DNA of 37,740 bases from Chloroflexota bacterium. GTDB lineage: Bacteria > Chloroflexota > UBA6077 > JACCZL01. Every line of letters begins with the position of its first letter. The stretch's first letter is position 1. Below are positions 1-37,740 of this stretch, piece by piece. The notes beneath the pieces are model-generated. The model was not told where the DNA came from, searched no databases, and saw only the letters and a list, made by a program, of their open reading frames with translations. Location: positions 1 through 37,740 of the forward strand of contig JADZEM010000114.1 of NCBI GenBank assembly GCA_020850535.1, read 5' to 3'. Position numbers and translations under genes: made by a program.

Positions 1-289
1 AACCCCCGACCGCCCGTTCCATGATGCTTCGGGTACACCAACGAACATGCGATCGCCCTGATGCTGCTACCAGTGCAATCGTATGTTGAGCGCGTCGTGC
101 CGCCTCGTCGGGGCTTGAAAGCCCCGCCTACCATCCTGCAGTCGCTGCGCGACGCGCCAGTCGCACCAGTGCCGGCCGTTCCCGACGGCCGTCGCGCAGC
201 GACGGCATGACGGTAGGCGGGGACTTCAGTCCCCGACCGCTCGTCTAGTCGCGCTTCGGGAACACGGACGAACATGCAATCGCCCTGCA
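1..289. repeat. Intergenic inverted repeat flanked by direct repeats
   Basis: Arms at 107-153 and 191-237 are inverted copies of about 47 bp with roughly seven mismatches. Each arm starts with its own perfect hairpin: GGGGCTT-GA-AAGCCCC in the left arm and GGGGACT-TC-AGTCCCC in the right. The segments 4-60 and 233-289 are degenerate direct repeats, both containing CGAACATGC(G/A)ATCGCCCTG. The window therefore seems to open inside one copy of a REP/MITE-like element and to contain the next copy. No gene is visible in 1-329. Confidence 0.75.
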
Positions 290-329
290 CCGCGGGCCTG
301 CTTTCGTGTCACCAGGACCGAGACAGCGC

Positions 330-1514
330 TCACGGGCGGCTGGGCAGGTTCCGGAGGATCTGCTCCAGCCGGCAGCGTGCTCCGCCGTATCCGTCGGGCG
401 CGCCCGGGTAGCAGGAGCCGGAGCCGTCGCGGCCCGGGCCGTACGAGGTCAGGCCGCGACGGTTATCGTGGCGGAAGATCGGCGTGTTCGGGCTTTCGGC
501 GGACCACGCGCCAACCCCCACGACCTGATCGTAGGACAGCACCATCCGCAGCTGGTTGATCTCCTGCTCGATGCGGGCGCTCTCGTTGTCAGCCGTGTAG
601 GAGCCGGGCAACTCGCGGGACGTCCCCAGCTCCTCGACCACCACCGGCAGCTTGCGCCCATTCTCGCACGGGTAGTTGACGACGTAGTTCAGGTCGCGGT
701 CAATCGGCATGTCGCCGGGGTGGTAGGCGTCCACCCAGTCGTAGGTGTGGAGCGTGTAGGCGTCAATCGGCCCCTCGCAGTAGAGGCGGCGGGCCAGCGA
801 GTACTCCCAGGCCGGCGTCAGGTGGTGGCTGCCCATCGTGCCGGGCCAGATCGGCGTCGTCGGGTCGATGGCCCGGATCTCACGGCGCATCTGCTCGAAG
901 AAGGTCAGCACGAGGGGCGGATCGTCCTGGGTGTTCAGCTCGTTGCCGTACTCCCAGGCCAGGATCACGTCGCGCGCACCCCGGCTGACAACGGTCGAGA
1001 TCAGCCGACGGCTGAAGTCGAGGTACGGGCCGCGCCAGTTGCCCTGAAAGAAGGGCAGCAGGTGCTGCCAGTAGCCATCCTTCATCCCGACGCTGTTGCG
1101 TGGCTCGCCCGGCACTTCCTCGTGGTTATTGACCAGGGCGACGATCAGCTTCACGTCGTTGGCGCGAAGGGCCGGCGCGACATCCGCGATGCGGTTGCCG
1201 AGCCAGTTGGCATCCTCGGCGCTGTTCTGCGTGCTGTCCGTGGCGAAGATCCGGATCGCCCCTGCGTTCATCCAGGCAGCGTAGCGGATGTTCTCCTGAA
1301 CCGGGTCGATGCTCCGGTGGATGAAGCCGCCGTGCATGTTCAGGATCAGAAAGCGCCCATTGATGAAGCCCTGATAGTCCGCCGAGGTGCCCAGCCGGCT
1401 CGGCGGGACCGGCATGGCCTGGGCCGGCGCTGGCGTGACGCCAGCACACAGCACCGCCAGCGCGATCAGAAAGGGAGCGGTCCAGCGAAGCAGGCGCAAC
1501 GCGCGCACAGTCAC
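330..1514 (-). CDS. Secreted glycoside hydrolase, GH5/cellulase-like (TIM-barrel)
   Basis: The 394-aa protein starts with an export signal: basic n-region, hydrophobic stretch at residues 12-27, and an AQA cleavage site at about 31-33. The rest reads as a (beta/alpha)8 glycoside hydrolase of the GH5/GH-A clan. WEYGNEL (about 187-193) carries the Asn-Glu acid/base pair (Glu192). VVVEELG (291-297) supplies the likely nucleophile (Glu294 or Glu295) at the end of a later strand. HTYDW (about 256-260) fits the conserved His-x-Tyr of the clan. Two-glutamate placement and length suit endo-mannanase/cellulase relatives, but substrate cannot be read from sequence. It is last in a run of minus-strand genes, 276 bp from PucR, so probably transcribed separately. 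The long plus-strand ORF over it is a GC-rich shadow. Confidence 0.8.
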   Translation of the reverse strand: MTVRALRLLRWTAPFLIALAVLCAGVTPAPAQAMPVPPSRLGTSADYQGFINGRFLILNMHGGFIHRSIDPVQENIRYAAWMNAGAIRIFATDSTQNSAEDANWLGNRIADVAPALRANDVKLIVALVNNHEEVPGEPRNSVGMKDGYWQHLLPFFQGNWRGPYLDFSRRLISTVVSRGARDVILAWEYGNELNTQDDPPLVLTFFEQMRREIRAIDPTTPIWPGTMGSHHLTPAWEYSLARRLYCEGPIDAYTLHTYDWVDAYHPGDMPIDRDLNYVVNYPCENGRKLPVVVEELGTSRELPGSYTADNESARIEQEINQLRMVLSYDQVVGVGAWSAESPNTPIFRHDNRRGLTSYGPGRDGSGSCYPGAPDGYGGARCRLEQILRNLPSRP

Positions 1515-1790
1515 TCCTCGTCGTGGGCTGTGGGAGGAGCCGGACGCAGGCGCCGGCCAGCGCCGTCACCCCCAGCAGCGGGGATCCGGACACGTGCGGG
1601 GAAGCTTAAGCGGGATGGCACAGCGAAGCCAAGCCGTGCACGGTCCACAAACGGGGGTTTGTGCAGGGGTAACAACCGACGCCGCCGAATGCAAGGTCGT
1701 GCGGCGTGCGGACGGACTGGACGGCCCGAGCGCCTGACGGGACGGCCGGCGAGACGTGTGGGGCGGCGGGCGAGATTCCCTGACGGCCGC

Positions 1791-3479
1791 TCAGCGGGCC
1801 AGCCGCCGCTCGGCCAGGTTCGCCGGCGGCGCCAGGCTGATCGGGTCCGTGTCCGGCTCGCGGGCCGCCAGCGCGTGGCGCACCCGCAACCCCAGATGCA
1901 GCGCCAGTCTGGTCTCAGGGTCGCTCAGGTGATGGCCGCTGATCTGCTCGATGCGCCGCAGGCGATAGGCGACCGTGTTGCGGTGAAGATGCAGCCGCGA
2001 GGCCGTCTCGGCAAGGCTGTTGTCGGCGGCGAAGAACGCTTCGAGCGTCGGCAGCAGCTCCGACCGGTTCGAGCGGTCGTACTGGTCGATGGCCGCCAGC
2101 GTCTCCTCGTAGAATGCGCCGAGCTCCGGGTGCCCGTCGAGCGCCAGCAGCAGCCGGTGTACTCCCAGGTTCTGGAAGAAGGTCAGCTCGCCGGGCGGGA
2201 ACAGCCGCCGCGCGATGACCAGGGCGCGGTCGGCCTCGCGGTAGCCCTGCGCGATGGCCGTCGGGCCGGTCCCGACCCGCCCGACGCCTGCCGACACAAC
2301 CTTGCCGCTGACCTGGGCCGCCAGCCGGTGGACGCGCGCGGCGATGGCGACAGGCTCATTGCCGTCGACCGGATGCGCCAGCCCGATGGTGTCCCCAAGC
2401 ACGCCGACCGGCGCCGAGACGCCGAGCCGGCTCAACTCGCGGATCAGGCCAGTGACGACGTCATGGCTGCGCGGCAGGGCAGTCGCCGAATCGGAGGCGA
2501 CCCGCAGGGCAATCGGCAGATGCGGCGCCGTCAGGTTGAAGCCGAGCCGCTCCGCACGCTCCAGCAGGGCCGAGTCGGAGGTGAACGCGCCGCTGAGGAG
2601 GTCCGTCACCACGTCACGGCGCAGACGGTCCTCGGCCTGAAGAACCGCCCGCTCACGGGCCAGCACCAGTGCGCAGACCGTCGCGCCCTGGGACGCGCTC
2701 AGCGCGTCCGCCCGATTCAGCGACTCGTGCGGCGCGATCAGCGACAGGAACGCCAGCGCACCGTCGTCGGCGGCGATGGGGGCCACCACCCGCCCGATGC
2801 CGTCCAGTTCCAGGCGGAAGCGCTGGGTTGGCGGGTCGGCGGCCGGCACGCGCCGCCCATCGATCCAGGCGTACAGCCGCGAGCGCGCCCGATCCAGCGC
2901 ATCGACGACCTGGACGCGGTCCGGCAAACTCACGGCAGCGCCACTCAACTGGCGGATGCCTGACGCATCCTCGACAGCCACGGCACGCCGCGTGAGCACG
3001 GCCAGCCGATCCACGATGGCCGGCAGCCCGTGTCCGGCGATCAACAGCTCGGTCAACTGCTGCTGCACCTGCCGGGTCTGCTCGGCCGTCTCGGCCTGGC
3101 GGTCGGCCAGCAGGCGCAACGCCTCGTGCTCGGACTCGCTGAGGGAGGCGTCTTTCGGCAGGGAGAGCAGCGGGAACCCGAGCGCATCCGCCCGAGCGAT
3201 GGCCGACTGATCGATGCCGCCACGGGCCGCGACGGCCGCCACGCCAGCCTGAGCCAGCTGATCGAGTGCGCGAGCCAGCGTCAACCGGTCGTCGAGCGAG
3301 CGGAGTGTGTCGGCGGCGACGAGTACCAGCTCACCACCCTTGAGCCCCACAAGGCCTGGGGGGCGCGGGCGGAGGGTGATCACCCAGCGGACTTCACGGT
3401 CCAACCCGAGTTGACCACCGACGAGTTGCGTGCCCGGCGGAAGCGCGCCGGCCCAGACATCGTGAACAGTGGCGGACAT
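1791..3479 (-). CDS. PucR-family transcriptional regulator
   Basis: The 562-aa protein has the three-part PucR layout. Residues about 8-120 match the purine-catabolism-regulator N-terminal domain (WVITLRPRPPGLVGLKGGEL, then ALGFPLLSLP). The middle looks like the degenerate GGDEF-like/CdaR ligand region. The C-terminus (about 475-540) is an HTH_30 DNA-binding domain with the diagnostic SLAETASRLHLHRNTVAYRL followed by RRIEQISG. Such proteins sense small metabolites (purines, sugar acids, amino acids) and usually control a neighbouring catabolic operon. None is contiguous here, so the target is unknown. It lies 281 bp downstream of the response regulator with no obvious shared transcript. The family call is firm; the ligand is not. 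Confidence 0.9.
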   Translation of the reverse strand: MSATVHDVWAGALPPGTQLVGGQLGLDREVRWVITLRPRPPGLVGLKGGELVLVAADTLRSLDDRLTLARALDQLAQAGVAAVAARGGIDQSAIARADALGFPLLSLPKDASLSESEHEALRLLADRQAETAEQTRQVQQQLTELLIAGHGLPAIVDRLAVLTRRAVAVEDASGIRQLSGAAVSLPDRVQVVDALDRARSRLYAWIDGRRVPAADPPTQRFRLELDGIGRVVAPIAADDGALAFLSLIAPHESLNRADALSASQGATVCALVLARERAVLQAEDRLRRDVVTDLLSGAFTSDSALLERAERLGFNLTAPHLPIALRVASDSATALPRSHDVVTGLIRELSRLGVSAPVGVLGDTIGLAHPVDGNEPVAIAARVHRLAAQVSGKVVSAGVGRVGTGPTAIAQGYREADRALVIARRLFPPGELTFFQNLGVHRLLLALDGHPELGAFYEETLAAIDQYDRSNRSELLPTLEAFFAADNSLAETASRLHLHRNTVAYRLRRIEQISGHHLSDPETRLALHLGLRVRHALAAREPDTDPISLAPPANLAERRLAR

Positions 3480-3760
3480 GGGGCCGCGAAATGCCTCGCT
3501 GAAGGAGTCACCTGGGCTGCGCCCGAGCGCCCGGCCCAGCCGTCTCGGTCAGGATACCGGCTTCCGATGGTGTCAACATTGGACAGCGGGGACAAGAAAG
3601 CCGCAGGAGTGTTGGGCAGATCGCCCAATCGACTCCCGTCGAACAGGGGCCAGGACCGTCTTCCTGGCACAATGCCTGTGGCAGCTTGCACAGATGCCTG
3701 CCAGACCTGCCGCAGCCCACGGTGCGCGCCAGCCCTAGTCGGGCGGGCTGCGCGGGCCGG

Positions 3761-4453
3761 TCAGTCGAGGTGCGGCTCGAAAGCGTACCCGCCGCCGGGC
3801 GCTGTCACGAGGTAGGTGGGCGACGACGGGTCCGGCTCGATCTTGCGGCGCAGCCCGAGAATCACCTGCCGGAGCGCCCCATGTGCGTCCTCGTAGCCGG
3901 GGCCGCGCAGGTGACGGAGCAGCTCCTGCGGCGTGAACACCCGACGCGGGTGCGCCAGCACGAGATCCATCAGCTTGGCCTCGGATGGCGTGAGCCGCGA
4001 TGCTTCGCCTTTGAGCACGCTGCGTCGCGACGAGACGTCGATCTCCAGATGCTGATCGTGATACCGCCCCACAACTGCCGACGGCCCGCGGGAACGTCGC
4101 AACATCGCTTCGGCGCGCGCGGCCAACTGGCGTGGGCTGAACGGCTTGATGACGTAGTCGTCAGCACCAGCCTTGAAGCCCCGGACCACGTCCTCGTCGT
4201 GATGGCGGGCCGTCAGCATGATGATCGGCGCGCGGCTGACCTCGCGGATGCGCGAACAGAGCGAGAAGCCGTCGATGTCCGGCAGCCCGACGTCCAGCAG
4301 GATCAGCGCGGGATCGTCCTCGTCCAACGCACGCAACGCCTGCCGGCCGTCCGACGCAGAGCGCACGGTCATACCGGCCGCGCGGAGGGTCTCGCGCACC
4401 AGCAGGCAGATATGCGGCTCATCATCGACGACCAGAACGAGCGGTGAATCCAT
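3761..4453 (-). CDS. OmpR/PhoB-type response regulator (KdpE-like)
   Basis: The 230-aa protein has an N-terminal receiver domain with the acidic pair Asp10-Asp11, phosphoacceptor Asp54 (LILLDVGLPDIDG), conserved Thr in IIMLTARH and Lys in VIKPFSP. A C-terminal winged-helix domain follows (LTPSEAKLMDLVLAHPRRVF and VDYL-like recognition segment ending GGGYAFEP). It would bind DNA as a phosphorylation-driven dimer. No histidine kinase is visible next to it, so it is an orphan within this window. The KdpE resemblance is in overall sequence only, and no kdp genes are present. ATG start at 4453. Confidence 0.92.
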   Translation of the reverse strand: MDSPLVLVVDDEPHICLLVRETLRAAGMTVRSASDGRQALRALDEDDPALILLDVGLPDIDGFSLCSRIREVSRAPIIMLTARHHDEDVVRGFKAGADDYVIKPFSPRQLAARAEAMLRRSRGPSAVVGRYHDQHLEIDVSSRRSVLKGEASRLTPSEAKLMDLVLAHPRRVFTPQELLRHLRGPGYEDAHGALRQVILGLRRKIEPDPSSPTYLVTAPGGGYAFEPHLD

Positions 4454-4644
4454 GCAAGTCGGAGGCGAACGGCCCCGAACGTGTCACAAAAATGTGCGAG
4501 CGTCTGAACCCAGGCGAGACGCCACGCTCCACGTGGGAGTCTATCACACCCGGACCGCACACTCTCGCGCGAAGAGCCGCCAGCCCGCGACGCTGGCAGC
4601 CACGGCCGCCCCGCTCGTCAATCATCACGGCGGGAGCGCCGCCG

Positions 4645-4714
4645 GCCACGCCCTGCCGGCCACGCCCTGCCAGCCACGCCCTGCCAGCCACGCCCTGCCA
4701 GCCACGCCCTGTCG
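4645..4714. repeat. Five tandem copies of a 14-bp unit
   Basis: The unit GCCACGCCCTGCCA is repeated five times head to tail. Copies 2-4 are identical; the first ends in G and the last ends TGTCG. It looks like a simple VNTR in the spacer upstream of the response regulator. No function is apparent. Confidence 0.85.
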
Positions 4715-4757
4715 TAGCGCCCGGGCGGCTGCTCGGCGCCGGGCCGAACACAAAAGC

Positions 4758-4784
4758 GCCCCCTCGACAGTTGGTCGAGGGGGC
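4758..4784 (-). terminator. Hairpin, probable terminator of the sigma-factor transcript
   Basis: A perfect 11-bp stem (GCCCCCTCGAC / GTCGAGGGGGC) with a 5-nt loop. On the minus strand it is followed within two bases by CTTTTG, a short T-tract. It lies about 230 bp downstream of the sigma-factor stop, so the transcript would carry a long 3' tail. On the plus strand no T-run follows, which argues for minus-strand use. Confidence 0.6.
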
Positions 4785-5015
4785 TGGCGTCAAGCATAGC
4801 GGGGGGACGAGAGCGGGAGAGCTGTTCGATCCTGGCAGGAAAGCTCGTGAGATCAGCGAAAACGAAGCAGCCTGAGTGAGAGCGGGCAGATACTGGTTGC
4901 GAGCGTTGTGGATGCTGCTGCTGGTGGTGGGCGCTGCCAGTTGGTGGAGAGAGCGGGTCTTGCAGGAGCGTCTCAGCGGGTCCGGCGGGAGAGCGATCGA
5001 CGAGAGAGCAGGCGA

Positions 5016-5624
5016 CTAAGCGACAGCCTTGCGGAACGGCGTAACGTTCGTGGGAATCGTCGGGCGGGCAGTCTGGATGGGCTGGGCGGTTGACGGAGAG
5101 AGATACCGGCGGAGGTTTGCGAGTGCGCGGGCCTGCAGCTTCTTGACGGCCTCGTCGGACCGCCCCATGACGGCGGAGGTCTCGGCGACGCTCATGCCCT
5201 GCATGAAGCGCAGCTCAACAGCCTGCCGCTGCTCGGGGGTCAGGCGAGCCATCGCAGGCTCGAGGGAGTGGCGGTCGAGCACGCGGGTGTAGTCCGAGCT
5301 GGGCCGCAGCTCGGGCATCTCCGCGACCTCGTCCAGAGACGACGCAGCGGTCCGGGGAAGGGTGCGGAGGTAGTCGACGAGGTGGTTGTGGGCGATGCGG
5401 TAGAGCCAGGCGGTGAAGGGAAGGCCGCGCTCCACGTACTTGTCGAGCTTCTCGTAGACCTTGACGAAAATGTCCTCGGTCAGATCCTCCACGATGTCGT
5501 CCGAGCCATCGAGGCGGCGGCGCAGGAAGCGGTAGACGAGCGGGGAGTACTGCTCGTAGAGGGACGCGAACGCCTGGTGGTCACCCTGCTTCGCCAGCTC
5601 TACCAGCTCTGCTACTGCCTGCAT
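5016..5624 (-). CDS. Sigma-70 family (ECF-like) RNA polymerase sigma factor
   Basis: About 202 aa. Region 2 runs from [20 protein letters not shown] through [15 protein letters not shown] to [20 protein letters not shown], the typical -10-recognition and core-binding segment. Region 4 is [18 protein letters not shown] followed by [22 protein letters not shown], the -35-binding HTH. Region 3 is absent, as in ECF factors. I chose the ATG at 5624 over 5708 because it is preceded by GGGAT at good spacing, region 2 starts right after it, and the extra 28 residues upstream look non-coding. No anti-sigma gene is adjacent downstream. The C-terminal tail ([14 protein letters not shown]...) is low complexity. 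Confidence 0.88.
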
Positions 5625-6111
5625 CGTCGTGATCCCTTCCGTCCCGTCTCTCGTCACGGCCAGGGGCCGTGTCAGGGGTGCTGGGGTGTCGGTCTGTGTC
5701 CCGACCACAGTGTCGCACGGGATTCGTCAGGCGGGCGTTAGAAAGGCGCAGGTTGACATCAGGTACGCGTCAGGATTCAAACGGCGTCTCAGTGCGCGCA
5801 CCGTAGACCCTGAAGCTCGAACAGCTGTCGCAGTCCCGACACACCCTGACCTCGTCGGGCAGGCCCCGCACGCGGCAGACATGACGACTGACACACGGCC
5901 GGCCAGAACGTGTGATCTCTCCGTAACGCGAAACCCCTTCCAGAACGGATGTTCTTCCCGTACGATCAGCGTGTGCATATGCACGCGGCAGCACGGCGCA
6001 GGCTGCTCTACAGGTGGATGTCGTCAGCGCGATCGAAGTGCGAGCGCTCGCGCGCATGGTCGTCCGTCGGGTGTGTGCCGAGCGGAAACTCCTGTGTGGA
6101 GGGCAAGGGAG
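5625..6111. promoter_or_regulatory. Divergent intergenic region with two palindromes
   Basis: This 487-bp spacer separates the sigma-factor gene from the BNR-repeat gene, so both promoters should lie here. It contains AGAACGGATGTTCT (5942-5955), a perfect GAAC-N4-GTTC palindrome matching the Gram-positive LexA-box pattern, and GTGCATATGCAC (5973-5984), a perfect 12-bp palindrome 18 bp further on. Neither overlaps a promoter I can identify with confidence, so assignment to either gene is open. Confidence 0.45.
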
Positions 6112-7230
6112 ATGACTGGCGTACGGGTACTCGTGGGGACGCGCAAGGGCGCGTTCATCCTGACCGCCGACGGCAAGCGTGACCGCTGGGAGGTCAGCGG
6201 CCCGCACTTTGCGGGCTGGGAGATCTACCACATGAAGGGCTCGCCGGCCGATCCGAATCGGATCTACGCCTCGCAGACCAGCGGCTGGTTCGGCCAGTTG
6301 ATGCAGCGCTCCAGCGATGGCGGCAAGACCTGGGAGCCGGTCGGCAACCAGTTCGCCTACGATGGCACGCCCGGCACCCATCTCTGGTACGACGGCACCC
6401 CGCACCCGTGGGAGTTCGCACGGGTGTGGCACGTCGAGCCGTCGCTGGCGGACCCGGACACCGTCTACGCGGGCGTGGAAGACGCGGCGCTCTTCCGCAC
6501 CACGGACGGCGGGCAGTCGTGGCACGAGATGACGGGTCTCCGTAACCACGAGTCCGGCAAGTACTGGCAGCCGGGCGCCGGTGGCATGGGGCTGCACACC
6601 ATCGTGCTGGACCCACAGACGCCGGGCCGCATGTTTGGCGCGATCTCGGCGGCCGGCGTCTTCCGCTCGGACGACGCCGGCGAGACCTGGCGGCCGACCA
6701 ACAAGGGGCTGAAGTCGCCGTACGAGTTGCCGAACCCCGATGCCGAGGTCGGGCACTGCGTGCACCGGCTGGCGATGCATCCGTCCAGGCCGAACACCCT
6801 GTTCATGCAGAAGCACTGGGACGTGATGCGCTCCGACGACGCCGGCGAAAGCTGGTACGAGATCAGCGGCAACCTGCCGACCGATTTCGGCTTCCCCATC
6901 GACGTGCATGCCCACGAGCCAGAGACCGTCTACGTGGTGCCGATCAAGAGCGACTCGGAGCATTTTCCCCCAGAGGGCAAGCTGCGCGTCTACCGCAGCA
7001 AGAGTGGCGGCAACGAGTGGGAAGCGTTGACGAACGGGCTGCCCCAGGCTGACTGCTACGTCAATGTCCTGCGCGACGCGATGGCCGTGGACAAGATGGA
7101 CGAGTGCGGCGTCTACTTCGGCACGACGGGCGGCCAGGTCTACGCCTCGGCGGACGGCGGCGACAGCTGGGCGCCCATCGTGCGAGACCTGCCGGCCGTG
7201 GTGTCGGTCGAGGTCCAGACGCTGCCATGA
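6112..7230 (+). CDS. BNR/sialidase-like beta-propeller repeat protein
   Basis: About 372 aa. It carries repeated Asp-box (BNR) motifs of the form S-x-D-x-G-x-(T/S)-W: SSDGGKTW (67-74), then [26 protein letters not shown] and SADGGDSW, with a degenerate RSKSGGNEW between the last two. These mark blades of a six- or seven-bladed propeller as in sialidases and Ycf48-like proteins. No signal peptide is visible, so it is probably cytoplasmic, and sialidase catalytic residues cannot be assigned. ATG at 6112 follows GGAGGGCAAGGGAG; the upstream extension of the frame is non-coding. Its stop overlaps the start of the next gene (ATGA), which implies translational coupling with the ThiS/MoaD-like protein. 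Confidence 0.88.
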
Positions 7231-7523
7231 TCCGGGTCATCATCCCCTTCCACCTGCGGACGCTGGCGAAGGTGGACGGCGAGCTGGCGCTCGACGTGTC
7301 GGGCGAGGTGACCCAGCGCACTGTGCTCGACGCACTCGAAGCCCGCTACCCGATGCTGCAGGGGACGATCCGCGACCGCGCCACCAGGAGGAGGCGAGCG
7401 TTCGTGCGGTTTTTCGCCTGCCAGGAAGACCTCTCGAACGAGTCGCCGGACTCGCCGCTGCCAGCACCGGTGGCGGCCGGTCAGGAGCCGTTCCGGGTGG
7501 TCGGGGCGATGGCCGGCGGCTGA
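7227..7523 (+). CDS. ThiS/MoaD-like ubiquitin-fold protein with C-terminal Gly-Gly
   Basis: 98 aa. [20 protein letters not shown] and the following [15 protein letters not shown] fit the beta-grasp start of ThiS/MoaD sulfur carriers. The protein ends exactly in AMAGG, and the terminal Gly-Gly is the hallmark used for adenylation and thiocarboxylation. An Arg-rich turn (RDRATRRRR) and a conserved-looking [12 protein letters not shown] segment distinguish it from canonical MoaD (about 80 aa). Its ATG lies inside the stop of the BNR gene (ATGA). No MoeB/ThiF, MoaE or ThiG gene is nearby, so the acceptor pathway is unknown. The family is fairly sure; the biochemical role is not. Confidence 0.85.
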
Positions 7524-7623
7524 CCCACCAGCGACAGCCAGCACACCTCGCGAGAGCGCGGCGCGGGACTCAGCACCGCGCTCTCAATCTATCGTCGGCG
7601 AGCACAGCGGCTGTCGCGGTCCT

Positions 7624-7635
7624 GAACGACCGTTC
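7624..7635. promoter_or_regulatory. GAAC-N4-GTTC palindrome upstream of the DUF1579 gene
   Basis: CTGAACGACCGTTCAG is a palindrome with the LexA-type core GAACGACCGTTC, 76 bp upstream of the ATG at 7712. No clear -35/-10 pair was found around it. It may be an operator or a chance match. Confidence 0.35.
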
Positions 7636-7711
7636 AGCCTCAGTGAACGCCTCACCAGCGTCGGGGCGCACCGCCCCGAGTGTCAGCAGATTCGTGAGAG
7701 GGAGCAGCGAG

Positions 7712-8233
7712 ATGGCGATCGATACCGCTGAGACACAGTCCGCGGCGCCTGAGTACGAGATGGAGAAGCCCCAGGCCGAGCACGAGTGGCTCCAGAAGTT
7801 CGTCGGCGAGTGGGAGTCCGTCACCGAGATGTCCTGCGGGCCGACCGGCGAGCCAGTCAAGGCTACCGGCACGATGAGCATCCGCTCCATCGGCGGGTTC
7901 TTCATCCACGGCGAGGCCACCGGAGTGATGCCCGATGGCGACTCGATGATCAGCTTCATGACGCTCGGGTTTGACGCCCAGGCGGGCAAGTACGTCGGGA
8001 CGTGGTTCGGCTCGATGATGACGAAGCTCTGGGTCTACGACGCGACTCGTGAGGGCGAGAAGCTGATCCTGGCGTCTGAGGGTCCGAGCTTCGAGGCGCC
8101 CGGCAAGACGACCATGTACCACGACATCGTGGAGCTGGTGGACGACAACCACCACACGCTGACGGCCCGCTTCCAGGGCCAGGACGGCAACTGGAACGAG
8201 ATGATGAAGACGGACTACTACCGCAAGGCGTAG
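7712..8233 (+). CDS. DUF1579 family protein
   Basis: 173 aa. The HEWLQKFVGEWESVTEM start, the middle segment GFFIHGEATGVM, and KYVGTWFGSMMTKLWVY match the DUF1579 family, whose members are small, probably beta-barrel, cytoplasmic proteins of unknown function. The ATG at 7712 follows AGAGGGAGCAGCGAG; the longer upstream frame crosses the MoaD-like gene and is a shadow. A 188-bp gap separates it from the MoaD-like gene, so a separate promoter is likely, with a GAAC-N4-GTTC palindrome in the gap. Confidence 0.85.
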   Translation: MAIDTAETQSAAPEYEMEKPQAEHEWLQKFVGEWESVTEMSCGPTGEPVKATGTMSIRSIGGFFIHGEATGVMPDGDSMISFMTLGFDAQAGKYVGTWFGSMMTKLWVYDATREGEKLILASEGPSFEAPGKTTMYHDIVELVDDNHHTLTARFQGQDGNWNEMMKTDYYRKA

Positions 8234-8253
8234 TATCCCCGGAAACAGAATGG

Positions 8254-8287
8254 GGCCGCGCTCAGGATGTGACTCCCCAGCGCGGCC
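8254..8287 (+). terminator. Possible terminator after the DUF1579 gene
   Basis: GGCCGCGCT and AGCGCGGCC form a perfect 9-bp stem with a 16-nt loop, 20 bp after the stop. Only a weak T-containing tail (TCTTGCTG) follows, so intrinsic termination is plausible rather than certain. Confidence 0.5.
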
Positions 8288-8350
8288 TCTTGCTGCGTCT
8301 GACAGGCACGCGGCTCGTACACGACCACGATGAAGCTGATCGGGGTATCC

Positions 8351-8466
8351 GTCATCCCGAGCGAAGCGACGAAGGAGCGAAGTCGAGAGATCTTCCCCGG
8401 TGGACCTGGTGTGTGGCCGGAGAAGATCCCTCCGCTCCGCCCGTGCCTCGCTTCGGTCGGGATGAC
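8351..8466. repeat. Imperfect inverted-repeat (MITE-like) element
   Basis: Two arms of about 50 nt (8351-8400 and 8417-8466) are imperfect inverted copies. Both outer ends read GTCATCCCGA(G/C)CGAAGCGA inward, and the inner ends share GATCTTC(C/T)CCGG. The core matches the perfect element at 30610-30783, so this is a diverged member of the same family. The 291-bp gap between the DUF1579 and DapA-like genes holds only this and the hairpin at 8254. Confidence 0.75.
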
Positions 8467-8524
8467 ACGCCTCGTATTCACCATGGCGCAGTAGTAGGCC
8501 TGCGCGCCGAATGCTGAGCGCGAG

Positions 8525-9463
8525 TCAGCGGGCGGCGACGGCCAGCCCCGGCATGGTGAAGCCGACGGCATCGAGGTTCTTCGCGAGGTCCGCGCGCTCG
8601 GCGGCGGTCAGCTCGGTCAGCGGCGGGCGAACCGTCACCCAGTCGGCATCGTCGCCGTAGTGCGCGACGGCCGCCTTGAGGGCCGGGATCATCACGTACC
8701 CCTGGAAGACCTTGCGGACCACGTCCAGCGCATCCTGTTGGGCGTCGGCATCCGCGTTCTGCCAGGTGGCCGCCAGCTTCGCAATCGGCCCCGGGTTGAC
8801 GTTCGCCGTGGCCGAGATGCAGCCGGCCCCACCCCCGCGCATGGTCGCCAGCAGGAACGACTCGCTCCCGCAGAAGACGTCGAAGCCGTGCGGCTGGAAC
8901 CGATCGAGCATCGCCCTGGTGTTCGACCAGTCGCCCGAACTGTCCTTGATGCCGGCGATGGTGCCCGGGTACGCCTTCAGCAGCCGCTCGATGACCGTCA
9001 GCGTGATCGGCACGTTGGCGACCGGGGGGATGTGGTAGAGGTAGATCCGCAGGCGACTGTCGCCGACCCGCTGGATGACCTCCGAGAAGCTGCGGAAAAG
9101 GCCGTCGTCGGAGAGGCCCTTGTAGTAGAACGGCGGCAGCATCAGGACGCCGCCCGCGCCGAGCTGCACGGCGTGGCGGGTCAGCTCAACGGTATCCGTG
9201 AGGGCGCAGGCGCCGGTGCCGGGCATCATGCGGCCGGCCGGGATGCCCGCCTCGACCAGCGTGTCGAGCAGCCGGACCTTCTCCCCCACCGACAGCGAGT
9301 TGCCCTCCGAGTTGGTGCCGAAGACTGCCAGCCCGACGTCGTTGCTGAGCAGCCACTGACAGTGCCGCACGAAGCGGGCGGCATCAGGCTGAAGATCGGC
9401 GTCGAAGGGGGTGACGACCGGCGAGAGGACGCCCTGCATCCGCTCGGGCTGCTGCGCGCTCAT
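8525..9463 (-). CDS. Dihydrodipicolinate synthase/N-acetylneuraminate lyase family (DapA-like) aldolase
   Basis: 312 aa, normal for this class I aldolase family. Schiff-base Lys173 lies in AGIKDSSGDW and the catalytic Tyr143 in YLYHIP. The pyruvate-binding GTTGE loop is replaced by GTNSEG (49-54), which is more typical of relatives acting on 2-keto sugar acids or hydroxyprolines than of true DapA. ATG at 9463 follows GGAGGCTCT. It is not in a lysine operon, so a catabolic lyase/dehydratase role is more likely than lysine synthesis. The family is sure; the substrate is not. Confidence 0.88.
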   Translation of the reverse strand: MSAQQPERMQGVLSPVVTPFDADLQPDAARFVRHCQWLLSNDVGLAVFGTNSEGNSLSVGEKVRLLDTLVEAGIPAGRMMPGTGACALTDTVELTRHAVQLGAGGVLMLPPFYYKGLSDDGLFRSFSEVIQRVGDSRLRIYLYHIPPVANVPITLTVIERLLKAYPGTIAGIKDSSGDWSNTRAMLDRFQPHGFDVFCGSESFLLATMRGGGAGCISATANVNPGPIAKLAATWQNADADAQQDALDVVRKVFQGYVMIPALKAAVAHYGDDADWVTVRPPLTELTAAERADLAKNLDAVGFTMPGLAVAAR

Positions 9464-9478
9464 AGAGCCTCCAACGTC

Positions 9479-9817
9479 CTACGACAGATACGGACTCTGG
9501 GAAGAGATTGGCCTCCGCACGCGGACCGTCGCCTGATGGCGGTCGGAGATCGCGCGGTACGCTGCCTGATGATCCTCCCATCGAATCTCATGCTCAGCGA
9601 GATTGCAGGCGACATCAAATGGCTCGGCGTGGTAGATGATGTCAAGCGTGTTGTCGGTTGGACGGTCGTTGAGTCGTTGCCTGAGTCCGAGAACCCGACG
9701 CGCGGCATCTGCCGAACTGAGGCCGTGTAACTCGATAAGCGAGTCGCGCACCGTGTCCCAGAACGCCCGAATCTCGTCCGCGTAGTCGTATGCTGGGTGG
9801 CGTACGCCGGCTCGCAT
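9479..9817 (-). CDS. Small protein of unknown function, partner of the DUF3990-like gene
   Basis: 112 aa, soluble, predicted largely helical (YADEIRAFWDTVRDSLIELH, then GLSSADAARRVLGLRQRL). The ATG overlaps the TGA of the upstream frame (TGATG), so the two are translationally coupled. I do not recognise the family with confidence. Some features (helical, short, DIIYHAEPFDVACNLAE near the middle) recall the small partners such as DUF3791 found next to DUF3990 genes, but this is only a positional analogy. A role as antitoxin or immunity protein is an inference from gene order. Confidence 0.6.
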   Translation of the reverse strand: MRAGVRHPAYDYADEIRAFWDTVRDSLIELHGLSSADAARRVLGLRQRLNDRPTDNTLDIIYHAEPFDVACNLAEHEIRWEDHQAAYRAISDRHQATVRVRRPISSQSPYLS

Positions 9818-10276
9818 CACGACACAACCTCCTGGCTCGCCCGTCCAAGCACGGCCAGCGCGCTCGCAGTGTGAAAGCTGATCTGGTCGGCACCCGCGTA
9901 GCATGCGCGCTGCTTCCAGAACGCAGCGACTGGCCTTGCCACGACATCATACCAACCGCCGTTTGAAACGCGACCATGATGGTCATCGTTCTCTCGACAG
10001 TGCCGAACGAAACTCCAAAAGTCCGCTGCGTCGTAGTCACCGCGCACGAACGTCAGCAGATCAAGCCGCGCGAGCGCCTCACGGTCAACGAGAAAGCTCA
10101 GCACGGACGGAGGCCTGACGAAGCGACGAGGTGAGATAAAGACCTCGTCCGAAGTCACGGCTGGGCTTGAAGTAGACGGGATCAATCCCCCGCTGAATCG
10201 AGGCGACCGAATCCTGAAGCGTGCCGTGGTAGAGGCGAAGCGGGCCGTTCCGCCAGATGGCTGGAGGATCGAACAT
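9817..10276 (-). pseudogene. DUF3990-like protein (ADP-ribosyltransferase-like), frameshifted
   Basis: Two frames together rebuild one protein. From ATG 10276 the first frame reads LRLYHGTLQDSVASIQRG and DFGRGLYLTSSLRQA, the LYHGT...FG(R/K)GLYLT signature of DUF3990, and stops at about 10086. The next frame reads VLSFLVDREALARLDLL, FVRGDYDAADFWSFVRHC, GWYDVVARPVAAFWKQ and ADQISFHTASALAVLG to the stop at 9817, the C-terminal half of the same family. An indel near 10095-10120 separates them. DUF3990 proteins have an ART-like fold and often pair with a small gene, as here. The gene is either inactivated or carries a sequencing error; a few residues also seem missing at the junction. Confidence 0.7.
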
Positions 10277-10426
10277 GCTTCACGCACTCCGGGTGTGGAT
10301 CGCCGAGTGCGGCACGCAGATCGCGGCGTGGGGTGAGGTCTACGCGACCCGACGAATGGTACCAGGGATGGCGAGCACCGCAGGAGCATGGCATTGATGC
10401 GTGCGCCCAGGAGCGAGTGCGAGTGC

Positions 10427-11608
10427 TCAGGGGCCAGTCGGGCGAGCCTCGCGGGCCGTCAACTCAGCCCGGGCGCCACGGGCCTCGTGCGTCAGCGTCA
10501 CCAGTTGGCGGTCCGAACGGGCGTTGCGGACGCCGGCCAGCACCCGCAGCGCCCGACCTGGGTCGCGCCCGAGCTGGCGGGCACGGGTCGCCAGCTCCTC
10601 GTCGGTGGCATCGGCCGGCAGGCCGACAGCCTGGGTGAGCTGGTGGCGCACCTGCCGCGCCAGGTGCTCGGCCACCCACGCCCGCTTGCGGCCGGCCCGG
10701 TAGAGCGCCGCCTGCGACGACACCAGCTCTCCGAGTGACCGTCCACGGTCCACAAACACGGGGACGGACCGGCCGAGCCGTCGTCCACGCCAGAGCAGGA
10801 AGACCAGCAGCACCACGCCAGCCCAGAACACCGCCCGCCCCCAGGTGTACGCGAACACGAATCGGAACAGGCCACCACTCCGGGTCTGCCCGAAACCGTG
10901 GTGCAGCTCGTCGAACGCCACCGTCTGGCCCTGGCCGCTCGGCCCGATCAGCGAGAGCGCCAGCCGGGCATGGTCAGGGGTCCGCAAGCCCTCGTTCGAG
11001 AACAGGTCCGGGACGGTGATCGCGATGACCTCGCCGCGCCCGGCCGTGACGCGAGCGGCCAGCACCGGCCGCCCGCCGGCCGGGGAGGCCTCCTCGCGCT
11101 CGCCGTAGAGCAGGGGCGTGAGCCGGCCGCTGGTCCGGGTCAGATCGAAGGCCCGGGCGGTCGCCGTCGCGGGCAACGACATCGGCTCGATCCGTGGATC
11201 GAGCCCGGCGCCGTTCGCGGGGACCACCCGCACGATGTCCGCCACCGGCCGCAGTGCAAGGGAGAAGCTCCGCAGCAAGGGCGCTGTCTCGAACGTCGCA
11301 TGCACCACCAGCCGCCCACCCCGACGGACGAACCGTTCCAGCTCGGCCACTACCGCGCCGTCGAGCGACGAGCGCGGGGCCAACACGACCACCACGTTGG
11401 CGTTGCCCGGCACGCGGTACGGCTCTGCCTCGATAGTCGAGACGGTGTGGCCGAGCGCTTCGAGCCAGAGACGGAGCGCTTTCCCACCCGTGGGCTGCGC
11501 AGAGTAGACCGTCAGCCGTGGCTGCTCGCGGTTGTCCGGCGAGACCAGCACCAGCATGGCGAACAGCAGCACGAACAGCCCGCCGAACAGCGCCAGCCGC
11601 CGGTTCAC
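10427..11608 (-). CDS. DUF4350-domain membrane-anchored protein
   Basis: 393 aa. An N-terminal signal-anchor (LALFGGLFVLLFAMLVLVS) is followed by an extracytoplasmic domain typical of DUF4350: YSAQPTGGKALRLWLEALGH, then VVVVLAPRSSLD, the region that folds like a glutamine-amidotransferase-type Rossmann domain. A second membrane segment at about residues 250-275 (WGRAVFWAGVVLLVFLLWRG) precedes a cytoplasmic C-terminal tail rich in Arg (RAGRKRAWVAEHLARQVRHQ). The start overlaps the DUF4129 stop by 4 bp. In many bacteria DUF4350 and DUF4129 genes sit with a MoxR ATPase and a DUF58 protein; neither is present here. Molecular function unknown. Confidence 0.85.
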   Translation of the reverse strand: MNRRLALFGGLFVLLFAMLVLVSPDNREQPRLTVYSAQPTGGKALRLWLEALGHTVSTIEAEPYRVPGNANVVVVLAPRSSLDGAVVAELERFVRRGGRLVVHATFETAPLLRSFSLALRPVADIVRVVPANGAGLDPRIEPMSLPATATARAFDLTRTSGRLTPLLYGEREEASPAGGRPVLAARVTAGRGEVIAITVPDLFSNEGLRTPDHARLALSLIGPSGQGQTVAFDELHHGFGQTRSGGLFRFVFAYTWGRAVFWAGVVLLVFLLWRGRRLGRSVPVFVDRGRSLGELVSSQAALYRAGRKRAWVAEHLARQVRHQLTQAVGLPADATDEELATRARQLGRDPGRALRVLAGVRNARSDRQLVTLTHEARGARAELTAREARPTGP

Positions 11609-12381
11609 GGGCGGACGCCCCCGGCAGCGACGGCACGCTCGCTGTCCCGAGCCGACGGTGGATCGACCGCCCCGGCCGCCTCCCAGACGCGCTCGGCCAG
11701 CACACTGAAGTGGGCGTACTCGGCCTCAGAGCACGTCTGCTGGCCGTACCAGAGGCGGTCGAAGCGGGCCACCAGCGCCGAGAACGGCTCCACCAGGGAC
11801 GGATCGCCGGTCAGGTGCGGCAGAAACTCGCGGTTGGTGAGCGCGCCGTCGAACACCAGGTGCGCGCGCTCGTCCAGCCGCAGCAGGACCGCCAGGTAGA
11901 GATGATGGACGGCAAGGCGCGGGTCGGCCTGGGCGACGGCACGCGCCCGCGCACGCTCGTCAGCGGCCCCGGGGCGGCCCGCCTCGGCACGGTCGGCGAG
12001 GCGCTCGTTGGCCGAGAGGCTCCCCCGCGACAGCCGGTAGAGCACGATCGCCACGCCGATCACCACGACCACGCTGACGATCAGCATGATCCACGCAACG
12101 CCCGCCTCGGCATCCGTGCGGCTGATCCCGAACAGGTCACCCAGCCACGCCAGCAGCCGCACGAACAGCGACCACAACCAGTTCCAGAACCGGTTCACGT
12201 ACGTCTCGAACAGCGAGGAGCCGGCCGCCATCTGGAACTCAGGGCGGGCCAGGATCGCGTCGAGCGCGGCAAGCTGCTCGGGCGTGGCCGAAGGCGCATC
12301 GCTCTGGCGCAGACCCTCAGGCCCGGCCGGCACGAGGGCCGCGCGCGCCAGCGCCCACATCCCCGCCGCCAGCACGCTCAT
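11605..12381 (-). CDS. DUF4129-domain membrane protein
   Basis: 258 aa. The N-terminus (LAAGMWALARAALVPAG) resembles a signal sequence. A membrane segment (AWIMLIVSVVVVIGVAIVLY, about 95-115) separates it from a C-terminal DUF4129 domain: AVHHLYLAVLLRLDERAHL, LTNREFLPHL and FDRLWYGQQTCSEAEY, the latter being the typical (F/Y)-x-x-x-WYG signature. It overlaps the DUF4350 start by 4 bp and follows the upstream membrane gene by 10 bp, so the three form one operon. A function linked to cell envelope or to a MoxR-type chaperone system is suggested by family context only. Confidence 0.85.
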   Translation of the reverse strand: MSVLAAGMWALARAALVPAGPEGLRQSDAPSATPEQLAALDAILARPEFQMAAGSSLFETYVNRFWNWLWSLFVRLLAWLGDLFGISRTDAEAGVAWIMLIVSVVVVIGVAIVLYRLSRGSLSANERLADRAEAGRPGAADERARARAVAQADPRLAVHHLYLAVLLRLDERAHLVFDGALTNREFLPHLTGDPSLVEPFSALVARFDRLWYGQQTCSEAEYAHFSVLAERVWEAAGAVDPPSARDSERAVAAGGVRP

Positions 12382-12391
12382 GCCGGGACGC

Positions 12392-13297
12392 TCACGGGCG
12401 TTGCGCGGCGACCTGGGCCGCGGTCTGGGCGGCTGCCTGACGATCCAGCCGCAGCTCGATGTCGAACGCCTCCTTGCGTACCCGAGCGTCGAAGTAGAAC
12501 CGCGCCATCACGATGTACGAGATCGAGAGAAACAGCGTCTCACCCAACGCCTGCAAGACGATCTGGCCGACCTGGAACAGCACGAAGCCGCCCGAGCCAA
12601 CCTGCGAGATCGACTCGGCCCAGATCGCCGCGCCAACGCCTGCGAACACGGCCAGCAGCGTCACCGGGATCGCCACAAGCATCGCCACCACCATCGAGAT
12701 CACGATGTAGCAGATCATCAGCTGCCAGCGGCGGCCACGCATCAGCTCCCAGCTTCGGCGCAGCGCATCGGTGCCGCTGACCGGCTCCATGACGATGACC
12801 GCGAAGACCAGCCCCCAGCTCATCGCGAAGAAGATCGACACCGGAAAGCACAACGCCGCGCCACTGACCACGAGGCCTACCAGGAGGCCGGCGATGCTGA
12901 CGGCCCCGAACCGGCGCAGCGCCAGGCGGTACGCGTCCCAGATGTTGACGGTCTGCCCGAGGATGGCGTCCGACGCGATCTTCAACGCCGCGACGCCGGC
13001 CAGCAACTGCCCGAGCATCGTCAGCAGCGTGACCGGCAGCGTCATGAGCGCCGCGCCAATGCCAACGGCTGCACCCATCTCGGAGGAGATGCGTCCACTG
13101 CCGAGCGAGCCGCCGAGGATAGCCATGCCGGCGATCAGCGCCATCCGGAGCAGCGCCAGCGGCACGATCACCACCGCCGCCGCCGTGATGAACGCCACGA
13201 ACTGCCGACGGTAGACCTGGATCGACTCGTCCAGGATATCGCCGACGGAGAGGGGGCGCATCCTGAACCCGGATGCCGGACGCGCGTCAACTGCCAT
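12392..13297 (-). CDS. Polytopic integral membrane protein, first gene of the DUF4129/DUF4350 operon
   Basis: 301 aa with about six hydrophobic segments (FITAAAVVIVPLALLRMALI, a second near MTLPVTLLTMLGQLLAG, and VSIAGLLVGLVVSGAALC, VFAVIVMEPVS, VVAMLVAIPVTLLAVFAGVG, and a last one near FQVGQIVLQALGETLFLSIS). The opening MRPLSVGDILDESIQVYRR resembles the membrane domain found in glycerophosphodiester-phosphodiesterase-type and DUF7847-like proteins, which have no known activity by themselves. The C-terminal tail is Ala/Gln-rich. ATG at 13297. It precedes the DUF4129 gene by 10 bp. Confidence 0.75.
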   Translation of the reverse strand: MAVDARPASGFRMRPLSVGDILDESIQVYRRQFVAFITAAAVVIVPLALLRMALIAGMAILGGSLGSGRISSEMGAAVGIGAALMTLPVTLLTMLGQLLAGVAALKIASDAILGQTVNIWDAYRLALRRFGAVSIAGLLVGLVVSGAALCFPVSIFFAMSWGLVFAVIVMEPVSGTDALRRSWELMRGRRWQLMICYIVISMVVAMLVAIPVTLLAVFAGVGAAIWAESISQVGSGGFVLFQVGQIVLQALGETLFLSISYIVMARFYFDARVRKEAFDIELRLDRQAAAQTAAQVAAQRP

Positions 13298-13474
13298 CGT
13301 GCCTGCCCGCCACCCTTTCGCCGGCGTACGCCGGCCTCACGTCGATCCCCAGTCAGCGTACAGCATGACGCCCGCGCTGAGATACTAGGGGACAGGGGGT
13401 GGATTTTGGCAGTTTGCCCAGCCGCGCCCGGATACTTCCAACATGCACAGTGTCAGACACGGAGACGACGGCCG

Positions 13475-15505
13475 ATGATGGGTGGCGGTGGCTGGTGGCA
13501 GTATCTCCACCAGGACGAGCATGCAAAGGGCGCAGCCATCGACCGCTCGGTGCTGCGGCGCGTGGCCGGCTACGCCCGGCCATACCAGGGGCGCATCGCC
13601 CTGATGCTGCTGACGATCCTGGCGATCACCGGCCTGACGCTGGTGCCGCCGCTCCTGATGCGGGCGCTCATCGACGAGGCGTTGCCCAACCGCGACTTCT
13701 GGCAGCTCAACCTGCTGGCGGCGGGGATGGTGCTGGTGCCACTGCTCAACGGGCTGGTGAGCGTCCTTCAGCGCTGGGTCAGCTCGCAGATCGGCGAGGG
13801 GATCATCTTCGACCTGCGCTGCGCCGTCTTCGCCCACCTCCAACGGCAGTCGCTCCGCTTCTTCACCCAGAGTAAGACCGGCGAGCTGATGGCGCGCGTC
13901 AACAACGACGTGGTCGGATCGCAGCAGGCGATCACCAACACGCTGCCCAGCGTCATCTCGAACTCGCTGGCGCTCGTCGCGACCCTCGGGATCATGCTGG
14001 CGCTCGAATGGCGGCTGACCGTCCTCGGCGTCGTGATCCTGCCGCTGTTCATCCTGCCGGCGCGGCGGGTCGGCGATCTGCTGCGGCGGGTCACCCGTGA
14101 GAGCATGGCCCTGAACGGCCAGATGAACGGCATGATGAACGAGACGCTCAACGTCAGCGGGGCGCTGCTGGTCAAGCTGTTCGGGCGGGAGCGCGAGGAG
14201 AACCGGCGCTTCTCGGAGCGGGCCGGGCGCATCCGCGACGTCGGCATCAGGCAGGCGCTGATCGGCCGCTGGTTCTTCCTGGGCATCGGGCTGGTCAGCT
14301 CGATTGGCACGGCGATGGTGTTCTGGACGGGCGGCTACCTTGTGCTGACGGACGGCCTGACCATCGGGACGGTCGTCGCGTTCGGGGCGTACCTCGGGCA
14401 GTTGTACGGGCCAATCGCGGCGTTGACGAACGCGCGCGTCGAGCTGGTGACCTCGCTGGTCAGCTTCGAGCGGGTGTTCGAGGTGCTGGATCTGCCGCTG
14501 GAGATCGAGGAGCAGTCGAACGCGCTGGAACTGACCCGGGTGCGTGGCGAGATCCGCTTCGAGGACGTCTCCTTCACCTACGGGGCGGCCACCGGCAACG
14601 GGCTGACCGCCGTCGAGCGGATCGGGACGCGGTTCGCGGAGCCGCCGCCGGCGCTGCGCAGCGCGGCTGCCGCCCCGGCGAGCACCAACGGCCACGGCCC
14701 GGCGCCCGCCATGCCCACAGCCCCGGTGTCGGCCGCGGGCAACGGCGCACCCGACGAGGCAGCGCAGCGCTGGGCGCTCCGGCACGTCTCGTTCACGGCG
14801 CAGCCGGGTCAACTGGTGGCGCTGGTCGGGCCGAGCGGCGCGGGCAAGACGACCATCACCTACCTGCTGCCCCGCCTCTACGACCCGACTGAGGGCCGGG
14901 TCCTGCTGGACGGCCACGATCTCCGCACCCTCAGCACGGCCTCGCTGGTGGCGCAGATCGGGATGGTCACCCAGGAGACGCACCTCTTCCACGACACGAT
15001 CCGCGCCAATCTGCTCTATGCGCGCCCTGACGCGTCCCAGGCGGAGATCGAGGCCGCCTGCATCGCCGCCAACATCCACCCGCTGATCGCGGGGCTGCCA
15101 GACGGCTACGACACGCTGGTCGGCGAGCGCGGCTACCGCCTCTCCGGCGGCGAGAAGCAGCGGCTGGCCATCGCGCGGGTGCTGCTCAAGAACCCGAGTA
15201 TCCTGGTGTTGGACGAGGCGACCGCGCACCTGGACTCGCAGTCTGAGGCGCTGATCCAGCAGGCGCTGGATGGGGCGATGCGTGGCCGGACCAGCCTGGT
15301 CATCGCGCACCGGCTGAGCACGATCCTGGCCGCCGATCAGATCCTGGTGATGGAGGGCGGGCAGATCGCGGAGCGGGGGACGCACGCCGAATTGCTGGCG
15401 GCCGGCGGTCTGTACGCCCGCCTGTACGAGACGCAATTTCGGGCCGCGCCGATCCTCGACGCCGACCCCGAGGAGATCGCCGCAACAGCAGCAGAAGCCC
15501 CGTAG
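13475..15505 (+). CDS. ABC-type exporter, fused permease and ATPase (half-transporter)
   Basis: About 676 aa. An N-terminal six-helix type-IV exporter membrane domain (residues about 35-330; includes MLLTILAITGLTLVPPLLMR and SFERVFEVLDLP at its end) is fused to an ATPase. The nucleotide-binding domain has Walker A GPSGAGKTT (about 452-460), Q-loop IGMVTQETHLF, signature LSGGEKQR (about 555), Walker B ILVLDEATAHLD and H-loop AHRLS. The domain carries an Ala/Pro-rich insert of about 55 residues between its first strand (FEDVSFTYG) and the Walker A strand, not usual in MsbA-type proteins. It would act as a dimer exporting lipid, peptide or drug. Start set at the ATG at 13475 behind GGAGACGACGG; upstream frame is a shadow. 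It converges on the FtsK-like gene. Confidence 0.93.
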   Translation: MMGGGGWWQYLHQDEHAKGAAIDRSVLRRVAGYARPYQGRIALMLLTILAITGLTLVPPLLMRALIDEALPNRDFWQLNLLAAGMVLVPLLNGLVSVLQRWVSSQIGEGIIFDLRCAVFAHLQRQSLRFFTQSKTGELMARVNNDVVGSQQAITNTLPSVISNSLALVATLGIMLALEWRLTVLGVVILPLFILPARRVGDLLRRVTRESMALNGQMNGMMNETLNVSGALLVKLFGREREENRRFSERAGRIRDVGIRQALIGRWFFLGIGLVSSIGTAMVFWTGGYLVLTDGLTIGTVVAFGAYLGQLYGPIAALTNARVELVTSLVSFERVFEVLDLPLEIEEQSNALELTRVRGEIRFEDVSFTYGAATGNGLTAVERIGTRFAEPPPALRSAAAAPASTNGHGPAPAMPTAPVSAAGNGAPDEAAQRWALRHVSFTAQPGQLVALVGPSGAGKTTITYLLPRLYDPTEGRVLLDGHDLRTLSTASLVAQIGMVTQETHLFHDTIRANLLYARPDASQAEIEAACIAANIHPLIAGLPDGYDTLVGERGYRLSGGEKQRLAIARVLLKNPSILVLDEATAHLDSQSEALIQQALDGAMRGRTSLVIAHRLSTILAADQILVMEGGQIAERGTHAELLAAGGLYARLYETQFRAAPILDADPEEIAATAAEAP

Positions 15506-15523
15506 CGCGGGTGTTCGGACGCG

Positions 15524-17098
15524 TCAGGCGGTCCGCAGCACCTGCGGCTGCACGCCGTGGATGATCTTCTTCGCCAGCCCGCCACGTGGCGGCTTGTCCA
15601 GCTCCACCCAGCAGTTCTTGAAGTCGGGATCGTGCCAGACGAACCGGCGGCCATCCCAGGCGAGCGTCGTCGCGATCTGCTCCATCTCGTGCAGGTTGAA
15701 GCCGTACGGCATCGACTGGTCGGTGTCCACCAGCAGGATGGGGTGGACGCCGTAGCGCGGCCCCTTCTGGAGGATCGGCGTCAGCAGCCGGCTGACCGGG
15801 CCAGAGACGTTCGTCGGGAAGTCGAGCATGACCAGCACGCGGCACGGCTCGGCCACGCCGTTGGCACGGTTCGGGTCGAGGCGCGGCAGCATCGAGGCGA
15901 ACGCTGTGGCCTCAGCAGCGCCCTCGACGAGGTTGGCCAGGTCGCTGAGCCGCTGCTCGATCTGCATCGGCTCGGACCAGGAGCGGCCCTCGCCGATGCC
16001 CAGCCCGGCATCCGCGAATGCCAGGAACGGCGCGACGTTGCGACCCTGGCCGAGCGGATCGATCAGGGTGAACTTGAGGTCGCCGGGTGGGACGGTTGCC
16101 ACCAGCCGCAGGAGGATCGACTGTACCGCTTCGATGGCGCGCTCGCGGGCATGCGTGTCCGTCTTGATGATGAGCGGCTTGTCGTGCGGGAACGGCACCA
16201 GCGCGGGCAGGGTGATGCGATCGTCGCGGATGCCGGCCAGGAGCTCCCCGACACAGATGGCGCGCGGCATGCGGGTCGAGGGCATCCAGGTATTCCAGGC
16301 CGGAGCCGACCATTCAGGCCCGACGGCTGTGGCGGCGGCATTGAACTTGTCGATCGACGGGCCGAGGAGGGCCAGCTGCTGTCGAAAGCTCTGGGCGATG
16401 CGCGAGCGCCCCTCGTCAAACCGCTCCTGCCACTCGTTGAGGCGACGGTCGAACGTGCTGCGGGCCTCCTCGACCAGCACCTGGTGCATGTAGAGGACGT
16501 ACCCCATGTGCTGACGGATGAACCCGTAGTCCTCGTCCGGGGTGTACGGTCGCAAGAAGGTGGCGCGCGCGCCGGCCACGAGCAGCGCGAGCACCAGCGG
16601 GCTCACCATCGCGCCGAACCAGCCGAAGCTCAGGCCAGGGTTGCCCGACCCGGCCACAAACGGCATCACCAGGATCGCCCCAGCCGCCACCACCGCCCCC
16701 ACGATGATGCCGACGGTGATCAGGTTGCTGGACGAGCCGTCCGCCATCGCGGACTGGATCCGCAGCAGGCGAGCTTCCATCTGGGCGGTGGTGATACGCA
16801 GGCCGATGACGAGGTCGGTGTCGAAGAGGGTCAGCGGGTGGGCCGGCACGATCTCGCCCATGGTCGAAGCGTCCCCACGCTGCGGCACGAGCAAGTCAGC
16901 AGTTCGGAGAATGTCGTAGGCGCGGCGGAGCTGGGTGTCGGCAGCCTCGCGGGACTGCGCGAACGCCTGGTCGGCCGCCTCACGGTCGAGGCGGAGCCGG
17001 TTCTCGGCGTCGAGCTCCTCCTGGGTGTATTGATCGGCAAGCTGCTTGACAGCGAGTACGACCTCTCGCTGTTGCTGGATGATGGTCGGCTCGGCCAT
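15524..17098 (-). CDS. FtsK/SpoIIIE-like protein lacking the motor domain
   Basis: 524 aa. The N-terminus (1-75) is a charged coiled coil. Two membrane segments follow at about 126-149 and 158-178. Residues about 200-260 are again coiled. The C-terminal half (ICVGELLAGIRDDRITLPAL, then KFTLIDPLGQGRNVAPF, then PCRVLVMLDFPTNVSGP) matches the segment that precedes the ATPase in large FtsK/SpoIIIE-domain proteins of actinobacteria and relatives. The protein stops (GLAKKIIHGVQPQVLRTA) where the Walker A-bearing motor would begin, and no motor sequence is found downstream. Strong RBS (GGAGGG) before ATG 17098 suggests it is expressed. It could be a truncated gene, or a stand-alone member that works with a separate motor. 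Confidence 0.7.
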   Translation of the reverse strand: MAEPTIIQQQREVVLAVKQLADQYTQEELDAENRLRLDREAADQAFAQSREAADTQLRRAYDILRTADLLVPQRGDASTMGEIVPAHPLTLFDTDLVIGLRITTAQMEARLLRIQSAMADGSSSNLITVGIIVGAVVAAGAILVMPFVAGSGNPGLSFGWFGAMVSPLVLALLVAGARATFLRPYTPDEDYGFIRQHMGYVLYMHQVLVEEARSTFDRRLNEWQERFDEGRSRIAQSFRQQLALLGPSIDKFNAAATAVGPEWSAPAWNTWMPSTRMPRAICVGELLAGIRDDRITLPALVPFPHDKPLIIKTDTHARERAIEAVQSILLRLVATVPPGDLKFTLIDPLGQGRNVAPFLAFADAGLGIGEGRSWSEPMQIEQRLSDLANLVEGAAEATAFASMLPRLDPNRANGVAEPCRVLVMLDFPTNVSGPVSRLLTPILQKGPRYGVHPILLVDTDQSMPYGFNLHEMEQIATTLAWDGRRFVWHDPDFKNCWVELDKPPRGGLAKKIIHGVQPQVLRTA

Positions 17099-17257
17099 GG
17101 GTCCCTCCTGCGGCCAGCGCGGCCGGCGGCACCGTGACAGTCCCTCACCAGATACAACGAGTGCACCAGGGCGTAAGAGACAATAGCTGAGTCTCGATTC
17201 TGCGACAGTCAGATCAGGGTGTCAAGAGTTCGTATGTACTTGCAATTCAGTAGTGAT

Positions 17258-18082
17258 TTATAACGCAGAGTTGCACATCTCCGCGCGTGGGCGCGGCTGC
17301 CGCCGTCGCTTTCGCGCGGCCTCGTCGAGCGCCAGCATCACGAAGAGCGGTAGTTTGAGCTGTCGCTTCCACCGCCAGGGCTGCACCGCCAGCCGGTGCA
17401 GCCACTCCAGCTCCAGCCGCTGGATCCAGACGGGCGCGCGCGGCACCAGCCCGGACAGGAAGTTGAGCACGCCGCCCACGCCGATGCCGACCGGGATGCC
17501 GAGCGGCCCGAGGCTGCGGTCGAGCCAGCGCTCCTGGGTTGGCGCGCCGTAGGCGACCAGGATCAGGTCGACGGGGCCGGCCGCGCGGATCATGGCCCAG
17601 GTGGCGGAATCGTCCTCCGGGCGCGGCGAGCCGGGCGCGGCCCCGACGATCTGCAAACGCGGGTACTGGGCACACAGCCGGTCAGCGGCCAGTTGGGCCA
17701 CGCCGTCAGCCGCGCCGAGCAGGAACCAGCGGTGGCCCTTCGCCGCGCCGAGGGCGGCCAACTTGAGCACCAGATCGGTCCCACGGACGTGATCGCGGAA
17801 CGGCCGGCCGCGCAGGCGGGCGGCCAGCAGCAGGCCCACGCCGTCCGGCACGTTGAGCGCCGTGCGCGCCAGGAGCGCCCGGAATGCGGGATCGCGCCGG
17901 GCCTCCATGACGATCTCAGGGTTCGGCGTGGTGACGACATGCGGCCCGCCCTCGGCGATGTACCGCGCCACCAGGGCCAGCGACTCGTCGTAGGTGACGT
18001 CGTCAACGCGCACGCCGAGGATCGACAGTGACTGGGGGGTGAGGGCCTTCCCTGGCTCGGAGTGAGGGCCGTCCCCGGTCAC
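17258..18082 (-). CDS. WecG/TagA/CpsF-family glycosyltransferase
   Basis: 274 aa. The fold is shown by SILGVRVDDVTYDESLALV, the TPNPEIVMEARRDPAFRALL loop and NVPDGVGLLLAARLRG, then LILVAYGAPTQERWLDRSL near the middle and GIGVGGVLNFLSGLVPRAPV toward the end. The family adds N-acetylmannosamine-type sugars to lipid-linked intermediates for wall teichoic acid, enterobacterial common antigen or capsule polymers. The start is a GTG at 18082 that overlaps the TGA of the GlcF-like gene (GTGA), in line with reading of the conserved N-terminus. No other cell-wall polymer gene is adjacent. Confidence 0.88.
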   Translation of the reverse strand: MTGDGPHSEPGKALTPQSLSILGVRVDDVTYDESLALVARYIAEGGPHVVTTPNPEIVMEARRDPAFRALLARTALNVPDGVGLLLAARLRGRPFRDHVRGTDLVLKLAALGAAKGHRWFLLGAADGVAQLAADRLCAQYPRLQIVGAAPGSPRPEDDSATWAMIRAAGPVDLILVAYGAPTQERWLDRSLGPLGIPVGIGVGGVLNFLSGLVPRAPVWIQRLELEWLHRLAVQPWRWKRQLKLPLFVMLALDEAARKRRRQPRPRAEMCNSAL

Positions 18083-19413
18083 GCCCGGGCGCCTGCCTGG
18101 TACGAGCGGTCGAGCAGGTCCACCACGTGGCAGACCTCCAGCTCCAGGCCGCGCTCGCGCGCGCCCGAGGCGATCTGCATCGCGCAGCCGGGGTTCGGCG
18201 CGACGAGCACGCTGGCCTGCGTCTTCTCGACCTCGGGGATCTTCCAGCCGAGGATCTGCTCCGAGAACTCGGGGTGCGTCAGGTTGTAGATCCCGGCGCT
18301 GCCGCAGCAGACATCCGAGTCCTTCAGCTCCACGAACGTCAGGCCGGGGATCGCGCGGAGCAACTGGCGCGGCTGGTTGCGGATGCCCTGCCCGTGTACG
18401 AGGTGACACGGATCCTGGTAGGTCACGCGGACCGGCAACGGCCCGAGGCTCTCGGTGTCGATGCCGATCTGCACCAGCCACTCGTTGATGTCGCGGACGC
18501 TGTTCGAGAAGGCGACGGCGCGTTCGTGCCAGGCCGGATCGTCGCGGAACAGGTGCGGATACTCCTTGAGGGTGGAGCCGCAGCCGGCCGCGTTGATGAT
18601 GACGGCGTCGAGGTTGAGCGACTCGAACGTCTCGATGTTCGCCTTCGCCAGCCCCCGCGCCGTCTCACGCTCGCCGATGTGGACGTGCAGCGCGCCGCAG
18701 CAGCCCTGCTGGGGCGGGGTGTAGACGTCGCAGCCGTTGCGGGCGAGCACCCGCACGCTGGCCTGATTCGTCTCGCCCAGGAACTCCTGCATGACGCAGC
18801 CGGCGATGAACCCGACGCGGAACCGCCGTGTGCCGCGCGCCCGCACCACCTCTGGCAGGAACGGCTTGCCGACGCCACCCTGGGTGGGCGGGAGCATCCG
18901 CTCCATCTTCTGGATGCGCTCGGGGAAGAGGTTCATCAGCCCGGAGGCGTGGACAGCCTTCTGGACGCCGAGCTTCTGGTAGACGCGCATCCCGAGGCCG
19001 AGCGAGTTGAGCGCCAGCCGCGAGGTGAAGATGCGGTTCAGAACCGTCCGCCCGATGGTCCGCTCGGCAGCGTCGGCTGGCGGGGCGAGGCCTCTGGCCG
19101 CCTCCACGATCTGCCCGTACTTGACGCCGGACGGACAGGCCGTCTCGCAGGCGCGGCAGTCCAGGCAGCGGTAGATGTGCTCGCGGAAGTCCTCGTTGTC
19201 GGGGCTGATGTCGCCCCGGTAGACGGCGCGCACCTGGTAGATCCGCCCGCGCGGCGAGTCCAGCTCCAGATTGTTGACGCGATAGGTGGGGCAGAAGTCC
19301 AGGCAGAGGCCACAGTGGACGCACTGCTTGAGCGTGGAGAGATCCAGCTCGATGGGGACCGCCGGGCCGGCCGCCGAGGGAGCGGCTCCGTGGGAGTGCT
19401 CGTGAACCGCCAC
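18079..19413 (-). CDS. Iron-sulfur subunit of glycolate oxidase type (GlcF-like) heterodisulfide-reductase family protein
   Basis: 444 aa from a GTG at 19413. Two 4Fe-4S ferredoxin motifs lie near the N-terminus: CVHCGLCLDFCP (Cys31, 34, 37, 41) and CLDCRACETACPSG. Two CCG cysteine-rich domains follow, with signatures QQGCCGALHVHIGE and DPCHLVHGQG...DVCCGSAGIYN. This is the usual GlcF layout; with a flavin subunit (GlcD/GlcE) it oxidises glycolate or D-lactate at the membrane, but no flavin subunit is next to it in this window. GTG is preceded by CGGAG at about 8 nt. It is translationally coupled to the following WecG-like gene, an unexpected functional pairing. Confidence 0.88.
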   Translation of the reverse strand: MAVHEHSHGAAPSAAGPAVPIELDLSTLKQCVHCGLCLDFCPTYRVNNLELDSPRGRIYQVRAVYRGDISPDNEDFREHIYRCLDCRACETACPSGVKYGQIVEAARGLAPPADAAERTIGRTVLNRIFTSRLALNSLGLGMRVYQKLGVQKAVHASGLMNLFPERIQKMERMLPPTQGGVGKPFLPEVVRARGTRRFRVGFIAGCVMQEFLGETNQASVRVLARNGCDVYTPPQQGCCGALHVHIGERETARGLAKANIETFESLNLDAVIINAAGCGSTLKEYPHLFRDDPAWHERAVAFSNSVRDINEWLVQIGIDTESLGPLPVRVTYQDPCHLVHGQGIRNQPRQLLRAIPGLTFVELKDSDVCCGSAGIYNLTHPEFSEQILGWKIPEVEKTQASVLVAPNPGCAMQIASGARERGLELEVCHVVDLLDRSYQAGARA

Positions 19414-19554
19414 AATCGGGCTCCGATAACGACGTTTCGGAGGTGGCGTACGCGGCCATCGCGCGCGCGGCTCCTGGTGGGATTCTACGAGCCACCCGGG
19501 CAGCGCGGCCAGCGCCACCCACTGTACAGTTCGCCGCTGACAGTGTGAGGCCGC

Positions 19555-19584
19555 TTGACACCATAAGAACAATCGTTCTATGCT
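19555..19584 (+). promoter_or_regulatory. Promoter of DUF5131 gene with LexA-like operator in the spacer
   Basis: TTGACA (19555-19560) and TATGCT (19579-19584) are separated by 18 bp. AGAACAATCGTTCT (19566-19579), a GAAC-N4-GTTC palindrome, fills most of the spacer and would block polymerase if occupied. An AGGAGC ribosome site follows before ATG 19609. Confidence 0.75.
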
Positions 19585-19608
19585 CAAGTTGGAGGCATAG
19601 GAGCAGCC

Positions 19609-20463
19609 ATGAGTGACAATTCTGCGATTGAGTGGACGGACGCCACCTGGAACCCAGTCACTGGCTGCTCAAAAGTGAGCGAAGGCTGCCGCAACTGCTA
19701 CGCGGAGGCGCTGTCGCTGCGCTTCGGACGCTCAACGAAGCCGTGGGCCGCGCAGTTTGCCGACGAAAACGTGGTCCTTCACCCTGACCGGCTGGACTAC
19801 CCACTCAAGTGGAAGGACGCCAGGCGCATCTTCGTCAACTCCATGAGCGACCTATTTCACGAGAACATCGACGATGGCTTCGTCTGCCGCGTGTTCAAGG
19901 TCATGGGCGCAGCATCACATCATACCTATCAGGTCTTGACGAAGCGCCCCGCCCGCATGCAGGCTCTAATCCAACGGTGGTCCGATGCGTTTCACGGCAA
20001 GAGACTAGACAGTGACCAGGGTGAGAATACTTGGCCGCCGCCACACATCTGGCTCGGCGTCAGCGTCGAGGACCAGAAGACCGCCGATGAGCGCATCCCG
20101 CTGCTGTTGAACACACCTGCTGCCGTTCGCTTCCTGAGTTGCGAACCACTCCTGGCCTCAATTGACCTGTGCCAAGCTGCCGGCGCGCCAACTGACCACG
20201 CACACGGTTTCGCCTGCCGTACTTTCCTCCGAGACCTACACTGGGTCATCGTGGGCGGCGAGAGTGGCCCGCGTTTCCGTCCTCTTGACCTGGACTGGGC
20301 ACGATCTCTTCGCGACCAGTGCATAAGTGCAGATGTGCCGTTCTTCTTCAAGCAAGTGGGTGGCAGGACACCGAAGTCCGGGGGACGGCTGCTCGACGGG
20401 CGAACCTGGGACGAGCAGCCACGGGTCCAGGAGCGACAACTTCAAGTGGCAGCCTTCGGCTGA
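19609..20463 (+). CDS. DUF5131 (phage Gp37/Gp68-like) three-Cys-motif protein
   Basis: 284 aa. It opens with IEWTDATWNPVTGCSKVSEG, then CRNCYAE: Cys20, Cys27 and Cys30 form the C-x6-C-x2-C triad for which the family is named. FGRSTKPWAAQF, RRIFVNSMSDLFHENIDD, YQVLTKRPARM, WLGVSVEDQKTADERIP and VIVGGESGPRFRPLD are other family blocks. The three cysteines could bind an Fe-S cluster in a radical-SAM-like way, but that is inference. It is preceded by a consensus-like promoter with a LexA-type operator (19555-19584) and converges 3 bp from the TcmP gene; the two families are usual neighbours. The lower GC content of this pair suggests transfer. Confidence 0.9.
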   Translation: MSDNSAIEWTDATWNPVTGCSKVSEGCRNCYAEALSLRFGRSTKPWAAQFADENVVLHPDRLDYPLKWKDARRIFVNSMSDLFHENIDDGFVCRVFKVMGAASHHTYQVLTKRPARMQALIQRWSDAFHGKRLDSDQGENTWPPPHIWLGVSVEDQKTADERIPLLLNTPAAVRFLSCEPLLASIDLCQAAGAPTDHAHGFACRTFLRDLHWVIVGGESGPRFRPLDLDWARSLRDQCISADVPFFFKQVGGRTPKSGGRLLDGRTWDEQPRVQERQLQVAAFG

Positions 20464-20466
20464 CGG

Positions 20467-21618
20467 TCAGGCTGGCGGAAATTCGATCACGTCACTTGGC
20501 CGCAACTTGTTCTTGGAGGGCAAGTTGTTGCGGAACAGACGAATGCGGCCTTGGTGGGCCAGGTCCTCTAGCGCCTTCTTGATATGGTTATCGGTGTAGC
20601 CGTCGAATTCATGGCCGACTGCGGTCTCATTCTGCACACGCTCATACTCCGAGCGGCGACCCGAGAATCGTGTTCGGAGCAACGCACGCAGCGACGTGTA
20701 GTCGACCGTCAGGTTCATGCGAACCTCAGGGGTGAACAGATCCAACTGACCCGATTCAGAAGCCATGACCGCGGGATGGCTTGCTCCCAGGAAGGCTGTG
20801 AACCCACCCAGAGCCTCGAACATCGCTTCCTTCATCTCACGCTTGCCCTTCGGATGCCCTGTTGAGTGGACAAGGAAGTAGATGATGTCAGTCGGCCCTC
20901 GCCGTGCGACACCCACCGAGGTCACGAAGCGTCGATGCCCCGGAGCAGTCGTGGCCTCCAAGCGCTCTACGTACAGGTCACGCAATGCACCCACACGATC
21001 TGGCGACTGCTTGACTTCGTCGAGGCGGGCAAGCAACTCATCGCCTTCCAAGCCGAAGAGTTGAGCATCAGCCGTCTGGTGGTTCGCATTCTCAAGAAAC
21101 CGATTGATATCCTGCACCATCAATGTTACAAGCACTTCAGCCCTGGGCAGGCTGAGGATACGGTTGACCAGGGACAGGGGAAGCCCTGCGTATCCGAACG
21201 GGTCAATGAACCAGAAGGACGGGCGCCCGGCACGCCGAATCGCATCCACAATTCCCGGTGCAGCGCCCTCGAACGTATCACAGATCGGGTCGTGTTCGAC
21301 AACCCGCTCCAAGGGTCCAGATGCTGCGATTTCAGCCGCCAGCATTTTGGCGTTCGCCGGATTACGTTCGATGTAGTAGAGATCGACATCGAAGTCGCGA
21401 TTGCCTGCAACACGACCGGCGATGTCGCGAAGGAGCAAGGGCGACCCCGGTTCTTCGGTGGTGTAGCGGCCCCGTCCAGCGAAGGCATCGACAATGACGA
21501 GCCGCCGGTGTATCCGAAGAATCGGTAGCCATGCTTTCATGTAGCGAACGAGGATTTCGTGCTTCGCTCTGGTGTGTGGTGCGTTACCCCATTTCTGAGG
21601 ATCGTCGTCCGACAGCAT
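20467..21618 (-). CDS. tcmP: Three-Cys-motif partner protein TcmP
   Basis: About 383 aa. The family start (QKWGNAPHTRAKHEILVRYM) is followed by a Rossmann/methyltransferase-like glycine-rich loop LVIVDAFAGRGRY (Asp44), an acidic strand VDLYYIERNPANAKML, the FWFIDPFGYAGLPL hallmark, and a C-terminal winged-helix-like segment FDGYTDNHIKKALEDLAHQG. Enzymatic activity is not established; a DNA/RNA methyltransferase-like fold is inferred from motif layout. I prefer ATG 21618 (preceded by GGGGGG at 6 nt) to ATGs at 21648 and 21663, because the 21648 ATG lies inside the LexA-like palindrome and the family N-terminus begins after 21618. It is convergent with DUF5131 (3 bp between stops). Confidence 0.88.
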   Translation of the reverse strand: MLSDDDPQKWGNAPHTRAKHEILVRYMKAWLPILRIHRRLVIVDAFAGRGRYTTEEPGSPLLLRDIAGRVAGNRDFDVDLYYIERNPANAKMLAAEIAASGPLERVVEHDPICDTFEGAAPGIVDAIRRAGRPSFWFIDPFGYAGLPLSLVNRILSLPRAEVLVTLMVQDINRFLENANHQTADAQLFGLEGDELLARLDEVKQSPDRVGALRDLYVERLEATTAPGHRRFVTSVGVARRGPTDIIYFLVHSTGHPKGKREMKEAMFEALGGFTAFLGASHPAVMASESGQLDLFTPEVRMNLTVDYTSLRALLRTRFSGRRSEYERVQNETAVGHEFDGYTDNHIKKALEDLAHQGRIRLFRNNLPSKNKLRPSDVIEFPPA

Positions 21619-21642
21619 CGCGTGCCCCCCAAACGCAGTATG

Positions 21643-21691
21643 GAACATACGTTCGCCTAGCATGATACAGAGAGCTGGCGTCGGTGTGCAA
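21643..21691 (-). promoter_or_regulatory. Promoter of tcmP with downstream LexA-like operator
   Basis: On the minus strand TTGCAC (21691-21686) and TATCAT (21667-21662) are 18 bp apart. The palindrome GAACGTATGTTC (21654-21643; GGAACATACGTTCG on the plus strand) begins 7 bp after the -10, at the expected transcription start. It matches the Gram-positive LexA consensus at its degenerate positions as well as its core. The element lies 24 bp upstream of the chosen ATG. Confidence 0.7.
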
Positions 21692-21851
21692 TGAGGACGC
21701 AATGATGTTAGGGATGATCTGCAAGTCTTGAGGCTTTTCCGCCTTGATCTCCGGTCCGCCGCTATCATCCCCAGAGACGGCGTGGTCGGGCGGCGTGCCG
21801 TTGCCGCCAGGTCGTCAGCGTCCCCGCCGAATCCTTCTCAGGAGCGACGCC

Positions 21852-22319
21852 GTGAGCGACATCCTCAAGGTGGGCGAGCCGGCCCCACCGGTCTCCCTGG
21901 TCTCGGACAAGGGCGAAACCGTCTCGCTCGACGACTTCAAGGGCAAGCAGGCCGTCGTGCTCTACTTCTACCCGAAGGACGACACCCCAGGCTGCACCAA
22001 GGAAGCCTGCTCCTTCCGCGATCTCTCGGCCGAGTTCGCCGAGAAGGGCGCCGTCATCCTCGGGGTCAGCCCGGACAACGTGAAGTCGCACGTCAAGTTC
22101 CGCGACAAGTTCAGCCTGCCGTTCCCGCTCCTGGCCGACGAGGGCGCGGAGATCGCCCAGAAGTACGGCGTGTGGGTCGAGAAGAGCATGTACGGCAAGA
22201 CGTACATGGGCGTCGAGCGGACGACGGTCGTGATCGGCAAGGACGGCACGATCAAGAAGGTCTTCCCGAAGGTCTCGGTTGAGGGCCACGTCGAAGAGGT
22301 GCTCGCGGCGCTCGACTGA
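21852..22319 (+). CDS. bcp: Bcp/PrxQ-type thioredoxin-dependent peroxiredoxin
   Basis: 155 aa from a GTG at 21852 (AGGAG at 8 nt). It reduces hydrogen and organic peroxides in the cytoplasm. The active site PKDDTPGCTKEACSFRD has the peroxidatic Cys48 and, five residues on, the resolving Cys53, as in the 2-Cys PrxQ group. VVLYFYP and LPFPLLAD are other family landmarks. Length is normal. It is convergent with the following dehydrogenase and shares a hairpin with it (22431-22455). Confidence 0.93.
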   Translation: MSDILKVGEPAPPVSLVSDKGETVSLDDFKGKQAVVLYFYPKDDTPGCTKEACSFRDLSAEFAEKGAVILGVSPDNVKSHVKFRDKFSLPFPLLADEGAEIAQKYGVWVEKSMYGKTYMGVERTTVVIGKDGTIKKVFPKVSVEGHVEEVLAALD

Positions 22320-22430
22320 CCGAAGGCAAGGCCCTCACCCTCGGGCGCTGCGCGGAGCACATATCGACTGCGTCGATATCTCCCTCCCTGTACGCGGGCG
22401 AGGGAGAGCCAGCTTGCGAGTTTCGCGTCT

Positions 22431-22455
22431 CCCCTCTCCCCTTGAGGGAGAGGGG
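22431..22455. terminator. Hairpin between convergent genes
   Basis: CCCCTCTCCC and GGGAGAGGGG form a perfect 10-bp stem with a 5-nt loop, between bcp (plus) and the DUF1932 dehydrogenase (minus). No T-run follows on either strand, so termination would be weak or factor-assisted. Just before it, 22335-22400 holds a degenerate repeat also seen near 33190-33260. Confidence 0.45.
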
Positions 22456-22475
22456 TCGGGGTGAGGGGTAGCGAA

Positions 22476-23363
22476 TTACGCCTTCGCGGCCGCCGGTGAC
22501 TCGGCCAGCGCCGCGATCAGCCCGTCCAGGTCGCGCGAGGTGTCGCGGTTCTCGGGCGTCTCCTGGCCAGGCGCGGTCGTCGCCACCCAGCGGTACATGT
22601 CGGCGGCCCCGAGCAGCATCCGCGGCGTCAGCCCCACCTGCTCGAAGGTCGCGGCGATCTCCTCCATCTCGCCAATCCACCGGTGCGCCTTCGGCGGCAT
22701 CGTCAGCATGGACTTTGCCATCCACGTCCGCAAGTCCGCCTGGCTGTCGAGCATCTCCTGTCGCAGCGCGTCGTCCAGCCCGAGCCGACGGGCCGTCACC
22801 AGCAGCTCGGTCGCCAGGGCCTGGAAGCCCTTGGTCATCGCGGCGTAGCACATCTTCAGGCCAGACGCCTGCCCGATCTGATCCCCGATGACCGGGATGA
22901 TCAGCCCATGCTCTTCGAGCCGCGCCAGCTCGGGAGCGTTCGTGCCCGAGGCGTAGATGCGCGGATTGACCTTACCGCGCGGCGGCCCGCCGATGATGCC
23001 GCCATCTGCAAAGCGCGCCCCGGCCGCCTCGACAATCTCCCCGATGCGGCGCGTGGTGGCCGGCGAGACCGCGTTGAGGTCGGCGTACAGCGGGGTCGCG
23101 CCGGTCCGCTGGAGGGCGGTCGCCACGCGCGACGCCGCGGACATCGCCTCAGACGGCACCAGCACCGAGAGCACGTGCGTCGCCTGGGACACCAGCTGCT
23201 CGACAGTCCCGACGTCCTCAAGGCCGGCCGCTGCCGCCAGCTCCTTGGTGCGCGTGCTGCGTGCGTCGAGCGCCACCAGGACGCGTGCGCCGTTCTTCGC
23301 CAACTTCTCGCCGATGCCGGAGCCCATGTCGCCCGGGCTGATGATGCCGACGGTCCAGGCCAT
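22476..23363 (-). CDS. NAD(P)-dependent dehydrogenase, beta-hydroxyacid/6-phosphogluconate type with DUF1932 domain
   Basis: 295 aa. The N-terminal Rossmann fold (MAWTVGIISPGDMGSGIGEK) has the GxxxxGxGxG-type loop of 3-hydroxyisobutyrate/6-phosphogluconate dehydrogenases. FADGGIIGGPPRGKVNPRIY follows, and the C-terminal helical domain has the catalytic-lysine region (GLKMCYAAMTKGFQALATE), which is the DUF1932 variant. ATG at 23363 has GAGGAGG in front; the extra N-terminal frame upstream is non-coding. Substrate unknown. The divergent SDR at 23577 could be functionally linked. Confidence 0.88.
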   Translation of the reverse strand: MAWTVGIISPGDMGSGIGEKLAKNGARVLVALDARSTRTKELAAAAGLEDVGTVEQLVSQATHVLSVLVPSEAMSAASRVATALQRTGATPLYADLNAVSPATTRRIGEIVEAAGARFADGGIIGGPPRGKVNPRIYASGTNAPELARLEEHGLIIPVIGDQIGQASGLKMCYAAMTKGFQALATELLVTARRLGLDDALRQEMLDSQADLRTWMAKSMLTMPPKAHRWIGEMEEIAATFEQVGLTPRMLLGAADMYRWVATTAPGQETPENRDTSRDLDGLIAALAESPAAAKA

Positions 23364-23576
23364 TCTGGCGCCTCCTCTACCACAACCGTGCGTGAGATCC
23401 GATCCGCCCTGACAGGGTAGCGCATCCCGGCCCGAACGTGACCCGCTGGGTCGGGACGTCGGGGCGGGGCGCTCCACGGCAGGCCCGCACGGGGCCATCC
23501 CGATACGCTAGCCTTGCCCAGGGCGGCTGGGGCGTCACGGTACGCCGGGCCGGACCTGCACAGCGAGGTGGCAGAC

Positions 23577-24332
23577 ATGAGCGATGGCCGGCAGCGTACA
23601 GCAGTCATCACGGGCGGTGGAACAGGTATCGGACGGGCTGTTGCGGCCGCCTTCGCGGCAGATGGCGACCGGGTGGTGCTGATCGGGCGGCGGGCCGAGC
23701 CGCTCCAGCAGGCGGCAGCGGAGCTTGGGCCGAACGTGACGTGGCGGCAGGCGGACATCGCGGACCGCGAGGGGATCGCCGGGGCCATCGGGAGCATTGT
23801 CGAGGAGCACGGGGCCATCGACGTGCTCGTGAACAACGCCGGCATCTCGAACCGGCCCGTCTCCACCAGGACGCCGCTCGAAGAGGCCGAGCGGCTCTGG
23901 GACGAGTACTCCCGGGTCAACATCAAGGGCGTCCTGCTGACGACGCTCGCCGCCGCCCCGCACCTGGCGCGGCCGGGTGGTCGGATCATCTTCATCAGCT
24001 CGGCGGCCGTCTACAGCGGCGGCGTCTTCCCTGGCCTCGCCGCCTACGCTGCCAGCAAGGCCGCATTGCACGGGCTGATGCGGTCGTTCGCACGGGAGCT
24101 GGGGCCAGACGGGATCACCGTCAACACGGTCGCGCCGGGCTTCATCGCGCACACTGAAATGACCGGCCGCGTCCCCGAGGACGATTTCGCCCGACTCGCC
24201 AACACGACGCTGGTCAAGCGCGTCGGCACGGCAGACGATATCGCGGCGGTGGTCCACTTCCTCGGCTCGCCGGCGGCATCGTACGTCACGGCCCAGGCGA
24301 TCCCGGTAGACGGCGGCCGGCTGCCGGGCTAG
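23577..24332 (+). CDS. Short-chain dehydrogenase/reductase
   Basis: 251 aa, the classical SDR size. TGGGTGIG binds NAD(P); NNAG is present after DVLV; the catalytic Ser is in IFISSAAVYSG and the YxxxK pair is in YAASK. The C-terminal PVDGGRLPG closes the fold. ATG at 23577 has GAGGTG in front. It probably oxidises a secondary alcohol or reduces a ketone; no substrate can be assigned. Confidence 0.9.
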   Translation: MSDGRQRTAVITGGGTGIGRAVAAAFAADGDRVVLIGRRAEPLQQAAAELGPNVTWRQADIADREGIAGAIGSIVEEHGAIDVLVNNAGISNRPVSTRTPLEEAERLWDEYSRVNIKGVLLTTLAAAPHLARPGGRIIFISSAAVYSGGVFPGLAAYAASKAALHGLMRSFARELGPDGITVNTVAPGFIAHTEMTGRVPEDDFARLANTTLVKRVGTADDIAAVVHFLGSPAASYVTAQAIPVDGGRLPG

Positions 24333-24436
24333 TGGCACCGGACATACAGCGACGGCCAGAACACACCCTACACTTCCGTAGCCGCCGCCCGCTTCGGCGG
24401 GGTTGCGGATGCCCTTCCTCAGGACGGTGACGTTCC

Positions 24437-24934
24437 ATGCCAGCCACGCACGATCTGACGCGCGTCGCGCCCGCCTTTGTCGAGATGGCTCACCAGATCG
24501 TCTGGTGCACCGTCTCCACCGTGGACCGCCAGGGCCGGCCGCGTTCGCGTGTCCTGCACCCATACTGGACCTGGGACGGTCTGATGCTTGAGGGGTGGGT
24601 CGGCACGATGATGACGCCCCTGAAGAAGGCGCACCTGGAGCGCAATCCGTACGTCTCGTGCAGCTACTGGACGCCCTCGCAGGATACGGCGGTGGCCGAG
24701 TGCCAGGCCGACTGGATGCTGGACGAGCAGACCCGCACTCGGGTCTGGACCTTCTTCAAGAGCACGCCCGAGCCGCTCGGCTACGACCCCGGCGGCATCG
24801 GCGTGCCCGGCTGGGACTCGCCCACCTCGCCGGGCTTCGTGGTGCTGCGGCTGCGGCCCTGGCGGCTGCGGGTATTCCCCAGCTCGATCACCCGGGGCGA
24901 GGGCGGCGAGCTGATGGTCTGGCAGGACGAGTAG
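24437..24934 (+). CDS. Pyridoxamine 5'-phosphate oxidase-fold (flavin-binding) protein
   Basis: 165 aa. The split-barrel fold is indicated by WCTVSTVDRQGRPRSRVLHP and the LKKAHLERNPYVSCSYWTPS strand-helix pattern, followed by a WMLDEQTRTRVWTFF segment. Such proteins bind FMN or F420 and act as oxidoreductases of diverse substrates; the pyridoxamine oxidase activity itself is not implied. It lies 104 bp after the SDR on the same strand. Confidence 0.82.
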   Translation: MPATHDLTRVAPAFVEMAHQIVWCTVSTVDRQGRPRSRVLHPYWTWDGLMLEGWVGTMMTPLKKAHLERNPYVSCSYWTPSQDTAVAECQADWMLDEQTRTRVWTFFKSTPEPLGYDPGGIGVPGWDSPTSPGFVVLRLRPWRLRVFPSSITRGEGGELMVWQDE

Positions 24935-24982
24935 CCGCCTCGGAGACTCCCCGTTCCGCGCCCGTACACGCCGCGGAGGCGT

Positions 24983-25027
24983 CCGCCGCAGCCGTGGCCG
25001 CCGCAGCCGTGGCCGCCGCGTCCGTGC
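24983..25027. repeat. Three tandem copies of a 15-bp unit
   Basis: CCGCCGCAGCCGTGG occurs twice in tandem, followed by a diverged copy CCGCCGCGTCCGTGC. It lies in the spacer between the PPOX-fold gene and the Gfo/Idh gene. No function is visible. Confidence 0.7.
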
Positions 25028-25095
25028 GAGCCGCCGCCTGACCCGCTATCCTCTCGGCGCGGGGCAAGCTCGCACGAACTGGGGGCAGGATCACG

Positions 25096-26109
25096 ATGTC
25101 TGGTCGGCAAGGCGATGCGCCAGGACGCGGCATCAGGGTTGCGTTTGCAGGTGTCAATCACTGGCACTTCTCCGTGGACGCTCGGTATCTGGAGCTGGCG
25201 CTGGAGGCCGGCGTCGAGATCGTCGGCCTCAGCGACGACGACGAGGCCCTGGCGAAGCGCCGTGGCGACGAGCTGGGCTGCGGCTGGACCGTCGACGTGG
25301 ATGACCTGGTCACCCGCTTCAAGCCGGACCTTGTCATCGCGTTGCCGCGCCCGGACCGAGCGCCCGAGCAGGTCGGGCGGCTGCTGGAGCACAACGTCCC
25401 GCTGTTCGCGGAGAAGCCGCTCGGCCTGCGCGCCAGCGATGTCTGGCCGCTGGTCGAAAGGGCCGAGCGCGGCTGGGTCACCGTCGCCTTCCCGCAGCGC
25501 TACCAGCCGATCCACGCCGCGTTCGAGCGGCTGCGCGATGCTGGCACGCTCGGCGAGATCGGGCACATCGGCGTCCGGATGGTCAACGGGCCACCCTGGC
25601 GCTACCGTTCCTACGACGTGCCCTGGATGCTCGATCCGGCCATCGCCGGCGGCGGGCCGCTGCGGAACATCGGCATTCACGGCGCCGACATGCTCACCAG
25701 ACTGGTGGGAGACCGTGGCATCAAGATCGTGGCGGCGACGAAAACGGATCGGGTCCACGGCGAGCCGATCGAGGACTTCATCAGCGCGCTCGGCCGCACC
25801 GATGACGGCATCGTGATCAACATGGCGACAGGCTACACCTTCTCGCCGCCCAAGCCCGGCGACATGGACATCCACCTCGGTGCGAAGGGCGCGTACCTGA
25901 TCCAGCGGCGCGAGCTGCTGACGATCTATCCCGCCGACGGCCAGCCGGACGTGATCCGCCAGCCCGAGGGTTTCAACCTGTACCGCGAGATCTTCTTCGA
26001 CGCGCTCTGGCGGATGCGGGCCGGCGCGCCACCCATCGCGACGGTCCGTGACTGCGCGCGCGCCAACGAGCTGATCGACGCGATCTACGCAGCAGCAGCC
26101 GCCACCTGA
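25096..26109 (+). CDS. Gfo/Idh/MocA-family oxidoreductase
   Basis: 337 aa. An N-terminal Rossmann domain (RVAFAGVNHWHFSVDARYLE, a variant of the GxGxxG loop), then the EKPLGLR motif that carries the catalytic Lys and starts the second domain, and GGGPLRNIGIHGADML where the conserved Asp/His of the family (GG...D..IH) sits. Expected to oxidise or reduce a sugar, inositol or similar polyol with NAD(P). The upstream spacer is a G/C-rich repeat. Confidence 0.88.
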   Translation: MSGRQGDAPGRGIRVAFAGVNHWHFSVDARYLELALEAGVEIVGLSDDDEALAKRRGDELGCGWTVDVDDLVTRFKPDLVIALPRPDRAPEQVGRLLEHNVPLFAEKPLGLRASDVWPLVERAERGWVTVAFPQRYQPIHAAFERLRDAGTLGEIGHIGVRMVNGPPWRYRSYDVPWMLDPAIAGGGPLRNIGIHGADMLTRLVGDRGIKIVAATKTDRVHGEPIEDFISALGRTDDGIVINMATGYTFSPPKPGDMDIHLGAKGAYLIQRRELLTIYPADGQPDVIRQPEGFNLYREIFFDALWRMRAGAPPIATVRDCARANELIDAIYAAAAAT

Positions 26110-26204
26110 CAATGTTCCCCCGGGTAACGTTTCCCGCTGCGTGGGCTGCTACCATCGTCAGGAACATGCGGCCTCACTGCTGAGGCGACGGAGCGGTCAT
26201 CCCT

Positions 26205-26843
26205 ATGCAGCCTCGATCCATGCAGCGGCTCGGTCATGGCCGCACGCTCGTCGACGTCGTCCGGCCAGACGCCCTCTCCCGTCAGCGTGACATCCTGCTC
26301 GTCGTCGCGTTCGGCACGCTGATGGGGGCGCTCGCGCAGATCGCCGTGCCGCTGCCGTTCACGCCGGTGCCAGTGACCGGCCAGACGCTCGGCGTGCTGC
26401 TGATCGGTGCGCTGCTCGGGAGTCGTCGCGGCGGTGCAGCGATGCTTGTGCACCTTGCCGAGGGCCTCGCCGGCCTGCCCGTCTTCGCCGAGGGGAACAC
26501 GGCCTGGACGCTCACCCGGCTCGGCGTGCCGACCATCATCGGGCCGACGGCCGGCTACCTGTTCGCCTTCCCGGTGGCCGCGTTCGTCGTCGGCTGGCTG
26601 GCAGAGCGCGGCTGGGACCGCAAGCCGCTGACGGCGGCCAGCGCGATGCTCGTCGGGCAGGCCATCATCTACGCGGGCGGGCTCTCCTGGCTGGCTGGTT
26701 ACGTCGGCGTGGACCGTGCCATCCCGCTCGGCATGGTCCCGTTCCTGCCCGGCGATGCGGTCAAGCTCGCGCTCGCCGCGACGGCGCTGCCCGGCGGCTG
26801 GCGGCTGCTAGCGGTGCTCGGAGCGCCAACCACCCGCGAGTGA
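26205..26843 (+). CDS. bioY: BioY-type biotin transporter, ECF S-component
   Basis: 212 aa with five or six membrane helices. The motif PLPFTPVPVTGQTLGVLLIG after the first helix is diagnostic of BioY, and GPTAGYLFAFPVAAFVVGWL is typical. The final GDAVKLALAA is near the C-terminus. BioY binds biotin and works alone or with an EcfAT energiser; no EcfAT genes are visible here. The N-terminal 26 residues before SRQRDILLVVAF are not typical and the true start may be a later Met such as 26217. No biotin riboswitch or BirA site was recognised upstream. Confidence 0.93.
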   Translation: MQPRSMQRLGHGRTLVDVVRPDALSRQRDILLVVAFGTLMGALAQIAVPLPFTPVPVTGQTLGVLLIGALLGSRRGGAAMLVHLAEGLAGLPVFAEGNTAWTLTRLGVPTIIGPTAGYLFAFPVAAFVVGWLAERGWDRKPLTAASAMLVGQAIIYAGGLSWLAGYVGVDRAIPLGMVPFLPGDAVKLALAATALPGGWRLLAVLGAPTTRE

Positions 26844-26862
26844 GGCGCAGCCTACGGGGCCA

Positions 26863-26926
26863 CGGGCACACCGGACCAGGGGCGCACCGGGCCAGGGGCG
26901 CACCGGGCCAGGGGCGCCCCGGGCCA
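26863..26926. repeat. Tandem 16-bp repeats
   Basis: About four tandem copies of GGGGCGCACCGGGCCA; the middle two are identical and the outer ones carry substitutions. It lies between bioY and the FHA gene. Confidence 0.7.
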
Positions 26927-26955
26927 GGGGCACAGCGCAGGAGGGCAAGCCGCAG

Positions 26956-27690
26956 ATGGGGAGCAGGCCCAGCGTGCGCTGTCGGACGTGCGCGGCCAGG
27001 AACCCGGCCGGCTACCCCTACTGCCTGACCTGTGGCACCCGCGTCCGCCGCGAGACCTTCTGGCCGCAATGCCCGGAGCCGCTCTGGCAGCATGCGTACT
27101 GCCTGGTGCGGATGGAGGACCGCGACGGCGCCGGGCCATCTGATGCCGGGGCGCCTGATGCCGGGCCATCCGATCGGGTCGGGACTGGCTACCCGCTGGA
27201 CGTGCTGCGGCGCGGCGGCCGGGCGCTGACCATCGGCAGCGGCGCTGACTGCGAGATCGTGCTCGACCATCCGAGCGTCGCGGCGCGCCACGCCTGGCTG
27301 ATCCGCCACGGCGACCATTTCCTGATCGACGACGCCGATACCAGGGACGGCACATTCGTGAACGGCGAGCGGGTCAAGCGCGCCCGCCGCCTCAAGGTCC
27401 GCGACACCGTGCGCCTCGGCGAGTGCCAGCTGGTCTACGCCCTGGCCGAGCAGATCTGCCCCCGCTGCCACCTGCCAGACACCCTCACGGCCCTGGACGA
27501 TCTGGTAGCCGAGCGGCAAGATGGCGCAACCGGACTGGCGGTCCCGACACACGCCTGCCCCCAATGTGGGCACGAGTACTGGATCGTGGCCTCGCGGCGC
27601 GAGGGCTGGCGGCGGTCCTGGCTGTGGCGGTGGCAGGCGTCGCGGCGGCTGCTGGCGATGCGCGGCAAGCGCGCCCCCGAGGACGCCTGA
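26956..27690 (+). CDS. FHA-domain protein with zinc-ribbon-like ends
   Basis: 244 aa. The N-terminus has a four-Cys ribbon (CRTCAARNPAGYPYCLTCG). Residues about 80-165 are an FHA phosphothreonine-binding domain: LTIGSGADCEIVLDHPSVAA and ARHAWLIRHG, then TFVNGERV. A second four-Cys cluster follows (CPRCHLPD ... CPQCGHEY) and the C-terminus is strongly basic and Trp-rich. It would bind phosphoprotein partners and perhaps nucleic acid. A Ser/Thr kinase is not adjacent. ATG at 26956; an earlier start cannot be excluded. Confidence 0.82.
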   Translation: MGSRPSVRCRTCAARNPAGYPYCLTCGTRVRRETFWPQCPEPLWQHAYCLVRMEDRDGAGPSDAGAPDAGPSDRVGTGYPLDVLRRGGRALTIGSGADCEIVLDHPSVAARHAWLIRHGDHFLIDDADTRDGTFVNGERVKRARRLKVRDTVRLGECQLVYALAEQICPRCHLPDTLTALDDLVAERQDGATGLAVPTHACPQCGHEYWIVASRREGWRRSWLWRWQASRRLLAMRGKRAPEDA

Positions 27691-27838
27691 CCGCCGCCCT
27701 GCGGCCCGCCGCACGCCGGCCCGCGGGGCGGCTCCCCCAGCAGCCGCGTCCGTTCCTGCCAGGGCTGTGCCGCCGCCGACGGGCGCGGCGTCAGGGCACA
27801 TATCGTGCGTCCTCTCAGCCGGCGTACCGGGAGGTCCG

Positions 27839-28186
27839 ATGGAGGAGCAGACGCCCACGCCGTGCGCGTGGGTCATCAAGCAGCACCTGAATCCCGACGC
27901 GCTGAAGGAGTACGTCTCGCGGATGGGCATCCAGCGGAGCCAGGTGATCGCTGTCACCGAGCCGCAGGACGGGATGTTTACGCTGATCTTCGAGCCGAAC
28001 GCCGAGCAGCAGACTGCCCTGGCGGCCGAAGAGAGCGAGGTAGCCGAGACGCTTGACGCGCTGTTCGGCGCACCGGTGACGCCGGTCCAGGCGCCCGGCG
28101 GGGCGGAGGTCGAGACGGTGGTGGCCGTGCCGGCGATGCCGGCGGGCGTTCCACCGCCCGCGCCCGCCGAGCCAACGCCCGCCTGA
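27839..28186 (+). CDS. Small protein of unknown function
   Basis: 115 aa. The N-terminal half (CAWVIKQHLNPDALKEYVSR...) is soluble and mixed alpha/beta; the C-terminal third is Pro/Ala/Val-rich and probably disordered. No family was recognised. ATG at 27839 has GGGAGG 4 bases before it. It lies about 150 bp after the FHA gene and 130 bp before an SDR gene; no operon can be claimed. Confidence 0.6.
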   Translation: MEEQTPTPCAWVIKQHLNPDALKEYVSRMGIQRSQVIAVTEPQDGMFTLIFEPNAEQQTALAAEESEVAETLDALFGAPVTPVQAPGGAEVETVVAVPAMPAGVPPPAPAEPTPA

Positions 28187-28315
28187 CTCCTGGAAGCACG
28201 GGCATCCTCTACCATCTTCGTTGCCGGCGGCCGAGTCCGCGGGTGACGGCGGGGATCATGACGCATCGTGGCGCGGCGGTCGTGCGGCCGCGGCCGCGAT
28301 GCCAGGGGGTGCAAC

Positions 28316-29065
28316 ATGGCGTTGGTTCAGGGGAAAGTGGCACTCGTCACGGGTGGCGCGCGCGGCATCGGCCGGGCGGCAGCCGAGCTGCTGGCGGCGG
28401 AAGGCGCGCACGTCGCCGTCGCGGACGTCAACCTCGGCGGCGCTGAGGACGTCGCCAGCGGCATCGAGGCGCGCGGCGGTCAGGCGTTGCCGCTCCAGGT
28501 GGACGTCTCGCAGCCGGAGCAGATCGGGCCGATGTTTGACGCCGTCGTCGCACGGTTCGGGCGGGTGGATGTCGTCCACAACAACGCCGGCATCTTCGCC
28601 AAGACGGCCGTCAACGAGATCGACGTGGACGGCTGGGATCGGCTGATGGACATCAACCTGCGCGGCGCGTTCCTGGTGGCGCAGCACGCCCTCAAGATCA
28701 TGAAGGCTCAGGGGGGCGGGCGCATCATCATGATGGGGTCGATGGGCGGCCAGGTGGGCGGCGTGGTGGCCGGCGCAGACTACGCAGCCTCGAAGGCGGC
28801 CATCGCCTGCCTGACCAAGTCGATGGCGAAGTGGGGCGGCCCGTTCGGCATCCTGGTCAACACGCTCTGTCCGGGCGTCATCGACACGGCGATGCCGGCC
28901 CAGTTCCCGCCCGACCGCCTCGCCGCGATGATCGAGTCCACGCCATTGCGCCGCATGGGCACCGCGGATGAGGTGGCAAAGGTTGTGCTGTTCCTGGCAT
29001 CAGACCTGTCAAGCTTCGTGACAGGCGCCCACATCGACATCAACGGCGGACTGTTTACGGACTAG
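28316..29065 (+). CDS. Short-chain dehydrogenase/reductase
   Basis: 249 aa. Cofactor loop TGGARGIG, acidic DVNLGGAE after strand 2 (suggesting NAD), NNAG, catalytic Ser in IMMGSMGGQV, YAASK catalytic pair, and the DINGGLFTD C-terminus typical of FabG-like members. Likely cytosolic and NAD-dependent. The ATG at 28316 follows AGGGGGT. Substrate cannot be read. Confidence 0.9.
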   Translation: MALVQGKVALVTGGARGIGRAAAELLAAEGAHVAVADVNLGGAEDVASGIEARGGQALPLQVDVSQPEQIGPMFDAVVARFGRVDVVHNNAGIFAKTAVNEIDVDGWDRLMDINLRGAFLVAQHALKIMKAQGGGRIIMMGSMGGQVGGVVAGADYAASKAAIACLTKSMAKWGGPFGILVNTLCPGVIDTAMPAQFPPDRLAAMIESTPLRRMGTADEVAKVVLFLASDLSSFVTGAHIDINGGLFTD

Positions 29066-29159
29066 GTTTCAGGTTCTGGGTTGCGGGTTTCGGGGGAAGA
29101 CGGCCACCATCGACTGCGTTCCTGAAACCCGAGACCTGACACCCAGCACCGGGGGCGGT
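29066..29159. repeat. Dispersed CTGAAACCC...GACACCC motif and inverted copies
   Basis: The spacer reads as inverted arms: TTTCAGGTTCTGGGTT early and CTGAAACCCGAGACCTGAC late (29121 onward). A near-identical motif, CTGAAACCCAGAACCCGAC, recurs at 30838-30860. It is a short interspersed repeat and might also act as a hairpin. Confidence 0.6.
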
Positions 29160-30464
29160 ATGGCGAGGCAATGGCGCGCGCGCGGAGGGCCGGTCGGACG
29201 GCCCAGCCCGGCAATCAACGACAACCCGTTTGACGACGTGATCGAGCAGGTGGACCGAGCGGCCGAGGTGCTCGGGCTGGCGCCAGCCGAGGTCGAGCTG
29301 CTCAAGCACCCGAAGCGGCAGGTGATCGTCTCTCTGCCGATCCCGATGGACGACGGCTCGGTCCAGGTCTTCACCGGCTACCGCGTCCTCCACGACAACA
29401 CGCGCGGCCCCGGCAAGGGCGGCGTCCGCTTCCATCCCGAGGTTGACCTGGACGAGGTCAAAGCCCTGGCCGCCTGGATGTCCTGGAAGTGCGCCCTGGT
29501 GGACGTGGCGTTCGGCGGGGCCAAGGGCGGCGTGACCTGCGATCCGCGCAAGCTCTCGGCCGGCGAGTTGGAGCGGCTGACCCGCCGCTACACCGCTGAG
29601 ATCTTCGAGGTGATCGGCCCGAACCTCGACATCCCGGCCCCGGACGTCGGCACCGACGCCCGCGTGATGGCCTGGATGATGGACACCTATTCGATGAAGC
29701 GCGGGTATGTGGAGCCGGGTGTCGTGACGGGCAAGCCGATCGTCCTGGGCGGCTCGCTGGGGCGCGAGGCGGCGACGGGGCGTGGCATCGTGGTGACCAC
29801 CCGCGAGGCCCTCCGCGATCTTGGGATGTCACTGGAGGGCGTACGGGTTGCCATACAGGGGTTCGGCAACGTCGGTTCGAACGCCGCGCGGCTGCTGGCC
29901 GAGGCCGGCGCGAAGATCGTGGCGGTCGGCGACGTGAGCGGCGGCCTCTACCGCGAGGACGGCCTCGACATCGCGGCCCTGCTGCGGCACCGCTCCGAGC
30001 ACAGCGTCGTCGAAGGGTTCCCGGGCGCCCAGCCGCTCACCAACGACGAGCTGCTGACCTTGCCCGTCGACGTACTGGTGCCGGCCGCTCTCGAAGGACA
30101 GCTGCACGAGGGCAACGCCGACCGGGTCCGCGCGAAGCTGATCGTGGAGGGCGCGAACGGCCCCACCACTGCCGAGGGCGACGAGATCTTCCGAGCGCGC
30201 GGCATCCCGGTGGCGCCCGACATCATGGCGAACTCGGGCGGCGTGGTGGTCTCCTACTTCGAGTGGGTGCAGGACCGCTACGGCTTCTTCTGGACCGAGG
30301 CGGAGGTCAACCAGCGGCTCGAAGAGAAGATGGTGCAGGCGTACGCGGCCCTTCGGGGCGCCATCGACCGCTTCGACCTTGTCAACGACCTTCGAACGGC
30401 GGCGTACACCGTGGCGATGCAGCGCATCCTGGAGGCACGGCGGCTGCGCGGCCTGTATGCGTGA
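29160..30464 (+). CDS. gdhA: Glutamate dehydrogenase (Glu/Leu/Phe/Val dehydrogenase family)
   Basis: 434 aa, normal for hexameric GDH. It interconverts glutamate and 2-oxoglutarate plus ammonia with NAD(P). GYRVLHDNTRGPGKGGVRFH supplies substrate-binding lysines, KCALVDVAFGGAKGGV carries the catalytic-Lys region, IPAPDVGTD the active Asp, and GRGIVVTTREAL with VAIQGFGNVGSNAARLLAEA the nucleotide-binding Rossmann domain. SNA/NGPT features of the family are present (VEGANGPTTAEGDEIF). The first 20 residues are rather basic and the true start might be slightly downstream. A VNTR begins one base after the stop. Confidence 0.93.
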   Translation: MARQWRARGGPVGRPSPAINDNPFDDVIEQVDRAAEVLGLAPAEVELLKHPKRQVIVSLPIPMDDGSVQVFTGYRVLHDNTRGPGKGGVRFHPEVDLDEVKALAAWMSWKCALVDVAFGGAKGGVTCDPRKLSAGELERLTRRYTAEIFEVIGPNLDIPAPDVGTDARVMAWMMDTYSMKRGYVEPGVVTGKPIVLGGSLGREAATGRGIVVTTREALRDLGMSLEGVRVAIQGFGNVGSNAARLLAEAGAKIVAVGDVSGGLYREDGLDIAALLRHRSEHSVVEGFPGAQPLTNDELLTLPVDVLVPAALEGQLHEGNADRVRAKLIVEGANGPTTAEGDEIFRARGIPVAPDIMANSGGVVVSYFEWVQDRYGFFWTEAEVNQRLEEKMVQAYAALRGAIDRFDLVNDLRTAAYTVAMQRILEARRLRGLYA

Positions 30465-30465
30465 G

Positions 30466-30556
30466 GATCGTGGATCGTGGATCGTGGATCGTGGATCGTG
30501 GATCGTGGATCGTGGATCGTGGATCGTGGATCGTGGATCGTGGATCGTGGATCGTG
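30466..30556. repeat. Thirteen tandem copies of the 7-bp unit GATCGTG
   Basis: A perfect 91-bp run of 13 units starts one base after the GDH stop codon. It is a microsatellite-like VNTR. It cannot change the GDH coding sequence but sits in its 3' UTR. Confidence 0.93.
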
Positions 30557-30609
30557 GAAGGGTAACGTCTGACAGGTGCCGCTGCGATGTAGCAAGCACG
30601 CGACTCACA

Positions 30610-30783
30610 ATTGTCATCCTGAGCGAAGCGAAGGATCTCACCCGCTGACGCGAATGTTGACGGTCAGCGGGTGAGGCAAGCGCTGACGATGAACGGACAC
30701 GGCGAGAGTTGACGGTCAGCGGGTGGTGACGCGAGCGTTGGCGGTCAGCGGGTGAGATCCTTCGCTTCGCTCAGGATGACAAT
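30610..30783. repeat. 174-bp element with perfect 40-bp inverted repeats
   Basis: 30610-30649 and 30744-30783 are perfect 40-nt inverted copies; both start ATTGTCATCCTGAGCGAAGC when read inward. Inside are three direct copies of GTTG(A/G)CGGTCAGCGGGTG. The arrangement is that of a MITE or REP-like element, without coding sequence. A diverged relative is at 8351-8466. The rest of the 412-bp gap between gdhA and the GNAT gene holds the VNTR and the short repeat at 30838. Confidence 0.9.
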
Positions 30784-30876
30784 GGCATCTTGCATGATTG
30801 CACTGAGAGTGCCCACGCCCACGCCCACGACTCACCTCTGAAACCCAGAACCCGACACCCGCTCACGACCCACCAC

Positions 30877-31407
30877 CTACGAATCGCCGCCCAGGTTCGC
30901 CGCGCCGGTGACGATCCGCTGGACGGCGAAGCCGCGCGCCTGGTAGTTCGGGAGCGCGTGCGGGCCGTCCAGGCTGCAGGTGTTGACCGTCACGACGTTC
31001 GGGCCGAGCGCCCAGGCCCGCTCGATGGCCTGCGTCAGCAGCCAGCCGCCCAGCCCCTGCCCGATGGCCCAGGGCAACAGCCCGAACAGCACGATGTTCA
31101 CCGCGTGCCCCTCGGGCGTGTGGCGGTCCTGCAGCTCGAAGTAGCCGCAGGGGGTGCCGCCAACATAGCCGATCCAGGTCTGGACGCCATCCACCCAGCG
31201 ACGCCACTCCTCGTCTGACCAGGGCAGCCGATCTGTCCAGAAGTAGTCCTTGCCGACGGCCCGGTAGAGGAAGGCGTTCAGCTCCGGGCAGGGGATCGTC
31301 GCCTGCATCAGCGAGGCGTCCGGACGCGGGGCCGGCTTCGGGCGCAGCCGGCCAGGATCGGGCATCGCGAGGTACCACGTCGTCACCTGGGTGAGCGCCA
31401 CGAGCAT
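30877..31407 (-). CDS. GNAT-family N-acetyltransferase
   Basis: 176 aa. The acetyl-CoA-binding segment is LFGLLPWAIGQGLGGWLLTQ, a variant of the Q/RxxGxG/A loop, followed by VVTVNTCSLDGPHALPNYQA and RGF, the typical terminal strand pattern (N-x-Y-x-x-x-GF). WIGYVGGTPCGYFELQ is the beta-4 strand region. The acceptor is unknown. The ATG at 31407 has GGAGG five bases before it. Divergent from the ggt gene, with 113 bp between starts. Confidence 0.85.
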   Translation of the reverse strand: MLVALTQVTTWYLAMPDPGRLRPKPAPRPDASLMQATIPCPELNAFLYRAVGKDYFWTDRLPWSDEEWRRWVDGVQTWIGYVGGTPCGYFELQDRHTPEGHAVNIVLFGLLPWAIGQGLGGWLLTQAIERAWALGPNVVTVNTCSLDGPHALPNYQARGFAVQRIVTGAANLGGDS

Positions 31408-31520
31408 CGTCCTCCGTCAGTCTGGTTAGGCTACCATGCTCGGACGTGCGGACCTCGGCCCCGCCGCAGACGACTGACCGCTGAAAACCGTACCGCTGAC
31501 AACCCTGTGGAGGCACGATC

Positions 31521-33176
31521 GTGGTGATGGACGACGGCGCATGGCGGCTGGACGACGGCAGTCGGCCGGGACCAGTCGAGTCGCTCGGCCTGAACGGCAT
31601 GGTGGCATCGGCGCACCCGGTGGCGGCGGCCATCGGCGTGAGCGTGCTGCAGCAGGGCGGCAACGCCATCGACGCCGCCATCGCCGTGGCGGCGGCCGAG
31701 GGTGTGGTGCTGCCGGCCTCCTGCGGCCTGGGCGGCGACGCCTTCGTGCTGGTCTACGATCCGAAGGCCGGCGGCGTCACCGGCTTCAACGGCAGCGGCG
31801 TTGCTGGCGCACACGCCTCCCGCGAGCGGTACGCCGAGGCCGGGCTGACGAAGATGCCGCTCGACGGCATCCACTCGATCTCGGTGCCGGGCGCCGTCGC
31901 CGTCTACGAGACGCTCTGGAAGCGGTACGGCAGCCGTCCCTGGGCCGACCTCTGGCAGCCGGCCGTCAAGCTGGCGGCTGACGGCGTCGTGCTGAACTCG
32001 CGGGTGCCGAAGTGGATCGGCGGGCGGGCGGGCGTGCTGGGCAGCTTCAAGTGGTCCGCCGAGCAGTACCTGCCGGGTGGCGCGCCGCCGAAGCCGGGCA
32101 CGAAGTGGGCCGCCCCGAACCTTGCCAGCAGTCTGCGGGCCGTGGCGGAAGGTGGAGCGGAGACGTTCTATCGCGGGGCGCTGGCCGCCAGGATCCTGGC
32201 CTACCTCGACAGCGAGGGCGGCCCGTTCGTGGCCGACGACTTCGCGCGCCAGACCTGCGAGGTCTACACCCCGATCCAGACGGCCTACCGTGGCGTGACG
32301 GTCTGCCAGACGAACCCGGTCTCGCAGGGCTTCCTGATGCTGGAACAGTTGAACATCGTCGAGGGGCTGGGGCTGGACGGACTGGGGCTGCTCAGCGCCG
32401 ACCGCCTCCACAACCTCGTCGAGGCCAAGAAGCTGGCGTTCGACGACCGCAACGAGGTGGCCGGCGATCCGCTGTTCGTGAACTGGGATCTGTACCGGCT
32501 GATCTCGAAGGAGCACGCGGCCAGCCGCCGCGCCAGCATCGACCGCGAGCGAGCGATGACGCCAGCGCCATCGCTCGTCGGCGAGCACAATGCGGATACC
32601 TCGTACTTCTGTGTGGTGGACGGCAACGGCATGGCCGTCTCGTTCATTCACAGTCTGTCGGCGGCGTTCGGCAGCGGCGTCGTGGCCGGGGACACCGGCA
32701 TCACGCTCAACAACCGGGCCGGGCGCGGCTTCAGCCTCCAGGCCGGCCACCCGAACGTCGTCGCGCCCGGCCGCCGTACCATGCACACGCTCAACGCCTA
32801 CCTCTGCCTCAAGGACGGCAAGCCGTGGCTGGTGGGCGGCACCCCGGGCGGCGACCAGCAGACCCAGGTCAACACCCAGGTGCTGACCTCGATCGTGGAT
32901 CAGGGGCTGACGGTCCGCGAAGCGCTCGAAGCACCCCGCTGGTTCAGCTTCCCCGGGACGGACCCGGCCACCATCGACCAGAACATGGTGATCCGCATGG
33001 AGAGCCGCGTCCCCGAGGCCACTCGCTCCGAGCTGGAGGCGCGCGGCCACGTGCTGGAGGTGCTCTCGCCGTGGGGCGGCGGCGGCGCGGTGCAGCTCAT
33101 CGAGCTGGATCAGGCGAGCGGCGTCCTGCGGGGCGCGAGCGATCCGCGGGCCGGGGGCGCGGCGCTCGGCGTCTGA
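31521..33176 (+). CDS. ggt: Gamma-glutamyltransferase
   Basis: 551 aa. It is the Ntn-hydrolase that cleaves gamma-glutamyl bonds (glutathione and related compounds). GMVASAHPVAAAIGVSVL and the GGNAIDAAIAVAAAEGVVLP stretch are the N-terminal signature. The self-cleavage Thr360 is in HNADTSYFCVVDGNGMAVSF, at the start of the small subunit. GGTPGGDQQTQVNTQV is the C-terminal signature. No signal peptide is evident (the N-terminus is MVMDDGAWRLDDG), so it may be cytoplasmic, unlike many GGTs. GTG at 31521 is better spaced from GGAGG than ATG at 31527. Confidence 0.92.
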   Translation: MVMDDGAWRLDDGSRPGPVESLGLNGMVASAHPVAAAIGVSVLQQGGNAIDAAIAVAAAEGVVLPASCGLGGDAFVLVYDPKAGGVTGFNGSGVAGAHASRERYAEAGLTKMPLDGIHSISVPGAVAVYETLWKRYGSRPWADLWQPAVKLAADGVVLNSRVPKWIGGRAGVLGSFKWSAEQYLPGGAPPKPGTKWAAPNLASSLRAVAEGGAETFYRGALAARILAYLDSEGGPFVADDFARQTCEVYTPIQTAYRGVTVCQTNPVSQGFLMLEQLNIVEGLGLDGLGLLSADRLHNLVEAKKLAFDDRNEVAGDPLFVNWDLYRLISKEHAASRRASIDRERAMTPAPSLVGEHNADTSYFCVVDGNGMAVSFIHSLSAAFGSGVVAGDTGITLNNRAGRGFSLQAGHPNVVAPGRRTMHTLNAYLCLKDGKPWLVGGTPGGDQQTQVNTQVLTSIVDQGLTVREALEAPRWFSFPGTDPATIDQNMVIRMESRVPEATRSELEARGHVLEVLSPWGGGGAVQLIELDQASGVLRGASDPRAGGAALGV

Positions 33177-33189
33177 CCTCCTCCCCTCA

Positions 33190-33260
33190 CCCCCTCTCCC
33201 TCACGAACCTGGGGCCCCCGCTGCGCGGCACAACTATCGGCTGCGCCGACATCCCTTCGG
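33190..33260. repeat. Degenerate intergenic repeat
   Basis: CTCACCCCCTCTCCCTCACG, followed by CGCTGCGCGGCACAACTATC and GGCTGCGCCGACATCCC, resembles 22335-22400 (CGCTGCGCGGAGCACATATC, then GACTGCGTCGATATCTCCC). Probably a dispersed intergenic element of this genome. Confidence 0.5.
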
Positions 33261-33300
33261 GCCTCCCCAGAACCCAGCGCGAGACCGAGAACGACGAGGG

Positions 33301-33329
33301 TTGACAGACATCTCAGTAGCATGTACTGT
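33301..33329 (+). promoter_or_regulatory. Consensus-like promoter of the small exported-protein gene
   Basis: TTGACA (33301-33306) and TACTGT (33324-33329) are separated by 17 bp. The AAGGAG ribosome site follows at about 33364 before ATG 33380. Confidence 0.65.
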
Positions 33330-33379
33330 ACGCTCAGTCGCAGCCATGTGGGTCGCCCGCCCTGAAGGAGTGCTGCACC

Positions 33380-33862
33380 ATGAGGCCGACGAGAACGGGC
33401 GTACAGGGTATGCTCGCAGCGGCTGCACTGCTGGCGTTGATGCTGAGTTGCCAGCCGTTGCAAGCTGCGCCCTCGTCCCTGGACGGCGACAACAGTGAGC
33501 GACCACCGCAACTGCTGCCAGGCATGCAGGCTACCAAGAGCCTGCCGGTGCTATCCGAATGCCCTAAGCTCCAAGGTCCGTTGCGAACAGTGGCCCTCGC
33601 CACGCCCGCCAGTTCGCCGCCATACCCACCAAGTCTCGACATTGAGAACGGCAAAGTGCGAATTAGCGTAGTGACAGCGGCGAGCGACACCTATCTCCGC
33701 AATCAGTACGACATGGATGTGCTCTTTCGGCTTGAAGGTGGTCGGCGAGCATCTGGCAGGGCACCTATCGGTCAACTCTGCGCGATAGCCAATGATCCAG
33801 CGACCATTGACATCTCCGCACCGGATCCTACCCGGTTCGATCAAGCACCAAGCCAGCCCTGA
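33380..33862 (+). CDS. Small exported protein of unknown function
   Basis: 160 aa. A signal sequence (basic MRPTRTGVQG then hydrophobic MLAAAALLALMLS) precedes CQPLQA-APS; the Cys could be a weak lipobox, but an AXA-type cleavage after PLQA is equally possible. The mature part is Pro/Ser-rich with a beta-rich core (NGKVRISVVTAASDTYL). No family recognised. It is expressed from a good promoter and lies at lower GC than the genes before it, at the border of the IS-rich zone. Confidence 0.65.
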   Translation: MRPTRTGVQGMLAAAALLALMLSCQPLQAAPSSLDGDNSERPPQLLPGMQATKSLPVLSECPKLQGPLRTVALATPASSPPYPPSLDIENGKVRISVVTAASDTYLRNQYDMDVLFRLEGGRRASGRAPIGQLCAIANDPATIDISAPDPTRFDQAPSQP

Positions 33863-33877
33863 CAAGAAGGTGATGCA

Positions 33878-34138
33878 ATGACACCTCGCTTTAGAGCCGC
33901 GTCGCGCACTGCGTTCTTCGCATTATTGCGATCATATGTATCGTCCACATGTTAATCGCCGCGCCAGTGGTTGCTCAGGAGTCGCAGATCAGCACGCCTG
34001 AACCTGGGGGTGAGGCGTCGGACGCTGCTGAGATCCTCTATGTGACCTGCGAACTGGGACTGTCGACGTTCGAGCTTGGCGTCATTCTTTCGTTCGGCGG
34101 GATTGGCTCCATATGTGGAACGTTCATAGCTGAGAGAG
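33878..34138 (+). pseudogene. 5' part of a broken gene: signal-like leader joined to MFS-transporter fragment
   Basis: ATG 33878 (AAGGTG before it) opens MTPRFRAASRTAFFALL and stops after 25 codons; a neighbouring frame continues as IIAIICIVHMLIAAPVVAQE. That frame runs on through SDAAEILYVTCELGLSTFEL, then GVILSFGGIGSICGTFIAE. The last segment (about 34030-34138) is the transmembrane pattern of MFS exporters (YVTRELGLSPFELGLILALGG type). It ends at the IS256 target duplication, and resumes in frame at 37368: FIAER joins ASTYLGTGRS. The signal-like leader is not MFS-like and may be a fusion to a secreted-protein remnant. Confidence 0.65.
34130..34138. repeat. Target-site duplication, left copy (IS256-family element)
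   Basis: CTGAGAGAG occurs here and again at 37359-37367, flanking the composite IS. Length 8-9 bp, as usual for the IS256 family. Confidence 0.75.
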
Positions 34139-34154
34139 AGCAGTGCCCCGTCAA

Positions 34155-35930
34155 GATACCGTTGGCGAATTCCGGGTGGGTGGACGGTCGACCAATCAGG
34201 TAGACAGAATCGACTCCGAAGCTGCGGGGCAGGGAGGAGTCGATGTCGCTGCACGCCAAGCCAGTCGGTCCGGTCCCCGACGAGACGGCACGGGTTGCCC
34301 GGGTGGCGTTCCCGAAGGGCAACGTCTACATGCAGATGCGGGACGTGCTCGGCGTTATCTACGACGACGCGAGCTTCAGCGCACTGTTTGCCGTGCGGGG
34401 ACGACCGGCTGAGAGTCCGTGGCGGCTGGCGCTCGTGACGGTGATGCAGTTCGCCGAGGGGCTCTCTGATCGCCAGGCGGCCGAAGCGGTGCGGGCGCGG
34501 ATCGATTGGAAGTACGCCCTCGGGTTGGAGCTGACCGATCCAGGCTTCGATTTCTCGGTCCTCTCAGAGTTCCGCGTTCGGCTGATCGACGGCGCAGCCG
34601 AGCTGCACCTGCTCGACGCCCTGCTCGTGGCGTGCAAGTCGCACGGCTACCTCAAGCTGCGCGGTCGCCAGCGGACCGACTCGACCCACGTGCTGGGCGC
34701 CTTGCGCGTGCTGAGCCGCCTGGAGCAGGTGGCCGAGACCCTGCGGGCCGCCCTGAACGCGGTCGCGGCCGAGGCGCCTGACTGGCTGCGGGCCGTCGCG
34801 CAACCGAAGTGGTTCGAGCGCTATGGCCGCCGCGTCGAAGAATACCGTCTGCCGCGCGGGGCCGAGGCGCGCCAGGCGTACGCGGCCCTGGTGGGAACTG
34901 ATGGCATGCGCCTGCTGGAGGCGATCGACGGACCGGCGGCCCCGCCGACGCTGCGCTTGCTGCCGGCGGTCGAGGTGCTGCGTCGGACCTGGGTCCAGCA
35001 GTACGTTACGCTGGCCGGCGTGCTGCAACTGCGCGAACCGAAGAACATGCCGCCGGCGTCAGTTGAGGTGGAGTCGCCCTACGAGCCGGAGGCCCGCTAC
35101 GGCACCAAACGCGACCGGAGCTGGATCGGTTACAAGGTCCACGTGAGCGAGACCTGCGACGACGATCATCCCCACCTCCTGACCAACATCGAGACCACCC
35201 TCGCCCCCGCCACCGACGTCGAGCAGTTAGCCGCCGTCCACGAAGGGCTGGCCGAGCGCGATCTCCTGCCAGGCGAACATCTTGTCGACGCGGGGTACGT
35301 CCGAGGACTGAACCTGGTCGCCAGCCAGCAGGATCACCAGATCGACCTGATCGGGCCGATCTACGAAGACCACCAGTGGCAGGCCAAGGCCGGGCAGGGC
35401 TTCGACGCGGCGCACTTCCGGGTCGATTGGAACGCCCGTCAGGCCACCTGCCCCCAAGGCAAGACCAGCGTTCGCTGGTGCGAGACGGACACGGCGCGCG
35501 GCCGGACGATGGTCTCCATCAGTTTCGCCGCCGCCGACTGCATGGCCTGCCCCACTCGGGCCCTCTGCACCCGGGCGAAGACCGGGGCGCGCAACATCAC
35601 CCTGCAGTCCCGACCTGAGCACGAGGCCATCCAGGCGGCCCGCCAGCGTCAGCGGACGGACGAGTTCACCGCCCAGTACGCGCCCCGCGCCGGCATCGAG
35701 GGCACACTCTCCCAGGGGATCCGGGCATTCGGCCTCCGGAAGGCCCGATATCGTGGCCTGGCCAAGACCCACTTGCAGCACGTTGCCACCGCCACCGCCA
35801 TCAACCTCGTCCGTCTCGCCGACTGGATGGACCAGGTGCCCCGCGCCACCACCCGCTGCTCAGCCTTCTCGGCCCTCGCGCCCACCGGCTGACCATTTCG
35901 GATATGGTCAGCCATTTCGCCAACGGTATC
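34155..35930. mobile_element. IS1182-family insertion sequence
   Basis: 1776 bp, bounded by perfect 15-bp terminal repeats GATACCGTTGGCGAA (34155-34169; inverted at 35916-35930). It is flanked by a 7-bp direct repeat CCGTCAA (34148-34154 and 35931-35937). It carries one transposase gene on the plus strand. It landed inside the left terminal repeat of the IS256-family element. Confidence 0.9.
34243..35892 (+). CDS. IS1182-family transposase
   Basis: 549 aa, full length. The N-terminal DUF772-like region (LVTVMQFAEGLSDRQAAEAV, then DFSVLSEFRVRLI) is followed by a DDE catalytic domain (RGRQRTDSTHVLGALR, RSWIGYKVHVSETCDDDHPH, LVDAGYV) and a Cys-containing insert (CMACPTRALCTRAKTG) typical of this family. 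C-terminal RGLAKTHLQHVATATAINL is the closing helix. No frameshift is seen; AGGGAGGAG precedes the ATG at 34243. It is probably active. Confidence 0.92.
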   Translation: MSLHAKPVGPVPDETARVARVAFPKGNVYMQMRDVLGVIYDDASFSALFAVRGRPAESPWRLALVTVMQFAEGLSDRQAAEAVRARIDWKYALGLELTDPGFDFSVLSEFRVRLIDGAAELHLLDALLVACKSHGYLKLRGRQRTDSTHVLGALRVLSRLEQVAETLRAALNAVAAEAPDWLRAVAQPKWFERYGRRVEEYRLPRGAEARQAYAALVGTDGMRLLEAIDGPAAPPTLRLLPAVEVLRRTWVQQYVTLAGVLQLREPKNMPPASVEVESPYEPEARYGTKRDRSWIGYKVHVSETCDDDHPHLLTNIETTLAPATDVEQLAAVHEGLAERDLLPGEHLVDAGYVRGLNLVASQQDHQIDLIGPIYEDHQWQAKAGQGFDAAHFRVDWNARQATCPQGKTSVRWCETDTARGRTMVSISFAAADCMACPTRALCTRAKTGARNITLQSRPEHEAIQAARQRQRTDEFTAQYAPRAGIEGTLSQGIRAFGLRKARYRGLAKTHLQHVATATAINLVRLADWMDQVPRATTRCSAFSALAPTG

Positions 35931-36035
35931 CCGTCAAGTGTGTAAATCGGTGTGGTGTGGCTCTCGTCGTCGGCGGGCCTGTGGGCCTGTGTGATAACGC
36001 GATAGGCGTTATCCACATGGCCACAGGCCGTGGGT

Positions 36036-37256
36036 CTACTGCGCCGCCGCGAGGGCAGGCGCCGGGTCGGCGGGGGCCTCCTTCCTGAGGGCGGCGAGCG
36101 ACTCGGCGCTGAGGTAGCGTCGGGCGACCTGCCACTCGTCGTGCTGCTCGGCCAGGACGGCGCCGACGAGGCGGACGACGGCGTCCTGGTTGGGGAAGAT
36201 GCCGACGACGTCGGTGCGGCGCTTGACCTCCTTGTTGAGGCGTTCGAGCGGGTTGTTCGACCAGATCTGGCGCCAGTGGCCCTTGGGGAAGGCGAGGTAG
36301 GCCAGGACGTCGGCCTCGGCCTCATCCATCGACGCGGCCACGCGCGGGGCGGTCACGCGAAAGCGATCGGCGACCAGACGCCATTGCTCGCGGGCGCTGT
36401 CGGGGTCCGGCTGGGCGAAGACGGTGCGGACGGTGGCGGCGACCATCTCGGCGGCGGACTTGGGGACCAGCGCCAGCAGGTTGCGGATGAAGTGGACGCG
36501 GCAGCGCTGCCAGCTCGCGCCGTGCAGGACGGCGGCGATCGCCCCCCGGAGGCCCTGGTGGGCGTCGCTGATGACCAGCTGCACCCCGGCGAGGCCGCGG
36601 GCGACCAGGCCGCGCAGGAAGCGGAGCCAGAAGGCGCCGTCCTCGCTCGGCCCGACGTCGAGCCCCAGCACCTCCCGTTGCCCCGCGTCGTTGACGCCGA
36701 TCGCGATCACGACCGCCGTCGAGACCACCCGACCGCCGTCACGGGCCTTCACGTACGTCGCGTCCAACCAGACATACGGGTAGGCCGTCTCGAGGGGACG
36801 GCCCCGGAACCGCTCCACCTCCTCGTCCAGCGTCTCGCACAGCCGGCTCACCTGGCTCTTCGAGATCCCGTCCAGCCCCAGCGCCTTCACCAGGTCGTCG
36901 ACCTTCCGCGTCGAGACGCCATGCACGTACGCTTCCCGGACGACGGCCACCAGCGCCTGCTCGCTCCGCTTCTGCGGCTCCAGCAACGTCGGGAAGTAGC
37001 TCCCGTCGCGCACCCGCGGCACCCGCAGCCCGATCGTCCCCACCCGCGTGTCCCACTCCCGCTCGCGGTACCCGTTCCGCTGCCCGCTGCGCTCCGCGGT
37101 CCGCTCGTGGCGCTCCGCCCCCAGGTGCTGGCTGACCTCGATCTCCATCAGCGCCTGCGTCAGCACCCGCACCCCTTCCCGCAAGAAATCCACGTCCCCG
37201 TTCTGCTCCGCCTTGCGCACCAGCTCCGCCAGTGCCATGCTCACCGTGTCGGCCAT
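36036..37256 (-). CDS. IS256-family (Mutator-type) transposase
   Basis: 406 aa, full length. The DDE acids are in YVWLDATYVK, LVISDAHQGLRGA and the C-terminal NNPLERLNKEVKRRT. RCRVHFIRNLLALVPK is another family block. GAGGAG precedes the ATG at 37256. The open frame is complete, but the left terminal repeat is interrupted, so the element may be immobile on its own. Confidence 0.93.
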   Translation of the reverse strand: MADTVSMALAELVRKAEQNGDVDFLREGVRVLTQALMEIEVSQHLGAERHERTAERSGQRNGYREREWDTRVGTIGLRVPRVRDGSYFPTLLEPQKRSEQALVAVVREAYVHGVSTRKVDDLVKALGLDGISKSQVSRLCETLDEEVERFRGRPLETAYPYVWLDATYVKARDGGRVVSTAVVIAIGVNDAGQREVLGLDVGPSEDGAFWLRFLRGLVARGLAGVQLVISDAHQGLRGAIAAVLHGASWQRCRVHFIRNLLALVPKSAAEMVAATVRTVFAQPDPDSAREQWRLVADRFRVTAPRVAASMDEAEADVLAYLAFPKGHWRQIWSNNPLERLNKEVKRRTDVVGIFPNQDAVVRLVGAVLAEQHDEWQVARRYLSAESLAALRKEAPADPAPALAAAQ

Positions 37257-37358
37257 CGTCGTGCTCCTCTCATCGTGGTCTGGACAACTCCGATGAGAAC
37301 CACACGGTGGCCGTCCTTGTCAACGGCCCCGGCTTTTACACACCTCCGGGGACTCTAC

Positions 37359-37367
37359 CTGAGAGAG
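37359..37367. repeat. Target-site duplication, right copy (IS256-family element)
   Basis: CTGAGAGAG, the partner of 34130-34138. Confidence 0.75.
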
Positions 37368-37635
37368 CGTCCACGTATCTTGGCACGGGCAGATCGATCG
37401 CTCTGAGTGGCGCGGCACTCGCCCTGGCGAGTTTGATGCTCCCTATTGCATCAGGGGCGCGATGGGAAGTACTGATGTGGCTCTTGGCAGGCAAGGCCTC
37501 TTTGGTGTGTCCGCTACTGTGTTCTTGGTGAGCTTGCAGACGGTGCGCCAGTACTTCACTCCGTATGAGATTCTGGGGCGTGTTAGCGGAGCCATCAGAT
37601 TCGCAACTTGGAGCTTAGGAATCGCCGAGAAATAA
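37359..37635 (+). pseudogene. 3' part of the MFS-transporter remnant
   Basis: After the target duplication the frame reads ASTYLGTGRSIALSG, then AALALASLMLPIASGA and WEVLMWLLAG. A frameshift near 37490 moves reading to RQGLFGVSATVFLVSLQTVR, then QYFTPYEILGRVSGAIRFAT and WSLGIAEK ending at TAA 37635. The TPYEILGRVSGAIRF block is diagnostic of the C-terminal half of MFS exporters of the enterobactin/macrolide-exporter type. The protein also lacks the last helices, so it was already a remnant before or after IS insertion. Confidence 0.7.
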
Positions 37636-37697
37636 GTGTCGCATTGTGATGGCAGTGTGACGGGCGGCAGGGGCGGCGCGAGCTAGACTATCGGGCG

Positions 37698-37740
37698 ATG
37701 GAGCCATTGGAGGCAATCAAGCGGCGCTTCGAGCTGCTGG
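37698..37740 (+). CDS. Start of a gene cut by the window end
   Basis: ATG 37698 opens MEPLEAIKRRFELL and runs off the window. The opening resembles transposases of the ISAzo13 type (E-A-I-K-x-R-F/Y-E-x-L). Only 14 residues are available, so this is a weak guess. Confidence 0.3.
   Translation, partial: MEPLEAIKRRFELL

Follow-up and report, generated by a model that had tools for sequence, protein, structure and literature searches.

The locus described here raises a simple question: is a gene that encodes only the front part of a large membrane-bound ATPase a working gene, or what is left of a broken one? The gene, referred to as P0001, lies in a window of 37,740 nucleotides (positions 1 to 37,740 of contig JADZEM010000114.1) from the draft genome of a Chloroflexota bacterium (GCA_020850535.1). 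The original prediction, made from the letters of the window, described an FtsK/SpoIIIE-like protein that stops before its motor. The results below make it probable that P0001 goes back to a full-length ATPase of the type VII secretion kind (EccC/EssC-like) with three ATPase-type domains (D1, D2 and D3), that D2 and D3 were lost, and that the remainder persists as a stand-alone membrane protein.

An intact gene without a motor

P0001 starts with ATG and runs through 524 codons without an internal stop, as read directly from the window. Its GC content by codon position (0.69/0.45/0.90) resembles that of the window's other strong genes, and third-position GC stays at 0.85-0.94 across five blocks along the gene, i.e., the coding signature is kept to the end. 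Together with the AGGAGG ribosome-binding site (Table 1), this agrees with the original view of an intact gene in use. Profiles for D2 and D3 found no match at E 1e-4 among window frames of at least 60 aa, and no type VII secretion component was recognised beside P0001 among 10 window proteins compared with Pfam.

Table 1. Positions of P0001, its parts and its flanks in the window
Feature	Position	Strand	Basis
Motorless EccC-type gene P0001, 524 aa	15524..17098	-	ORF call and coding signature
Ribosome-binding site AGGAGG, 5 nt upstream of ATG	17104..17109	-	Read from sequence
N-terminal long helix (coiled coil), residues 7-66	16901..17080	-	AlphaFold2 model
Membrane helix 1, residues 126-148	16655..16723	-	Model and hydropathy
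Membrane helix 2, residues 158-181	16556..16627	-	Model and hydropathy
Stalk, helices 187-244 and 246-259	16322..16540	-	Model
D1, degenerate FtsK/EccC-type ATPase domain, residues 281-517	15548..16258	-	Profile match and fold
P-loop position, degenerate, residues 313-320, TDTHARER where GxxGxGKS is expected	16139..16162	-	Alignments and model
Diverged D1 segment, residues 386-415, clustered conserved-position losses	15854..15943	-	Alignment; low pLDDT at 406-415
Gap between the stops of P0001 and the convergent ABC gene, 18 bp	15506..15523	.	Sequence
Convergent ABC transporter (ABC_membrane and ABC_tran), neighbour, functional link not seen	13439..15505	+	Pfam

D1 has an ATPase fold but no P-loop

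Sequence searches gave P0001 no family label. Pfam, NCBIfam and PADLOC were all without a match at E up to 10, matches to PDB sequences were found only at E 0.38 or worse (0.16 or worse with the D1 profile alone), and a weak PHROGs match (E 0.14) was rejected as chance helix similarity.

An AlphaFold2 model built with 48 aligned relatives had a mean pLDDT of 82, with D1 mostly above 90 and low values at residues 406-415. It contains helices at residues 7-66, 94-119, 126-148, 158-181, 187-244 and 246-259, followed by an alpha/beta domain from about residue 278, and thus reproduces the coiled coil and the two membrane helices of the original prediction. The D1 profile, which includes the P0001 sequence itself, matches P0001 with 302 bits.

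The D1 fold is closest to EssC (4lya, Z 19.7, 235 residues, rmsd 3.0), FtsK (6t8o, Z 19.4) and EccC (4n1a, Z 19.3). Across FtsK motor structures, Z-scores were 18.7-19.4 with 226-234 residues aligned, so the FtsK-type alpha/beta ATPase fold is present and the assignment to a motorless member of the FtsK/SpoIIIE superfamily is borne out. The nucleotide-binding motifs are not there. At the P-loop position the model has a strand (309-313) and then a helix (318-335), with the substitution given in Table 1, and at the end of the Walker B strand LDFP stands in place of DE; both positions are degenerate in the aligned relatives as well. P0001 has no FtsK motor domain bearing the two Walker motifs, in agreement with the empty Pfam search. 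Because an ATPase fold is combined with a degenerate P-loop and Walker B, D1 is a pseudo-ATPase. What had been called a pre-motor domain does exist, but it is itself of the FtsK/EccC ATPase type.

The place where P0001 ends was also refined. Its C-terminus lies 7 residues past the D1 profile match, before linker and motor, whereas the linker between D1 and D2 in fused relatives has 42-52 residues in 79 of 82 loci. P0001 therefore ends ahead of the expected Walker A site, by about 55-60 residues as estimated from L024: the protein does stop before the motor, but not exactly where Walker A would begin.

Relatives are type VII secretion-like ATPases

Relatives were collected from two sources. Eleven came from 400 genomes drawn within the phylum (12/400 counting the genome of P0001), and the best 80 of 90 loci were taken from genome contigs by two conserved peptide patterns, a procedure by which a divergent stand-alone form could be missed. 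The resulting 91 loci include two contigs counted twice. The D1 profile matches all 91. D1 and D2 share one frame in 82/91, and the complete order D1-D2-D3 was found in one frame in 73/91. The nine loci without D1 and D2 in one frame comprise four that run off the contig (a contig end cuts the gene in L043, L071, L096 and L119), two that change frame, one two-gene split and two with D1 but without D2. L026 was rejected as a natural split between D1 and D2-D3 since its frame changes inside D1, and L067 was not counted as one since its frame changes in the linker with no obvious start for the second part.

In full-length relatives, D1 is degenerate, D2 intact and D3 degenerate, and 28 aligned members show no variation at the glycines and lysine of the D2 Walker A motif. 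A profile of these 28 fits EccC best (3.4e-46), followed by EccC5 (8.8e-39), YukB (3.7e-31) and FtsK (1.7e-16). Its best stretch is D2, matching EccC5 residues 490-675. As this match falls directly after the DUF of EccC5 (124-417 in 8rin), D2 is, by sequence position, the first ATPase of EccC. Foldseek ranked EccC (4nh0 and 4n1a) highest for the full member L052. Ranked by Z-score, the best matches are single FtsK motor domains (31.1 over 276 residues, mainly D2), and EccC 4nh0 aligns over 743 residues with Z 27.6 and rmsd 14.3.

Equivalence of D1 with the DUF of EccC is something we infer mainly from position and order, the fold being nearer to ATPases 2-3 of EssC/EccC and to FtsK. The DUF domain 8rin aligns to P0001 D1 with Z 15.5 (227 residues, rmsd 3.9). 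On the full-length model it aligns best to D2 (Z 16.3), and EccC5 7b9f, which comprises stalk and DUF, aligns to D1 (Z 15.2).

WXG100-like genes accompany the relatives

Near the ATPase genes of relatives lie genes for small proteins, about 90-100 residues long and with W-x-D at the centre. Among four that were tested, L057:2236-2508 passes the Pfam WXG100 cut-off (30.8 versus 27.3 bits), two match below it (23.7 and 20.8 bits), and L027:5435-5644 does not match. Using a profile (A4) built from 19 of these small neighbour genes, we found a WXG100-like gene in 40 of 46 well-covered loci; since 13 of the 40 had contributed to the profile, the independent count is 27/33. Eight duplicates or near-duplicates (judged by eye) and gene frames running off the contig had been removed; in the 46 loci that remain, the ATPase gene is complete and flanked by 1.5 kb or more on either side. 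By ATPase form, the counts are 27/31 for two membrane helices, 10/12 for none and 3/3 for one. In 59/59 strong-match loci (with duplicates counted), the best match shares the strand of the ATPase gene and lies -12 to 5507 bp away. The EccC fit of the profile and the WXG100-like gene in 40/46 loci both identify the family as type VII secretion-like at the sequence level, and the secretion-like setting considered at the outset is supported for the family.

No WXG100 gene was found in the draft genome of P0001, where PF06013 reached at best 14 bits against a cut-off of 27.3 and profile A4 had no match. This absence is weak evidence, because A4 detects a gene in only 7/12 D1-bearing genomes and misses G038 and G360, both with a fused ATPase, and because the genome is a draft.

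L057:3591-7763 (JACQGS010000210.1, a Chloroflexi MAG) is unusual in carrying a GroEL apical domain in frame near the end of D1 (phmmer to GroEL 1.3e-29). Its D1 and D2 matches are 249 residues apart, and a WXG100 gene lies upstream. BLASTP found the GroEL insert in no other of the 91 loci.

The family motor was not found elsewhere in the draft genome

P0001 could also be the membrane-D1 subunit of a two-gene ATPase, its motor being encoded in an unassembled part of the genome or supplied by a distant FtsK-type protein. Such an arrangement exists in the family. In L073 (an Armatimonadetes MAG, 3119-7065), D1 and D2-D3 are two genes overlapping by ATGA, and two WXG100-like genes follow the D2-D3 gene. 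The membrane-D1 gene of L073 ends in a domain with weak similarity to L7/L12 (PF00542, E 0.004, which is under the cut-off). The own genome, in 227 contigs, is 96% complete, which leaves some room for a missing gene.

We searched this draft with PF01580 and with the D2-D3 part of L024 and did not find a D2-D3 motor of the P0001 family. PF01580 was above cut-off at three places, and each was rejected as a family member and missing motor: C61:3444 is an FtsK-sized frame of 795 aa, C68:115029 is SspH of a defence system (PADLOC, 2142 bits), and C68:90810 encodes a 1365-aa LysM/FtsK protein. Hits of the L024 query at E 1 or better were confined to two places, with E-values of 2.7e-19 and 1.1e-13, and these were again SspH and the FtsK-sized frame; in nine genomes that have D2 of this family, the same query gave 5e-53 to 0. 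The suggested role of P0001 as anchor or regulator for a separate ATPase thus found no support in the 96%-complete draft, as far as an ATPase of its own family is concerned. The SspH-type protein, on contig C68 at about 110-116 kb (L035:4290-9827), suggests a phosphorothioate-related defence locus in this genome.

A published precedent is similar only in part. ESX-1 EccC is made as two proteins, and its membrane half consists of DUF plus first ATPase domain (PMC11154593). P0001 resembles this half as a membrane-bound N-terminal EccC part made as a separate protein, but it has the DUF-like part alone, without the first ATPase domain, and the matching second half was not found in the draft genome. 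In addition, a D1 segment (residues 386-415, see below) is kept by the split L073, lost in P0001 and deleted in L029, which has no D2. On this evidence, we regard a two-gene machine as improbable.

Losses in D1 are clustered

Conserved D1 positions are not lost evenly in P0001. Each row of the alignment was left out in turn, and losses at conserved D1 columns inside residues 386-415 were compared with those outside. Duplicates L049 and L052 had been dropped from the first alignment, and the reference set excluded the window, L026, L029, L031, L043 and L115, and for the loss test also L033. P0001 has lost 11/13 conserved positions in 386-415 versus 8/42 elsewhere (Fisher 3.4e-5, the lowest of 90 rows, an optimistic p-value because the segment was picked after the losses had been seen). 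The two relatives without D2 lean the same way, L029 with 11/13 versus 16/42, through a deletion that takes away most of the segment, and L031 with 8/13 versus 15/42. The split L073 retains the segment in its D1 protein. As a counterpoint, some fused relatives show a similar tendency (5/14 versus 0/42 in L081, 9/15 versus 13/43 in L032 and 7/15 versus 9/42 in L030).

Neutral decay should spread losses evenly. As they are clustered here, the alignment suggests the release of a segment that couples D1 to the motor, with the rest of D1 still under constraint. A long neutral history of P0001 is unlikely, because simulated frames seldom stay open: under random substitution, 9-17% of runs still had an unbroken frame after 100 substitutions, and 1.5-4.4% after 200. 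A tree (without L026, L043, L115 and L119) that placed P0001 with L051 and L061 (support 0.8) was not relied on, in view of its long branches. Taken together, these observations suggest that P0001 is retained as a protein of its own and is not a decaying fragment.

The main alternative is a recent truncation, in which the motor was newly lost, the pseudogene has yet to decay, and the divergence of D1 predates the event. Stand-alone relatives of the same length, a search for which the original prediction had proposed, were not found among phylum genomes, viral contigs or genome contigs; the nearest cases are the two-gene split of L073 and the D2-less L029 and L031. With P0001 as sole query, no relatives were found in viral or genome contigs. 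At E 1e-5, no copy other than P0001 turned up in 29 genomes of its class, where profile A2 gave weak matches in G008, G010 and G003 (E 2.8e-8 to 2.4e-4; frames of 756, 2961 and 724 aa), and the closest fused D1 domains are 42-45% identical to P0001. It had been argued that P0001 would be a truncated pseudogene if all relatives carried a fused motor. Fusion is indeed the rule (82/91), but the clustered losses, the coding signature up to the gene end and the intact frame all oppose decay, and the contig has no D2 or D3 match. The simulated frames also speak against this alternative, a very recent event still being compatible with them. Overall, we consider recent truncation unlikely.

The junction with the ABC gene

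A wrong join of two pieces at 15505/15524 is a further conceivable origin. The assembly is fragmented, P0001 is unique in its class, and synteny gives the junction no support. ABC matches of 61-71% identity were found in 8 of 13 relatives searched, with weaker ones in a ninth, G010. When 22 window proteins were compared (E 1e-6) with the eight ABC regions (8.4-20 kb, two of them short at 8.4 and 11.8 kb), only the ABC matches were recovered, and 0/8 regions had a match to another window gene. These regions thus offered no empty site for comparison, and the original idea that arrival of the ABC gene removed the motor is conjectural. Such a join, however, would have to hit the 18 bp between two proper stops, just past a domain end, and we consider it very improbable.

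A putative motorless membrane scaffold

EccC/EssC (YukB) and P0001 share two N-terminal membrane helices, a stalk and a degenerate ATPase-fold domain without Walker A. The DUF is the first and degenerate domain of EccC, placed behind two membrane helices and a stalk; a published proposal is that it forms hexamers and opens the membrane pore (PMC11154593, PMC8131196). In EccC/EssC an ATPase domain with intact Walker A follows the DUF, whereas P0001 ends after D1. The full relatives are like EccC/EssC in that D1 is followed by an active ATPase domain and this by a degenerate one, usually with a WXG100-like neighbour, but EccC has two degenerate domains after the active one (PMC11154593) and the relatives have one. 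FtsK/SpoIIIE translocases share with P0001 the motor fold and a membrane-anchored N-terminus; they differ in that P0001 has no P-loop, and the family fits EccC better than FtsK and has WXG100-like neighbours. P0001 is taken to be derived from the EccC family. We do not call it an EccC ATPase, because the active domain is absent and a WXG100 partner was not found in the draft genome, and a role in export is putative.

Motor loss, continued selection, oligomerisation and a scaffold role are what we infer for P0001. The ancestor would have had two membrane helices, a stalk, a degenerate D1, an active D2 and a degenerate D3. After loss of D2 and D3, the membrane-stalk-D1 part would have persisted alone, with D1 in the position of the EccC DUF, likewise without ATP-binding residues. 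The two helices would anchor the protein in the membrane, coiled coil and stalk would drive self-association, and the D1 domains could form a passive ring or scaffold beneath the membrane that binds partners without mechanical work. A natural protein of membrane helices, stalk and DUF-kind domain would allow the role of the EccC DUF to be tested without the motor. A partial survey of the type VII secretion literature showed no description of a stand-alone DUF-type protein.

L029 and L031 are like P0001 in having D1 without an active D2, and belong to the same phylum. L029 (G173, 2948-6335) combines a protein kinase, membrane helices, D1 and D3, and in L031 (G294) D1 is kept and D2 reduced to a short tail. 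Unlike in P0001, D3 is present in both and a protein kinase is N-terminal in L029. Since D3 continues downstream in another frame, either one may be a damaged gene. With this in mind, it is a tentative idea, to which we give limited credence, that motor loss is recurrent in Chloroflexota EccC-type ATPases (P0001, L029 and possibly L031), the survivor being a working motorless membrane ring in which the stalk and the inactive ATPase domain would serve by themselves as gate or scaffold. If true, the degenerate first domain of EccC would have a motor-independent function, and residues 386-415 would be a coupling element to the motor.

Published descriptions place type VII secretion in Actinomycetota and Bacillota; Chloroflexota are reported with fewer WXG100 sequences, and the Gram-negative loci are unconfirmed (PMC11217815, PMC3935865, PMC10765036). 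According to a review, Gram-negative WXG100 sequences with an FtsK/SpoIIIE gene are limited in number and unconfirmed in function (PMC10765036). We found EccC-type ATPases with WXG100-like genes also in contigs whose titles name Planctomycetes, Acidobacteria, Armatimonadetes and Proteobacteria.

Other genes of the window

Two adjacent genes, 19609-20463 and 20470-21768, encode proteins that appear to resemble phage Gp37/Gp68 and three-Cys-motif partner proteins. The second had no Pfam match at E 1e-5. Their third-position GC (0.71 and 0.65) is below that of most neighbours, and they are perhaps a mobile or defence pair. Beyond the ABC gene, on the opposite strand and divergent from it, genes for DUF4350, DUF4129 and GPDPase_memb proteins lie in a row (10427-13297, minus strand).
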